Source: Bacteroidia bacterium
GTDB lineage: Bacteria; Bacteroidota; Bacteroidia; Flavobacteriales; Flavobacteriaceae
Direction of reading: 5' to 3'
Length of the DNA stretch: 64,000 nucleotides
Assembly: GCA_030427985.1 (NCBI GenBank)
Contig: JAUIBH010000012.1
Location: 1-64,000, forward strand
The translations under genes and the position numbers were made by a program. The notes below the pieces were generated by a model. That model saw nothing but the letters and a program-made list of their open reading frames with translations, was not told the origin of the DNA and did not search any database. This document shows positions 1-64,000 of the stretch, in pieces (within the stretch, counting starts at the first letter, position 1; each line of letters opens with the position of its first letter).

Positions 1-337
1 TCACATTGAGCTCATTATTTTTTTTGAAGATCTCTGGATGTTCCAAGGGAAAACTGTGGTTCAGGTACACAATAGATTCTTCATCCAGGTCCATAGCCAC
101 CAAATCGATGCCCCGCATCAGCAGATATTTGGTGAGTACACCCATGCCCGGTCCAATTTCCAAGACATTGGTGTAACCATTCAAAGAAAGAGTATCCGCT
201 ATTTTTTGCGCAATGGTCTCGTCTTTTAGAAAGTGCTGACCTAAGTGCTTTTTGGCCTTTACGGCACCTTCTTCTTGAATGTTTTCGGTTTTCCTGGCTT
301 TGCCATTACCCAGTTTTCTTCTTTTCTTTCTGGACAC
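1..337 (-). CDS. ksgA: 16S rRNA (adenine1518/1519-N6)-dimethyltransferase KsgA/RsmA, N-terminal part (truncated by window edge); GTG start inferred
   Basis: Reverse-strand translation gives ...[48 protein letters not shown]..., the typical KsgA N-terminus with SAM motif I. Confidence 0.9.
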
Positions 338-354
338 AGGAGTTTTTTTGCAAG

Positions 355-663
355 TTACTGGGAATTTTCTATATACACCCATGCCGTAACCCCAGATTCC
401 AACTGGAATTTTTTACGCTTGTACGCACTGGTCTCGTAGATGTCTGCTTTTTTTAGGTCAACTAGCGATACTTCATATACCGTGCCCGCTACCTTATCTT
501 CTCCATTTTTTGTGTGAAGCACTAGGGGATAGCGGCCATACACAGCATTTTCGAACCGTTTATAGCCAAACAAAAAATCTGGTTTTCCATTCAAAATACG
601 GCCAAAAATATACTCTTGAACCTGTAGATCTTGCAAGGTGCCGTAGGTAAAGAGATATTCCAA
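355..663 (-). CDS. gamma-glutamylcyclotransferase (AIG2-like) family protein
   Basis: [21 protein letters not shown]...; YGTL motif and AIG2-like length. Confidence 0.85.
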
Positions 664-667
664 TAGA

Positions 668-985
668 TTAAGGGATTTGTTGGTGGACTACTTCAAGTTC
701 GGTTCTAAAGGCCACAAACTTATTGGGAAACTTGTTTTGGGCTTCTTCCCGTAACCGTTCGGCGTCAAACTCGTAATAGCATTCCAAAGTTTTGCGGTCT
801 GGAGAGGTATACTGGATGGAATAGGTGATGCCTCCCATGTCTTCTTCTACCAAAACCTTGACCATTTTGGCATGGGAAAATCTACCGGTTTTCAACATAT
901 CAGGAATATGTTTGTCCCGCATCCAGATAAGCCATTCATCATGGACGCTTTCATCCACATTTATGGTAACATTGTAAATCAGCAT
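668..985 (-). CDS. DUF4286 family protein
   Basis: MLIYNVTINVDESVHDEWLIWMRDKHIPDML resembles DUF4286 proteins. Confidence 0.75.
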   Translation of the reverse strand: MLIYNVTINVDESVHDEWLIWMRDKHIPDMLKTGRFSHAKMVKVLVEEDMGGITYSIQYTSPDRKTLECYYEFDAERLREEAQNKFPNKFVAFRTELEVVHQQIP

Positions 986-1021
986 TGACCTTGAATTTAT
1001 AGGCCTAAATGTAGGGAAGAA

Positions 1022-2815
1022 TTAGTTAATGGCATCGCCACGGAGCCTTCTAAAATTCTTTCGTGCCTGTGGGAAGTAATAGCTATCCTGATAGTTGTAG
1101 ATGATCTTTTCGTAATGACTTTTGGCCTTTTCGGGCTCATTCAGGATGTTTCGGTAGAGTTCACCTAGGGCAAAATGGGCATCATCGGCCAAAATCTCAT
1201 CGGAATAGAACTCCACAATTTTTTTATAGTTGAATTCCGCACTTTCATAATCCTTTTGAGCTTCCAAAAGTTCTGCCTGTTTTAAAAGAGCTTCATCCTC
1301 AATTTTCTCGCCTTTATGATTTTGTAAAATGTCTTCCAAAGCAGCAATGGCCTTTTTGTTTTTATTTTGATAGGCCATTAAGTCGGCACGGGCGTATTTT
1401 TTTAATGCGGTCTTTGTGGAATCTTCCAGGGAGTTATCCGAAATCAATAGGCTCAACTGCATGGCATCATTAGCGATGAGTTGTGAGGTAGAACCTCGAA
1501 GTACCTTGAGTTGCGTAAGGGCCCAATCAAAATCACCTTTATAAAAACTGGTCTGTGCTACTTTAAAACGGGCATTTTGACCCAAAACATCATTTTTGAG
1601 GCTTTTTTGCACTTGCGTGAAATTGATTAAAGCTTGATTGAATTGTTGATTATAGACCAAAATATCACCCAAAGCCAATTTTACATAGGCCACGGCCATA
1701 CGGTTCATGGGTAATTCCAGACTTTCTTTGAGCAACGCAATGGCAGGTTCCGGACGTTCTCTTTTAAACGTGAGGAAATTGGCATAGGCAATCTGAAGTT
1801 GAAGCGTTCTGCTTTGGTTTCCATACTCGGCCTCTAGATCTTGAAACTTCTTTTCCACTTCATCCAATGTCCTTTCGGTTGGATTCAGTAACGCAATGTC
1901 AATAAGATTGAGCTCGGCATTGAGTTTGGTTCTGGGTTCGTTGGCGTTGTCTACGATATATTCAAAAATGGCTGTGGCATTTTCAAGGTCATTGTCCTCC
2001 AAGGCAATCTCACCCAAATTCTCCAATCGGTCCATAGCATCATCGTCAGAACGCTTGAAAATGGCCTTTTCTTGACTGAAGGCACTGTTGTATTGTTTTT
2101 GTTGGACAAAGAGCCAACTCAACAATTCGTTCCAGAGAATGTCCGGATTTTTCTGGGCATTTTGAAGCAGCACTTTTCGGAGTAAGACGTTGTTGGCATC
2201 TGCTGGGTCTTCGGAAATAAAATCATCAATATTGCGGAGTACGTTGGAGCGCGAGGTACGTCCCTGCCAAATGAGATTCAGGTAGGATTGGTACATTTTC
2301 TCAATATCGCCCTGCTCCCCATAAATCCGGGCCAACTGAAAATCATAGTTCAACTCAGGTTTTAAAGCCATGGCCTTGGAATAGGCTTTTACCGCATAAT
2401 CCAAAAGGGCATATTTTTGAAAACGATAGCCCACACTGTAGCCATAATTGGGATTTTCATCAATCTTTTGAATGGCCTTATCATAATATCCAGTAGCTTG
2501 GTCCGCTTGGTCTTGGAGGGTGTAATTATATCCCAATTCAATAAAGAAAGTAGGAAAAGCATAGGGGTCATCTACCTTTTCCAGGAGGAAATTCTCTGCA
2601 TCTTCATACCGTTCCAATTGTTGATAGCAGGCTACCAATCCTTCTGAATAATCGGAGCGCCTTGGGTTTTGTTCCACCAATTTTGCATAGAAGACCACCG
2701 CTTTTTCATAATCTCCATCATTGAAATACTGCTTGGCCAGAAAGTCTTCCTGGGCATGGGCGTAGGTCAGTAGGCAAAAGCATGATATGAGAAATAGAAA
2801 GTATCGCAATAGCAC
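1022..2815 (-). CDS. tetratricopeptide-repeat protein with signal peptide
   Basis: N-terminal hydrophobic signal and multiple TPR-like repeats. Confidence 0.85.
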   Translation of the reverse strand: MLLRYFLFLISCFCLLTYAHAQEDFLAKQYFNDGDYEKAVVFYAKLVEQNPRRSDYSEGLVACYQQLERYEDAENFLLEKVDDPYAFPTFFIELGYNYTLQDQADQATGYYDKAIQKIDENPNYGYSVGYRFQKYALLDYAVKAYSKAMALKPELNYDFQLARIYGEQGDIEKMYQSYLNLIWQGRTSRSNVLRNIDDFISEDPADANNVLLRKVLLQNAQKNPDILWNELLSWLFVQQKQYNSAFSQEKAIFKRSDDDAMDRLENLGEIALEDNDLENATAIFEYIVDNANEPRTKLNAELNLIDIALLNPTERTLDEVEKKFQDLEAEYGNQSRTLQLQIAYANFLTFKRERPEPAIALLKESLELPMNRMAVAYVKLALGDILVYNQQFNQALINFTQVQKSLKNDVLGQNARFKVAQTSFYKGDFDWALTQLKVLRGSTSQLIANDAMQLSLLISDNSLEDSTKTALKKYARADLMAYQNKNKKAIAALEDILQNHKGEKIEDEALLKQAELLEAQKDYESAEFNYKKIVEFYSDEILADDAHFALGELYRNILNEPEKAKSHYEKIIYNYQDSYYFPQARKNFRRLRGDAIN

Positions 2816-2887
2816 ATTTTATTTCAAATATAACGTAGAAAAGCGGGGGATTCTGTTAAGCGAATCCAAATAAATCGATGAAATCCT

Positions 2888-4159
2888 CTAGTCAATCGTA
2901 TCAAAACCGCAGTAGGGAACCAAAACCTCTGGGATTTTGATGCCATTTTCGGTCTGATAGTTCTCCAATATGCCTGCCAATACCCGTGGCAAGGCCAAAG
3001 CGCTTCCGTTTAAGGTATGCGCCAATTGACTTTTCCCATTCTCATCTTTAAAACGAAGTTTTAGACGGTTGGCCTGAAAAGTTTCAAAATTGGAAACGGA
3101 ACTGATTTCCAACCACCGGTCTTGGGCGGTAGAAAACACCTCAAAATCATAGGTGAGGGCAGAGGTAAAGCCTAAATCACCTCCGCAAAGCCGAAGAATG
3201 CGATATGGTAATTTCAATTCCCGGAGAATATTTTTGACGTGCTCCACCATCTCATCCAAAGCTTGGTAGGAATTGTTGGGATGCTCCATGCGTACAATCT
3301 CCACCTTATCAAATTGGTGCAAACGGTTCAGACCGCGGACATGAGCTCCATAGCTTCCGGCCTCTCTTCGAAAACAGGGCGTATAACCTGTGTATTTGAT
3401 GGGGAAGTCGCTTTCGGCCAAAATATCGTCTCGGTGCAAATTGGTAACAGGAACCTCTGCAGTGGGAATCAAATAGAGGTCATCTGCCTGCACATGATAC
3501 ATTTGACCTTCTTTGTCCGGCAATTGACCGGTTCCATACCCAGATGCCTCATTCACCATAAGGGGAACTTGCATTTCGGTATAGCCAGCTTCGGTGTTTT
3601 TGTCCAAAAAATAAGCAATCAACGCACGCTGCAAACGGGCGCCTTTTCCTTTGTAAACGGGAAAGCCAGCTCCGGTGATTTTAACGCCAAGTTCAAAATC
3701 GATGATGTCATATTTTTTTGCCAATTCCCAGTGGGGTAGGGCATTTTCGGTTAATGTGGGTACGTCACCTTCACGAAAAACCTCTTCATTATCTTCCTCA
3801 CTGTTTCCAGCTGGGACAGAGTCATGCGGAATATTGGGAATGAGGTACAACTCTTCCTGCAAAGCAGTGGCTGTTGCATTTAGGTCATCACCCAATTGCT
3901 TTGAGGCTTCCTTCAACCCCGCAGTTTTTTCTTTTAGGGCATTGGCTTCCTGTGCTTTTCCAGATTTGAAGAGCATACCAATTTCCTTGGAAAGTTTGTT
4001 GGATTCGGCCAAGGTATTGTCCAATTCGGTTTGGATGGAACGTCTTTTTTCATCCAACTCGATGACTTTGGATAGTATGGGAGCGGCATCAATATTTCGT
4101 TTTTTTAAAGCAATGATGATGTTCTCCTTATTTTCTCTAATGGTCTGTAATTGAAGCAT
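2888..4159 (-). CDS. serS: serine--tRNA ligase (ORF track extends to 4198; MLQLQTIREN start preferred)
   Basis: MLQLQTIRENKENIIIALKKRN...; class II motifs FRREAGSYG...LHQFDKVE, NGSALALPRVLAGILENYQ. Confidence 0.96.
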   Translation of the reverse strand: MLQLQTIRENKENIIIALKKRNIDAAPILSKVIELDEKRRSIQTELDNTLAESNKLSKEIGMLFKSGKAQEANALKEKTAGLKEASKQLGDDLNATATALQEELYLIPNIPHDSVPAGNSEEDNEEVFREGDVPTLTENALPHWELAKKYDIIDFELGVKITGAGFPVYKGKGARLQRALIAYFLDKNTEAGYTEMQVPLMVNEASGYGTGQLPDKEGQMYHVQADDLYLIPTAEVPVTNLHRDDILAESDFPIKYTGYTPCFRREAGSYGAHVRGLNRLHQFDKVEIVRMEHPNNSYQALDEMVEHVKNILRELKLPYRILRLCGGDLGFTSALTYDFEVFSTAQDRWLEISSVSNFETFQANRLKLRFKDENGKSQLAHTLNGSALALPRVLAGILENYQTENGIKIPEVLVPYCGFDTID

Positions 4160-4220
4160 GGCCTTATTTTGAGCGGCAAATTTAGGGAATTTACCCATCT
4201 TACACTACAACGTAAACGAT

Positions 4221-4228
4221 TACCTTTG
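4221..4228 (+). promoter_or_regulatory. Bacteroidota -7 box TACCTTTG (TAnnTTTG consensus)
   Basis: Exact TAnnTTTG match about 25 nt before the ATG at 4253; no clear -33 element. Confidence 0.4.
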
Positions 4229-4252
4229 CACCGTCTAACTAAATAACCCAAT

Positions 4253-4633
4253 ATGATTTTTGAGCACTTTGCAGTAAATGTAGCTGATGCACCTTCGGTT
4301 GTGGAATGGTATACAATAAACATGGGCCTGAAGGCGCGTGTGGCCGATAAGAACCCTCCTTTTATGACCTTTTTGGAAGACAGCACTGGGCGTGTGGTAG
4401 TCGAGTTCTACCAACGTGCCGATGCTCCTGTAACTGATTTTTCTGGAGAAAACTCATTGAGTTTCCATGTGGCCTTTGTGTCTGAAAATGCAGAAGAGGA
4501 CAAGAAACGTTTGGTGGAAAATGGTGCTACTTTTGAGCTCGAGGTAAACTTGGAGGACGGTAGTCATATTGTGATGCTCCGCGATCCGTGGGGTATGCCC
4601 TTGCAATTGTGCCAACGAGCCAAACCTTTTTAG
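4253..4633 (+). CDS. VOC/glyoxalase-like family protein
   Basis: Vicinal oxygen chelate pattern FEHFAVNVADAPSVVEWYTINMGLK...IVMLRDPWGMPLQLCQR. Confidence 0.85.
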   Translation: MIFEHFAVNVADAPSVVEWYTINMGLKARVADKNPPFMTFLEDSTGRVVVEFYQRADAPVTDFSGENSLSFHVAFVSENAEEDKKRLVENGATFELEVNLEDGSHIVMLRDPWGMPLQLCQRAKPF

Positions 4634-5967
4634 TCACTGGTTTTTGTGGAATCCGCTGTTTGACGGGGTAAAATCCAGTCATTGTGGGCGAAGTGTTTCC
4701 AAGGGACACTGGCCAGGTCCACTTTGGGGTCAATAAATTTATAATATTCTCCACTGTTTACTTTGACCTTGTTGGTAACAAATACCTGAATATCCTCGCC
4801 TTTTTTAGCATATTCCTTTTTTAAACGCTGGGCAAACTGCCATGCAAAGTCAGGATAACAGGCCACCCTTCTCCGCTGTTTTTTGGTGAGATAGTCATCC
4901 AAATTAATAAAATTGACCTTGTCAGTCTCTTTGTAGACTACACGGTAGCGAATGGTCCCCGAACGACTTCTAAGCATCATTCGCCAGCTCAATCTGTGCC
5001 CTTCTTCCGTCCAAAGTACATCATCTTTAAAAGCATAATGGCGCAGTGGAAGCACCAATTGAACCACAAAGTAGATTCCCAAAACGCCAATGATTAGATT
5101 TCTATTTTTTGGTACGGTCAAGACTTGGTCGACCACAATTTCCTTGGTTTTTAGAAAAATATTCCGAATTGTTTGTGGCTCAAAAAAGAATACAGTGAAC
5201 GCTAAAGACAGGTAGGGGAAAATCCCAATCCTGAACACGTAGCTGTTGAACAGGTGAAAGAATACCGCCGCTCCAAAGGCAATTTTACGGGTGGGTTTCC
5301 AAAGCAGGGCAGGCACAATGAGCAAATCAAAGAAAATACCAAAGAAGGCTACAATTTTGTGCACCCATTTCTGCTGAAGCAGTTCTCCCACTAAAAAATA
5401 ATCGCTCTTGCTGTTCATCAAGATTTCAATGATACTAAAATCCAGCCAATCCCCATACAATTTGGCCACGGAGGCATAGGTGTACACAATGAACAATTGT
5501 AGAATAATGGTCCATCGTACCCAATTAGGCATGGTGTTGGAACGTAGTTTCGGATTTAACTTGGCGTCCAAGGAAGCATCTCTGCCAGCGGGCAAAAAGG
5601 CCATGATAAAGGCCAGGAGCATCAACAGATAATAGTGGTTGTTGTACGAGGTTTTCTGCATCAAGTATACTCCAGTCCACATAAAGGCAAAGGCAAAGGC
5701 ACTGAACCGGTATTTATAGCCAAGTGTAATCATAATGCCCAAGGTGCCCATTAGGGCAAAATAGATGTACATGCCGTTTCCAGGCAAGGGCTGGAGCCAC
5801 TCAAAACCTATAAAACTGAAAGTGAACTGGGGTTCAACAAGCGTTCTTCTAACCCACCCCGTAGCAATAGCCCCGTAGCATTCGGCACTGACCAAGAGTC
5901 CGTAGAAAATTCGGAAAACAACGAGTTGGGCGTTGTCTATCTTCTTAAAAAGAAACTGGTTGAGCAT
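4630..5967 (-). CDS. HTTM-domain membrane protein (vitamin K-dependent gamma-carboxylase-like N-terminus)
   Basis: Multi-TM; DNAQLVVFRIFYGLLVSAECYGAI..., PGNGMYIYFALMGTLGIMITLGYKYR. Confidence 0.8.
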   Translation of the reverse strand: MLNQFLFKKIDNAQLVVFRIFYGLLVSAECYGAIATGWVRRTLVEPQFTFSFIGFEWLQPLPGNGMYIYFALMGTLGIMITLGYKYRFSAFAFAFMWTGVYLMQKTSYNNHYYLLMLLAFIMAFLPAGRDASLDAKLNPKLRSNTMPNWVRWTIILQLFIVYTYASVAKLYGDWLDFSIIEILMNSKSDYFLVGELLQQKWVHKIVAFFGIFFDLLIVPALLWKPTRKIAFGAAVFFHLFNSYVFRIGIFPYLSLAFTVFFFEPQTIRNIFLKTKEIVVDQVLTVPKNRNLIIGVLGIYFVVQLVLPLRHYAFKDDVLWTEEGHRLSWRMMLRSRSGTIRYRVVYKETDKVNFINLDDYLTKKQRRRVACYPDFAWQFAQRLKKEYAKKGEDIQVFVTNKVKVNSGEYYKFIDPKVDLASVPWKHFAHNDWILPRQTADSTKTSD

Positions 5968-6897
5968 CTATTTGGAGATTAGATCCAGCGAAAAATTCCT
6001 GTCTTTTTTTAATTGCTCCCGCAATTCTTCAACGGAGTTGAACTTGTGTTCGTCACGAATGCGGTGTAAGATCTTGACCTGTATTTTTTGGTCGTAAAGG
6101 TTGCCATCGAACTCAAAAAAATTGATTTCTATACTTTTTTCGGTACCAGATACCGTTGGATTGAACCCAATGTTCATCATACCATAATATTCCTTCCCAT
6201 GAAGCATGCTTTTTGCCACATAGACCCCATTTTTTGGTATGAGCTTATACGTTTCGGCAATATGAAGATTGGCGGTGGGAAAGCCAAATCCTTTGCCCAG
6301 TCCCTTTCCTTTTTTAACGGTTCCGGTAAGCATATAGGCATAGCTTAGATAACTGTTGGCCGTGGCCACATCACCTTCTCTTAAGGCATTTCTGATTTTA
6401 GTGGAACTCACGGATACATCATCGATTTCCTGTGCGGGGATTTCTTCCACTTCAAAATCCAAGGTGTTTCCAAATGCCATTAAATCTTGGATATTTGCAT
6501 TGCGGTTGCGTCCAAATCTATGGTCATAGCCAATAATGATTTTTTTGGCCTTTAGGTTGTTCACTAGAATATCGCGGACAAATTCGGTTGCTGTAAGTCG
6601 GGAAAATGCCTTGGTGAACGGATGAATAATGAGATAATCCAGCCCCAAACCTTCCATAATTTGGGCTTTCTCCTCAATGGTATTCAATAGTTTTATATCC
6701 GTATCTTTCTGCAATACCATTCGTGGATGCGGGAAAAAAGTAAGTACGGTGGATTTCAATCCTGTGTTTTTGGCACTATTTATGAGACGTTCCAATATCT
6801 TACGATGGCCCAAATGAACCCCATCAAAAGTACCGATGGTAATAACGGTTTCATTTGTAAGATGCTTATATAGAGAAATGTCTTGGATTGTTTCCAC
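5968..6897 (-). CDS. ribF: bifunctional riboflavin kinase/FAD synthetase
   Basis: TIGTFDGVHLGHRKIL, IIIGYDHRFGRNR, GKGLGKGFGFPTANL, INFFEFDGNLY. Confidence 0.95.
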   Translation of the reverse strand: METIQDISLYKHLTNETVITIGTFDGVHLGHRKILERLINSAKNTGLKSTVLTFFPHPRMVLQKDTDIKLLNTIEEKAQIMEGLGLDYLIIHPFTKAFSRLTATEFVRDILVNNLKAKKIIIGYDHRFGRNRNANIQDLMAFGNTLDFEVEEIPAQEIDDVSVSSTKIRNALREGDVATANSYLSYAYMLTGTVKKGKGLGKGFGFPTANLHIAETYKLIPKNGVYVAKSMLHGKEYYGMMNIGFNPTVSGTEKSIEINFFEFDGNLYDQKIQVKILHRIRDEHKFNSVEELREQLKKDRNFSLDLISK

Positions 6898-6953
6898 CTA
6901 ATCAAGAAATAAAAAAAGGCTTATTTTTGAAATTGACTGACGCCTACATATGT

Positions 6954-9900
6954 ATGAAAGCTAAATTACATCTTGTTTTTTCAATAACCATACTTTTTAG
7001 CTGCTTTTGTACCTATGGACAGCAGGCGTATTGGAAATCCATCCCCAAAAAACCCAGTTATAAGAGTGCTTCCGTAAAGGATATGGGTAAAGCCAGGGCA
7101 CTTTTTTCCTTGGACAAAAATCTTTTCAAAGAAAAGCTTGAAGGTTTTTCCATTTCCAAAAAGGGAAAGGATGTCATATACCTTCCGGACAGTGATGGGA
7201 ACGTAATTCCTTTTATACTCAAAGAAACTCCTGTTCTTCACCCTGAATTGGCGGCAAAATACCCCCAGATAAAGTCCTTTACCGGGTTGAGCCTCAATGG
7301 AAAATACAAGATTAAACTCAGTAGTTCACATAAGGGGATAGAAAGTATGGTGATTGACCTAGGCAATCAAAAAACAGCCTTTTTGGAACCTGTGTTGAAT
7401 GATGACAATTCCTATGTTTTGTACAACAAGGGGGAGCGTTCAGGCTTGGAGAATAGATTTGTGTGTAAGACCGAAGTGATGCTGCAAGATAAAATGAAGT
7501 CTGGAGGGAGTACCGGAAAAATCATTGTTCCCTTGGTGGATGACCAGCTGCTCAGAAAATTCCGAATTGCCGTTTCGGCAAGCGGAGAATATACCGAATA
7601 TCATGGAGGTACGGTTGCGGATGCTCTGGCAGCGATCAATACAACCCTAACACGGATAAATGAAGTGTTTGAAACAGATTTGGGTGTAACCCTGGAACTG
7701 ATTCCGAACAATGACCTGGTAATTTTTACAGATCCTGATACTGATCCCTATAACGGCAGTCTGAACTCTCAAGTGCAAAATACACTTACATCAACCATTG
7801 GTGAAGCTGATTATGATGTGGGGCATTTGTTCCATAGCGTGGATGAACCTGAACAAAATAACGGTAATGCAGGTTTTATTGGTGCTGTTTGTGTTGATAA
7901 CCAAAAAGGAAGTGGATTCTCGGCCTCTTTTGAGCCGGAAGGCGATGTTTTTGATTTGGACTATGTGGCCCATGAACTTGGACATCAATTTGGAGCCAAC
8001 CATACCTGGTCCTATGAATCTGAGGGTACGGGTGTGCAGGCAGAACCTGCCAGTGGAACCACCATTATGGGATATGCAGGAATTGTTTTAGGAAACAATG
8101 TTGCTCCCAATGGGGATGATTATTTTCATTTTAACAGCATACTTCAAATAACCAATTACTTGCAAACGGTAGCTTGTGCACAAACAACCGTTCAAACCAA
8201 TTCGCCACCGGTACTAACGCCTGTAGGGGATTATAATATTCCAAAAGGGACTGCTTTTGTATTGGAAGGCGTGGCCACCGACCCAGACCCAAGCGATGTA
8301 CTTACCTACACCTGGGAACAAATAAACGATGGAGTGGTGACCACCAGTACTTTTGGTCCCACTAATCCCAGTGGAGCCAATTTTAGGTCGCTGCCGCCCA
8401 GCACTGACCCAGCGCGGTATTTTCCAAGATTGAGCGAGGTAACCCAAGGAAATTTAACCCAAGTAAACCCATTGGAAAATGATGCGTGGGAAACCGTTTC
8501 CGATATTGAGCGAACCTTAAGTTTTGCATGTACTGTTCGTGATAATGCTGCAGGCGGAGGACAAGTGGTTTCTGATGTCCTTGATGTAAACGTTTTTAAG
8601 GTAGCAGGCCCTTTTGTGGTGACTTCACAAGCTTCCAATGAAATTTACGAAGCAGGTTCAACACAAGAAGTTACTTGGGATGTAGCCAAAACCAACAGTT
8701 CGCCCATTGATGCGCAGACTGTGGATATTTTCCTTTCGTTGGATGGCGGGATGAGTTTCCCGATTACCTTGGCCGATGACACCCTGAATGATGGTTCTGA
8801 GGAGGTGCTTATCCCTGGGGATGTAACCAATTCAGCACGAATCATGGTAAAGGCCAGTGACAATGTATTTTTTGCCATCAGTGCATCAGACTTTACCATT
8901 GAGCAATCAGAAGTGGTCTTAAATTTTCAAGAGTTGTCCTTTACCGTATGTCAGCCCAATGATATTATTATACCTTTTACCTATAAAACCTTTGGTGGGT
9001 TCAGTGAAACATCAACTTTTTCTGCTGATGTCCCTGCTGGCTTGTCGGCATCCTTTTCTCCAACTCAGGCCAGTGCTGATGATACAGCGGTGGATTTGAC
9101 CATTTCCAATACCAATGCCATTGCAGCCGGCGTGTATGATATTACGGTAACAGCTACTTCCGCATCAGTAACCAAGAATATTTCCTTGTCTCTCACAATC
9201 GTAGACGGAACCTTTCCTGATGTTGTTCTTGCCTCACCTGCAAATATGCAAACTGCGGTCACCTTAAGCCCACAACTTAGTTGGGAGCCCAATCCTTTAT
9301 ATTCAAGCTATGATATAGAGGTGGCCACCGATGTTGGATTTACAGATGTTGTTTCATCGGCTACCGTGCCTTTCACATTTTACCAAGTAAATGGCTTGGA
9401 GGAACAGACCGAATATTTTTGGAGGATTCGCCCAAACAACGATTGTGGAACAGGAACTTTTGGTACTCCGTTTAGTTTTACCACAATTCAATTGGACTGC
9501 AAAAGTGTGGAGCCCAGAAACGGCCTTCCTTTGGAGATTTCCTCGATTGGAACACCCACAGTGACCAGTTCAATTCATTTTTTTGAAGACCTGCCCATTT
9601 CAGATATCAATGTGAATCTAGAGGTGAATCATACCTTTTTGGAAGATTTGATCATTACTTTGATTTCGCCTTCCGGGACGCGCGTGGCCCTTGTTTCAAA
9701 TACATGCGGGAGTTTGAACAATATCAACGCTGTTTTTGATGATGATGCTTCACCAATTGTATGTTCTGGAAATCCTGCAATAATGGGATCAGTGAGTCCA
9801 TTGGGTTCTTTGGCATCCCTCAATGGCGAATCCATTTTAGGCGAATGGATTTTGGAAATTAAAGACACGGCCGCAAGCGATGGTGGTGACTTGGTGGCTT

Positions 9901-10751
9901 TTTCCATGGATGTATGTGTGGAAGGAGCGTATAGGCCGGATGAAGACGAAGATGGGGTTTTTGATGATGGCGATGATTTATGTCTGGGTACGCCAAAAGG
10001 CGTTGAGGTGGACACCAATGGTTGTCCTGTGTTCAGATTTCCTTCAGACAATTTTGATATAGTAATTCAAAGTGAATCCTGTAGAAATAGCAACAATGGT
10101 TCAATAACCATAACACCATTTGACACCTCCATAACTTACTCGGCAGTATTGGATGGGGGAGGAACACCATCGAACGTGGACTTTACCGATGGGCATACCT
10201 TCCTAAACCTTGGAGCTGGAAATTATGCGTTGTGCATTACCGGGACCAATGGGCTGGTTACCTACCAAGAGACGTGTTTTGATATCAGTATAACAGAGCC
10301 CGATATATTGGACGTGGAAGCCATCACAAATGCAGAAACCTTGGATGTTACGTTAAGTGGGGCCGACTTCTACAATGTGGAGCTGAATGGAGTGGTGACA
10401 CAAACCGAAAGTTCCAAGCTCCAACTCCAACTGACTGAAGGAAAAAATGTGTTGCGCGTGTATTCCAATCTACCTTGTCAAGGTGTTATTGAAAAAACAG
10501 TGTTTTACACCACTCGTCCTATCCTATCCCCTAATCCTGTGGACTCGTTCACAGAAGTGTTTTTAAATGGATATCAAGGCAGTGTGGAAATCCAAATTTT
10601 TTCAGCAAATGGGCGTTTGGTCAGAACGGATTCCAAATTGGTCAGCGGGAACAATCTTGAGTTGGATTTGTCCTCCTTGTCCAAGGGCATCTATTATCTG
10701 AGTATAGAAAAGGAAGGTGTAAAGGAAATGTTTAAATTTATAAAGAGATGA
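6954..10751 (+). CDS. secreted reprolysin-type zinc metalloprotease with P-domain and T9SS type A C-terminal sorting domain
   Basis: HELGHQFGANHTW zinc site; P-domain segment with LGEWILEIKDTAASDGG; C-terminal SPNPVDSFTEVFL...LSSLSKGIYYLSIEKEG...KFIKR. Confidence 0.88.
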   Translation: MKAKLHLVFSITILFSCFCTYGQQAYWKSIPKKPSYKSASVKDMGKARALFSLDKNLFKEKLEGFSISKKGKDVIYLPDSDGNVIPFILKETPVLHPELAAKYPQIKSFTGLSLNGKYKIKLSSSHKGIESMVIDLGNQKTAFLEPVLNDDNSYVLYNKGERSGLENRFVCKTEVMLQDKMKSGGSTGKIIVPLVDDQLLRKFRIAVSASGEYTEYHGGTVADALAAINTTLTRINEVFETDLGVTLELIPNNDLVIFTDPDTDPYNGSLNSQVQNTLTSTIGEADYDVGHLFHSVDEPEQNNGNAGFIGAVCVDNQKGSGFSASFEPEGDVFDLDYVAHELGHQFGANHTWSYESEGTGVQAEPASGTTIMGYAGIVLGNNVAPNGDDYFHFNSILQITNYLQTVACAQTTVQTNSPPVLTPVGDYNIPKGTAFVLEGVATDPDPSDVLTYTWEQINDGVVTTSTFGPTNPSGANFRSLPPSTDPARYFPRLSEVTQGNLTQVNPLENDAWETVSDIERTLSFACTVRDNAAGGGQVVSDVLDVNVFKVAGPFVVTSQASNEIYEAGSTQEVTWDVAKTNSSPIDAQTVDIFLSLDGGMSFPITLADDTLNDGSEEVLIPGDVTNSARIMVKASDNVFFAISASDFTIEQSEVVLNFQELSFTVCQPNDIIIPFTYKTFGGFSETSTFSADVPAGLSASFSPTQASADDTAVDLTISNTNAIAAGVYDITVTATSASVTKNISLSLTIVDGTFPDVVLASPANMQTAVTLSPQLSWEPNPLYSSYDIEVATDVGFTDVVSSATVPFTFYQVNGLEEQTEYFWRIRPNNDCGTGTFGTPFSFTTIQLDCKSVEPRNGLPLEISSIGTPTVTSSIHFFEDLPISDINVNLEVNHTFLEDLIITLISPSGTRVALVSNTCGSLNNINAVFDDDASPIVCSGNPAIMGSVSPLGSLASLNGESILGEWILEIKDTAASDGGDLVAFSMDVCVEGAYRPDEDEDGVFDDGDDLCLGTPKGVEVDTNGCPVFRFPSDNFDIVIQSESCRNSNNGSITITPFDTSITYSAVLDGGGTPSNVDFTDGHTFLNLGAGNYALCITGTNGLVTYQETCFDISITEPDILDVEAITNAETLDVTLSGADFYNVELNGVVTQTESSKLQLQLTEGKNVLRVYSNLPCQGVIEKTVFYTTRPILSPNPVDSFTEVFLNGYQGSVEIQIFSANGRLVRTDSKLVSGNNLELDLSSLSKGIYYLSIEKEGVKEMFKFIKR

Positions 10752-11434
10752 TTCGGAATTTAGCACTGTTGTCCATATTGGCCTTGTTGATCTCTTGCGG
10801 AGGCAATGACGATCCACCACCTGTTCCAGTAGGGGCGGCGTTGGTATTTCCTGAAGAAAATTCAGAATGTACCACTGGGGTCAGTATAAATGAGACATTG
10901 AGCCAAGTAACTTTTCAATGGATGGCCTCCTCCAACACCGATAGGTACACCTTAAGCGTTGTTAATCTTGATACTAATGTTCCCCAGACCATATCAACGG
11001 CGGCAACATCGGCGAGTTTGTCCATAACCAAAGGCACTCCCTTTGCCTGGTCGGTTACCTCTATAAGTTCTAATTCCGATCAAACTGCAACAAGTGAAAC
11101 GTGGTTGTTCTTCAATGCAGGGTCTGAAACCACCCATGCTCCTTTTCCGGCACAGTTGGTAAATCCAGTTTCTGGTGCTACCGTTCAAAAAGATTTGGCC
11201 AATGAAGTGCTCTTGGAATGGCAGGGGGCTGATGTGGATGAAGACATCGCTTCGTTTGAGGTGTTTTTTTCCGAAGAAAATCCGCCCACAACTTCAATTG
11301 GGGTTTTGGACTCTGGAACAATGGAGTTCTCTGTAAGCGTGAGTTCTGATACGGTGTATTATTGGAGCATCATTACCACTGATGGGGAAGGCAACAGTTC
11401 CGACTCGGGGGTATTTGAGTTCAAGGTATTCTAA
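10748..11434 (+). CDS. lipoprotein with fibronectin type III-like repeats
   Basis: Lipobox LLISCGG; beta-rich repeats; start overlaps the upstream stop by 4 nt (ATGA). Confidence 0.7.
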   Translation: MIRNLALLSILALLISCGGNDDPPPVPVGAALVFPEENSECTTGVSINETLSQVTFQWMASSNTDRYTLSVVNLDTNVPQTISTAATSASLSITKGTPFAWSVTSISSNSDQTATSETWLFFNAGSETTHAPFPAQLVNPVSGATVQKDLANEVLLEWQGADVDEDIASFEVFFSEENPPTTSIGVLDSGTMEFSVSVSSDTVYYWSIITTDGEGNSSDSGVFEFKVF

Positions 11435-11435
11435 A

Positions 11436-12065
11436 TTAGGTGCCGTTGAACTGGTTCATGGTATTTTTTACCCCTGCAAAAACAAAGGAACGAATAAGGT
11501 CTGCGGATTTTTTCAACCGTTCAGGAAGTGCTGCCGCTTCTTCTTGGTTCCATTGCCCCAAAACGTAATCTACTTGTTTTCCCTTACTGAATTCAGCCCC
11601 CACACCAAATCGAAATCGTGGGTATTGCGTTGTTTGCAGGGTATTCTGAATGTCTTTTAGGCCATTGTGCCCGCCATCACTTCCCTTGGTCTTTAAGCGA
11701 ATGGTTCCAAAAGGCAAGTTGATATCATCAGTAACGATAAGCACATTGGCCAAGGCAATGTTCTCTTTTTCCATCCAGTATTTTACCGCCTTTCCGCTTA
11801 AGTTCATGTAGGTGGACGGTTTTAGGCATAGTACACTTCTTCCTTTGTGTTTAAAGGAAGCTATGGAACCCAATTTGGCACTTTCAAAGGTGAAGTTTTC
11901 CGCTTCGGCCAAGAAATCCAAAACCTTGAAACCGATATTATGTCGGGTTTGTTCATATTCTGCTCCGATATTTCCGAGGCCAACAACAAGGAATTTTTTC
12001 ATAGGGTCAGTTTCTTGTAGTAGTGTTTTTTGGACGTCAAACAGGTTTTTAATGAATTGGAACAT
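11436..12065 (-). CDS. pth: peptidyl-tRNA hydrolase (start at 12065 or 12002; the ORF extension to 12104 overlaps a terminator)
   Basis: MKKFLVVGLGNIGAEYEQTRHNIGFKVLD; KPSTYMNLSGKAV; GGHNGLK. Confidence 0.94.
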   Translation of the reverse strand: MFQFIKNLFDVQKTLLQETDPMKKFLVVGLGNIGAEYEQTRHNIGFKVLDFLAEAENFTFESAKLGSIASFKHKGRSVLCLKPSTYMNLSGKAVKYWMEKENIALANVLIVTDDINLPFGTIRLKTKGSDGGHNGLKDIQNTLQTTQYPRFRFGVGAEFSKGKQVDYVLGQWNQEEAAALPERLKKSADLIRSFVFAGVKNTMNQFNGT

Positions 12066-12091
12066 TGCGGAACCATTTTGCCTAAAAATAC

Positions 12092-12138
12092 AAAAGCATC
12101 CCAAATTTTACAGCGTAGTAAAACCGGGATGCTTTTTT
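12092..12138 (-). terminator. Terminator-like hairpin downstream of rplY (aaaagcatccc ... gggatgctttttt)
   Basis: 11-bp inverted repeat with flanking A/T tracts. Confidence 0.7.
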
Positions 12139-12152
12139 ATAAAACTCTAAAA

Positions 12153-12812
12153 CTATTCTGTAGCTTCAGCTTCTGGGGCTTCACCACCTTCGGCTCCGCC
12201 TTCAGCAGCAGCTTCAGCACCTTCTTCTGTTTCTTCATCTTCATCTTCAAGCTCTTCATCAATAGAAGTTCTAGAAGCTTTCACCTGTACAATGGCTGTA
12301 CTTTCTGGGTGTAAAATGGTATAGTCGTCATTCAACACAGTTTCAACAGCAATGGTGCCCCCAATTCTAAGTTTGGAGATGTCCACAGTGATAAAATCAG
12401 GAAGTAGATCGGGCAATGCCTTAATGGAAAGCTTACGCTTTCTGAACAGCAAGCGACCACCGTTTCGTACCCCTGGTGAATTTCCTTCCAAACGAACAGG
12501 GATGTTCATGGTAACAGGTTTGTCCTCGAACAATTGATAGAAATCGATGTGAAGGATTTTATCGGTAACAGGATGAAACTGGATGTCCTGCAATACAGCA
12601 CTCAGCTTTTCACCATTTTCCAATTCAATCGCAACAGTGTGCGCGTTGGGGGTGTACACTAAATCTCTGAACGAGATTTCATCAGCTGAAAAGTGCAATG
12701 GCTTATCCCCTCCGTACAGCACGCAAGGGACCTTTCCAGCATTACGTAGGGCCTTGGTAGATACCTTGCCCACGCTTTCTCTTTGGGATCCTTTGATAGT
12801 AATTGACTTCAT
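12153..12812 (-). CDS. rplY: 50S ribosomal protein L25/general stress protein Ctc
   Basis: [35 protein letters not shown]; acidic C-terminal tail. Confidence 0.93.
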
Positions 12813-12831
12813 TATTATATATTAAATTAAT

Positions 12832-13773
12832 TTACATTAGAAATTTGGAAGATATTGAAGTGTTGTGATGCACCCTATGCATAACATCTGCAAAAAGGTC
12901 GGCACAACTCAATACCTTTATTTTTTTCTTGGTCTCATCAATTGGAATGGAATCAGTAACGATCAATTCTGCCAACTTTGATTTTTCTATTCGTTCATAC
13001 GCCTTGCCCGATAACAATCCGTGTGTGGTAACGGCGCGAACGCTTTCTGCTCCTCTCTCCATCATTAAATCGGCAGCTTTGGTAAGTGTACCTGCGGTAT
13101 CTACCATATCATCTACCAGAACCACATTTTTACCCTGTACATCACCAATCAATTCCATGTGTGAAATAACATTGGCCTTGGCGCGTTGCTTGTAACAGAT
13201 AACGACATCGCATTCCAAAGCCTTGGAATAGGCATAGGCTCTTTTGGAACCTCCCATATCAGGTGATGCAATGCAAAGATTGTCCAAATTCAGGCCTTTT
13301 AAATAGGGCAGGAACAAGGTCGATGCAAAAAGGTGGTCCACCGGTTTTTCAAAGAACCCCTGAATTTGATCGGCATGAAGGTCCATGGTGATGATTCGTG
13401 TGGCGCCTGCTGTTTCCAACATTTTGGCAACCAATTTTGCTGCAATGGGAACGCGGGGTTTATCCTTTCTATCCTGACGAGCCCATCCAAAATAGGGCAT
13501 AACAGCCGTAATATGTCTGGCAGAAGCCCGTTTGGCAGCATCAAGCATCAATAGCATTTCCATAAGATTCTCCGAACTTGGATTTGTGGACCCAATGATA
13601 AAAATGCGCGCACCGCGAATGGATTCTTCGAAAGAAGGCTGAAACTCCCCGTCGCTGTACCTGGAAAATTGAATCTTTCCGAGATCAGCACCATAAGAAG
13701 CTGCTATCTTCTTGCCAAGATCAACACTTTGCGTGCAAGCAAATATTTTAGGCTCGGGAACTTGGTATGCCAT
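12832..13773 (-). CDS. prs: ribose-phosphate pyrophosphokinase
   Basis: FSDGEFQPSFEESIRGARIFIIGST; MPYFGWARQDRKDKPRVPI; VVLVDDMVDTAGTL. Confidence 0.97.
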   Translation of the reverse strand: MAYQVPEPKIFACTQSVDLGKKIAASYGADLGKIQFSRYSDGEFQPSFEESIRGARIFIIGSTNPSSENLMEMLLMLDAAKRASARHITAVMPYFGWARQDRKDKPRVPIAAKLVAKMLETAGATRIITMDLHADQIQGFFEKPVDHLFASTLFLPYLKGLNLDNLCIASPDMGGSKRAYAYSKALECDVVICYKQRAKANVISHMELIGDVQGKNVVLVDDMVDTAGTLTKAADLMMERGAESVRAVTTHGLLSGKAYERIEKSKLAELIVTDSIPIDETKKKIKVLSCADLFADVMHRVHHNTSISSKFLM

Positions 13774-13871
13774 TGCAAACTCTTGTTAACTAGCTTTTTG
13801 AAGCGCTTTTTTATAAAGAGGTGCAAATTTAAAAATTAATTCGGGTTGCTAAAGGAATAAAGGAAGTATTT

Positions 13872-13904
13872 TTTGGTGGTAAATGAAATAATTTTTTAGC
13901 TTTG
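13872..13904 (+). promoter_or_regulatory. Bacteroidota-type promoter (TTTG, about 21 nt, TAGCTTTG) upstream of the tRNA-Leu locus
   Basis: -33 TTTG and -7 TAGCTTTG (13897-13904) with suitable spacing, ending 36 nt before the tRNA fragment. Confidence 0.6.
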
Positions 13905-13940
13905 CATCCGCAATTAAAATAAGCCACTATAATTGCTTAT

Positions 13941-13990
13941 GCCTTGGTGGCGGAACTGGTAGACCTGTCTGCCGACAGGCAGGCGCGCTG
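13941..13990 (+). pseudogene. 5' fragment of tRNA-Leu interrupted by a 20-bp imperfect palindrome
   Basis: gccttggtggcggaactggtagac (13941-13964) and gcgctg (13985-13990) match the intact tRNA-Leu at 14260; the insert is ctgtctgccgacaggcaggc. Confidence 0.85.
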
Positions 13991-14009
13991 AAATTGAAAT
14001 ATTGACCCG

Positions 14010-14258
14010 TTGATTAGTGTCTATGCGATATCAAGTTTGGAGCATAACTACATTTATGTGGGGATGACATCCAATTTGAAAGAAAGGATTGCAAGACACA
14101 ATGAGGGAAGAGAGCGGACAACAAAGTTTTATGCTCCGTTTAAGCTGATTTATTCAGAAGAATGTTTGGATAGATTATCGGCAAGAAAAAGGGAAAAATA
14201 TTGGAAGTCGGGCGTAGGTAAGGAAAAATTGCGAAAACTCAGAGATGAGTTGATATAA
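14010..14258 (+). CDS. small GIY-YIG nuclease family protein (TTG start)
   Basis: VYAISSLEHNYIYVGMTSNLKERIARHNEGRERTTKFYAPFKLIYSEE...ARKREKYWKSGVGK; GIY-YIG UvrC-like core. Confidence 0.9.
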   Translation: MISVYAISSLEHNYIYVGMTSNLKERIARHNEGRERTTKFYAPFKLIYSEECLDRLSARKREKYWKSGVGKEKLRKLRDELI

Positions 14259-14259
14259 T

Positions 14260-14341
14260 GCCTTGGTGGCGGAACTGGTAGACGCGCTGGATTCAAAATC
14301 CAGTTCTTTCGGGAGTGTGGGTTCGATTCCCACCCAAGGTA
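14260..14341 (+). tRNA. tRNA-Leu(CAA)
   Basis: Cloverleaf by eye: acceptor GCCTTGG/CCAAGGT, anticodon arm CTGGA-TTCAAAA-TCCAG (CAA), variable arm, T-arm GTGGGTTCGATTCCCAC; no encoded CCA. Confidence 0.93.
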
Positions 14342-14344
14342 CTT

Positions 14345-14380
14345 AAAAGCCCCGATCATGAATTCATGATCGGGGCTTTT
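14345..14380. terminator. 36-bp perfect palindrome after tRNA-Leu, likely terminator
   Basis: AAAAGCCCCGATCATGAATTCATGATCGGGGCTTTT is its own reverse complement. Confidence 0.8.
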
Positions 14381-14459
14381 GCTTTCTTGAAATTTTTGTG
14401 CTGGGGTTTTGTCAATCAACCATTCCTTTGTTTAATTTCGATTTTTATAAAAAGACTTT

Positions 14460-15395
14460 ATGGCCGTCTGGATTTTTTTCCTGTTGGGAATCTTCATTTT
14501 CTTGGCCCTTGATCTAGGGGTGTTCAATAAGAAAGCTCATGTCATCAGTGTTCGGGAAGCTTCAATGTGGACTGGGATTTGGGTAACACTGTCCATTTTG
14601 TTCTCGGGAGTCATTTATTGGTTGTATGCTACGGGACGAATTGACAATGTGGATTCTTTAAAACCCATGGATGCCAGTATAAAATATATTACCGGCTACC
14701 TTATTGAGCTTTCATTGAGCATTGATAATATTTTTGTTATCGCCGTTATTTTTGGATCGTTCAATATACCCCAAAAATATCAGCACCGGGTATTGTTTTG
14801 GGGCATTTTGGGAGCCATTGGGTTCCGGGCCTTGATGATTTTCTTTGGTGTGGCACTGATTAAGAAATTCAGTTTTACAACCTATATTTTCGGTGCTTTT
14901 CTAATTTTCACCGCCATAAAAATGTTGGTTTCCAAACAAAAGGCGTTCAATCCCAAAAAATCATTTATTTACAGGAACTTACGAAAAGTAATGCCCATAA
15001 CCTCGCACATGCAGGGGCAGAAATTTTTTGTTAGGTTGCGACATATAACAGCGGCCACCCCTTTGTTCATAGCGTTGGTCATTATTGAATTCTCGGATGT
15101 CCTTTTTGCCTTGGACAGTGTCCCTGCTATTTTGGCCATTACCTCCGATCCTTTTTTGGTGTTCAGCTCTAATATATTTGCCATTTTAGGCCTACGTTCC
15201 ATGTATTTCTTTTTATCCCATATGATCAATAAGTTTTACCACCTTAAATATAGTTTGGTGGCTATCCTCACCTTTGTGGGCATAAAATTGATACTTGCTC
15301 ACCACTTTGTCTTTCCAGAATGGTTTTCATTAGGTTTCATCGCTTTGTCACTGCTTTTTGGAATTGTACCATCTTTAAAGGAAGGTAAAGAATGA
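14460..15395 (+). CDS. TerC/Alx family integral membrane protein
   Basis: TM protein with LSLSIDNIFVIAVIF and IIEFSDVLFALDSVPAILAITSDPFLVFSSNIFAILGLRSMYF. Confidence 0.92.
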   Translation: MAVWIFFLLGIFIFLALDLGVFNKKAHVISVREASMWTGIWVTLSILFSGVIYWLYATGRIDNVDSLKPMDASIKYITGYLIELSLSIDNIFVIAVIFGSFNIPQKYQHRVLFWGILGAIGFRALMIFFGVALIKKFSFTTYIFGAFLIFTAIKMLVSKQKAFNPKKSFIYRNLRKVMPITSHMQGQKFFVRLRHITAATPLFIALVIIEFSDVLFALDSVPAILAITSDPFLVFSSNIFAILGLRSMYFFLSHMINKFYHLKYSLVAILTFVGIKLILAHHFVFPEWFSLGFIALSLLFGIVPSLKEGKE

Positions 15396-15476
15396 ATTTC
15401 TTTTCAATTTCGCCTCGTTAAATTAGAGGTCTTCACAGCACAGTCTTTAACGCTTTATCCTTTCTTGGAAACAGTT

Positions 15477-15497
15477 TGTTGATAACCCTGTGGATAA
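15477..15497 (-). promoter_or_regulatory. DnaA-box-like pair upstream of the nrd operon
   Basis: TGTTGATAA (15477-15485, one mismatch) and TGTGGATAA (15489-15497, exact complement of TTATCCACA). Confidence 0.45.
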
Positions 15498-15694
15498 AAG
15501 TTTTGGTCTTCTGACAGTTGTCAGATTTTTTTCCGAGCCTAGATTTTACGTTTGTTCCCGTGATTTTTTCAGCCTCAAAAAATGGAATGTTGATAAGAAT
15601 GTTGAGAACCCAAAGGAGGCAATGTAAAATCAAAGTAAAGAAAATATGAATTTTACAATCAGTTCACTTAGAACAAATCCAAACACTTTTTCTC

Positions 15695-16969
15695 ATGCAC
15701 ATTTCTCACATTACTAAAAGGGATTTTAGTACTCAGCCCTTCGATTTGCACAAAATTACCAATGCCATCCTAAAAGCCATGACTGCCATAGACCATGGTC
15801 AAATGGAGGATGCACAGACCATTGCCAACAATGTTGAAAAAGCATTGCTGGAAAGAAAGGAACAAGATGAACACTATGTTCCCACTGTGGAAGAGGTTCA
15901 AGATGTTGTGGAGAATGAGTTGATGAACAGTGAGTTCCATGATGTGGCCAAAGCCTACATTATTTACAGGAACAAAAGGGCCCAAATGCGGGAGACTGAT
16001 ATTTTTGAGAAACGTATCAATCTTAAACCTTACGAGTACCCCCAACTGTACGAATATGTGCCTGCTATCAGACATTCGTATTGGATTCATACCGAATTTA
16101 ATTTCACCAGCGATATACAAGATTTTAAGTCTGGACTTACAGAAGTAGAGCGCAGCGCCATTAAAAATACCATGTTGGCGATTTCCCAAATTGAAGTTGC
16201 CGTAAAAACCTTTTGGGGCAATATTTATCACCGCATGCCCAAGCCCGAAATAGGATCCGTGGGTGCCACTTTTGCAGAAAGTGAAGTACGTCATCACGAC
16301 GCATATTCACACTTGCTTGAAATTTTGGGATTGAACCAAGAGTTCGAGAACCTCAAGAAAAAACCTGTGATCATGAAGCGGGTGCAGTACTTGGAAACTG
16401 CGCTGAAAAATGCGAAAAGCGAGAACAACAAAGAATATGCAGAATCCATTTTGCTCTTTTCCCTTTTCATAGAACACGTGTCATTGTTTTCCCAGTTTTT
16501 GATCATCATGGCCTTTAACAAGCACAAAAATGTGCTGAAGGGAATTTCCAATGTGGTGGAGGCTACCTCAAAAGAAGAGCAGATTCATGGTGATTTTGGA
16601 ATCGATGTCATCAATATCATCAAAAAAGAACACCCAGAATGGTTTGATGATGCGTACAAAGCCATGATTCAAGAAATCTGTGAAAAGGCATTTGAGGCCG
16701 AAAGCAAAATTGTGGATTGGATTTTTGAGGATGGCGAATTGGATTTCTTGCCGAAAACTGTGGTGAACGAATTCATCAAGAACCGTTTCAATAACTCTTT
16801 GGAGAGCATTGGCATTGCCAAAGTATTTGAAGTTGACCAAAAACTATTGGAACAAACCGAGTGGTTTGATGACGAGATCATCGGAACCAAACACGGCGAC
16901 TTTTTTGTAAAACGATCCATCAACTATAGCAAAAGAACACAAAGTATAACCAGCGACGACCTTTTTTAA
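15695..16969 (+). CDS. nrdB: ribonucleotide reductase beta subunit (class I) with N-terminal ATP-cone domain
   Basis: ATP-cone-like ITKRDFSTQPFDLHKITNAILKAM...VAKAYIIYRNKRAQMRE, then R2 core with FAESEVRHHDAYSHLLEI ligand/tyrosine motif. Confidence 0.94.
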   Translation: MHISHITKRDFSTQPFDLHKITNAILKAMTAIDHGQMEDAQTIANNVEKALLERKEQDEHYVPTVEEVQDVVENELMNSEFHDVAKAYIIYRNKRAQMRETDIFEKRINLKPYEYPQLYEYVPAIRHSYWIHTEFNFTSDIQDFKSGLTEVERSAIKNTMLAISQIEVAVKTFWGNIYHRMPKPEIGSVGATFAESEVRHHDAYSHLLEILGLNQEFENLKKKPVIMKRVQYLETALKNAKSENNKEYAESILLFSLFIEHVSLFSQFLIIMAFNKHKNVLKGISNVVEATSKEEQIHGDFGIDVINIIKKEHPEWFDDAYKAMIQEICEKAFEAESKIVDWIFEDGELDFLPKTVVNEFIKNRFNNSLESIGIAKVFEVDQKLLEQTEWFDDEIIGTKHGDFFVKRSINYSKRTQSITSDDLF

Positions 16970-16972
16970 ATT

Positions 16973-18766
16973 ATGGAGAACAAAGCCCAATCACCTCAAA
17001 TTGAAGATCTAAAAAAAGAAAACCAAACCCAGGAACTTGTAAATGCTCGCAAGAGTGCCTTGGCAAAACTTAAGGAAAAAGAAGAAAACCAAGCATTTGA
17101 ATGGCTGAATGAGCACAGTCGTCAATTTTTGGCTTCTGGATATTTGACCGATGGCGTTACTCCAGAGGAGCGGATTCGGGAGATAGCCGACCGGGCCGAA
17201 CAGATTTTGCAGATTCCAGGATATTCCGACAAGTTCTACAACTATATGTCAGAAGGGTTTTTCTCCTTGGCGTCTCCAGTGTGGTCTAACTTTGGGAAAA
17301 GACGTGGGTTGCCCATTAGCTGTTTTGGCTCCCATATTGATGATGATATGGGGAACATTCTGTATACCCAATCCGAAGTGGGCATGATGTCCAAATTGGG
17401 TGGTGGTACTTCAGGTTATTTTGGTAAAATTAGACATAGAGGGGCTCCCGTAAAAAATAACGGGCAGGCATCTGGTGCGGTGCACATTATGCAGTTGTTT
17501 GAATCCATGGTGGATGTGGTGAGTCAAGGTTCGGTTCGTAGAGGTCGTTTTTCACCGTATTTGCCCATAGATCATAAAGATATTATGGAGTTCTTGGAAA
17601 TCGGTACGGAAGGAAATCCCATTCAGCAATTAACCCACGGTGTTACGGTTACCAATGAATGGATGCAGGAAATGATTGATGGGGATACCGATAAAAGAAC
17701 GGTTTGGGCCAAAGTATTGCAACGCAGGGGTGAGATGGGCTATCCGTATGTTTTCTTCTCCGATAACGCCAATAATGGAGCAGCGGATGTTTATAAGGAC
17801 AAGGAGCATCGTATTCACTCCAGTAATCTTTGTACCGAAATTATGCTGCCTTCAAACGATAATTGGTCTTTTGTGTGCGTATTGTCCAGTATCAATGTAT
17901 TGCATTATGATAAGTGGAAAAATACCGATGCCGTGGAAACCATGGTACACTTTTTAGATGCCGTGATCACAGAGTTTGTGGAAAAACTGGAGAGTTATCG
18001 TGATTCCTCTGATCGTGATGACCGACAAACCTTCCTGTTTATGGAACGTGCCTATAATTTTGCCAAGGAGAACAGAGCCTTGGGATTGGGTGCTTTGGGA
18101 TGGCACTCTTTGTTGCAATCCAAAAGATTGGCCTTTGATAGCCAAGAAGCCTATAACTTGAACAGTGAGATTTTTAAGGAAATCAAAGAGCGCTCTTACA
18201 AAGCTTCGGCAGAATTGGCAGAACGTTTTGGTGAACCCAAAGTTTTAAAAGGCTATGGTAGACGTAATGCTACCCTGAATGCAATCGCTCCAACTACTTC
18301 TTCGGCCTTTATTTTAGGACAAGTTTCGCAAGGGATTGAGCCTATTTGGTCCAATTGCTATGTGAAGGATATCGCCAAGATCAAAACCACCATTAAAAAT
18401 CCATTTTTGATGGAATTATTGGAAGAAAAGGGACAGAACACCCCAGAAGTTTGGAAAAGTATTCGGGATATGGATGGTTCAGTGCAACATCTGGACTTCC
18501 TTACCGAGGAGGAGAAAGCGGTGTTCAAAACCTATTCAGAGTTGGACCAATTGGATATTGTGTACCAAGCCGCGAACAGACAGAATCACATTGATCAAGG
18601 ACAATCCGTGAACATAATTGTCCATCCCGACATGCCTACCAAGGAAATCAACAAAATACATGTAACCGCTTGGAAACTGGGCTTAAAATCCTTGTATTAC
18701 CAACACAGCATGAATGCTGCGCAGAAATTCAAGCAGAAAAAAGAATGCGCTAGTTGCGAAGCTTAA
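16973..18766 (+). CDS. nrdA: ribonucleotide reductase alpha subunit (class I), no N-terminal ATP-cone
   Basis: R1 core: NLCTEIMLPS, C-terminal KKECASCEA; the N-terminus runs directly into NEHSRQFLASGYL. Confidence 0.95.
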   Translation: MENKAQSPQIEDLKKENQTQELVNARKSALAKLKEKEENQAFEWLNEHSRQFLASGYLTDGVTPEERIREIADRAEQILQIPGYSDKFYNYMSEGFFSLASPVWSNFGKRRGLPISCFGSHIDDDMGNILYTQSEVGMMSKLGGGTSGYFGKIRHRGAPVKNNGQASGAVHIMQLFESMVDVVSQGSVRRGRFSPYLPIDHKDIMEFLEIGTEGNPIQQLTHGVTVTNEWMQEMIDGDTDKRTVWAKVLQRRGEMGYPYVFFSDNANNGAADVYKDKEHRIHSSNLCTEIMLPSNDNWSFVCVLSSINVLHYDKWKNTDAVETMVHFLDAVITEFVEKLESYRDSSDRDDRQTFLFMERAYNFAKENRALGLGALGWHSLLQSKRLAFDSQEAYNLNSEIFKEIKERSYKASAELAERFGEPKVLKGYGRRNATLNAIAPTTSSAFILGQVSQGIEPIWSNCYVKDIAKIKTTIKNPFLMELLEEKGQNTPEVWKSIRDMDGSVQHLDFLTEEEKAVFKTYSELDQLDIVYQAANRQNHIDQGQSVNIIVHPDMPTKEINKIHVTAWKLGLKSLYYQHSMNAAQKFKQKKECASCEA

Positions 18767-18801
18767 CTCAAGCTAACTCAAACTGCTTTTAGTGCGTAAT
18801 C

Positions 18802-18838
18802 CAACCCCCAAGCCAAATGGTTCGGGGGTTGTTTTTTG
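18802..18838 (+). terminator. Rho-independent terminator after nrdA
   Basis: caacccccaagccaaatggttcgggggttgttttttg; GC stem plus T-tract. Confidence 0.85.
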
Positions 18839-18901
18839 TTGGGAATACCCCAAACAATTGTTAATGTGCTTGTTGCAAGACTATTCATTCAAAACAGTTT
18901 C

Positions 18902-18909
18902 TATTTTTG
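18902..18909 (+). promoter_or_regulatory. -7 box TATTTTTG upstream of the hydrolase/AraC fusion
   Basis: Exact TAnnTTTG 65 nt upstream of ATG 18974. Confidence 0.45.
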
Positions 18910-18973
18910 TGTGTAAGAAAAGGTGATTCTTTTCAATTAAATAAGCGCTTAAAAACATCAACCTAAACCTCGC

Positions 18974-20644
18974 ATGAAGCCAGCTACACAATATACCAAA
19001 TGTGGCCGCATTAATATAGCATACCAAGTTTTTGGGTCGGGTTCAATGGACATCGTCTATATTCCTGGATGGGTTTCCAATATTGATTTAATGTGGGCCT
19101 GCCCACAGTTGGTCGATTTTTTACAGGAACTGGGAAAGATGGCCCGTGTTATTTTGTTCGATAAAAGGGGAACTGGTCTTTCCGATCGTGTGGTGGAGCT
19201 CTCTACCTTGGAGGAACGTATGGACGATATCCGAGCTGTAATGGATGCCGTTGGCTCTGAAAAGGCCATTTTATTTGGCCATTCTGAAGGAGGTTCTGTA
19301 TCAGCATTGTTTGCAGCCACCTATCCCAACCGGGTCATTTCTTTGATTACTTTTGGCATTTTCGCCAAGCGCAAATATGCCCAAAATTATCCTTGGGCAC
19401 CCACCGATGAAGAACGTCAAAGGGTGTATGACATGATTGAGAATTGTTGGGGCAGTGGAGAGATGAACTTGGAAACTTTGGCACCCTCCAAAGCCAAAGA
19501 CAAGGAATTCATGGAATGGTTGGCCAATTACTTTCGTTCAGGAGCCAGCCCAAGTGCCGCTCTGGTGCTCACCAAAATGAACACTGAGGTGGATATCATC
19601 AATATTCTGGGATCCATTAAAGTACCCACCTTAATCATGCAGCGAACCAATGATGTTGATGTAAAAATTGAAGAGGGAAAGTTTATTGCGGAACGCATAC
19701 CCGGGGCCAAATTTGTGGAATTGGCCGGTGATGATCACTTGTTTTGGGTGGGCAATACGGAAGAAGTGCTCAAAGAAATCAAGAGTTTTATTTTGAACTT
19801 AAAACCCAAGGGGGTCTACGACCAACAACTCTTTACCATAGCCGCTGCCCGAATTTTTGCTGCGGAACGGGCCAAACCAGAACAACAGGAAGTTATCTCG
19901 AGATTTGTGGCGCAATACCGGGGCAAGGTGATTCAATGTGATGGTAGAACCTTCTTTGCCACTTTTGAGGGCCCCAGTAAAGCGGTGCATTGTTATATGA
20001 ATTTGTTTGACACCGTGAAACGAATGAATGCGCAAATGGCTGTGGGAATCCATATTAAAGAGGGTGCTGTTGATGAAGCCCACTTTGTGAGTAAGGAGAC
20101 CGAGCGTTTTGTGGAGTCGATTCTGGGGCAAGCAAAACCAAATCAGATATTGATTACCCAAACAGTAAAATATCTACTTTCTGGGGCTGGATTAAACTTT
20201 ATGCAGAACAAGACCGTACTGGAGCCCACATCAGGGGAGCCGCACATGCTTTTTACGGTTACCGATGATTTGCTTTCTGGCGAGAAACTGGAGAATTTTC
20301 ATCCACATCAACTTCCTGGGAACGATTCTTTTCTGGAAAATGTCCTGGGAATCATAGAAACCCATTTGGGCAATGAATCTTTCGGGGTGGAAATGCTGTG
20401 CAGGAAAATAGGTGTAAGTGAGCGTCAATTGCAGCGAAAGCTCAAAGCCGTTACCAATAAATCCCCAATTCAACTCATTTCATCCGTTCGGTTGCACCGT
20501 GCAAAGGAGCTCATGCTTGAGAACAAGCACAATGTGTCAGAAATTGCCTATCAAACCGGGTTTTCCAACCCATCCTATTTTTCCAAATCCTTTAAAAAGG
20601 AGTTTGGTAAAAGTCCATCCACTTTTCTTCAAGAGTACGCTTAG
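18974..20644 (+). CDS. alpha/beta hydrolase - class III cyclase-homology - AraC-type HTH fusion regulator
   Basis: Hydrolase: VILFDKRGTGLSDR, AILFGHSEGGSVSALFAATYP; cyclase-homology: AQYRGKVIQCDGRTFFATFEGPSKAVHCYMNLF...MAVGIHIKEG; AraC: IGVSERQLQRKLKAVTNKSP...NVSEIAYQTGFSNPSYFSKSFKKEFGKSPS. Confidence 0.88.
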   Translation: MKPATQYTKCGRINIAYQVFGSGSMDIVYIPGWVSNIDLMWACPQLVDFLQELGKMARVILFDKRGTGLSDRVVELSTLEERMDDIRAVMDAVGSEKAILFGHSEGGSVSALFAATYPNRVISLITFGIFAKRKYAQNYPWAPTDEERQRVYDMIENCWGSGEMNLETLAPSKAKDKEFMEWLANYFRSGASPSAALVLTKMNTEVDIINILGSIKVPTLIMQRTNDVDVKIEEGKFIAERIPGAKFVELAGDDHLFWVGNTEEVLKEIKSFILNLKPKGVYDQQLFTIAAARIFAAERAKPEQQEVISRFVAQYRGKVIQCDGRTFFATFEGPSKAVHCYMNLFDTVKRMNAQMAVGIHIKEGAVDEAHFVSKETERFVESILGQAKPNQILITQTVKYLLSGAGLNFMQNKTVLEPTSGEPHMLFTVTDDLLSGEKLENFHPHQLPGNDSFLENVLGIIETHLGNESFGVEMLCRKIGVSERQLQRKLKAVTNKSPIQLISSVRLHRAKELMLENKHNVSEIAYQTGFSNPSYFSKSFKKEFGKSPSTFLQEYA

Positions 20645-20765
20645 ATCGTATTTTTTATCCTTTCCAAAAATGGATTGTATAGGATGTTCAACTCTTTTAT
20701 AGTAGATTTTTTTCAATTTTTTTAATGTTGCTTGTTGTTGAAAACAAGCTGTTTAGGGGTCAAAA

Positions 20766-20839
20766 TGTCGGAAAAGTTATAGTCTGGCGGTTTTGTGCCA
20801 TAGGCTTGTCGGAAAAGTTGTCTAATTAGGCGGATTTGT
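20766..20839. repeat. Two copies of a degenerate direct repeat (tgtcggaaaagtt ... ggcgg[t/a]tttgt)
   Basis: tgtcggaaaagtt at 20766 and 20807; ggcggttttgt at 20786 and ggcggatttgt at 20829. Confidence 0.7.
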
Positions 20840-20865
20840 TCTATTTCAAAGGGTTTCTCCCCACC

Positions 20866-20873
20866 TATCTTTG
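20866..20873 (+). promoter_or_regulatory. -7 box TATCTTTG
   Basis: TAnnTTTG match just downstream of the direct repeats. Confidence 0.45.
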
Positions 20874-21000
20874 CCCCGCAAAAACCTATCAGGGGTACAT
20901 GGCCAAAAATGTATGCCTAGAAAGGAACAATTACTTCGAAGATTATACGAAGTAAGGAGTTTATTTATCAATCAAAAAATCATCAAAAAACGAACACATC

Positions 21001-21114
21001 ATGAGACCAGAAAAGCGTAATGCATTTAAACAGAAACAGCAACCTACCCTTGGGTATGGCTGGAGCGCGAAAAGAAGGTACAAACCAGTGGTTAGACCTC
21101 TCTTTAATTTTTGA
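21001..21114 (+). CDS. putative 37-aa basic small protein (MRPEKRNAFKQKQQPTLGYGWSAKRRYKPVVRPLFNF)
   Basis: ATG-TGA ORF after A-rich leader; below the ORF-track length cutoff. Confidence 0.4.
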   Translation: MRPEKRNAFKQKQQPTLGYGWSAKRRYKPVVRPLFNF

Positions 21115-21307
21115 TGAAACCACTGTTTGACTCGCAGTGGCCAATTAAAAAGTATAAAGACATACTAGGTTCCTTGCACTGCTTTGTTGGTTTGGTTTAT
21201 GCAGTGTTGAACCCGGTTTATTTTGACAGTAGTTTTTGGTTAGTGAAGGGTTGGTGAACTATTCATCAACCCTTCCAAAAACTTAAAACACTGAAAGACA
21301 TTTGAAA

Positions 21308-21646
21308 ATGGGAAATAAATTGCAATTGAAAAAAGTAACACTCTCAGAATTATGCTTAATCTTCTTGTTGGTTTTTTGGGGATGCTCCAAGAATGATGAT
21401 AAAGTAATACAGGAGACGGCTGTTCAAGAAATTGAAATATTTACGGAAGAAAGTCAACTGAATACTGTAGTTACTCCGGTTAATGCAGATAACTCCAATG
21501 TATTTTGGGGTACGGACAATCCAAATGTTGCCGTGGTTGATGAGTCTGGTATGGTAACGGGAATTAAAAAAGGAGAGGTCACAATCTTTGCCATATCCGA
21601 AGAAAATCTGAAAATCTCGGATAGTGTGGTGCTACAAGTAGAGTAA
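21308..21646 (+). CDS. lipoprotein with bacterial Ig-like (group 2) domain
   Basis: Lipobox VFWGCSK; NVFWGTDNPNVAVVDESGMVTGIKKGEVTIFA is the BIG2 pattern. Confidence 0.8.
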   Translation: MGNKLQLKKVTLSELCLIFLLVFWGCSKNDDKVIQETAVQEIEIFTEESQLNTVVTPVNADNSNVFWGTDNPNVAVVDESGMVTGIKKGEVTIFAISEENLKISDSVVLQVE

Positions 21647-21852
21647 ACTAAATTTTATTGAATGAAAACTATAGAAATAATCCGGCTTTGTTTGTTGGTG
21701 GCCCTTAGTATCATTTCTCTTTCTTGATACACTTTAAAAACTTGAATTAGAGTTAGTTAAGTAGTGGTTAAGCCCAGAAAACAGGTTTGCAGAATTTGTT
21801 CTTTGACCTTTGTTGGGAAACAATGTTGTGACTGTGTTTTTTTGGCAAGAAA

Positions 21853-21891
21853 AGAGCTGGTGGTTTTGCTGCCAGTTCTTTTTGTTTTTAA
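21853..21891 (+). terminator. Terminator hairpin (agagctggtggttttgctgccagttctttttgttttta)
   Basis: 11-bp stem with wobbles, followed by T-rich tract. Confidence 0.65.
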
Positions 21892-22122
21892 TGGGATACT
21901 TTAAACATCAGCTATTATTTTTAAGGGTATTCAGGTGCTGAAATACAATTCTAAGACTTTTTTGAGCCTTTAAAATGTTAAAAAGCACCATCGGGTTTCA
22001 TCGTTTATCCGATGTTTCACAACAAATGATCGGTGTAATACAACATAACTTCCTTTTTGTCCGTAGTTGTTGATATGTTTGGGTTAGTCTTACTGCGTAA
22101 GAATAGCCTCATCCTCTAAACT

Positions 22123-25100
22123 ATGAACAAACCCCAACCACGCCAGTACAAACCCCATTTTATTTTGGCTTTGTTGTTTGCGCTTTTCTCATTGCACATG
22201 GGGCATGCCCAACTTTGTGCGGTGGATGCAGGTACTGACCAAAACTTGTCGCAGACCAACTCGGTTTTTCTAAGTGCATCTACCCCCATAGTGGGTTTAG
22301 GAACGTGGACACAATTGTCCGGACCTACCTTGGTCAGTTTTTCCGATGTAAATGATCCCAATGCCCAGGTTTCGGGTATGGGACTGGGAACGTATATTTT
22401 TGAGTGGACCGTATCAGACATTACCTGTATTACGGCTTCCGATACGGTTGGTGTTACTATTGAAGGAGTTGACCTAGAGCTGGAACTATTGGCGAACGAT
22501 ACCACCCCAGATGTGGGCGATGTGGTCACCTTTACCATCAATTTGAGCAATTTGGGTGATGTTGATGCTACAGGGGTTTCTGTTGAAAATCTTGTTCCTC
22601 CGGGTTTTGGAAGTGTAACGGCAATCAATAATGGAGGTACATTTAGTTTTATTACCGATAAGGTTACATGGACTGGGCTTTCGGTCCCATTGGGAACCAA
22701 TACAGCGGTTCTTACTTTTGATGCAACGGTTTTGACCCCAACAGCGACTTCGGGTGAGTTTACCCATATTGCAGAGGTAACGGCAAGTGACCAGCTTGAT
22801 TATGACAGCACCCCCAATAATGATGATGGAGATCAAAGTGAAGATGACGAAGATGCAATAACTGTAGCACCCCAACAAGCCGATTTATCCTTGACCAAAA
22901 CAATTGTAGGAGGGAATACCAATCCTTATGTAGGAGAGGAAATAAGCTTTGAAATAACCGTCACCAACGATGGACCCGATAATGCCACCAATGTTCGGGT
23001 GGTAGACCAATTACAATCCGGCTACAGTTTTGTATCCTACACCGCCACTGCCGGAACCTATAATGCGGGAACTGCATTTTGGGATATAGGCACACTTGCC
23101 AATGGGGCTTCGGAGACGCTTACAATAAATGTTACTGTAAATGCTACGGGAAATCATACCAATACATCGCAAGTATGGCAATCTGATGCCTACGATTTGG
23201 ATTCTACCCCAGATAATGGTGTCTCTTCAGAAGATGACCAAGGAGATGTATCGGTTACTCCGGTTGAATTAGTCGACCTTTCCTTAACCAAGGTAATCGA
23301 TAAGGCTCCACCTCTGGTGAGCGATAACGTCAGGTTTACGTTAACAGTCTCCAATGAGGGTCCAAGTGATGCTACTTCAGTGGAAGTAACTGATCTATTG
23401 CCCTCAGGATTTACCTATGTTTCTGATAATGGAGGAGGAAATTACGACAATAGTAGTGGTATTTGGGATGTGGGGACTGTGGCGAACGGAAATTCGACCA
23501 GTTTAAGCATTTTTGCCAATGTGAACCCTTCAGGAGATTATACCAACGTGGCCGAGATAACCGGTCATGACCAAGCCGATTCCGACTCAACGCCCAACAA
23601 CAATGTTCCGGGAGAAGATGACCAAGATGAGGTAGTGGTCAACCCCAATCCAGTAGTTGACATTTCAGTGACAAAGACAGTAGACGAGTTTATTCCATAT
23701 GTTGGCGATCAAGTAATTTTTACGGTTACCGTTCAAAATGATGGGCCAAGTGATGCCACCAATTTGGTGGTCACGGATGTTTTGGCTTCCGGATATGATT
23801 TGATAAGTGTCAGTACCACCAATGGTACCTACAATAGCGTTAACGGGTCTTGGACCATTGGAAGTTTGGCAAGCAGCGCATCGGAAACACTGACCATAAC
23901 CGTAGATGTGCTGCCTACCGGCAACTATTCCAATACAGCAGAACTTACCGGATTGACCGAAACTGATATCGATTCAACCCCAGGAAACAATAGTGAAGCG
24001 GAAGACGATCAACAGACCGTAACCCCAGTACCCCTTCCGTTATCTGACTTACTTTTGCGGAAATCTGTGGACAAATTAAGTCCTTTTGTAGGCGAGGATG
24101 TGATTTTTAGCATCAACCTTACCAATTTGGGTCCGAGTGATGTTACTGGAGTTCAGGTAATGGATTTGCTGCCTTCGGGATACACTTACGTATCCAATAG
24201 CAGAACAGCCGGAACGTATAATCCCACTACGGGAATATGGGAGCTGAACAATGTTATTCCTGATGGTGTTACCGAGACTTTGAACATTGTAGCCACGGTG
24301 AATCCTACTGGAGATTATTTTAATGTTACCGAAGTGGTTTCGTCCAGCAACGATGACCCTAATTCAACCCCAAATAACAACAATGTATTTGAGAATGATC
24401 AAGATAATGCCGGAACCATTCCTATCCCGGCTGCGGATATGACCCTCAATAAAACTGTGGATAATGAGTTTCCAGATGTTTCTGAAACCATCACTTTTAC
24501 CCTCACCTTAACCAATGAAGGTCCCAGTGATGCTTTTGCATTGGTGGTTGAGGATGTATTGCCCTCGGGCTATACCTATGTTTCTGATAACTCAGGAGGG
24601 TTTTATGATATTGACTCGGGACTTTGGAACGTAGGCAACCTAACCGCAGGAAGCAATGCTGCCCTGAACATGGTGGTTGAGGTGAATGCTTCGGGAGATT
24701 ATCAGAACAGGGCCGAACTGGTAAATGCAGTAATACCCGACCCTGACTCCGCACCAAATAACAATGACCCAACTGAGGATGATCAAGATGAACAATCCAC
24801 CACACCAAGGCATGTTACGGACATTTCAGTTGCCAACACCGTGGACAACCTTAGCCCTTCCGCTGGAGATCAGGTTGTTTTTACCATCACCGTGAACAAC
24901 GCAGGCCCAAATAATGCCACAGGCTTGGTTGTGGAAGATGTGTTGGCAACAGGCTATGGTTTTGTGGTGGCTACGGCTTCAGTAGGGACTTATGACGAGC
25001 TAGTAGGTTCTTGGGATATTGGAAATCTGAACAGCGGTACATGGGCTACCCTTCAAATCACGGCAGTGGTACTTCCCAATGGAGAGTATCGAAATACCGC

Positions 25101-26268
25101 CGAACTGATTGCGTTGGATACCTACGATCCCGATTCCACCCCTAACAATAATGTCTCTTCTGAAGATGATCAAGCTACGGTGGTTCCAGTTCCTAATGGT
25201 TTGGCCGATTTATCCCTAACCAAAATTGTGGACAATGCCACTCCTAATGTGGGAGATGTCGTTCGATTCACCATAAGTATTGCCAACGATGGGCCAACCG
25301 ATGCCACCGGTGTCGTGGTTACGGATTTGTTGCCGGAGGGCTATACCTATCAATCACATACAGCCACTGCTGGAGTGTATGAGTCAACCACTGGATTGTG
25401 GAATGTGAACCGAACTATTTTAAATCAAAATACGGAAACCTTGGAGCTTTTGGCTATGGTAAATGTCCCTACGGGACAGGCCAATGAATATCTCAATGTG
25501 GCCGAAATATCAGCGAGTGATTTCACCGACCCTGACAGTGATCCCAATGCGGGTATTGAAACAGATGACTTTTCAGATGGTATTGAAGATGACGATGAGG
25601 CCAGTGCCGTTGTAGAGCCACAGACCACGGATTTAGCGATTACAAAAGTTGTGGACCGAATGGAACCCAATATTGGCGATGAGGTTGTTTTTTCCATTAC
25701 CGTAACCAACCAAGGTAATGTGCCCGCAACCAATATTGGTATTGAAGAACTATTGCCCAACGGATATCGATTGATTTCGTCTTCCGCTTCTATCGGCATT
25801 TATGATGCCACAGAAGGTTTTTGGGAACTTGAAACCTTACAAGTTTCAGAAACGGCTCAACTTGATCTAACCGTTGAAGTCTTGGATTTTGAAGACTATT
25901 TGAACACGGCAAGTTTGGCTTTCGTAGACCAACTGGATACCAATGCTGAAAATGACACTGCTGAAGCTTTTGTACAACCCACTTGTTTGGTCGTTTATAA
26001 CGAGTTTTCACCCAATGGCGATGGCGTTAACGACTTCTTTACCATTGATTGTATTTCCAGATACCCTGGGAATGAACTTCAGATATATAACCGATGGGGA
26101 ACAGTAGTATATCAGAAACGCGGGTATAACAATGATTGGGATGGAACACCCAACGGTAGAGCCATTGTGCAGAAAGAAGACCAATTACCCGTGGGTACGT
26201 ATTACTATGTGTTGGACTTGGGGGATGGTTCCGAACCCAGAACAGATTGGCTGTATATAAACAGATAG
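22123..26268 (+). CDS. large surface protein with about nine DUF11 repeats and gliding-motility-associated (T9SS type B, CHU_C) C-terminal domain
   Basis: Repeats such as ADLSLTKTIVGG...VGEEISFEITVTNDGPDNATNVRVVDQL; C-terminus YNEFSPNGDGVNDFFTIDCI...LQIYNRWGTVVYQ...LPVGTYYYVLDLGDG. Confidence 0.9.
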   Translation: MNKPQPRQYKPHFILALLFALFSLHMGHAQLCAVDAGTDQNLSQTNSVFLSASTPIVGLGTWTQLSGPTLVSFSDVNDPNAQVSGMGLGTYIFEWTVSDITCITASDTVGVTIEGVDLELELLANDTTPDVGDVVTFTINLSNLGDVDATGVSVENLVPPGFGSVTAINNGGTFSFITDKVTWTGLSVPLGTNTAVLTFDATVLTPTATSGEFTHIAEVTASDQLDYDSTPNNDDGDQSEDDEDAITVAPQQADLSLTKTIVGGNTNPYVGEEISFEITVTNDGPDNATNVRVVDQLQSGYSFVSYTATAGTYNAGTAFWDIGTLANGASETLTINVTVNATGNHTNTSQVWQSDAYDLDSTPDNGVSSEDDQGDVSVTPVELVDLSLTKVIDKAPPLVSDNVRFTLTVSNEGPSDATSVEVTDLLPSGFTYVSDNGGGNYDNSSGIWDVGTVANGNSTSLSIFANVNPSGDYTNVAEITGHDQADSDSTPNNNVPGEDDQDEVVVNPNPVVDISVTKTVDEFIPYVGDQVIFTVTVQNDGPSDATNLVVTDVLASGYDLISVSTTNGTYNSVNGSWTIGSLASSASETLTITVDVLPTGNYSNTAELTGLTETDIDSTPGNNSEAEDDQQTVTPVPLPLSDLLLRKSVDKLSPFVGEDVIFSINLTNLGPSDVTGVQVMDLLPSGYTYVSNSRTAGTYNPTTGIWELNNVIPDGVTETLNIVATVNPTGDYFNVTEVVSSSNDDPNSTPNNNNVFENDQDNAGTIPIPAADMTLNKTVDNEFPDVSETITFTLTLTNEGPSDAFALVVEDVLPSGYTYVSDNSGGFYDIDSGLWNVGNLTAGSNAALNMVVEVNASGDYQNRAELVNAVIPDPDSAPNNNDPTEDDQDEQSTTPRHVTDISVANTVDNLSPSAGDQVVFTITVNNAGPNNATGLVVEDVLATGYGFVVATASVGTYDELVGSWDIGNLNSGTWATLQITAVVLPNGEYRNTAELIALDTYDPDSTPNNNVSSEDDQATVVPVPNGLADLSLTKIVDNATPNVGDVVRFTISIANDGPTDATGVVVTDLLPEGYTYQSHTATAGVYESTTGLWNVNRTILNQNTETLELLAMVNVPTGQANEYLNVAEISASDFTDPDSDPNAGIETDDFSDGIEDDDEASAVVEPQTTDLAITKVVDRMEPNIGDEVVFSITVTNQGNVPATNIGIEELLPNGYRLISSSASIGIYDATEGFWELETLQVSETAQLDLTVEVLDFEDYLNTASLAFVDQLDTNAENDTAEAFVQPTCLVVYNEFSPNGDGVNDFFTIDCISRYPGNELQIYNRWGTVVYQKRGYNNDWDGTPNGRAIVQKEDQLPVGTYYYVLDLGDGSEPRTDWLYINR

Positions 26269-26303
26269 AAAAGAGGATGAACGGCGCAAAAAACATATCG
26301 CGA

Positions 26304-27215
26304 ATGAAAAAGCAAATGGGGCATACCTATCTGGTGATTTTACTATTGGGGTTCTTTAGCGTTTCTGCACAGCAAGATCCACAGTTTACCCAGTATATGT
26401 ATAACACCATGAGCGTAAATCCTGCCTATGCCGGTTCTCAAGGCTACCTTACGGCCTTGTTGATGCACCGCTCTCAGTGGGTCGGGGTTAACGGAGCACC
26501 CAATACACAGGTTTTGGCCGTGGATACTCCTTTGGAAAACAAACTCGGAGTGGGAGGAATTTTAGCCCATGACGCCCTAGGACCTTCTTCTGAAATATTT
26601 GTGGATGGCAACGTTTCCTATACCATCCAGTTGGATAGCACTAATCGTAAACTCTCTTTTGGAATGAAGGTTGGCGGTAGATTGTTTGATGTGGATTTCT
26701 CTAAAGGGTTGACCCAGAATCCTGATATGGCCTTTCAAAATAACATAAAGAGCAAATTCTTTCCCACTATTGGAGCTGGATTGTATTATCAAGCCAAAGA
26801 CAGCTATTTGGGATTTGCGATACCCAATTTCTTTTCGCAAAAACATTATGATGGGGAAGAACAAGAAATAGCCGCAGAACGGTTACACTACTATTTTATG
26901 GGAGGTAAATTCTTTGATATTACCCCAGAAATTGTGTTGGGGCCTGCCTTTTTTGTAAAGTGGGTGCCCGGTGCCCCAATTATTGCTGATGTTTCTGTAA
27001 ACGCGGTACTTAGGGAGACCTTCACCTTTGGGGTGGCGTATCGTTGGGATGATTCCTTTTCAACCCTGCTGGGCCTTCAAATAACATCGAATCTAAATGC
27101 AGGTTACGCATATGATCTTACCACCTCCAACTTGGCAAATTATACCGGAGGTTCGCACGAAATATTTTTACGATACCAATTTAAGGAGTTGAAGAAACCC
27201 TCAGAATCGCAATAA
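26304..27215 (+). CDS. PorP/SprF family type IX secretion membrane protein
   Basis: QQDPQFTQYMYNTMSVNPAYAGSQGYLTALLMHRSQWVGVNGAP. Confidence 0.92.
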   Translation: MKKQMGHTYLVILLLGFFSVSAQQDPQFTQYMYNTMSVNPAYAGSQGYLTALLMHRSQWVGVNGAPNTQVLAVDTPLENKLGVGGILAHDALGPSSEIFVDGNVSYTIQLDSTNRKLSFGMKVGGRLFDVDFSKGLTQNPDMAFQNNIKSKFFPTIGAGLYYQAKDSYLGFAIPNFFSQKHYDGEEQEIAAERLHYYFMGGKFFDITPEIVLGPAFFVKWVPGAPIIADVSVNAVLRETFTFGVAYRWDDSFSTLLGLQITSNLNAGYAYDLTTSNLANYTGGSHEIFLRYQFKELKKPSESQ

Positions 27216-27267
27216 TTTCACTGCAAAAAATTTAAACCCAATAGCAACCTAACCTCATGCAGGCAAG

Positions 27268-27295
27268 CCTTCAACCATAGTTGAAGGTTTTTTTG
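27268..27295 (+). terminator. Rho-independent terminator (ccttcaaccatagttgaaggtttttttg)
   Basis: Hairpin plus T7. Confidence 0.8.
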
Positions 27296-27312
27296 TGAAA
27301 AAAATTCAGCTT

Positions 27313-27342
27313 GGTGCAACCTTTTCATTTTTGTTTTGTCAT
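27313..27342 (+). promoter_or_regulatory. Putative ECF-type promoter GGTGCAACC-N16-GTCAT
   Basis: Same motif and spacing recur at 29586; see findings. Confidence 0.6.
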
Positions 27343-27378
27343 TGGGATAGAATGAAATAGGATTATTTTTAGCCGTAT

Positions 27379-27939
27379 TTGAATAACCGTCCGGAATTTT
27401 TGGAAACAAACGTACGTTTTACGCACCAAGCTTTGGTGGAGCAAAGCAGAGAAGGGGACCGCAACGCGCAATACCAGTTGTATGGATTGTATGTGGATGC
27501 CATGTTCAATATTGCCATGCGGTTGTTGACCATTAGGGAGGATGCAGAGGACATTATTCAGGAGAGTTTTGTGGAAGCCTTTAAAAAGTTGGATTCCTTC
27601 AGGTTTGAGAGCACGTTTGGAGCTTGGTTGAAACGGATTGTGATCAATAAAAGCATTAATCACCTTAAAGCAAAACGATTGTTGCTCTCCTCCATGGAGA
27701 ATGAAGGGGAACTTTTGGAAGAAGAAAAAGAGGCAGAACCCGACCAATTTGAAATTGAGAAAATAAAGGTGGGTCTAACACAACTTCCGGAAGGATACCG
27801 ACAGATTATTACGCTGTACTTGATTGAAGGGTATGACCATGTTGAAATCGGTGAAATTATGGGAATAACATCCTCCACTTCCAAATCACAATACCATCGC
27901 GCTAAAAAGAAACTGATTCAAATTGTAAATGAACTATGA
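27379..27939 (+). CDS. RNA polymerase sigma-70 factor, ECF subfamily (TTG start)
   Basis: YQLYGLYVDAMFNIAMRLLTIREDAEDIIQESFVEAF; r4: LPEGYRQIITLYLIEGYDHVEIGEIMGITSSTSKSQYHRAKKKL. Confidence 0.92.
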   Translation: MNNRPEFLETNVRFTHQALVEQSREGDRNAQYQLYGLYVDAMFNIAMRLLTIREDAEDIIQESFVEAFKKLDSFRFESTFGAWLKRIVINKSINHLKAKRLLLSSMENEGELLEEEKEAEPDQFEIEKIKVGLTQLPEGYRQIITLYLIEGYDHVEIGEIMGITSSTSKSQYHRAKKKLIQIVNEL

Positions 27940-28481
27940 TGGACAATTTTGAAAAGCATATCAAGGAAAACAAACAAGCCTTTGATGTCCACAAAGTGGA
28001 CAAGGACAAGTTGTGGCAAGGGATTGCCTCCCAGTTGGATGAAAAACCAGAACCCAAGGTTATTCCGCTTTGGAGATCCAGAAAACTAAGGGTTGCAGCT
28101 TCCATTGTCTTGCTGTTGGGGTTATCTGTGATGACTTTTTTCACCATGAACGCCCCAACCCAGAACATGGATGCCTATGCCAATGAAGAGCTATTGGAAA
28201 TTGATATGCACTACCAACATTTGGTATATCAACAAGTGCAATTGGTAAAGAACCATCCCAGATTATCTAACGAGGACAAAGAAGAATTCCTATCCTTTAT
28301 GGATGAACTGGATGAGGAATACCAACAATTAAAATTAGAAATGCGGAATAACTTGGACAACGAACGGGTTTTGCAAGCTATTGTGGAGAATTATAAAAAG
28401 CGCATAGAGCTGATTGAAAATCTTTTAAAGCAAATCAATGCGTCCAAAAAAGAAATGGATTATGAAGGGTACGTTTTATAA
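27936..28481 (+). CDS. single-TM protein encoded after the ECF sigma gene, possible anti-sigma factor
   Basis: Start overlaps sigma stop; cytoplasmic N-terminus, one TM (LRVAASIVLLLGLSVMTFF), coiled-coil-like C-terminal region. Confidence 0.6.
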   Translation: MMDNFEKHIKENKQAFDVHKVDKDKLWQGIASQLDEKPEPKVIPLWRSRKLRVAASIVLLLGLSVMTFFTMNAPTQNMDAYANEELLEIDMHYQHLVYQQVQLVKNHPRLSNEDKEEFLSFMDELDEEYQQLKLEMRNNLDNERVLQAIVENYKKRIELIENLLKQINASKKEMDYEGYVL

Positions 28482-29550
28482 AAAAATAGGGCTGACCGTG
28501 GGTCTTTTGCTGTGCACCTTGGCGACCTTTGCCCAAAGTGAGCGGAGCAAACAATGGAACAAAACCTATGATCTTTCCCCTACGGGGAAGGTCCACATAG
28601 AGAACAAGTATGGGAATGTGGTCATTAATGGATGGGAGAAAAATCAGGTGAAGGTTTCCATCGCCATTCAAGTAAATCACAGGAAAGACGATAGTGCTGA
28701 AAAACTGTTGGACCGGATTCAACCTAAAGCTGTTCAGGCGGGGAATTTTATCCAGTTTATTTCTGAAATCAAGGATAGGGACGCCAACATATTTGCCAAA
28801 TATTTCAGTAAGGCCAATCCGTTTGACTTTGATAAGAGCAATGTGCAGATAGATTATGAGGTATACCTGCCCATCAATGCAGAACTCAATATCACCAATA
28901 AGTTTGGGGACATCATCATAGATTCTTGGAAGGGGGACTTGGAAACGGATTTGCAACATGGCGACATTTACATCAATGGAAATATTTCAACCGCAAAAGT
29001 GGACATGCGCTTTGGAAAGTTCCATGCCCGAAACCTGGGCTATGGAAACATACAGATGGACAACGGAACCATAGATGTGGAAAGTGCACAAAAACTGAAA
29101 ATAATCAGTAGTGGCAGTGATATTCGGTTGGGCAATATTTCAGATTTGGAACTCTACTCCAGTAAGGATGAGGTGGAACTGGAATTGGTTGACGCGTTGC
29201 GTGGCGATTTTAAATTCTCGAATGCGGAAATAGCGAGTGTAACAAATGAGCTATTTCTCACACTAAGAATAGCGGAAGTTGACATTGAAAGGATAGAGAA
29301 ACCCAATGCGGACATCAACATTGTGCAAGAATCCTCGGAAATTAATATGAACATCACAGGACTAGCCTTCGACTTTACAGCTACGTTGGAGCAAGGACTT
29401 TTACGAGTTCCCAAGACGTTTACCAACATCAACACCCGTGTGACCAATGAAGGTAGCAAAATTAGAGATATTACGGCCAGGTATGGAACGGGTGATCGAG
29501 GGAGTTTTTCCATCAATGGAATCAAGGGGGTGATAGTACTAACGGATTGA
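28462..29550 (+). CDS. exported DUF4097-like beta-helical protein
   Basis: Signal peptide; repetitive GKVHIENKYGNVVINGWEKNQVKV / ELNITNKFGDIIIDSWKGDLETD. Confidence 0.6.
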   Translation: MKGTFYKKIGLTVGLLLCTLATFAQSERSKQWNKTYDLSPTGKVHIENKYGNVVINGWEKNQVKVSIAIQVNHRKDDSAEKLLDRIQPKAVQAGNFIQFISEIKDRDANIFAKYFSKANPFDFDKSNVQIDYEVYLPINAELNITNKFGDIIIDSWKGDLETDLQHGDIYINGNISTAKVDMRFGKFHARNLGYGNIQMDNGTIDVESAQKLKIISSGSDIRLGNISDLELYSSKDEVELELVDALRGDFKFSNAEIASVTNELFLTLRIAEVDIERIEKPNADINIVQESSEINMNITGLAFDFTATLEQGLLRVPKTFTNINTRVTNEGSKIRDITARYGTGDRGSFSINGIKGVIVLTD

Positions 29551-29585
29551 TTGCTTAGAGAAAATCAGTAAAAAAAATTGATTTA

Positions 29586-29615
29586 GGTGCAACCCTTTTA
29601 AATTTTGAATGTCTT
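29586..29615 (+). promoter_or_regulatory. Putative ECF-type promoter GGTGCAACC-N16-GTCTT
   Basis: Matches 27313-27342 in motif, spacing, upstream A-tract and downstream TAGAATGAAA. Confidence 0.6.
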
Positions 29616-29640
29616 TAGAATGAAAATCAAAAAACGGAAC

Positions 29641-30300
29641 ATGAAACAACTAAAACCTTTACTGCCATTATTGCTATTAAGTTGTTTGGCATGGGGGCAA
29701 CAAACTCAGGACAATTCGGATTATATTGAATTTAATGACCGTAAGAATGTGGTACATGGTGTTTATCTGGGTCTTACCACATATTACGGGGAAATGAGAG
29801 GTAAATCCACTTATTTGGGAGGTCTAAAAGTGGCCTACGTGGCCAACCGACAGTTTGAGGTTGGTTTTTCTGGGGTTTTTCTCTACTCTGAGCAGGATAA
29901 TCAAAGAACGCTCAATGAGGATTTGATCGGGGGCTATGGTGGTATCCATTTGGAACCCATTCTTTTTAGCAAATCAACCGTTAACCTTTCCTTTCCGTTG
30001 TTGATAGGAGCCGGGGGAGTGGGGTATTTGGCCAATAACTTTGACGATCCCGTGGACGATCCCAATGAGGATGATATTGATGCGGTTTTTGTCGCAGAAC
30101 CCGGTGTGAGCCTTCTCTTCAATATATCTAGATACTTACAACTGGAAGCAGGGGTGAAATATCGCTTTTCAAGCAAGTTGGAATTAGATGATAGTCCGCT
30201 ACGCAATATCAATGGGTTTTCGGGTGGAATTGGACTCAAAGTAGGTGTGTTTAATATGGGGAGAAATCGATACAAAAAACATTTGAACGATGGCCTTTAA
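29641..30300 (+). CDS. outer-membrane beta-barrel protein
   Basis: Signal peptide and alternating beta strands; ATG at 29641 preferred because the promoter lies inside the track ORF. Confidence 0.7.
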   Translation: MKQLKPLLPLLLLSCLAWGQQTQDNSDYIEFNDRKNVVHGVYLGLTTYYGEMRGKSTYLGGLKVAYVANRQFEVGFSGVFLYSEQDNQRTLNEDLIGGYGGIHLEPILFSKSTVNLSFPLLIGAGGVGYLANNFDDPVDDPNEDDIDAVFVAEPGVSLLFNISRYLQLEAGVKYRFSSKLELDDSPLRNINGFSGGIGLKVGVFNMGRNRYKKHLNDGL

Positions 30301-30498
30301 ATCAAGAAACGAACAGTCAATCAATCAAGGAATCTTAACAAGCCATGTCTTCACCCAAAACGGGATGGTGTTTCTAAGAAGTGCAGAAGTTGTGGGGATG
30401 GACGAATGGTCCGCCATAAATTTCCAATGGATGCCCGTTTTACAATTGGAACGGGAGTTGGGTTCTTAGCAATCATTTTACATCAAAAAACGAACAGT

Positions 30499-31332
30499 AT
30501 GAAAACTTTTAAACAGGCTTTCATCACCTTGGCGATGGGAGTAATGGTAACTTCGTGTGTGCAGGAATCGGTTTGGGTTTCCGAAGAGGTATCTACAAGA
30601 AACTACGATTTTAACAACATTACAGCACTTCAAGTGGCTACAGATATTAATGCCTACGTTACTTTTTCAGAAACAGAGGAACGTGTGGAAATTGAGGCCA
30701 ATGACAATCTTTTTAGCAGAATGGATGTGTTCATGGAAGGTAACAAATTGGTGGTAAAACTGGAAAACAACATTAGGGTAAAGGGAAAGGAAACCTTGAA
30801 CCTTTACATTACTGCGAGGAACATCTCTTGGTTTAAAGCATCTTCAGATGCGGCCATATTCTTGGAAAGTCCCCTGAATACAAGCAATGTTTATATTGAT
30901 TTGAGCTCCGATGGGCATTTTATTGGGGATATTGTTGCTGATGATTTTGAGTTAAGAGCAGAATCGGATAGCGATGCTGAGCTCTATTTGGAAACCACCA
31001 ATGCATACTTTGACTTATCTTCAAGCGCTTATCTGGATGGAGAAGCCGCTATTGAAAATGCAATATTCCGACTTTCTGCTGATGCCACTGTGGATTTGTT
31101 GGGCAATGTTGATCATATGGATGCGGTACTGTCTTCCGATGCTGAGTTAAAAGGGTATGGTTTGCATGTGAATGACCTTGAAGTGGAACTGTCCTCTGAT
31201 GCTGAGGCCTATTTGACGGTCTTTGAAACCATAGATGTCGTTGCAAGTTCGGACGGTAGGTTGTACTATAAAGGCGATGCTGAAATAGTGAGACAAATTG
31301 TGTCCAGTGGTGGAAAGGTCATTAAAAAGTAA
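30499..31332 (+). CDS. DUF2807 (head GIN domain) lipoprotein
   Basis: ALQVATDINAYVTFSETEERVEIEANDNLFSRMDVFMEGNKLVVKL; beta-helix repeats. Confidence 0.8.
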   Translation: MKTFKQAFITLAMGVMVTSCVQESVWVSEEVSTRNYDFNNITALQVATDINAYVTFSETEERVEIEANDNLFSRMDVFMEGNKLVVKLENNIRVKGKETLNLYITARNISWFKASSDAAIFLESPLNTSNVYIDLSSDGHFIGDIVADDFELRAESDSDAELYLETTNAYFDLSSSAYLDGEAAIENAIFRLSADATVDLLGNVDHMDAVLSSDAELKGYGLHVNDLEVELSSDAEAYLTVFETIDVVASSDGRLYYKGDAEIVRQIVSSGGKVIKK

Positions 31333-31413
31333 GCGTACACTTTTAATGATTCCTAAAAGAATGGGATAGCTTGCTTTAAACCAATACCTTTGAAGGAGAA
31401 AAAGCAAGATTCC

Positions 31414-32010
31414 ATGGAAAGGAATGAACTTTACCCCATTTTTTTAAAAGTATCCAATCTAAACGTGCTCATTGTTGGGGGGGGCAATGTTGGCTTGGAG
31501 AAGCTGACTTTTTTGTTGAAATCCAGTCCCAATGCACAAGTGCAAATGGTGGCCCCTGAGTTTATAGAGGAAACATTGGAGTTGGCAAAAAAGCACAAGG
31601 TTGAAATTACCAGGGCCAAATACGATTCCAAGTTTTTAAAAGGAAAACATATTGTAGTGGCTTGTACCGATAAAGTTGAAGTCAACGAGCAGGTATACCA
31701 CGATTGTCGCGAGCATAGCATTTTGGTAAATGTGGCGGATAATCCTCCGTATTGTGATTTTTATATGGGCGGAATCGTAACCAAGGGAAATGTAAAAGTG
31801 GCCATTTCCACAAATGGAAAGTCACCAACCACAGCCAAACGGTTACGTCAGTTTTTTGAGGATGTTATTCCGGAGAATATTGATGACTTGGTGAAAAATC
31901 TGAATACCTATCGAGATACACTCAAAGGCAATTTTGAAGAAAAAGTAGAAGCCCTAAATGAGTTTACCAAGGGATTGTTGGACACAAAACCTGGTAAGGA
32001 TAATTCTTAA
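31414..32010 (+). CDS. precorrin-2 dehydrogenase/sirohydrochlorin ferrochelatase (CysG N-domain-like)
   Basis: NELYPIFLKVSNLNVLIVGGGNVGLEKLTFLL; NVADNPPYCDFYMGGIVTKGNVKVAISTNGKSPTTAKRLR. Confidence 0.9.
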   Translation: MERNELYPIFLKVSNLNVLIVGGGNVGLEKLTFLLKSSPNAQVQMVAPEFIEETLELAKKHKVEITRAKYDSKFLKGKHIVVACTDKVEVNEQVYHDCREHSILVNVADNPPYCDFYMGGIVTKGNVKVAISTNGKSPTTAKRLRQFFEDVIPENIDDLVKNLNTYRDTLKGNFEEKVEALNEFTKGLLDTKPGKDNS

Positions 32011-32034
32011 GGGGTTAAAAATTAGGGTAGGAGC

Positions 32035-32787
32035 TTATAAACGTTTCATGGCTTCAATAAGATCGTCTTTTTTTCTAGGAGAAATACTTACGTTCATATC
32101 GTTGCTCATAATAATGTACCCACCATCTGATTTAATGTACTTTTTCACTTCATTTAAATTAATGAGATAGCTGTTGTGTACCCGCATAAATTGCTGGTCG
32201 GCCAATAGATTTTCGTATTCCTTTAAATGTTTGCTCACCAATAAGGTGTTATTGTTTTTGAGAATAAAACAAGTATAAGAGCCATCGGCCTTGCAAAGGA
32301 TTATATCTTCAATGGCAATAAATTCCATGCCGGCCGTGGTGGCAAGACATATTTTTTCTTGTTTGTTGGAGCCACTTGACAGACTTTGCATGAGCGTATC
32401 TATCTGTTGGCGATAAACATTGGTATCCATTCGGGTTCTGGCTTTTTCAACGGCATCTTGAAGTTCGTCCAAATCAACGGGTTTTAGCAAATAATCCAAA
32501 GAACTGAACTTTATGGCTTTGATGGCATATTTTTCAAAGGCTGTTGTAAAAATGATTTCAAAACTGGGCTCTTTTATTTGTTCCAAGACATCAAATCCTA
32601 GTCCAGGTTGTAGCTCAATATCCAGGAATACGACATCTGGACTGTAAATAGAGAGTACTTTAACAGCTTCTTTCACAGAACTGGCGGTGGCAATTACCTT
32701 AACATCTTGGCAAAATTCTTCGAGCATGGACCTTAGTGTTTCCCTACTATGTTTTTCATCTTCTATGATTACTACTTTTAAAATCAT
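32035..32787 (-). CDS. LytTR-family response regulator
   Basis: REC: VVIIEDEKHSRETL, PDVVFLDIELQPGLGFDVLE; LytTR: MRVHNSYLINLNEVKKYIKSDGGYIIMSN. Confidence 0.92.
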   Translation of the reverse strand: MILKVVIIEDEKHSRETLRSMLEEFCQDVKVIATASSVKEAVKVLSIYSPDVVFLDIELQPGLGFDVLEQIKEPSFEIIFTTAFEKYAIKAIKFSSLDYLLKPVDLDELQDAVEKARTRMDTNVYRQQIDTLMQSLSSGSNKQEKICLATTAGMEFIAIEDIILCKADGSYTCFILKNNNTLLVSKHLKEYENLLADQQFMRVHNSYLINLNEVKKYIKSDGGYIIMSNDMNVSISPRKKDDLIEAMKRL

Positions 32788-33874
32788 CCGGTTGTTTTTT
32801 GGGTTATTTATGGTGTGGTTGTTCTTATTTCAAATGTGTGGTGATTGGTGTTAAACTAATCTACATCCCTTTTTAATTTGATCTTTTGTTGGAAAGACAA
32901 TTCAAACTTTATTGGAAGGTTGCTATTTTTTTTGTTGTTCATGTAATGCATAGCGAAAATTTCATGGAAAAGAGGTATGAGGATTTGAAAAAAGGAAATC
33001 AATAATTTAAAATCAGCAACAACCATCAAAAAGACGTGTTTTCTTATACTTTTGGAAAGAATATTATTTTTATATGTTGTTGAAAGCAAGGGAAATACGC
33101 TTTTTAGTTGGTGTGTTTGGTTTATCTTCATTGCAAAATGAAGTAATTAGATTAAGTTATGGAATTTTTTCCATTTGCACCGAATTAATCATTCTTTCAA
33201 CAGTTTTTTGAGAGATAATTATTGCTCGGTATCAGCAGTTTACATAATTTCACTGGTACGGAACGGGTATTTCGGTCAATCATTCGCGGTATTATCTAAC
33301 GGCAATTGTTCTTCTGTGAAGATTTGGGGGGAGGGAAGGTATTTTCTGCCTTAGAAACTCTGAAATAGGTACTTAATTTGGCTAAGGTGAGGTTGTCATG
33401 GTATAGAGGTTTTTTTATTGAATTTTAAACATTTATTTACTGTGTAAAACTCACCACTTTCTTTTTCCAATATTACTGTTGCGCAGCATAACCCCATACT
33501 AGCTATCAGCCCTACTAAAAAGATACTTATGGTGAGTTGTTTTTTTATTATGGACAAGTGCAGATTTGTTTTGACCCAATGAAAAAGTATAGATATTGGG
33601 CTGCACTATCTTCATCGCCAGAACTGAAGATAATGACATGGTGGTCTGTGTGCAGCCCTGTAATTTTTTCCCCATTGGTTTCATTTATCGCACTTTATTT
33701 TGGTTAAAACTAATTGGGTTATTTATAACAATTAGGGACAAGTTGACGTAAATAGGTTTTGAATTTATAAATACCCTTTATGGATTTATGGACATATTGT
33801 AAAAGCGGGATTTCTTTTTGGGAAACCCCACTTTTTAAATACACGAACACTAATAGTATTTACAAGTAGGTTAA

Positions 33875-34525
33875 TTAAGCTGTGGAACATAATTCGTGGT
33901 CTTGAGGTTCAAACGAGGGCATTTTGCGGTTTTTCTTTCTGGGCATGGGAGCTATAAAATGGCCTTTAAAGTCTATTGCAGCTATATTGCTGAAATATCC
34001 CAGAATATCCTCATAATCATTTATGTTGATACCTGCTTTTATAAGACCTTTGTGAATGGGTGATTTTTCTGGTTTGGCTCCCCAGTCACCATAAATTCGT
34101 TTGTCACGTGATTTTATGATGAGAATTTTTAATTTACTTAAATGCCAGGCGGGAATATAAAAGTTAGACACCCCATCACTCAGCGATTTGAATGTGACAT
34201 ATACTTTGCCCACATTTTTATAAACGTTTGCGGTGTACCCCAAAGTGGCATTGTTAAAAGGGAGCTTTAAGCAGGTGTCCTCAGACTCTAGATAAAATAA
34301 AATTGGATTATTGTACAAGACATCTTCTGTTATTTGGGGAACATCGATTGTAAATGACCAACCCGGCAATTGATGCCTTATATCAAAGGACAGTAACTCT
34401 ACAGTATTGCACTGTAATGGGCCATCATTCTCCGAAGTAAAAGATGATTTATTGAAAATATAAAGCGGATATCCAATAATAATTGCTGCACAGACCAAGG
34501 TCCAAATAATGGTAAACAGTTGCAT
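33875..34525 (-). CDS. hypothetical protein with N-terminal TM segment
   Basis: Open reading frame only. Confidence 0.5.
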   Translation of the reverse strand: MQLFTIIWTLVCAAIIIGYPLYIFNKSSFTSENDGPLQCNTVELLSFDIRHQLPGWSFTIDVPQITEDVLYNNPILFYLESEDTCLKLPFNNATLGYTANVYKNVGKVYVTFKSLSDGVSNFYIPAWHLSKLKILIIKSRDKRIYGDWGAKPEKSPIHKGLIKAGININDYEDILGYFSNIAAIDFKGHFIAPMPRKKNRKMPSFEPQDHELCSTA

Positions 34526-34818
34526 ATTTTTTCTTTTGATTAAAAACTATGGGAACGTTTAAATCTTGTAACAAGTAACGAATAGTAAAGCGATAAATAG
34601 TTGATGAATAGATAGATGGGCCTTCTCAATTGACAGATGATTTCCTCACGATTAAATGCATGTTTTTATAGATGAAATGCATCCGAATGAGCATTTATTT
34701 CAACCTATTATGGTACAGGAGGTATCGCTGTTTGATGGGAATAGAACTACCGGATGTTTTTCAAGTATGGATTGATTAAAAAACAAACGCTCCCACCTTT
34801 GGCAGGTACTATTTATAA

Positions 34819-35340
34819 CTATGTTTCTACATCCGAATTTTCATCTGAATGCTCCAATTGCCCAATAACGTTCATTACATCATAGTTGGCAATTTTCCGC
34901 GAACTGTAATTCCTTTTAATATGATTCAAATAAGTGTGTATCTCTAAGGTGTAATAGTTCTCCAACTCAAATATTGATTCATCATCTTTGGTAATTTCGG
35001 AGTGTTCTTCTTTTTTTCGATTGCCAAATGATCTTGCATTGTAAACAATCTTATAGTGGTTGTTCTCTTTGTCCATCCATTCAATGGTAACCTCTATAAA
35101 ATCATCCATTCTTTCCCTAAGCCGGTATGTAGCTTTTTTAGGGATGTTTCCTTTTTCATATTCAGATTTTACTAAATCCAAAATCCATTTTTCAAGAAAG
35201 CTTTCTCTCATTTCTATTATGTTTAGGTATTCTGATTTTATCCCATAAATGGGAATTGTACAATTTGTTTGCTTTGAGGATGAGGGTGTTATGTTCCTAA
35301 AACGCCTGTGGAATTCCCTTGGTTTTGTGAGGGAGTTCAC
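34819..35340 (-). CDS. hypothetical protein
   Basis: Open reading frame only. Confidence 0.4.
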   Translation of the reverse strand: MNSLTKPREFHRRFRNITPSSSKQTNCTIPIYGIKSEYLNIIEMRESFLEKWILDLVKSEYEKGNIPKKATYRLRERMDDFIEVTIEWMDKENNHYKIVYNARSFGNRKKEEHSEITKDDESIFELENYYTLEIHTYLNHIKRNYSSRKIANYDVMNVIGQLEHSDENSDVET

Positions 35341-35482
35341 TTTTTCATGGACATTTTTGGCATTTTAGGCCCAGTGGTTCTTGGGAACTTTTGTGAAAGG
35401 TTGATTACAGGTCTCCTAAATGAGGTAAAAAGTGACCTTGAGAATTTTGTCCATGAACGGTGTTCAAATAATTTTTTAAGGA

Positions 35483-36559
35483 TTAATTCTTACTCCATAT
35501 TTCGTTTAACCATGCAATGGTCCGGTCGCGAGCTAGCTCACTTGCAGGAATATGATCAAAGTCAAAACCATGTGATGCCCCTTCGTAGTATTCCATTTGC
35601 ACAGGAGCGCCCTTATCAGTTAGGACATCTATAAGACAAAGCGTGTTATCGGTGAGGTTGTCATCCGAAGGTATATGGTAGAGCATGGGTGCATAGGGAT
35701 AAAACACATTTTCTTCAAGAATTTGCAAGCCACAAGGATGTTTGCCCCAATAGTTAAATCCCACGGAACCTCCATAATAAAACACTCCTCCAGCAAAGCC
35801 CACTTCTGGTTTGGGCAGTGGAGGCAATATGCCATCAGATGCATCATAAGTATTATCATTTTCACTTTGTGTCCATTCAAAATCTTTTGGGACCTTATCC
35901 GTATCGATTAAGGTGGAGGCCACGGCGGTAGCTCCATCAGAGAATCCTAATAGAGCAACGTCTTTTTCCCGGACTACCGACGTTCCATCTTTGTATTTTA
36001 ATTTTTGTAACAGAATAAGAGCTGCATTGGCATCTCTGGGTCGTACAAATTGGGCACTTATCCGTATATTATCAGGAAGTTCCCTCCAATTTCCGGTTCT
36101 TTTGGTTACCCCTCTTCCTGTATAACTGTCCACGAATGCTCCAACAATACAATTTTCAGCAAGGATTTCTTGCCATTCTGTAAACTGACCCGACATAATC
36201 TTGCTATCTGGATTGTTCTGATACCAAAGACCATAAGAACCATGCATGACCACTACGGCCGGGTGGTCTTCATGATTGCAGTCTGAAGGAATCGATAAAT
36301 AAACCGGAACCTTCATATTGTCCACCAAAATGTTCACAATGGTATCTGTAGTGGAGGTAGTAATTTTAACTTCCTCAACTTCGGTAACCAAAGGAAAAGC
36401 ATCCCTGTCGTTACTACATGAGGAAAAAAAGATTAGAATACCAAAAAAAGCAAGTAGGTTAAGTTTTTTGGATGTTTTTGGTTTTGTCTCATAATAGAAT
36501 TTTTTATTTAGTTTAATAAGTACAAGTGCAATTTGAAATGCCTTGGAAAAGATCCACAC
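35483..36559 (-). CDS. dienelactone-hydrolase-like alpha/beta hydrolase lipoprotein (start uncertain; track ORF overlaps upstream gene)
   Basis: Lipobox FFSSCSND; HPAVVVMHGSYG; VALLGFSDGATAV; YEGASHGFDF. Confidence 0.75.
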   Translation of the reverse strand: MWIFSKAFQIALVLIKLNKKFYYETKPKTSKKLNLLAFFGILIFFSSCSNDRDAFPLVTEVEEVKITTSTTDTIVNILVDNMKVPVYLSIPSDCNHEDHPAVVVMHGSYGLWYQNNPDSKIMSGQFTEWQEILAENCIVGAFVDSYTGRGVTKRTGNWRELPDNIRISAQFVRPRDANAALILLQKLKYKDGTSVVREKDVALLGFSDGATAVASTLIDTDKVPKDFEWTQSENDNTYDASDGILPPLPKPEVGFAGGVFYYGGSVGFNYWGKHPCGLQILEENVFYPYAPMLYHIPSDDNLTDNTLCLIDVLTDKGAPVQMEYYEGASHGFDFDHIPASELARDRTIAWLNEIWSKN

Positions 36560-37457
36560 CTAGGGTTATTACATGTGTGCCTTTTGAATACCCTAAGAGT
36601 TCATTCATAATTACCTGATATGAATATCCAAAGTAGAAGTCCCCCTTTTTCAGTCCTATTATTGGGGCAACATATAAAGGGTTCCCCAGTTGATCATTTA
36701 AAAATCTGTAGGTAAAACCAGCATAGTAATAATCAACAAAATCGTACCATTTAAATTTGGTGTTGATATCGGTTACGGATCGCTGGTCATTTTCAAAATA
36801 CTGAAAGAATATTGAGGGCTCAATTTCAAAATTGGCCCTTCTGCTTCTCCGATAGGTGTACCCAGAATACAGGTAATAGTTCCGTAGCGTATTGGGTTCA
36901 AAAATCGGGTTGAACTTTTCAACGTCCTTATTTAGGATGTTTGAAGCATTAAGGCTCAAGTAAAAACCTCCTTTTCTGTATAAGGTGCCAATATCAAAAT
37001 TTGGATTGCTCGAAGACCGATCATTTACAATGCCCGAATCATCATTCGGGTCAAAGTTTTCAATATCTATTCTAAATTGGTTGAGACTAAAAGATAAAGC
37101 AAAAGAGAAATAATGGTCATCGTATTTATTAATGGTCAGGTGATGCGCAAAGGAGACCTTTCCACCGCGTTGTTTGGTTTCGCCATTGGAATCATTATAT
37201 ATTACCATTCCGATTCCTGATCTATTTCCCAATCGTACATCTGCCGACAAAGATTGGGTGTCAGGCGCATCCTTGATGCCCACCCATTGAGTAACCCCGT
37301 TCATCCTCACCTTTACATAATTCCCTATTCCAGCAAAGGACGGGGACATTAAAAAGGGGTTGTCGGACAAATATTGGGACAATTGGGGTATGGTCAATTC
37401 CTGTCCTTTCACAAGGAATAGATTCATACATATTAAGAAAACTACAACTCTCTTCAT
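36513..37457 (-). CDS. PorP/SprF family type IX secretion membrane protein
   Basis: PQLSQYLSDNPFLMSPSFAGIGNYVKVRMNGVTQWVGIKDAPDTQ. Confidence 0.9.
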   Translation of the reverse strand: MKRVVVFLICMNLFLVKGQELTIPQLSQYLSDNPFLMSPSFAGIGNYVKVRMNGVTQWVGIKDAPDTQSLSADVRLGNRSGIGMVIYNDSNGETKQRGGKVSFAHHLTINKYDDHYFSFALSFSLNQFRIDIENFDPNDDSGIVNDRSSSNPNFDIGTLYRKGGFYLSLNASNILNKDVEKFNPIFEPNTLRNYYLYSGYTYRRSRRANFEIEPSIFFQYFENDQRSVTDINTKFKWYDFVDYYYAGFTYRFLNDQLGNPLYVAPIIGLKKGDFYFGYSYQVIMNELLGYSKGTHVITLGVDLFQGISNCTCTY

Positions 37458-37472
37458 TTATCAATTAAATTT

Positions 37473-40400
37473 TTATCTATACAATGTGAAGTGCCCAACG
37501 AATTCACGTCCAGACCCATCATTAAGCTTCACGATATACCAGTAATCTCCGGAAGGCATTGGATTGGATTCATATTCCCCATTCCATTCATCGGTTGGCC
37601 CCAAAATCTGAATCTTCCTTCCATATCTATCAAAAATGTACGTTTGAATATCGGGGAACAACTCAGCATTTCTCGGTGACCAAGTATCATATTGCCCATC
37701 GTTGTTTGGAGTAAAGAAGTCAGAGATTGTAATGTCTATCAAATTCATGGTTATGCTTTCGGTAGCCTCACATCCATAACCATCTACAACTCTAACAATA
37801 AAAGTTCCACTTCTATCTATGGTAAATGTATTTGATGTAGTTCCGGGGTTATTATCAAAGAAATAAGTATAAGGGGGATTCCCTCCGGATGCAGATGCGG
37901 TAATTTCATTGATGTTGACACTGGTTAAGGTCAAACTTAAAGGAGCTATATCATCCATTGTGAATGGGATTTCCAATAAACATCCATTGTTATGCATTAT
38001 GGACAGTGTATGATTGCCCGCACTGATGTTTTCAAAATCTGGGCTGATTACAAAGTCATTTGAATTTGTAGAATCCAAAGCATAAAGAACATCATTGGCT
38101 ATACTAGGGTCAAATAAGGTCACTGCAATACTATTGGAAGTTAATCCCGAATCACAGGAATAAATAGGCTCTACAGTTGCATCAAGGTTTGGCCCTCCAG
38201 GCAGAACCTCAAACGTGGTTTCGGACTGACAACCTGTATTATCAATAATGGTCATATTGTAATTTCCAGAAGCCAGGTTATTTATATCAAAAGAATTACT
38301 GGCAAAAACCATAGGTTGCATAGAATTCAGTTGAACTCTCAAGGGTAAATCATCAGTATCCGTATCCACACTTATGGAACCATCTGTACTCTCCCAACAT
38401 GTCTCATGTTGAACAGTAGTTGATATGTTAAATCCAATAGTTGTGCCCGCGTCGAATGCGAAGGGAGCGGAATCCGTGGTGCAGCCGTCGGTGTTCTCCG
38501 CGGTGATGGTGTAGTTGTCCCCGTCGTTGCCGCCTGTGATGGCGCCCCCGGCGCCCACTGCGAGCCCCACGGGGCTGGATGTATAGGTCAGGTTGGCGTC
38601 ATAGTTGGTGACCACGTTGGTGGCGTCCCCGTTACAGTCCGCCGCCGTGACGGTTATGGTGGGCACTGCCGGAGAGGTGTTTATGGTAATTGTGAAAGGT
38701 TCCTCATCGAAGCACACTCCATTCTCATCGTAAATATAGTAGGTGCCCGAGGTAGTAATGTTTTCGCTTGGAAGATACTTCATTCCGGTACCTCCTGGAT
38801 TTGTGAAATAAGCTTCATTACCCGTAAGGTTGGTCCCAGTGATGTTGGGGAAGGTATAGGAGTCACATGTGGTGATGTCAGCTATGGGGTCTATATCCGG
38901 TGCCCCTGGTGATATTAGAGAGACACTAGGGTTTATAGTGGAGGTACATCCGTTGACAGTTATCCTCAAATTATTATAGTTGCCTGCAGGAAGTCCGCCG
39001 ATGGTTGCGCCACCGGATGATATACTGACATTAGGAAAGCTTCCGCTATCATGAACAATAGTATAAAGGCCATCAAGAATATTAGTGAACAGAAGGTCCA
39101 TGCTACCGTCACTCCCGCCACAGGTAGTGGGGTCGGTAAAGACGTCCACGCCAATGGTTGGTTGTAGATTATTGGTTATTATAACCTCGTCGAATGAGTC
39201 CGGGCATGTTCCGTTTGATATGGTCCACCTCAAAGTAGCCGATGATCCTACTGCCGGTCCGGACACACCAGTCGTGGGACTAGAGGGGTCATCTATGGCG
39301 ATAGCGGGTCCTGCAATTTGGGTCCAGATACCCGTGCCCACCATAGGTATGTTGGCATCCATAATGAAGGTACTGTTGTCGCATTGCAAGATGTCAGGTC
39401 CCGCATTGGCAGGTGTAGGATCCTGATAAAAGGTGACGTTTATCTCGTCGAAGTCGGAGCAGCTCCCGTTCATGTCGGTCCAGCGGAAGGTGTAGGATCC
39501 GTAGGCATCGACGGTAAATGTCTGGTCTGGGTCACTGGCATCGTTGGTCTCGAAGGCCAGGTTCCCTGGTCCGCTCTCCATGGTCCATATCCCTGTGCCT
39601 ACGGCCGCGAGCGCATCGACATCGTGTGTGAGTCCGCATTCCTCGAATACATTTTGTAAGGAGGGTTCATAGGCATCAGCCGAGGGCTGTAGGTCATTGG
39701 TAATTGTTACATCATCGAAGGAGGGAGCACAGGTTCCGTTTGATATGGTCCATCTGAGCGTGGCTGAGCTTCCGGCGGAGAGTCCCGTTATTGTTGTCAA
39801 GGGGTCACTCGGGTCGGTTATTGTTATTCCGGAGGGTCCTCCCACTTCAGACCATGTTCCGGTCCCTACCAAAGGGGTGTTTGCGGTCATATTGAAGGTG
39901 CCGTTGTTGCACTGTATGATGTTGGGTCCAGCGTTGGCAGGTGTAGGATCTTCATAAAAGGTTACGGTTATCTCATCAAAGTCGGAGCAGCTTCCGTTTA
40001 CTTCGGTCCACCGGAAGGTATAGGTGCCGTAGCTGTCAACGGTGACATCGGTTACCGCATTATTTTCATTGAGGAAAGAAGCGTTCCCGACCAAAGGGCT
40101 TTCGTTGGTCCAGGTACCAGTTCCGATAGATGCCACCGCACTTGTGGTAAAGGCATTAGCGATATCACAAACATCTCCTCCAGAACCAGCATCGGTAGTA
40201 GTTTGTTGATCTATTGTCAATATCATTTGGTCCTGCGCATCTGGACAGGAACCATTGCCACTAGCAGTTATTGTTAGCATTACGAATCCGTTGGTGATAT
40301 CATTGGCCCCAGGAGTATAGATTGGGAGCAGGGTATTGGGGTCATTGAACGAGCCGTCCCCAGATGTGGACCATAATAGGGAGCTGGTGCTGGACTCACT

Positions 40401-42962
40401 GGGTACAGTTGTTGAAGTAGCGAGATTGTGAACATCACCCTCACAGATTGACTCATCTGACCCTGCATCCACAATTGGCGCAGACGTTATGGTCAGTGTC
40501 ATTTGGTCCTGTACATCGGGGCAAGGTCCGTTGCCCGTTCCGGTGAGGGTGAGTACTACTGACCCTACCATAATGTCGTTGGCTCCGGGGGTGTAGGTTG
40601 GCAACAGGATATTGGAGTCACTGAATGAGCCATCCCCAGATGTGGACCATGATATAGAGGCGGTTTCTGACTCGCTAGGTATTATGGTTGAAGTGGCGAG
40701 ATCATAAACATCACCCTCGCATATTTCCTCGTCTGAGCCCGCATCCACGTTAGGGTCGGGAATTATGGTAACGGTTACCGTTGCAGTGGCATCAGTACAA
40801 GGTGCAGTCGCGGTTACGGTATAGATAAAGTCGTAGCTTCCTGGGAATACTGAGGAGAAGTCCATATTGGTGGGGTCCGCGACCACGGAGTTTGCACCAT
40901 TGCCGAAGGCATCGTTGACATCAGTCCATGAGCCCCCAGCATCAGCACCTGAAAGCTGTGTGTTCAGGTCATATATGGTAAGATCGCCCTCACAGATATC
41001 CAGATCGGTGGGGGTACCGGCATTAGGTGTGGTATATACTTCTATAGTATGGGTTGCATCAATAAAATTACCGGAGGTATCTGTTACTCTATAGGTATGT
41101 GTGATGGTCTCTGGGTTGGATAATCCATCTGATACATCATTTATAAGCACCACTGAGGCAACAGCACAATTATCTGCTTCATCGGTGATGACGTTTGGAT
41201 CTGGAGCCGGGGCCGTATCGCATACTTGCTCAGTAACATTACTTGCCGTGGGAGGGATTAAATCACCATAACCAATAGTGAACACATCTTGATGTTCAAA
41301 AGTAACCCCATCAAAAAAGACATCTGTGCCAATTACGCTTGTAGCATTGATATAAGTAATGGTGCCGGTGGTGAAATCTCCATCTGCTGGAGCAACGCCA
41401 TCGGTATCTATCATTAAATAGATAGCACAAGGATTTGTAAGGATCATATCTGAACCGGACATGTCAACCCTTATACTGACATTATCAATAGGGGTAACCC
41501 CAACTGAAAACGTTTTTTGTACACGCCATTCCCTTGAAATTCTTTCAGTAACGGTAGTATTTGGATTAGGTAACTCTACATTGGTTACATTTAAGCTGGC
41601 ATGGTCATTACCCCACAGTAAATAATTATGTTCACGTGGAGAAGTGAAAGGTGATGCATCAATAGCAGTTCTGCTATCATCCAAATTGTCCGTGGAGAAA
41701 TCTGAGTTGGTGGACATTGTAACGATAGCCTCTGCGTTGACACTTTTTGAGATACGCTGGTACAAGTTGTATCTTAATCTATGGGCACCGCTATCTAAAA
41801 ATCTGTCTTTTCCCAAACCAGCAATATCATATCGGTATGTGGTGTCGAAAGCCCATATTGTTGTTCCATCAGCAGCTAGATAGTCGTAGGAATCATTTCC
41901 GGTAACACTGCCCAAGGTTCCTGAAGAATTGAGGGTAATACCATATTTTATGGCCAAATAGCTTTCCAATCTTTGAATGTGATTGGCATCTGCAATACCA
42001 TCCACCAACATTACTTCTGCAATGTAACCTGAAAGATTGCTTGGGTCTGAACCACCTCCTGGGTCAGTATCATTGAAGTGTTTTCCCATTCTGTTGTAGT
42101 AGAACAAGGATTCATCTGCCGTTACATCATTTCTAACCAAACCATTGATGCTTGGATCTACAAGTCCATTAACCCGTGTAGTCAGTGTTTCTTGATCTGC
42201 GGCGGTTTGTCTTATAAACCCTCCTATTGTGGGCCGCTCCAATAAATCAATGCTACCTGCCTGGAAGAATGTATCGGTATCCCATGTCCTACCTACTGAA
42301 AAACTATTGTTACTGGATACCCCTAAAGAAAGATTGGTAAGGTAACTTATATGTGAGTCTATATCTCCACCAAACAAAAGACTTTGTGTTTCAGCCGTAT
42401 TGCCCGCCCCTGTTGCAGAAAAGACAATATAAACCATAATATCATCCCTTGCATGTGAGCGGAAATAGAGTGCATCACCCGTTCCTGAACCATCAAACTC
42501 CACAGCAGGGTTAAAGTTCCATACATCCCTTTGCAATGTTGGTATACCCGGGATAGCTCCTGTTGGGGTTAAAAATCCAGGGCCTCCTGGATGCTCAAAG
42601 CCATGGTTAGGGTAATTTTGCCAGGGTTGGTCATAGTTGAGCGGATTGGGATGCTCCATAGCATCTTGCCTGAAATTGATGTCAAAGTCCACCAGTTCAT
42701 ACCATACGTTGACTGGTGTACCTCCAATAGGGGCGTAAGGTGTAAATTCATCCAGTGCTCCTGGGAAAGTAGAAGGCGTATTAATAGCTCTATCGGCAGA
42801 GTACCAATTATCCACTTCTTGGGCGGATAATTGAAATCCTGTGATAAGTATTGATAGACATAATAGCGATTTAATTGTTCGACCATAAGACAAACAGAAA
42901 AGGTTGACCAAATTATTGGGGAGCAAATAATTGATAGAGTGTAAAAATTTAGTCATAAGCAA
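37473..42962 (-). CDS. 1829-aa surface protein with tandem beta-sandwich repeats and T9SS type B (CHU_C) C-terminal domain
   Basis: C-terminus ITISDFFTPNNDGQYDTWSPRNAELFPDIQTYIFDRYGRKIQ...MPSGDYWYIVKLNDG; internal near-duplicate repeats. Confidence 0.9.
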   Translation of the reverse strand: MLMTKFLHSINYLLPNNLVNLFCLSYGRTIKSLLCLSILITGFQLSAQEVDNWYSADRAINTPSTFPGALDEFTPYAPIGGTPVNVWYELVDFDINFRQDAMEHPNPLNYDQPWQNYPNHGFEHPGGPGFLTPTGAIPGIPTLQRDVWNFNPAVEFDGSGTGDALYFRSHARDDIMVYIVFSATGAGNTAETQSLLFGGDIDSHISYLTNLSLGVSSNNSFSVGRTWDTDTFFQAGSIDLLERPTIGGFIRQTAADQETLTTRVNGLVDPSINGLVRNDVTADESLFYYNRMGKHFNDTDPGGGSDPSNLSGYIAEVMLVDGIADANHIQRLESYLAIKYGITLNSSGTLGSVTGNDSYDYLAADGTTIWAFDTTYRYDIAGLGKDRFLDSGAHRLRYNLYQRISKSVNAEAIVTMSTNSDFSTDNLDDSRTAIDASPFTSPREHNYLLWGNDHASLNVTNVELPNPNTTVTERISREWRVQKTFSVGVTPIDNVSIRVDMSGSDMILTNPCAIYLMIDTDGVAPADGDFTTGTITYINATSVIGTDVFFDGVTFEHQDVFTIGYGDLIPPTASNVTEQVCDTAPAPDPNVITDEADNCAVASVVLINDVSDGLSNPETITHTYRVTDTSGNFIDATHTIEVYTTPNAGTPTDLDICEGDLTIYDLNTQLSGADAGGSWTDVNDAFGNGANSVVADPTNMDFSSVFPGSYDFIYTVTATAPCTDATATVTVTIIPDPNVDAGSDEEICEGDVYDLATSTIIPSESETASISWSTSGDGSFSDSNILLPTYTPGANDIMVGSVVLTLTGTGNGPCPDVQDQMTLTITSAPIVDAGSDESICEGDVHNLATSTTVPSESSTSSLLWSTSGDGSFNDPNTLLPIYTPGANDITNGFVMLTITASGNGSCPDAQDQMILTIDQQTTTDAGSGGDVCDIANAFTTSAVASIGTGTWTNESPLVGNASFLNENNAVTDVTVDSYGTYTFRWTEVNGSCSDFDEITVTFYEDPTPANAGPNIIQCNNGTFNMTANTPLVGTGTWSEVGGPSGITITDPSDPLTTITGLSAGSSATLRWTISNGTCAPSFDDVTITNDLQPSADAYEPSLQNVFEECGLTHDVDALAAVGTGIWTMESGPGNLAFETNDASDPDQTFTVDAYGSYTFRWTDMNGSCSDFDEINVTFYQDPTPANAGPDILQCDNSTFIMDANIPMVGTGIWTQIAGPAIAIDDPSSPTTGVSGPAVGSSATLRWTISNGTCPDSFDEVIITNNLQPTIGVDVFTDPTTCGGSDGSMDLLFTNILDGLYTIVHDSGSFPNVSISSGGATIGGLPAGNYNNLRITVNGCTSTINPSVSLISPGAPDIDPIADITTCDSYTFPNITGTNLTGNEAYFTNPGGTGMKYLPSENITTSGTYYIYDENGVCFDEEPFTITINTSPAVPTITVTAADCNGDATNVVTNYDANLTYTSSPVGLAVGAGGAITGGNDGDNYTITAENTDGCTTDSAPFAFDAGTTIGFNISTTVQHETCWESTDGSISVDTDTDDLPLRVQLNSMQPMVFASNSFDINNLASGNYNMTIIDNTGCQSETTFEVLPGGPNLDATVEPIYSCDSGLTSNSIAVTLFDPSIANDVLYALDSTNSNDFVISPDFENISAGNHTLSIMHNNGCLLEIPFTMDDIAPLSLTLTSVNINEITASASGGNPPYTYFFDNNPGTTSNTFTIDRSGTFIVRVVDGYGCEATESITMNLIDITISDFFTPNNDGQYDTWSPRNAELFPDIQTYIFDRYGRKIQILGPTDEWNGEYESNPMPSGDYWYIVKLNDGSGREFVGHFTLYR

Positions 42963-43205
42963 GTAGGTTTTGGCCGCGTATTCTTGGGAAGAAATACAGG
43001 GCTATATGTTAACATAGATTTAAAGTACTACACCCACCTTATATATAATGGGGCCAATTAACCTATGCGATGTTAGAATTGACGAAAGGCATAAATGGAT
43101 TTACGGGGCAAAACTGAAAATGGGGTGTTTTGGGGTTTATATGGAAGGAAAGCCATAGTTTATTCTTGATGTATCAATATGTTTTTTGGAGTAGTTGAAG
43201 GACAA

Positions 43206-43236
43206 AAAAACCGCCAAGAATTTTTCTTGGCGGCAA
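43206..43236. terminator. Terminator hairpin (aaaaccgccaagaatttttcttggcggc)
   Basis: Perfect stem CCGCCAAGAA/TTCTTGGCGG downstream of the OmpA-family gene. Confidence 0.7.
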
Positions 43237-43310
43237 ACTATCACTGCTTATTTAAGAATACACGAGTTACACCAAACCTTACATTCTTAATTGAATTATG
43301 GACAGGATAG

Positions 43311-45458
43311 CTATTTGATCAGGTTGATTTCCACTCTTCGGTTCTGTTGTCTTCCAATTCGGGTTGCATTGGTGGCGATTGGTTTTTCCTCGCCATATCC
43401 AATTGCGGATAGTCTATCTGAGGTGATGCCTTCATTGATCAAGAAATCCCTGACCGAATTTGCTCTAGCCTCAGAAAGTCTTTGGTTGCTCTCGCTGCTT
43501 CCCACACTATCGGTATGGCCTTCAACCGTAAATTTGGCATTAGGATATTCATTCAAGATTTGAATAATGTCTACCATAGTTGATACCGATTCAGGCTTAA
43601 TAGTAGCTTTTCCAGTATCAAACAGTATGGTGCGAGCGTAGTCGTTCAGTTGTTTTTGAACTTCCAGGGTTACTTCAGGACATCCTTTGTTGCTCACTGG
43701 ACCTTCTATATTGGGGCATTCATCATCAATATCGGCTAGGGTGTCACCATCCGTATCTGGGCAACCTTTATGTTCAACACTTCCGGGGGTGTTTGGACAA
43801 CGATCTTCACTGTCTATTATACCATCTCCATCTGTATCGGGGCAGCCATTGAATTCCTCAAGGCCAGCTTCGGTGGGGCAGTCATCATCTTTATCCAGCA
43901 CACCATCACCATCTGTGTCTTTCCAGGGACAACCCTTGTTTTCTTCCGGGCCAGCTTCGTTGGGACAGTCATCGTCCTTGTCCAAAATGCCATCGCTATC
44001 TGTGTCTTTCCAAGGGCAGCCTTTGTTTTCAATAGGACCAGCAACCTCTGGGCATTGGTCTTCTTGGTTGATTATGCCATCATTGTCCTTATCTTTCAAT
44101 CTATTTTGATACACAGGTATTTTAAGACCAGCATATACATCAATGGCTTTTGTATTTTTGCCTGTCATGGCTGAAATAATAGATCCAGATCCTAGGTATA
44201 ATGGCCCCAACCTTAGTCCTGCTCCCCACTGGAACCCCGCTCCCTCAAGAATACTCAGAGGAGAATAAATTCCAAGCCAAGTACTCTCAAACCTAGGGGT
44301 AAGCCTAAATTGGGTCAACGCTCTATTGGCATTGATTTTTTCTTTGGATGTAAGGGGCATGTCCGCATTTAGGTTGAGATAAAATTTGGAATTGATATTC
44401 CAGTCTACATTGGTGTGGAGTGCCGTGGGCAAGGTAACACTGACAGATTCGGTTTCGGAAATTAAATGAAAGTTGTCAAAAAGCGCTTCTTCCAACACAT
44501 CGCCATCAAAGTTGTCTTTGTCTTGGGTTTCATTAAGGTCGTAGAACCTATCAACCCCACTCACGTCATTAATTTTGCCAATATCCGTAATAGAGGCCCC
44601 AAATTTTAGCTTGTACTTATTGGCACCTCGGTCCACAACAGGATTTCCGTTGACATCTGTTTTGGTATATTTGACATGTTCCGGCCTCCATTCATAAACA
44701 AACCCTATATCCGTGCCAATGCCTGCTCCTCCATTAAAATCGAAATAGTTACCACCATTGCCCTCATCATCCAAGCTAGCTGTATTACCATAATTAAATA
44801 GCCCGGTGGTAGTGACTTGGTTGGAGTTTGAATCATAATCAACAGTAATGTCCGAGCCGTAAATATAGACGTTGCCCATACCCTGTATGTACTTTAAAGA
44901 GACCCCTCCTTTTAAGAAATGTTGTTCATTATCTAAAAGTACCCTAGCGTATGAAGCTCCTATTTCGGCCCAGAGGTTAAAGGCACCCGAGATATTTCCT
45001 TCATCCAAGAAGAAATCTTCAGATTCATCAAACCCTCCCTCTTTGTCCAAGAGCTCTCCATTGGCATCGTTTATATTGAAAAAAGCCCTGGCCCTGGTAA
45101 AAAAAGCAAAGGAATGTTTTTTACTGAGGCTGAGCATCACGGAAGGCCCCATTGCATCAATGTTCCATGCAATAAAATTGTTATCTGATGGAAAAGTGGC
45201 CGCGTTGTCAAAAGCTTTACTGAAATCACTGAAAGCATCATCAAGGTTAAAACCAACATAGTTGTTCCCAACAAACGAACTTATACCAAATAAGTTAATG
45301 TCCGTTTTAAGTCTGGAATCAGCTATATTGGCCGGGTTGGAAATAATACCATGCACCCCATTGTAGTTGTCCTCCAATAAGCCAATATAAGATTGGGCAT
45401 GGCTTGCACTGATTGTTACGATGAGTAAGATTCCCATCAAAAATATTTTTGCATTCAT
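43311..45458 (-). CDS. DUF5723-like beta-barrel protein with thrombospondin type 3 repeats and C-terminal OmpA domain
   Basis: TSP3 repeats [15 protein letters not shown]...; OmpA domain [31 protein letters not shown]. Confidence 0.88.
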
Positions 45459-46017
45459 TTTTCTATTTTTTGGTAAAATTTGATTTATAGCTAGATCTTT
45501 TTGGGATTAGCGTTGTACAAAGAGAAATGAAATATGTGTGAGGTTTTTATGTAAATGAACGAACGCACCCTTTCAATTGATAAATCAAAAAGATGGGTTT
45601 ACCGCGACTTGTCATGTGGAGAAAAAAGATTCTATTTAAGTAAGAAAAAGACTTCAATTTAAAAATTGACAGAAAACACAATGCGCAAAGTAAAAGAATG
45701 GGAATAAGGCTGTTAAAACAAAAAACCATTACAACCAAGGAACCTATTGATTCCTTGGCGTAACGGAAACCTCAACTAAACTAAACACTTTTATGACCAA
45801 CAGTCTTAAAAAGTGCATTGCTATATGTGCATGCGTTAAAATTGATCTTGCTTTTCAATATGATTTAACGCGTAATTGCACAACAAACATAAGTTGTATT
45901 TATAATTAATAGATGTGCTATCTTATGGATGCCCTTTCTCAACTAACGAATGGGCAATTTGGTTTGGTGGTTTCAAAATAGGAAGTGGTAAATGAGGCCT
46001 ATAAATGATTCATAAAA

Positions 46018-46051
46018 TAAAAAAGGCAGTTCACATGAACTGCCTTTTTTG
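46018..46051. terminator. Terminator (aaaaaaggcagttcacatgaactgccttttttg)
   Basis: Near-perfect palindrome with flanking A/T tracts, downstream of the DUF1508 gene. Confidence 0.8.
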
Positions 46052-46070
46052 GGTCAAAAAATATTTTTGG

Positions 46071-46403
46071 CTAGGAAGAAACCTCTTCGACCGAGGCATC
46101 CGGAGCATTCTTCTTTACGGAAGCAACACCATTTTCCATGGCCGATTCGCTGGAATACATCTCGCTGTTCCCAATAACTTGTCCGTTGGATGCTTTTAGG
46201 TTAAAGTATGGACTTCCGTCTTTTGCTGTGCTTCTTTCAAAATTTCCATCGTCCTGCGAATGTTTTCGCACAGACTCAATGCCATTGTCGCAGGCAGCTT
46301 TGGTGGTATACCCCTGACTGCTTAGAATTACTTGGCCGTTTCCAGCTTTTAAATTAAACCTGAACTTGCCAGATTTATCTGTCTTAATCTCAAATTTTCC
46401 CAT
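46071..46403 (-). CDS. DUF1508/YegP family protein, two tandem repeats
   Basis: GKFRFNLKAGNGQVILSSQGYTTKAACDNGIESVRKHS and GSPYFNLKASNGQVIGNSEMYSSESAMENGVASVKKNA. Confidence 0.93.
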   Translation of the reverse strand: MGKFEIKTDKSGKFRFNLKAGNGQVILSSQGYTTKAACDNGIESVRKHSQDDGNFERSTAKDGSPYFNLKASNGQVIGNSEMYSSESAMENGVASVKKNAPDASVEEVSS

Positions 46404-46536
46404 GGTAATATGTTTAGATTACTAAATCTAGATAATTTCTTAAAAATTGACCAATAAATAAGGGTAAATTTATCAATAAATCAAGGTTTTGGACTTTTTG
46501 GCCAGATGAATGGTATTTTTAGTCCAGTTATCATAC

Positions 46537-46568
46537 AAAAAAGGGAAGCAATTATTGCTTCCTTTTTA
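46537..46568 (-). terminator. Terminator of proA (aaaaaagggaagcaattattgcttccttttta)
   Basis: Inverted repeat with A/T tracts. Confidence 0.75.
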
Positions 46569-46586
46569 TTTTATATGGCGCGATGT

Positions 46587-47795
46587 TTACACCCTGATCT
46601 GCCCATCACCAAATACGTAGTATTTGTTGGTGACCAATTCGTTCAATCCAAGTGGTCCACGATGGTGAAGTTTATCCGTGCTAATGGCCAACTCGGCACC
46701 CACACCCATCTGCCCACCATCTGTAAAGCGGGTAGAGGCATTTTGGTACACCGCCGCACAGTCCACATTTTCCATAAAGGTTTGGGCAACACTATCGTTT
46801 TGAGTCATAATGGAAGCAGAATGTCCACCAGAATTAGCGTTTATCTTTTCAATAGCTTCATCCAATCCTGCAACCGAGCCAATAACACATTTCATGGCCA
46901 AGAACTCTTCTTGCCAAACAGATGCGTTAGGAATAAGCTCCTCTTCGGTCAGTACGGTTTTTACCTTTTCATCCACCAAAATAGATACCCCTTTATCATC
47001 CAAAAGTTGTTTCAAATCCTTCAATTTATCCTCATAACCATCAATGTTAGAATCAACTAAAATTTTATCCAAAGCATTGCAGGCGGATATTTTATGGGTC
47101 TTGGCATTTATGATTACCTCCAAGCTCTTTTTCCAATCGGCCTCTTTGTGCACGTATAGGAAATTGTTCCCACGTCCGCTGACCAGAACAGCGCACTTGG
47201 CATGTTCTTTTACAAATGCGATAAGGCGTTCGCCTCCACGCGGTACAATTAAATCCAAATCCTGATCGGGATTCTTCAAAAATTCCTGGGTCTGGGTTCG
47301 GTCCATTTCCAAAAACTGGATAAAATCGGTAGGAAGATTGTTTTCTTCCAATGCCTGGTGCCAGAATTTCACCAATACTTTGTTACTGTGATAGGCTTCT
47401 TTTCCACCTTTCAAAAGGATTTTGTTGCTGGCCTTAAAGGCCAAAACGGCCGCTTCCACAGTAACATCGGGCCGAGACTCATAAATGATCATAATGGTTC
47501 CAAAAGGGGCTGTTTTGTTGATGATCTTTAACCCATTGTCCAATTTCTTGGTAGAGATTTCTTGGTTAACGGGGTCTTTTTGCAATCGAACCTCTTTTAC
47601 GGCCTGAATCATTTGATCCACCTTTTTCTGGTTGACCACCAAGCGGTCATATAAGGCTTGATCGTCCCTGTTGAACGCATCAAGGTCTTTTTGATTGGCT
47701 TGGAGCAGTTCATCACGATTTTCATCGAGAATCCGTTCCATATCTTCCAATACTTTGTTTTTTATATCAGTATTTAATAATTTCATAGTTCTCAT
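46587..47795 (-). CDS. proA: glutamate-5-semialdehyde dehydrogenase
   Basis: PFGTIMIIYESRPDVTVEAAVLAFKASNKILLKGGKEA; STRFTDGGQMGVGAELAISTDKLHHRGPLGL. Confidence 0.96.
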   Translation of the reverse strand: MRTMKLLNTDIKNKVLEDMERILDENRDELLQANQKDLDAFNRDDQALYDRLVVNQKKVDQMIQAVKEVRLQKDPVNQEISTKKLDNGLKIINKTAPFGTIMIIYESRPDVTVEAAVLAFKASNKILLKGGKEAYHSNKVLVKFWHQALEENNLPTDFIQFLEMDRTQTQEFLKNPDQDLDLIVPRGGERLIAFVKEHAKCAVLVSGRGNNFLYVHKEADWKKSLEVIINAKTHKISACNALDKILVDSNIDGYEDKLKDLKQLLDDKGVSILVDEKVKTVLTEEELIPNASVWQEEFLAMKCVIGSVAGLDEAIEKINANSGGHSASIMTQNDSVAQTFMENVDCAAVYQNASTRFTDGGQMGVGAELAISTDKLHHRGPLGLNELVTNKYYVFGDGQIRV

Positions 47796-47798
47796 TTT

Positions 47799-48569
47799 TT
47801 ATAGGGAGACTTTGGTCCCTACTTTTTTTCCTTCTACAATATCTATTATTACATTATCTGTTTTCCCGTTCACTATGTAGGAGGGAATGTTGTCTGCTGC
47901 TGCCATTTGGGCATAACTTAATTTAGAGCCCATACCGCCACGACCTTCACCTTCGGCTTTGTTACCTTCCTCAATATACTTGTCTAAATCCTCTTTGGGT
48001 GCCACTTTTTGAATGACTTTTGTCTCTTCTTTTTCAGGATGACCGTCATACAATCCATCGATATCCGTCATGAGAATCAACTTATCGGCATTCATCAGTT
48101 GAGCAATCAATGTGGCCAATTCATCATTGTCCGAAAACATGGACATGGCCACGGAAACGGCATCGTCTTCATTGGCAATGGGCACCACACCTTCCGAAAG
48201 GAGTCCTTCAATACAATTGATCATATTGTCGCGGTGCATCCCTGGATTAAAATCCCGCTTTGTGGGAAGCACCTGGGCACACTTCATGCCATAATCCCTG
48301 AATATGTTATAGTACAACCGCATCATTCTAGGTTGTCCGATGGCAGAATACACTTGTCTCCGTTGTGTCTTGTCCTTAATATTGGCTTTGCCCAACACTT
48401 CTTTTCCCGCAATTACGGACCCGGAAGAGACCAAAATGGTCATAATGTCGCGTTCGTATAGCTCTGCAACTTGTTTTACCAGTTTTTTGAGTACGGGTCT
48501 TACAATTCTGTTGTCTTTGTTGGTCATCACATTGGTTCCCACCTTTATGACCACGAGTTCTTTATACAT
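47799..48569 (-). CDS. proB: glutamate 5-kinase (no C-terminal PUA domain)
   Basis: VVIKVGTNVMT; VSSGSVIAGKEVLG; GRGGMGSKLSYAQMA. Confidence 0.95.
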   Translation of the reverse strand: MYKELVVIKVGTNVMTNKDNRIVRPVLKKLVKQVAELYERDIMTILVSSGSVIAGKEVLGKANIKDKTQRRQVYSAIGQPRMMRLYYNIFRDYGMKCAQVLPTKRDFNPGMHRDNMINCIEGLLSEGVVPIANEDDAVSVAMSMFSDNDELATLIAQLMNADKLILMTDIDGLYDGHPEKEETKVIQKVAPKEDLDKYIEEGNKAEGEGRGGMGSKLSYAQMAAADNIPSYIVNGKTDNVIIDIVEGKKVGTKVSL

Positions 48570-48572
48570 GTT

Positions 48573-49379
48573 TTAGTATTCTTCGCCGAGTTCTACGGCA
48601 CGATTAAAGGCTGCAAAGGCAGCTTCCTTGATCATTTCACCTACGTTGTTATCCTGCATGGAATCCAAAGCGGCCCTTGTGGTACCACCTTTGGAAGCTA
48701 CGCGCTCCATCCATGAATCTGGGGTAAGGTTGTTCTGGTTGAACAGTTCCACAGCCCCGGTAAAGGTCTGGCTTACCAATACTTTGGATACATTTTCGGA
48801 AAAGCCCATTTGAAGGGCGGCGTCCATCATGCTCTGCATAAAATAGAATACATAGGCAGGACCACTTCCCGAAATTCCTGTGGAAGCATCGATAAAGTTT
48901 TCACTTTTTACCCTGAGCGATTTGCCAGTGGTGTCCAAAAGCCCCTCCACCATAAAAAGTTCCAAGCGGGATACTTCATCAGCAGAAACGTAGCTGGTGA
49001 GTCCGTGACCCACTTGTGCAGGGAGGTTGGGCATGGCCCGTACCACTTTTGTGATACCCAGGGATTCCTGGATATATTTTATGGTTACCCCTGCCATGAT
49101 GGAAATGAACAATTGTTCTGGTTTCACCAAGTTCTTCATACGTTTGAAGAGGTCTTCGGCATGATAGGGTTTTACGGCCAAGAATATGATATCTGCTTTG
49201 GGAACGCAGTCTTCCAACCGATCTATAGCATCAAAATAGGCAATTTTGCCCACTTCTTCCAATTTTTCTTTTGATTTGTCCAATACCATTATGTTGCGTT
49301 TCTTCAACAATTTGGATTTAGACATACCTGTGGCATAGGTAAGCCCCATGTTACCTGCGCCTATTACCAATACTTTCAT
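48573..49379 (-). CDS. proC: pyrroline-5-carboxylate reductase
   Basis: VIGAGNMGLTYATGM; VRAMPNLPAQVGHGLT; GISGSGPAYVFYFMQSMMDAA; VASKGGTTRAALD. Confidence 0.96.
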   Translation of the reverse strand: MKVLVIGAGNMGLTYATGMSKSKLLKKRNIMVLDKSKEKLEEVGKIAYFDAIDRLEDCVPKADIIFLAVKPYHAEDLFKRMKNLVKPEQLFISIMAGVTIKYIQESLGITKVVRAMPNLPAQVGHGLTSYVSADEVSRLELFMVEGLLDTTGKSLRVKSENFIDASTGISGSGPAYVFYFMQSMMDAALQMGFSENVSKVLVSQTFTGAVELFNQNNLTPDSWMERVASKGGTTRAALDSMQDNNVGEMIKEAAFAAFNRAVELGEEY

Positions 49380-49408
49380 TGTTTGGATTAAAAAAGTTTA
49401 TATAAAAT

Positions 49409-49600
49409 TTAGATGGATATGTTACAGTCCTTGCAGTCTTTTACTTTACCGTAGTAGGTTTCCCTGTACTTGTGCAATGTACGTGTAGGGATTCCCAAAA
49501 TGTACCGCTTTATGTACGTGACCTGGGTGGTAAGTTCCCCCATTTTAACACTGTAGCGTTTTTCATACTTGGTTTCCCTTTTAATCTTTGAAAGTTTCAT
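49409..49600 (-). CDS. small basic hypothetical protein
   Basis: ORF in a tight minus-strand cluster with rpsU. Confidence 0.4.
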   Translation of the reverse strand: MKLSKIKRETKYEKRYSVKMGELTTQVTYIKRYILGIPTRTLHKYRETYYGKVKDCKDCNISI

Positions 49601-49635
49601 TTTGTTGTTAATGGTGTTGTTGTTAAAATAGATGT

Positions 49636-49833
49636 CTATTCGTTTTCCCTTTCGTTAAGGTACTTAGCTTTGTACTGTGCTTTTTTAATTGTTTTTCTTC
49701 GTTCTACTGATTTTTTGGTGTACTCTTGGCGGTCGCGGATTTGTTCCAAACGCTTGGTGTTCCTATATTTTCTTTTGTAGCGCTTTAGAGCTCTCTCAAT
49801 ACTTTCGCCTGGTTTTACTTCAATTTTGAGCAT
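49636..49833 (-). CDS. rpsU: 30S ribosomal protein S21
   Basis: MLKIEVKPGESIERALKRYKRKYRNTKRLEQIRDRQEYTKKSVERR. Confidence 0.93.
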   Translation of the reverse strand: MLKIEVKPGESIERALKRYKRKYRNTKRLEQIRDRQEYTKKSVERRKTIKKAQYKAKYLNERENE

Positions 49834-49841
49834 ATAATGTT

Positions 49842-50285
49842 TTATCGGTTCAATCTCATTTCTGTGTGGGTTTCACTAAACCCGTATTCTTCAAAAAATT
49901 GTTTATTGGGACATTGGTTTTCGCTGGTTATATGGATGGCAACATCTCCTTTGCAATACTGTAGGGTATAATCCAGAAGCTTTTCTTCAATACCTTGATC
50001 CCTGAAATCTCTGTGAACCACAAAAAACACCATGAAATTCTCTGGGATATAATCTCCCATTCCTGTTTTGTTCACCACGGCCAAGGCAAGAATGTTGTCT
50101 TTATCTTCCATGGAGAACACATAACCGCCCAATCCCGGTATTTCCTTGGTGGAATACTGAATGGCCTTTCGTATGGCCTGTTTAGTGGCCTTTCTTCCTT
50201 CTTGGTGTTCAAAAAGAAAATTGGTAAACCGTGTGGCTTCCATGGTTGAAAGTCGGGTATAGGCATCGTAGGTCTTAATTACCAT
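49842..50285 (-). CDS. GNAT family N-acetyltransferase
   Basis: Acetyltransferase-like fold; VHRDFRDQGIEEKLLDYTLQYCKG. Confidence 0.65.
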   Translation of the reverse strand: MVIKTYDAYTRLSTMEATRFTNFLFEHQEGRKATKQAIRKAIQYSTKEIPGLGGYVFSMEDKDNILALAVVNKTGMGDYIPENFMVFFVVHRDFRDQGIEEKLLDYTLQYCKGDVAIHITSENQCPNKQFFEEYGFSETHTEMRLNR

Positions 50286-50784
50286 GCTTATGTTTTGCGA
50301 TAAAATGATGTTGTTGTTTTTGGTTACAAATAGGGCTTATTGCCATATCCCGAAAAGTGTTGCTTTCCAAGATTGCGCATTGCAAGAGAAACCTTGGTCA
50401 AAGGTTTTAATTAAAAAGTAGGTGGGATGAATTTATCCGGTTGGTTACGAAATACCAGATAGGTAAAACTAAGGATCCTACAGTTTTTTCTCTCGTGGAG
50501 CTTGATTTTCATCGGGACAAAGATAAGTCAAATAGGCCGTAAATCCCAATTTTACTGGGTTTTATATTTTTTATAACGTTTTTTGAACTTCATATTTTTT
50601 AGATAGGGTGCTTAATATAAGGAGGGAAGGCTCAAGGTTAATTTTATACAAATACCCATATAAATTACCCGTACCGTCTTTAAATTGTTTAAGGTAACCA
50701 TGTTGAATCAAATTCGTAATTTTAAAGGAGCAACAGTATCTTTAATTGATTTGCTAAGGAAAGTTCAATAGAAACCCAATAGTT

Positions 50785-53013
50785 ATGAAAACTCAAATGG
50801 ACCGACGTTTATTTTTAAAATCTTCAACCTTAGCAGGAGGTGGAATGCTCTTGGGTTTTAGTTGGATGCTATCCTGTAAGGATAAAACCAAGGGGATGGC
50901 AGAAACTATTCCCGAAAATTGGGTTGAGGTCAACGGCTACATCAAAATAGCTGAAAATGGCTTGGTGACCATTATGTCGCCCAACCCAGAAGGAGGTCAG
51001 AACGTGAAAACGTCCATGCCCATGATCATTGCTGAAGAACTGGATGCAGATTGGGAACGCGTTGTAGTGGAACAAGCCCCACTGGATACAGATAGATATA
51101 CGCGTCAATTTATTGGGGGAAGTCAGGCCATACGGCAAAGTTGGGAACGGTTGCGGCAAGCCGGCGCCTCAGCAAAATATATGTTGATGCAAGCCGCTTC
51201 AGAACTTTGGGAAGTGCCCATTGATGAAATTACCGCCCAAAAAGGAGAATTATCCCATGCAGGAAGTGGCAAAAAAGCTGGTTATGGCGAGTTGGCCTCT
51301 GCCGCTTCCAAAGTACCTGTTCCGGAGACGGTTCCTTTAAAAGAAATAAATGAGTTTACCTTGATTGGAACATCGCAGAAGAATGTGGATGCAAAAAAAA
51401 TAGTAACAGGCAAACCTTTGTTTGGATTGGACCATCAGAAAGAAGGCATGTTGATAGCTATGGTCATCCACCCTCCGGCATTTGGAATGACATTAAAGGA
51501 TTTTGATGCTTCTTCCGTGGCAAATATGCCTGGAATCAAAGATGTTTTTTCAATTAAAACGTATGACGAAGATTACAAATGGCTGTTTTTTGATACAAAT
51601 TCATTTATGAATTTGGTTGTGGTGGTGGGTGAATCCACCTGGGAAGTGATGAACGCCAAAAAGGCATTAGAACCCCATGTGGAATGGGAACTCAATTCTG
51701 AAAGAACAATCACAAGAGATCGGTTTGGAACGGAGCAAACTTTACATTTCCCAGCGGGACTGGAAAACACATCGGACCATGACCTGAAAAAGAAAGAAAT
51801 GTCTGCACAAAAAGGAAATGTGGAACGAAAGGACGGTGACCCGGAAAAAGCACTTCAAAATGCATCCAAAGTGTTGGAACGTTCCTACACAGCCCCTTTT
51901 CTGGCGCACAATTGCATGGAACCCATGAACTTTTTTGCGGATGTAAAAGAGGATCGGGCCGAACTGGCAGGACCCTTACAAAAACCCGAGTACACAGAAC
52001 AAACACTTTCCGCTCGTTTAGGGCTTCCCTTGGAAAAGATTGATATTAAAATGACCCGATTGGGGGGTGGTTATGGCCGTAGATCCTATGCGCATTGGTT
52101 GGTTGAGGCAGGAATCATTTCCCAACGAATGAAAGCCCCGGTAAAATTAATGTACACCCGGGAAGATGATATGACATCGGGAATTTACAGACCCACCTAT
52201 CGAGCTACTTATAAAGCAGCATTGGATTCCAATAATAATTTAACAGGGTTACACGTGAATGCGGGCGGAATTCCAGAAACCCCACTATACGCCAATCGAT
52301 TTCCTGCTGGAACCATAGATCATTATCTGGCAGAAAGTTGGGTCATTCCTTCTAATATTACAGTAGGATCCTTTAGGGCTCCAAGCTCTAATTTTATGGC
52401 CTGTGCCGAACAATCTTTTTTAGATGAATTGGCCGAGGAAATGGGAAAAGACCCCATAGAATTTAGATTGGAATTGCTGACCCGTGCCGAAAACAATCCT
52501 GTGGGTGAAAACAACGATTATGACCCAGCCCGTTATAAAGGTGTTTTGGAGTTGGTGCGGGAAAAATCCAATTGGGGAGAAGAAAAACCAGGGGTCTTTC
52601 GTGGTGTTTCGGCTTATTTCTGCCATAACTCCTATGCGGCCCAAGTGTTGGATTTGGTGATGAAAGATGGATTTCCACAAGTTCAAAAAGTATATTGTGC
52701 TGTGGATTGTGGCATTGTGGTCAATCCTGATGCGGCCAAAAATCTACTGGAAGGTGCTGTAGTGGACGGTATTGGAAATGCCTTGTTTGGTTCCCTGACC
52801 TTTACGGATGGAAAGCCCAACAAACAAAATTTTGATACGTACCGATTGATTCGAATGGCAGAAGCACCTAAAGAAATTGAAGTCCACTTTGTGCAAAACC
52901 AAATTGACCCAACAGGTTTGGGTGAACCTGCGTTTCCACCGGTGTTCCCTGCATTGGCAAATGCTATATACAAGGCTACAGGGAAGCGGCTGTACGACCA
53001 ACCTTTTTTATAA
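50785..53013 (+). CDS. xanthine dehydrogenase/isoquinoline 1-oxidoreductase-type molybdopterin-binding subunit, Tat-like signal
   Basis: MDRRLFLKSSTLAGGG; RLGGGYGRRSYAHWLVEA; GSFRAPSSNFMACAEQSFLDELAEEMGKDPIEFRLELL; VDCGIVVNPDAAKNLLEGAVVDGIGNALFG. Confidence 0.92.
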   Translation: MKTQMDRRLFLKSSTLAGGGMLLGFSWMLSCKDKTKGMAETIPENWVEVNGYIKIAENGLVTIMSPNPEGGQNVKTSMPMIIAEELDADWERVVVEQAPLDTDRYTRQFIGGSQAIRQSWERLRQAGASAKYMLMQAASELWEVPIDEITAQKGELSHAGSGKKAGYGELASAASKVPVPETVPLKEINEFTLIGTSQKNVDAKKIVTGKPLFGLDHQKEGMLIAMVIHPPAFGMTLKDFDASSVANMPGIKDVFSIKTYDEDYKWLFFDTNSFMNLVVVVGESTWEVMNAKKALEPHVEWELNSERTITRDRFGTEQTLHFPAGLENTSDHDLKKKEMSAQKGNVERKDGDPEKALQNASKVLERSYTAPFLAHNCMEPMNFFADVKEDRAELAGPLQKPEYTEQTLSARLGLPLEKIDIKMTRLGGGYGRRSYAHWLVEAGIISQRMKAPVKLMYTREDDMTSGIYRPTYRATYKAALDSNNNLTGLHVNAGGIPETPLYANRFPAGTIDHYLAESWVIPSNITVGSFRAPSSNFMACAEQSFLDELAEEMGKDPIEFRLELLTRAENNPVGENNDYDPARYKGVLELVREKSNWGEEKPGVFRGVSAYFCHNSYAAQVLDLVMKDGFPQVQKVYCAVDCGIVVNPDAAKNLLEGAVVDGIGNALFGSLTFTDGKPNKQNFDTYRLIRMAEAPKEIEVHFVQNQIDPTGLGEPAFPPVFPALANAIYKATGKRLYDQPFL

Positions 53014-53025
53014 GCTTAAAAAACA

Positions 53026-53054
53026 AAAAAGCCCCGATTTCTCGGAGCTTTTTG
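53026..53054 (-). terminator. Hairpin (gccccgatttctcggagc with A/T tracts) following the tRNA 3' remnant
   Basis: Imperfect stem GCTCCGAG/CTCGGGGC-type plus T-tract on the minus strand. Confidence 0.6.
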
Positions 53055-53076
53055 CGGTCTGGACGGGACTCGAACT
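53055..53076 (-). pseudogene. tRNA 3'-end remnant (tRNA-Asp-like), candidate att site
   Basis: Minus strand reads GTTCGAGTCCCGTCCAGACCGC: T-loop, 3' T-stem and acceptor 3' strand; no 5' part nearby. Confidence 0.75.
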
Positions 53077-53101
53077 TTTTGCCAAAATACATCGTTTTTC
53101 A

Positions 53102-53133
53102 GTGTCTCCCAGAGGGTCATTTTTGGGAGGCAC
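53102..53133. repeat. Inverted repeat next to the tRNA remnant (gtgtctccca ... tgggaggcac)
   Basis: 10-nt arms with one G-T wobble. Confidence 0.55.
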
Positions 53134-53385
53134 CGAATTGCTCACCTTTTGACAAATTTTAACCTTTTTAACATTAAAAATGATGGATTTTGACCCAGAA
53201 TGAAACTTTGGTTTCAATATCGATTATATAAAGTGTTTTATGTCATAAATCTACATTTTCCTGGCCAGATAACAGAAATAGATTTTTTGATTTGTTTTTA
53301 AACCATTTAAGAAGTATGTAATCGATAAGTTTGTAGAACATTTCTTTATGAGGAATATAGGATAGTTCTAGATTTTTATTTGGGA

Positions 53386-53619
53386 TTATAGGTCCTTATA
53401 GGGATATAGAATTACAATTTCTTTATTTTCAACCCTTCTAAACATTAAGGTTTCTTCTAAATATTTCTCAATTTCCTTAGTTCTTGGGGTATTTTTGGCA
53501 TCAACAAAGGAATAATCTGGAAATCTATCTTGATGAGCTCTTGCCCAATTCTTAGGAGTTGTTGCATTAATAACACCCGAGTTATTAAATAACAAAAAAT
53601 GTTTTTTATTTATACGCAT
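53386..53619 (-). CDS. hypothetical protein
   Basis: Open reading frame only. Confidence 0.4.
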   Translation of the reverse strand: MRINKKHFLLFNNSGVINATTPKNWARAHQDRFPDYSFVDAKNTPRTKEIEKYLEETLMFRRVENKEIVILYPYKDL

Positions 53620-53767
53620 TTTGTTTCTTTTTGAATACTATTTTTCAATAATGAATGTGTTCTTAAGGAGCATTTTTGAAACTCTATTCATATTTCGCCT
53701 AAGTAATCCTTTATATCATATTAATCTAGTAATTATCAATTTGGAGCTATCAATTAAAGCTTGCTAT

Positions 53768-54460
53768 TTATTGTTGAGTCTTGACTTCAAATTTATTTAA
53801 TCTCCTTACTGTCATAACAAAACTATTGGCAAACTGTATAGCTCGAAATTGGCACATAAGCATTAACCCACAGAAAATTGTGCCAAGAACCCATTTACTG
53901 CATATTAAACAGATTATTGTAGCGAAAAGTGTTGTTGTATATAATCCTTTAAATAAATCATTTAATGTATACCAATAATTCGCTGGTCCAAAGGTTCCTT
54001 GAACTTGTAGTAGCGCACATGATTCCCAAAAGGCCTCAGAACTATTCCAAGTTTTGTTTTTCTTGTTTTCCTCAATTACGGAATTAATAACCTTATTTTT
54101 ATACATGAAGAAATGAGTTATACACCTTAGAAACTCAACAAACTTGAACTTTCTCAAATCCCATTTATTCAATTTAAAGTGAATTGCTTTATATGTTTGT
54201 AATGACAGGAAACCTATACCATGGAGCAAGTGGCCTAGAATATATACTAACGGAATAGCCAGGATTATAATTATTCCAGAAAACTCTTTAATGAAACTAT
54301 GCTTTGTGAAGAAATCCTCAGTTAATTTCAGAACAGGCTCAAAGAATATCAAATTAAAGGATAATAAGAAAAAAGCTCCTGAGGAAAAATAAACTAAAAA
54401 ATCTCGAAGTGTAAAATTTGCTGTCATTTTAAGTAAGATTAATTGTAAACGGATTCGCAT
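53768..54460 (-). CDS. multi-TM hypothetical membrane protein
   Basis: Several hydrophobic segments. Confidence 0.55.
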   Translation of the reverse strand: MRIRLQLILLKMTANFTLRDFLVYFSSGAFFLLSFNLIFFEPVLKLTEDFFTKHSFIKEFSGIIIILAIPLVYILGHLLHGIGFLSLQTYKAIHFKLNKWDLRKFKFVEFLRCITHFFMYKNKVINSVIEENKKNKTWNSSEAFWESCALLQVQGTFGPANYWYTLNDLFKGLYTTTLFATIICLICSKWVLGTIFCGLMLMCQFRAIQFANSFVMTVRRLNKFEVKTQQ

Positions 54461-54545
54461 TCAAGACTGTCAATGAAGATAACAAAACCCCCAATTAACC
54501 TTAAATAAAGTTCAGTCCACTCTTAAAATGAAGGCTTTCAATATC

Positions 54546-55790
54546 CTAATCTCTTGCCTTGCCGTATAAAATAATATCAGATATAATATAGCGAAGCTTT
54601 TCTTTCAAATCATATTCCAGATTCAGTTCTTCAGCTTTATTGCACATTTCAAGGAGTTTTGTAAAGTTGCTAATTTCATTATCAATCCTACGGCTAAAAA
54701 TATCTGATAGTGTTTTGATGTCTTTAAAAGAACTTCGGCTGTTGTTCAACTTGAAAAGAATTTTCACCCTAAGTTCATCAGGATTTTTAATCGTTTTAAT
54801 ACTTTTAAGCTCTTGGACAAAATCCTTTGAAGTATTCAGAATGAATCCCATGTCATTGAGCATGGGGAAAACGTTTTCAGGTTTTTTACTATGTGGGATT
54901 ATTAAGGGCGCATTCTCGAAAATAGTATCACGCCTTGGCATGAGATAAACACCATTTAGGTTTTTTTGTAAAACCCTTAAAACATTCGTGAAATTCAAAG
55001 ATCCATTTCCAAGGTCATTAGTGGAGACTTTTATTGCAGTAGACACATGTCCAAAAGAGCCAGCATCATGGGTGTATTTTTCTGCAATAATCATATCCAA
55101 TTTGGATTCATTGAGCGCTGCACTTCTAATCTCATACTCAACTCCTTTATTTTGTTTCATGTTCTCATGCAATACTATCATTGCCACAACAAATGCAAAG
55201 TCGACTCCGTATTCATGATACCGTTGCGTTGATACTATGCCACGGACAAAGACATTTTCACCATCTGAAAGTAGTCTGTAATTCCTCTCTTTATTGTATT
55301 CATCAGAAGCGGAAGCCAAACTTTTGAAATATTGTACGTTGTAACGAGCTAATTCCGGCTGGCCAATTTTAAAAAGATTATTAGCATACTTGGTCATCAC
55401 ATACTCATCAAGAAAGGAGTTTTTGGCTCCATAAATTGAAATTGCATCGAGTTTGTTGCCGACTACTCCATCTTCAGCATATTCTTCAAAAAAGAAGACA
55501 ATCTCATCATCGCCATCTATGCTCTTTTCATAAACATCAATGTGTTTTGTTTGTGCAAGAATGTTAAACCTTTTATATTTAGTAAGTATTTTCTTGATTT
55601 TACTGTAAATAGTATCAACATAATCTATGGTAATGTAATCATCCATGATAGGTTCAATGCTCAGACTCTTTATTAGGTCCTTCTTGTATGGGTGTTCATC
55701 CAATAGTCCTAAAAGCTTTTCAACCTTGATTCTTCCTGAAGAGTTTTCCGGATCAAGGATAGTGTTTTCCTGGATAAAGTTTTTTTTCAT
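54546..55790 (-). CDS. hypothetical protein, 414 aa
   Basis: Long ORF with coding character; no family recognised with confidence. Confidence 0.65.
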   Translation of the reverse strand: MKKNFIQENTILDPENSSGRIKVEKLLGLLDEHPYKKDLIKSLSIEPIMDDYITIDYVDTIYSKIKKILTKYKRFNILAQTKHIDVYEKSIDGDDEIVFFFEEYAEDGVVGNKLDAISIYGAKNSFLDEYVMTKYANNLFKIGQPELARYNVQYFKSLASASDEYNKERNYRLLSDGENVFVRGIVSTQRYHEYGVDFAFVVAMIVLHENMKQNKGVEYEIRSAALNESKLDMIIAEKYTHDAGSFGHVSTAIKVSTNDLGNGSLNFTNVLRVLQKNLNGVYLMPRRDTIFENAPLIIPHSKKPENVFPMLNDMGFILNTSKDFVQELKSIKTIKNPDELRVKILFKLNNSRSSFKDIKTLSDIFSRRIDNEISNFTKLLEMCNKAEELNLEYDLKEKLRYIISDIILYGKARD

Positions 55791-55796
55791 AGCTAC

Positions 55797-55973
55797 TTAT
55801 TTTTCTTTTCGTACTCCTTTAAAGGGTTTATCGCTGGATGTTTTACCATCCATGAATCTCCCTGTTTCTGAATCTCGCTTCACCCAGATTCCTGTTTTTG
55901 AGTTTTGTACTTGGGAACGCTTTTTAACCGCCCCGTGCCTCCTGCCGTCTCCGGATTTTCCATTTGTTGCCAT
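55797..55973 (-). CDS. 58-aa small basic protein MATNGKSGDGRRHGAVKKRSQVQNSKTGIWVKRDSETGRFMDGKTSSDKPFKGVRKEK
   Basis: Matches, from memory, a widespread small uncharacterised family with GDGRRHGAVKKRSQV and KPFKGVRKEK; the track ORF (to 56213) over-extends upstream. Confidence 0.75.
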   Translation of the reverse strand: MATNGKSGDGRRHGAVKKRSQVQNSKTGIWVKRDSETGRFMDGKTSSDKPFKGVRKEK

Positions 55974-56085
55974 GGCTTCAATATTTAAATTAAACAATAG
56001 GTCATGTGGGTTTTGGGTCCACAGAATCATATGATTAAAGCGTGACAGAATTTTTTTATAACACTTTTGACATATACAAGTGGGT

Positions 56086-56724
56086 ATGGATATAGAATTT
56101 CTACTCTTACAAATAGACGATAAAGATGATAATCCTAAAGATGCGCAATTGGCATTAGGTGCCTTATACGAAGAATTCAGAAAGTTTGTATACAACATAA
56201 CTGTAAAAAACATTGATTATGTTCGTCAACGTGAAGAAATTGCAACCACGGTCGTCTGTGATGTTTTCAATTATGTTTGGAATAATCCAACCAAATGGTC
56301 TTATAACCAAAAGATGCATAAAACCCAAATAGACGGATTTAAGGTATATTTAGCTGTAGTTGCTCGATTAAAAAGACTTGAACAGTTAAGAGGTTTTGCA
56401 GAAGTCAGAAAAAATGAGAAACTGAAAGTTGATGATGTGAACAATGATTGGCTTTGGAAATTGGAAGAGGAGGAATATGAAGAATTGGAAACCCAAATGC
56501 TTATAAAAAACAATTTAGTGGACGAATGTCTTATGGAGTTTAAAGAACGAGACAGGGACATTATAAGAATGTTCTTTTCTTATTATGAAGAAGGAAAGAA
56601 TATGCCTGATTCCATAATCAAACTCATGGAATCACAGTTTGAGACCACTTGGCTCAATATTAGACAAATAATAAGTCGAGCTAAGAAAAAGATAAAAGGA
56701 CAGATAGAGTTAAAAATAAAGTGA
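56086..56724 (+). CDS. sigma-70-like protein (ECF-like)
   Basis: r2-like LGALYEEFRKFVYNIT...REEIATTVVCDVFNYVWNN; r4-like ERDRDIIRMFFSYYEEGKN...TTWLNIRQIISRAKKKIKGQI. Confidence 0.6.
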   Translation: MDIEFLLLQIDDKDDNPKDAQLALGALYEEFRKFVYNITVKNIDYVRQREEIATTVVCDVFNYVWNNPTKWSYNQKMHKTQIDGFKVYLAVVARLKRLEQLRGFAEVRKNEKLKVDDVNNDWLWKLEEEEYEELETQMLIKNNLVDECLMEFKERDRDIIRMFFSYYEEGKNMPDSIIKLMESQFETTWLNIRQIISRAKKKIKGQIELKIK

Positions 56725-56729
56725 GCATT

Positions 56730-57032
56730 ATGCCATCAAAAAAGAAGGATATAGGAAAATTGTTAAATAAGTACGGTTATTCTATCCCCCAGACTTCTGA
56801 TGAAATAAGGGCATTTGAAGAGAAGTTTGAGAAAGAATACGAGTCACCAGCAAAATGGCCAGATATAAAAGATATTATTGAGGGTAAATCTAATAAGGTA
56901 ATTAAACTTAAAAAAGATTCACCTAAAGATGCATCTGGTAATCTTGCGATGGCCGCAAGGGATGGTAAGAAAATTACAATGGAAGTCCGAGAAAGGATGA
57001 ATAAAGACCGTAATGCAGCAGAAAACGAATGA
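56730..57032 (+). CDS. small hypothetical protein in the sigma/ImmA tricistron
   Basis: Follows the sigma-like gene immediately and overlaps the ImmA start. Confidence 0.6.
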   Translation: MPSKKKDIGKLLNKYGYSIPQTSDEIRAFEEKFEKEYESPAKWPDIKDIIEGKSNKVIKLKKDSPKDASGNLAMAARDGKKITMEVRERMNKDRNAAENE

Positions 57033-57828
57033 GTTTTTGACAAGAGATGATGTTATAAATCTCAATGAGCTGGCAAGTAGTATATCTGATTATTATTTCC
57101 CAGAGAGCCAAATTGATCCTAGTTTAATCGCCACAAAAAACCAAATAACTTATAGTTATGGCAATTATGCTGACTCTTATCACGGCTTACTAGAACACCT
57201 CAATGGGAAGTTTCACATTTACATTAACCTTGACAAACTGGGCCACGCTTATTCCGAAAGATCAAGATTTACTTTTGGGCATGAGCTTGGACATTACTTT
57301 ATAGATAGTCATAGAGTAGCACTTGCATCGGGCCAGTCCCCAAGCCATGGTTCATTTACAGGTTTTGTGAGCAAGAATAGGGCAGAAAGGCAAGCCGACT
57401 ACTTTGCATCTTGTTTATTGATGCCAGAAAATCGATTTAGGGCCTATTGTTACAGAAAAAAATTTCAGTTCAGAATCATAGAGGAACTTGCAGGTAAATT
57501 TGGAACAAGTATATCCGCAGCAGCATTGAGGTTCTGTGCAATTGGAAACCATCCAATTTTAGTGGTTTGCGGTTTCAAAGGAAAAATCAAGTGGTACTGG
57601 AGTTCTGAAGATTTTAGGTACAAATGGTTGAAACATGGTAAAGATAGAATCCCAGATGATACTGTGGCGGGAGAATACTTTGAATTGGGTAAGTCACCGA
57701 AAACAACAGAGGAGGTTTTTGCTATGGATTGGTTTAATATAAAGTTTGAGGAACAGGCAATGGAGAAGTTTTACGAACATGCTAAATGCTATGGGGATTA
57801 TTCGATCAGTATTATTTGGGAAAATTGA
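57013..57828 (+). CDS. ImmA/IrrE family metallo-endopeptidase
   Basis: FGHELGHYFIDSHR zinc motif; NRAERQADYFASCLLMPENRFR. Confidence 0.92.
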   Translation: MQQKTNEFLTRDDVINLNELASSISDYYFPESQIDPSLIATKNQITYSYGNYADSYHGLLEHLNGKFHIYINLDKLGHAYSERSRFTFGHELGHYFIDSHRVALASGQSPSHGSFTGFVSKNRAERQADYFASCLLMPENRFRAYCYRKKFQFRIIEELAGKFGTSISAAALRFCAIGNHPILVVCGFKGKIKWYWSSEDFRYKWLKHGKDRIPDDTVAGEYFELGKSPKTTEEVFAMDWFNIKFEEQAMEKFYEHAKCYGDYSISIIWEN

Positions 57829-58098
57829 CTAAGGATTTTATTATCAATAATCTTTATCACCCGATTAGCCACCTATTCCCAAAATCAAAAATATCCTATT
57901 AAAAATCAATGAGATATAAAAAAGGTAATTGACCGAAGAGGTTAAATCTCATACTCCAAGGTTTTGGTTAACTATTGATAATCTCTACAACATTAGAAAC
58001 AATAAGTCGTTACAACTATTAACCTTGAACTTTGTAGCTGTTTTAATGTTAATTTTTAAGAGGTTTAATTAAAAATCTGAACTGCCAAAAGAATACCC

Positions 58099-59022
58099 AT
58101 GATTACTTTTTTGAATACGGAAAAGCTCATAAATGTCATTCCTGATACAATCTTTAATGCACAAAAGGAGCTGATAATTGTTGTACCTTTCATAAACCTT
58201 TCAAATGCAACCATGGATGCTCTAAGGGCTGCCGATAAAAAGGAGGTTGAAACGACAATAATATGTAGGTTTTCGGAAGTAAAGTCAAAAGACCAAAATT
58301 TCCTAGAGAACTTGGAAAACCTCAATGTTTTTTCCCATCCCAATGTACACTCCAAATGCTACTACAATGAGAACGTCATCGTAATAACATCACTGAATTT
58401 AACCTCGTACTCGGAAAGAAATAATCGTGAAATGGGTGTTAAGGTATCAAGGTATGATAACTGGGGGGAAGATTATGATGATTTGTTTGAAAACGAGGAG
58501 TTCATGGATTTTGCCGATGATTTGAGAATGGAATTACAACAACTCTTGAACGGGTCTGACTATATTATTAAGTCAAAAAAGGCAGGCCAGTTGGGGTACA
58601 CATGTTCTTTGTTAAACACCAACAGGGATAATATGGAACAGATCTGCAATGAACTCAATAGAAGGTTAAGTCCCAAAAGGTTTTCCATCGAGGAATTGGA
58701 GTATGCCAACTATATTGTTTGTGAAAACTATTTCGATAAGATAACCTTGAGAATAAAGGATTTTTATGAAAGGATTGAATTTGAACCAACTAGAGGGGAA
58801 ATTTCCTCTTGGTACAATAAATTCAAACCGTTACACCAGGAAGGGTTGAGGGTTCCCTTCAAAGGATCTGAATATGAATTCAAGATCTATCTCAATTCAG
58901 GGGCCAAATTGAACATTGTTGGGTATTATGATAATCTGGAGTTTTGGGACAGACTGGACCTATGGAATGCAGTGCTAATACAGATATCCACTTTTTTTAC
59001 CAAGGAGCTTCTTAAAATATGA
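58099..59022 (+). CDS. phospholipase D-like domain protein (single HKD-type motif)
   Basis: VHSKCYYNENVIVITSLNLTSYSERNNREMGVKV. Confidence 0.75.
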   Translation: MITFLNTEKLINVIPDTIFNAQKELIIVVPFINLSNATMDALRAADKKEVETTIICRFSEVKSKDQNFLENLENLNVFSHPNVHSKCYYNENVIVITSLNLTSYSERNNREMGVKVSRYDNWGEDYDDLFENEEFMDFADDLRMELQQLLNGSDYIIKSKKAGQLGYTCSLLNTNRDNMEQICNELNRRLSPKRFSIEELEYANYIVCENYFDKITLRIKDFYERIEFEPTRGEISSWYNKFKPLHQEGLRVPFKGSEYEFKIYLNSGAKLNIVGYYDNLEFWDRLDLWNAVLIQISTFFTKELLKI

Positions 59023-59026
59023 TGTT

Positions 59027-59500
59027 TCAATGATACTTTGACCAATTCGGCGTGTATGAGCCATACTGTCCATTTAAAGGAGGGAGTTCTGCAAATGCAT
59101 TGACATAGTTTTCCAAAGCCTCGGATTCCGCTTGTTTTGGGGAGTCCTTAGGAAGGATATGGATGAACAGATCATCAATAGGTACTTTGTTCCTAATGCG
59201 AAAATACTTGAGGCCCATCTGGGTATGACCAGAGGAAGCCGGTGTTTGCATTTCTAATTTCGAATTTGCCAATAGGGCATGCTGTAGATTCGAGACCCTA
59301 TCGAATAATGCTCCTTCCGTCATACCAATATATAGGATCCCATTTTTGTCCAAACCATTCAGACGTTGTATTGCCCTTGGTTTGCCATTGGTGTAATAGC
59401 ATAAAAAATAAATACCCGGCTTTTTAATTTCCACAATAGAATTCAAAGCCGATTTAAAAGCATTTATATCTTGATTTACTTTTAGGGGTGTTTGTATCAT
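59027..59500 (-). CDS. GIY-YIG-like nuclease
   Basis: PGIYFLCYY...NGILYIGMTEGALFDRVSNLQHALL...AESEALENYVNAFAELPPLNGQYG. Confidence 0.7.
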   Translation of the reverse strand: MIQTPLKVNQDINAFKSALNSIVEIKKPGIYFLCYYTNGKPRAIQRLNGLDKNGILYIGMTEGALFDRVSNLQHALLANSKLEMQTPASSGHTQMGLKYFRIRNKVPIDDLFIHILPKDSPKQAESEALENYVNAFAELPPLNGQYGSYTPNWSKYH

Positions 59501-59643
59501 TATTTGAACTTTCGAAATGGTCTCAACCAGGAACAGTCACAGATTTTCTAATTAATTTTTCCGTTTTGCTCTGACTTTCATTTTGTTTATTTTATCATTT
59601 CAACTGCAATTGTTTTTACAAAAAGTGTTGTTTTCTGGCCTTG

Positions 59644-62316
59644 TCATTGTAAATCAATTGAGCATGTGCATTTGGGATAATTTGTACAACCAAAAAAATT
59701 GCCAAACTTTCCGCTTCTTTTTGTCATGAACCCACTTTTGCAACTTGTACATAGAATAGTGTTATCTAAAATTTCAATATTGTTAAATGTTTGATTGCAA
59801 AGCGGATAATGGGAACAGCCTAAAAACTGATTGCCATTAATGGTGTTATTCCTGATTACAAGATGACCCGTTTGGCAATATGGACAATCTGTTTTGCTTA
59901 GTTTTTCATTGTTTGAATTAAATAAAAAGTCGTTGTCTTTTGTTAGTTCATCCACAAATAGTGATTCATCGGTCGGAATAAGGAGCACAACTTCATTTTT
60001 TGTTCTTGTTAATGCGACATAAAACAATCTACGTTCTTCTGCAAAACGATATGCTTCATTATCACTGAGTAATAAGGACAACATTGGATCGTCAGTTATT
60101 TTGTTTGGAAAACCGAGTAAATGGTTCTTTAGGTTCAGGACAATCACATTATCTGCTTCCAACCCTTTTGATTTGTGTACCGTTATATATTTAATGTCAA
60201 TTTGTTCAAGGCCTTTTATTTCTAATTTATCGGTGCGTTCATAATACTTTATTTTGCTGTTTGGAGTCAGCTTGATAAATTCATTTATGTCAAAACCATG
60301 ACGACCTAAAACTAAAATGGGTTTGTTACCGTTTTTGTCTATTAGCGCTTGAATTTCATTGATTAAAGTGGCTTGGGCATTGTCCTGAGAATAATAAACA
60401 AACTTTATAGGGTCATCTAAAGGGTCTTTTTTGGATTTAGGGTTTTTAGGTATTTGTTTAGTGTTTTTTTGGATGAACTTTGATGTTATATCAATGAGTG
60501 ATTGGGAATTCCGATAGGTTTGCTCAATAAATAACCTCTCATGTTTACCCACATATTTTTCGAAATTACTGAACAAAGAAATGTCGCTACCCGCAAAACG
60601 ATAAATCGATTGCCAATCATCGCCAACGCAAATTAGTCTCGCTCCTGATAATTTTCTGATTTCTTTAATTAGTTTGAAGCGGGCATATGAAATGTCCTGA
60701 TATTCATCAATGATGATATGCTGATATGTGTATTCAGGCTTATTTTCTTTAATGAGGTCAGTAGCATGATTTATCATATCACTGAAATCAATTTCAATAT
60801 TCTCTTTGAGTGTATAATCGTATTTTTCCAAAATTGGAAGAGCAAATTTCAAGAAGAGTTCCTGTCTTTTAGACATAAACTCATTTTTAGCTTTGCGTTT
60901 ATCTGAAAACAAGGATATTATTGAGTCGTAGTTTGATTGTCTTGATTTGCTAAGATTAATAAAGGTTGAAATCAAATTTGTTATTTCTTTTCCAAAGTTT
61001 TTGTCCTTGTCCGTAACTTTTGAGAATATGCTTTTTCCGTCTCTTGGCTTAAAAACTACATTTTCGTAATCCAATAACTCCTTAAGTTTTTCAAGCAAAA
61101 CATTGTTGCGGTTGTAATAGGAATAGGTTTCTAGAAGTTTGGTGTCATAAGTTTCATGTAATTCTCTCTTTAACTCCATATCCTCTACATATTCCTGTTC
61201 CTTAAATGGTGTAAGCCATTTTGCGCGGTTATTTTCATCAACTCCGAAATGTTCCAAATAAATGTCATAATCTTTTAGATAGAAATCGGGACGGTACATG
61301 GCATCGCCAAAAGGATATGGTTTTTCATATTCGTAGTCAATGCTGTTCAAATACAAAAAGTTTGCGATTGTCAGTTCTTCAACACTTTTGACCCTTTCTC
61401 CCTGAAAGGTGTTGAGAGATGTTATTGCGACTTTGTTCAATGATTCAGGTTCACACTTAGATTTTAAAGTTTGGAAATCAATACCCTTTTCCGTGTCTAT
61501 TTTTTCTCCAAGGGAATCAAAACTTTCATGTCCTTCTGGAATATTCATGTAGCAAGCAACATATTCGATATATGCACTTAATGCGTTTTCATCGCTAAAG
61601 ATTTCGTTTTCCAAATACGCTTTAACAACCTGATTTAATGTGTTTTCATTAGTTACGGCGGGAACACTTGTTTCATACTTTTTAATGGTGTCGTACCCGA
61701 GTTTATGGAAAGTGGTCGCTCTTACATCGAGTTCTAAGGTTTTAATTCGTTCATTTAATTCATCAACGGTTTTTTTGGTAAATGATAAAAGTAAAATGTT
61801 TTCAGGTTTGACATTTTTCTGTTCTATCAGATACTTAACTTTACCTAAGATAGTCAAGGTTTTGCCTGAACCTGCACCTGCGATTATCAGGTTTGAATAT
61901 TCGTCCGTTATCAATGCGGTACGTTGTTGGTCGTCTAATTTTTTACCTTCAATATCATCAAAATATTGGTTAAGTTTTTCTTTTTGTGCTTGAACATAGT
62001 TTTTATTGTAGCTAACTATGTAATTATCGAAATTTTGATAAACATCATTGAATTTTTTGACACGAGTTTCCTTTTTGTAAAAGTTGGATTTGCCTTTAAA
62101 ATATTTGCCGGTATCAGAAAAATTTGTTTTTATTTTATCACGTTGTACCCAAGTTATATAATCGTCAAAGTTCTGTATAACGTCAAAAAAGGAGGTGGCT
62201 TCCTGTAATCTGGATAGGTAGGTGGTATTCTGATATTTTTTCTTTTCCGTTGTTCGTAAGTAAACGATAATAGAACTAGTTACTACAACAGATGGGATAA
62301 TCAGATTCCATAGCAT
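59644..62316 (-). CDS. UvrD/HelD-like superfamily 1 helicase with nuclease-like insert and C-terminal topoisomerase-type zinc ribbons
   Basis: Walker A IAGAGSGKTLTILGKV; DEYQDIS; YRPDFYLKDYDIYLEHFG; ITVHKSKGLEADNVIVLNL; RRLFYVALTRTKNEV; two CxxC...C ribbons at the C-terminus. Confidence 0.92.
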   Translation of the reverse strand: MLWNLIIPSVVVTSSIIVYLRTTEKKKYQNTTYLSRLQEATSFFDVIQNFDDYITWVQRDKIKTNFSDTGKYFKGKSNFYKKETRVKKFNDVYQNFDNYIVSYNKNYVQAQKEKLNQYFDDIEGKKLDDQQRTALITDEYSNLIIAGAGSGKTLTILGKVKYLIEQKNVKPENILLLSFTKKTVDELNERIKTLELDVRATTFHKLGYDTIKKYETSVPAVTNENTLNQVVKAYLENEIFSDENALSAYIEYVACYMNIPEGHESFDSLGEKIDTEKGIDFQTLKSKCEPESLNKVAITSLNTFQGERVKSVEELTIANFLYLNSIDYEYEKPYPFGDAMYRPDFYLKDYDIYLEHFGVDENNRAKWLTPFKEQEYVEDMELKRELHETYDTKLLETYSYYNRNNVLLEKLKELLDYENVVFKPRDGKSIFSKVTDKDKNFGKEITNLISTFINLSKSRQSNYDSIISLFSDKRKAKNEFMSKRQELFLKFALPILEKYDYTLKENIEIDFSDMINHATDLIKENKPEYTYQHIIIDEYQDISYARFKLIKEIRKLSGARLICVGDDWQSIYRFAGSDISLFSNFEKYVGKHERLFIEQTYRNSQSLIDITSKFIQKNTKQIPKNPKSKKDPLDDPIKFVYYSQDNAQATLINEIQALIDKNGNKPILVLGRHGFDINEFIKLTPNSKIKYYERTDKLEIKGLEQIDIKYITVHKSKGLEADNVIVLNLKNHLLGFPNKITDDPMLSLLLSDNEAYRFAEERRLFYVALTRTKNEVVLLIPTDESLFVDELTKDNDFLFNSNNEKLSKTDCPYCQTGHLVIRNNTINGNQFLGCSHYPLCNQTFNNIEILDNTILCTSCKSGFMTKRSGKFGNFFGCTNYPKCTCSIDLQ

Positions 62317-62608
62317 AATTACAGCATATATTTTTTAATGGAAGCATTCATTTTGCCTTACATGTAACTAGGGTAATTTGATGTAATATACAGTGCTATC
62401 ATTTCAAAACAGAATAAAATCGATGTATTTTGAATTTCTTCTATTGGAATCGATTATTTGAACTTTTATGTTTTATGGCCAATAGAGAATATTGTTATAA
62501 CAGTTGTTAAGACTTGAATTGGACCAATTATATGACTTGTCAACTTCTTGCAATGCTTGTTTTATAATAGTGAAAATCTTCAACGAAGATTTACTATAAG
62601 TCTTCCTT

Positions 62609-62633
62609 CACAAAGCTTTCTTTGAGCTTTGTG
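62609..62633. repeat. Inverted repeat cacaaagct-ttctttg-agctttgtg
   Basis: Perfect 9-bp arms. Confidence 0.85.
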
Positions 62634-62699
62634 GGAATTCTTATAAAAATGGTTTCTTGGTCAAATTTTAAGGGGTTCTTAATAAAAGAAGCCCTTTAT

Positions 62700-62723
62700 T
62701 GTTTTTCGGGTCATCGAAAAACA
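62700..62723. repeat. Inverted repeat tgtttttcg-ggtcat-cgaaaaaca
   Basis: Perfect 9-bp arms. Confidence 0.85.
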
Positions 62724-62753
62724 GGGCAGTGCCCAGGGACTTCCTATCAGGAC

Positions 62754-62811
62754 ACCATCACCCGTAGTCGCTTAACTTTCCGTACGCTCCTTTGCCAATG
62801 GGTCTGATGGT
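62754..62811. repeat. Imperfect long-range inverted repeat accatcaccc ... gggtctgatggt
   Basis: Arms pair except for a 2-nt bulge. Confidence 0.5.
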
Positions 62812-62831
62812 ATTCCCAAGAGCTCTAATAG

Positions 62832-62855
62832 AACCTGTCAAGGCCAAGACAGGTT
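62832..62855. repeat. Inverted repeat aacctgtc-aaggccaa-gacaggtt
   Basis: Perfect 8-bp arms. Confidence 0.85.
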
Positions 62856-62873
62856 TTGTTCGCAAATAGGGTA

Positions 62874-62913
62874 TCCACTTCCTTGAAAACCTATAGGTTT
62901 TCAAGGAAGTGGA
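62874..62913. repeat. 40-bp perfect palindrome tccacttccttgaaaacctataggttttcaaggaagtgga
   Basis: Sequence equals its own reverse complement. Confidence 0.95.
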
Positions 62914-63062
62914 GCCTCCCGATTTCCTTTCCAAAAGCCTTGACAGAACCCCCTTCTTTTATTGTGCGATGCACGTAAGAAGCAAACAAACACCCCCTTA
63001 AAATTTGGGAACAATTGAACAAAGGATTAAGGGATTTAATAATCATTTAAATGCTTTTTATT

Positions 63063-63404
63063 ATGAGTACATTAAGAAACAAAGTGCAGTTGATTGGAAA
63101 CGTGGGGCAAGATCCCGTAATCACTGATCTGGACAGTGGAAAACGTGTAGCACGTTTGAACTTGGCCACCAACGAACACTACAAGAACTCCCAAGGGGAG
63201 CGTATCACCAACACCGAATGGCATACGGTCATCGGATGGGGAAAACTGGCCGACATCATCGAAGGGTTTGTGACCAAGGGCAAGGAGATTGCCGTAGAGG
63301 GCAAATTGACCTCCCGTTCCTATGAGGACAAAGAGGGCAATAAACGCTATGTGACCGAGATCGTGGCCAGTGAAATTCTATTATTGGGAGGCGCCAATGA
63401 TTGA
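63063..63404 (+). CDS. ssb: single-stranded DNA-binding protein (short, no acidic C-terminal tail)
   Basis: MSTLRNKVQLIGNVGQDPVITDLDSGKRVARLNLATNEHYKNSQGERITNTEWHTVIGWGKLADI. Confidence 0.93.
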   Translation: MSTLRNKVQLIGNVGQDPVITDLDSGKRVARLNLATNEHYKNSQGERITNTEWHTVIGWGKLADIIEGFVTKGKEIAVEGKLTSRSYEDKEGNKRYVTEIVASEILLLGGAND

Positions 63405-63468
63405 TAGATTATGGGGTGCCCATGGGCACCCCTCATTTTTCATTTTTCATCTTTCAATTTCATTCATT

Positions 63469-63918
63469 ATGCAACATCAAGTCAATGAAATACAGATCAG
63501 CTACAGGGAAAAACTTAGTACCCTGCAATCGAACTCCATCACCAATTCAAATGACGTGGCGCAATTGCTCTTCAAAAATTGGGATACTGACACCATTGGA
63601 TTGAACGAATGCTTCAAGATTCTTTTGCTCAACCAAACGAATAAAGTCAAAGGGATATATCCCTTATCCATTGGTGGAATAACGGGTACCTTGGTGGATA
63701 TGCGCATTCTTTTTGCCATAGTTTTAAAAACTTTGTCCGTGGGCATCATATTGTCCCACAATCATCCATCTGGACAGCTGAAGGCAAGTGAAGCTGACAA
63801 ACAGTTGACCAAAAAGATACAACAGGCAGCCCAACTTTTTGATGTCATGGTGTTGGACCATATCATCCTGGCACCCAATGGAAGTTATTACAGTTTTGCC
63901 GATCATGGTTTGATGTGA
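63469..63918 (+). CDS. RadC/JAB-domain protein
   Basis: GTLVDMRILFAIVLKTLSVGIILSHNHPSGQLKASEADKQLTKKIQQAAQLFDVMVLDHIILAP. Confidence 0.92.
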   Translation: MQHQVNEIQISYREKLSTLQSNSITNSNDVAQLLFKNWDTDTIGLNECFKILLLNQTNKVKGIYPLSIGGITGTLVDMRILFAIVLKTLSVGIILSHNHPSGQLKASEADKQLTKKIQQAAQLFDVMVLDHIILAPNGSYYSFADHGLM

Positions 63919-63967
63919 AGCATTGAGAATTGGCAACAAAATACAGATGTCAGATTCGACCAAAACG

Positions 63968-63993
63968 ACCCAATCATTATGATTGGGTTTTTC
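63968..63993 (+). terminator. Terminator (acccaatcattatgattgggtttttc)
   Basis: Perfect 9-bp stem, 3-nt loop, T-tract. Confidence 0.8.
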
Positions 63994-64000
63994 TATGTTC

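Follow-up and report, generated by a model that had tools for sequence, protein, structure and literature searches.

What is the cluster of hairpins that lies directly upstream of ssb in this Flavobacteriaceae contig? We addressed this question in a window of 64,000 nucleotides (the whole stretch of DNA analyzed here), which comes from a draft genome of 188 contigs that is 88.9% complete. An earlier note on this DNA had described a hairpin-dense region at 62600-62950, holding a perfect 40-bp palindrome, and had suggested an origin of replication or transfer, a recombination site, or a structured non-coding RNA. All of the inverted repeats that it listed are real and are present at the positions given. 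The palindrome apart, nearly all of these hairpins are parts of one conserved minus-strand structure. The unit is wider than the region named: its domain of about 345 nt is closed by a terminal inverted repeat (62663-62675 / 62994-63006).

A conserved element in the Flavobacteriaceae

The cluster proved to be one copy of an element of about 340 bases together with a flanking hairpin. The hairpin at 62609-62633 belongs to a separate conserved domain, D1, which also covaries. The main features of the locus are as follows.

62662-63007, minus strand: core structured element (domain D2)
62595-62645, minus strand: flanking hairpin D1, cacaaagct / agctttgtg plus an outer helix
63063-63404, plus strand: ssb (Pfam SSB, 5e-32, and an NCBIfam ssb match), the gene read from the proposed promoter
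63469-63918, plus strand: gene for a radC-like JAB protein (protein-family matches)
contig positions about 64155-64220 and 64338-64925, past the end of the window: oriT-like block and btgA

Beside the element, at 53386-62316 of the window, genes that by eye resemble defence cargo were noted (an ImmA/IrrE-type peptidase, a PLD-type nuclease, and a GIY-YIG protein). The same cargo includes a UvrD-type helicase with a zinc ribbon, the sole cargo gene compared with Pfam.

A DNA search recovered homologs of the element in 59 of 399 Flavobacteriaceae genomes (about 15%), with matches that span almost exactly 62662-63007 of the window, and a profile search of loci fetched from the genomes gave 68 distinct copies. 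When the search was widened to the order (392 genomes) and the phylum (396), clear copies were still confined to this family. A second covariance model, for the tip of helix P3 (helices are listed below), matched in 60 of the 399 family genomes. The ends of the element are constant, ATTTTAAGGGG and CCCCTTAAAAT, and pair with each other in the alignment as helix P1.

A weak covariance-model match in another family (G472, E 0.002) was judged to be due to chance; no ssb or mobilization gene lies near it. No such gene was recognized near a strong P3-tip match either (L169, G146:C1:3834226-3834292, E 7.5e-12), which may be a relic or serve a different use. Elsewhere in the source genome, 39 bp (L003, G000:C170:16811-16849) match the left end of the element at 87%, the rest being absent. 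A blastn search of plasmids with the window region returned nothing convincing except the ssb coding sequence, and a typical element gave no match among 72,556 plasmids. Searches of Rfam, at the gathering score and at a relaxed E-value, gave only chance matches to hairpins, below the gathering scores.

Fold, strand, and composite boxes

The hairpin region of the window was predicted to fold much more stably than its dinucleotide shuffles, with z-scores of -7.6 (plus strand) and -8.6 (minus strand) for RNA folding and of -8.9 and -9.1, respectively, for DNA folding. An alignment of 49 minus-strand sequences yielded 89 predicted pairs, of which 50 vary on both sides, and 95.6% of the cells were paired; sliding the partner by one column lowered this value to about 50%. 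Every measure of covariation beat 500 of 500 shuffles (0/500 reached the observed value). The earlier note, which had named missing compensatory variation as a point against its reading, was right that the element is structured and functional; such variation is strongly present. The parts of the fold and the boxes discussed below are the following.

62994-63006, minus strand: helix P1, 5' strand on the folded strand
62663-62675, minus strand: helix P1, 3' strand on the folded strand, paired with 62994-63006
62953-62963, minus strand: helix P2, 5' strand, template side, continuous with P3
62681-62691, minus strand: helix P2, 3' strand, paired with 62953-62963; second half of the proposed composite promoter spacer
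62937-62946, minus strand: P3 base helix, 5' strand, template side (gccttgacag)
62835-62844, minus strand: P3 base helix, 3' strand (ctgtcaaggc)
62754-62811, minus strand: P4 arm, accatcaccc / gggtctgatggt (helices 9-11), with the strongest covariation of all arms
62700-62723, minus strand: P5 hairpin, tgtttttcg / cgaaaaaca (helix 13)
62836-62841, minus strand: -35-like box within the 3' arm of the base helix of P3; the window has an exact TTGACA
62676-62681, minus strand: -10-like box, unpaired between P2 and P1, degenerate in the window
62874-62913, no strand assigned: 40-bp perfect palindrome at the P3 tip

In helix P2, 7 of the 11 pairs carry double changes. The base helix of P3 is formed by the two sequences that had been seen to bracket the palindrome, and these are a perfect inverted repeat. 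At 62832-62855, a local hairpin (aacctgtc/gacaggtt) competes with this long-range helix, and a similar local hairpin occurs in many homologs.

The folded strand was determined by folding the alignment with G.U pairs forbidden and counting the mismatches afterwards. Read on the minus strand, 209 cells were G.U and 54 were A.C, counts that refer to cells and not to independent events; the numbers reverse on the plus strand. Domain D1 also favors the minus strand (G.U 146 vs A.C 41). As a control, 16 homologs of Frpo, the single-stranded promoter of the F plasmid that is discussed below, gave 21 G.U and 9 A.C on Frpo's transferred strand. Judged by these alignments, it is the minus strand, the template strand of ssb and complementary to its mRNA, that carries the conserved fold. 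DNA energy parameters recover helices P1-P5 in relatives. Some of the G.U pairs are nearly invariant, and the loops are conserved on the minus strand. G-T wobble is more typical of RNA than of DNA, which counts against reading the element as a single-stranded-DNA promoter.

Between the element and ssb, the spacer (63007-63062) and its homologs contain a conserved AGGGGAAATATTAATC. The AGGGG in it might pair with CCCCT in competition with P1, which would make a switch possible.

Two boxes recur at constant places in this fold. TTGACA is exact in 55 of the 68 copies, in the 3' arm of the P3 base, and TATAAA is exact in 54, unpaired and just beyond the 3' arm of P2. In the linear sequence they are 152 nt apart. 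Along stacked P3 and P2, which share a continuous 5' strand, the distance becomes 8 + 9 = 17 nt, and it does so in 67 of the 68 copies. No column permutation out of 5000 reproduced this geometry, a result that is partly post hoc, as the boxes were sought with the fold already in hand. The template is the continuous strand, and following it leads by way of P1 into ssb. In the window copy, the -35 box and the helices are retained, but TAAGAA stands in place of TATAAA; with such a degenerate -10 box, this copy may be a weak promoter.

TTGACA and TATAAA are boxes of the E. coli type, while the housekeeping sigma factor of Bacteroidota prefers TTTG/TAnnTTTG. With this consensus, a TAnnTTTG -7 box was found in 0 of 57 homologs on the plus strand of the element or of the spacer to ssb, and in 0 of 57 in the minus direction across the spacer and the start of ssb. 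A linear promoter in double-stranded DNA was rejected, there being no TAnnTTTG in the element or spacer. An alternative -7-like box, TATTTTTC in the 3' arm of P3, is conserved, but it lacks the final G and a conserved -33 partner and is kept as a lead only.

The palindrome, to which the earlier note had drawn attention, is indeed perfect (20 + 20, with no spacer) but turned out to be a private mutation of the window copy and not a conserved core. In homologs, the P3 tip consists of an internal loop, CAAGGAA / GACGTAG, capped by a short hairpin. In the window copy, the GACGTAG side has been swapped for the exact complement of the CAAGGAA side, and the conserved internal loop is erased. This conversion probably arose by template switching between the arms and bears the signature of quasipalindrome correction, for which template switching is given as a general mechanism in PMC7202029 and PMC8794818. 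As the genome is a draft, a perfect palindrome produced by assembly or amplification is possible. Inspection of the sequence bears out that the region is not a simple terminator: no T-run follows the hairpin, as an intrinsic terminator would have it, and D1 has none.

Gene neighborhood and plasmid relatives

The next gene on the same strand is ssb in 59 of the 68 copies, mostly within 45-90 bp. Wherever btgA is within reach (30 of 30), it too is found downstream and in this orientation. The gene order, which is conserved, reads ParB-like, DUF932, variable cargo, element, ssb, DUF6876 or RadC, a gap, BtgA/BfmA, MobB relaxase, and TraG-like coupling protein; the identities of the relaxase and the coupling protein were confirmed by protein-family matches. 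In 25 loci, the gap between DUF6876/radC and btgA holds one block that hardly varies, GACGAAAAGGAATAGCAAGAGGGTAACA, flanked by inverted repeats; it is a good candidate, and the best one here, for the oriT of this MobB family. A diverged block of this type lies on the contig of the window, past its end (L034 about 2155-2220). The block was absent from the searched stretch of plasmid pSMS7. Just before btgA, repeated TTTGCGACAAA-like motifs were seen, possibly BtgA binding sites.

From the gene order and the oriT-like block, we infer that the ssb side is the leading region: as in F, the genes are transcribed toward the oriT-like block, on the side opposite the relaxase. The constant orientation of the element fits this assignment, and the F leading region encodes the same SSB, ParB-like, and DUF932 families in the same orientation as at the element loci. 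If the ssb side leads, the minus strand would be the transferred strand and the first to enter.

Related copies were found with the covariance model and blastn on plasmid NZ_CP053591 of Aquimarina sp. TRL1, always on the minus strand. There, at least seven copies, each ahead of a different gene, have their CTTCCTT core at a distance of 108-110 or 137-140 nt from the start codon, in one orientation. These genes include a DEAD-box helicase and a RadC/JAB gene, a further partial copy stands ahead of another gene, and most copies are on the side of the relaxase gene that is expected to lead. The intergenic region directly upstream of ssb on this plasmid is unstructured (z about -1), the copies preceding other genes. 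Short P3-tip relatives on TRL1 (L136:11790-13745 and L137) form an array that is useful for defining a minimal element.

A diverged version of about 490 bp, almost identical before ssb and parB, is carried by pSMS7 (Arenibacter) and a related Flagellimonas plasmid. A second, different repeat of about 93 nt on pSMS7 (L132:3383-3475 and 4282-4374) precedes JAB and N6-methylase genes and is possibly another class of leading-region promoter. In one genome (G095), two full copies of the element lie 1.3 kb apart, ahead of two genes. Repeated copies before several leading-region operons are therefore found in TRL1, pSMS7, and G095. The relatives on the Aquimarina plasmid and pSMS7 share the P3 tip or middle, but a search for the composite boxes there found none, and the rule of promoter recognition may differ among these versions.

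Because the related plasmid copies precede different genes at fixed spacing and in one orientation, the element is, on sequence comparison, one that acts in cis. A trans-acting RNA is disfavored, since one of that kind would have no need of a separate copy for each gene.

A candidate single-stranded-DNA promoter and its alternatives

Taken together, these observations indicate that the element is probably a promoter that works from single-stranded DNA in the leading region of a mobilizable or conjugative element. During conjugation, the minus strand would enter the recipient with its 5' end first and then fold. The fold would stack P3 on P2, with the template continuous and with TTGACA and TATAAA 17 nt apart and pointing at ssb. 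RNA polymerase would bind the folded strand and transcribe ssb, together with radC or DUF6876, ahead of complementary-strand synthesis, for which the transcript may also serve as primer. A DNA-protecting gene would thereby be switched on immediately in the new cell. In the donor or in integrated form, where the DNA is double-stranded, the composite promoter would be absent.

For F-type plasmids, single-stranded promoters have been demonstrated; elsewhere, their presence has been deduced mainly from resemblance to the F-type ones. Frpo1 and Frpo2 of the F plasmid fold on the transferred strand, rebuild a -35 and a -10 box, and precede leading genes, ssb among them; early expression in the recipient depends on them (PMC9849209). 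A survey reported thousands of Frpo-like sequences, recognized because they resemble known Frpo or boxes of the enterobacterial type, and its main text does not mention Bacteroidota (PMC11541004). A search of one literature collection for single-stranded promoters together with Bacteroidota found no paper.

The element resembles Frpo1/Frpo2 (ssi) in being non-coding and several hundred nt long, in lying upstream of ssb and other putative leading genes, in occurring in repeated copies, and in folding on the transferred strand, insofar as that strand is correctly inferred here. Covariation, strand bias, and geometry point to a stable fold on the template strand with -35 and -10 boxes rebuilt at promoter spacing, as in Frpo/ssi. 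It differs in showing no blastn similarity to Frpo, although thousands of the 72,556 plasmids carry one, and in its Bacteroidota host and its MobB/BtgA mobilization system. In addition, Frpo is one long hairpin, whereas the element is multi-branched, its composite -35/-10 spanning a helix junction. The best reading by analogy would be a Bacteroidota counterpart of Frpo/ssi that stands outside the Frpo sequence family. On balance, we also think it likely that this is an undescribed family of Bacteroidota single-stranded-DNA promoters with an architecture unlike that of Frpo, in which a multi-helix junction in the transferred strand joins the -35 and -10 boxes, the template stays continuous, and early genes are expressed only from incoming single-stranded DNA.

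Of the alternatives, a large structured non-coding RNA has the most in its favor. Such an RNA would be made from the minus strand, divergently from ssb, and would act in trans or as an antisense regulator. Strong covariation, G.U pairs, and conserved minus-strand loops are typical of RNA, and a long, conserved, multi-branched fold with strong covariation is shared with GOLLD and ROOL, large RNAs of mobile elements. This suggestion, which the earlier note had also made, nevertheless fits poorly. Copies stand at fixed distances before different genes, in one orientation and several per plasmid; the downstream hairpin D1 is conserved but has no T-run; and, unlike GOLLD and ROOL, the element has no Rfam family match, folds on the template strand of the downstream gene, and shows no Bacteroidota promoter for such a transcript (0 of 57 across the spacer and the start of ssb). 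We consider this explanation unlikely.

It is improbable, too, that the element is a single-strand initiation site (sso/ssi) serving only to prime the complementary strand, with gene expression incidental. Priming would call for the same strand, the same leading-region position, and a fold, and Frpo is described as both promoter and primer source in a passage of PMC11541004 that cites Masai and Arai 1997. An sso such as that of ICEBs1 is likewise a fold of the transferred strand, which is expected to attract host enzymes once inside the cell (PMC4595007). However, sso sites are known for priming, while relatives of the element precede many start codons at fixed spacing, which favors gene expression over one priming site.

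A double-stranded regulatory region, or a leader of the ssb mRNA (an operator, riboswitch, or attenuator), would account for the near-constant distance directly upstream of ssb, but is very improbable: the fold sits on the strand that is not the mRNA, a protein-binding duplex would give no strand bias, and the element and spacer have no -7 box. Least probable is an oriT, a recombination or attachment site, or a MITE-like transposon bounded by the ATTTTAAGGGG inverted repeats; the terminal inverted repeats and the mobile-element position would suit these, and the earlier note was right to place the region in such an element, but the relaxase-adjacent nick region is better sought in the separate conserved block adjoining btgA, the copies are tied to the same gene context and not scattered, and the integrase genes lie elsewhere and are variable.

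The single-stranded-DNA promoter model raises the puzzle of which Bacteroidota sigma factor reads TTGACA/TATAAA. As a structural model, it makes each helix and box testable by compensatory mutation, and as a search model, it could mark leading regions and anti-defence genes in Bacteroidota elements. If it is true, the expression of protective genes from incoming single-stranded DNA would have arisen, or spread, far outside the Proteobacteria.
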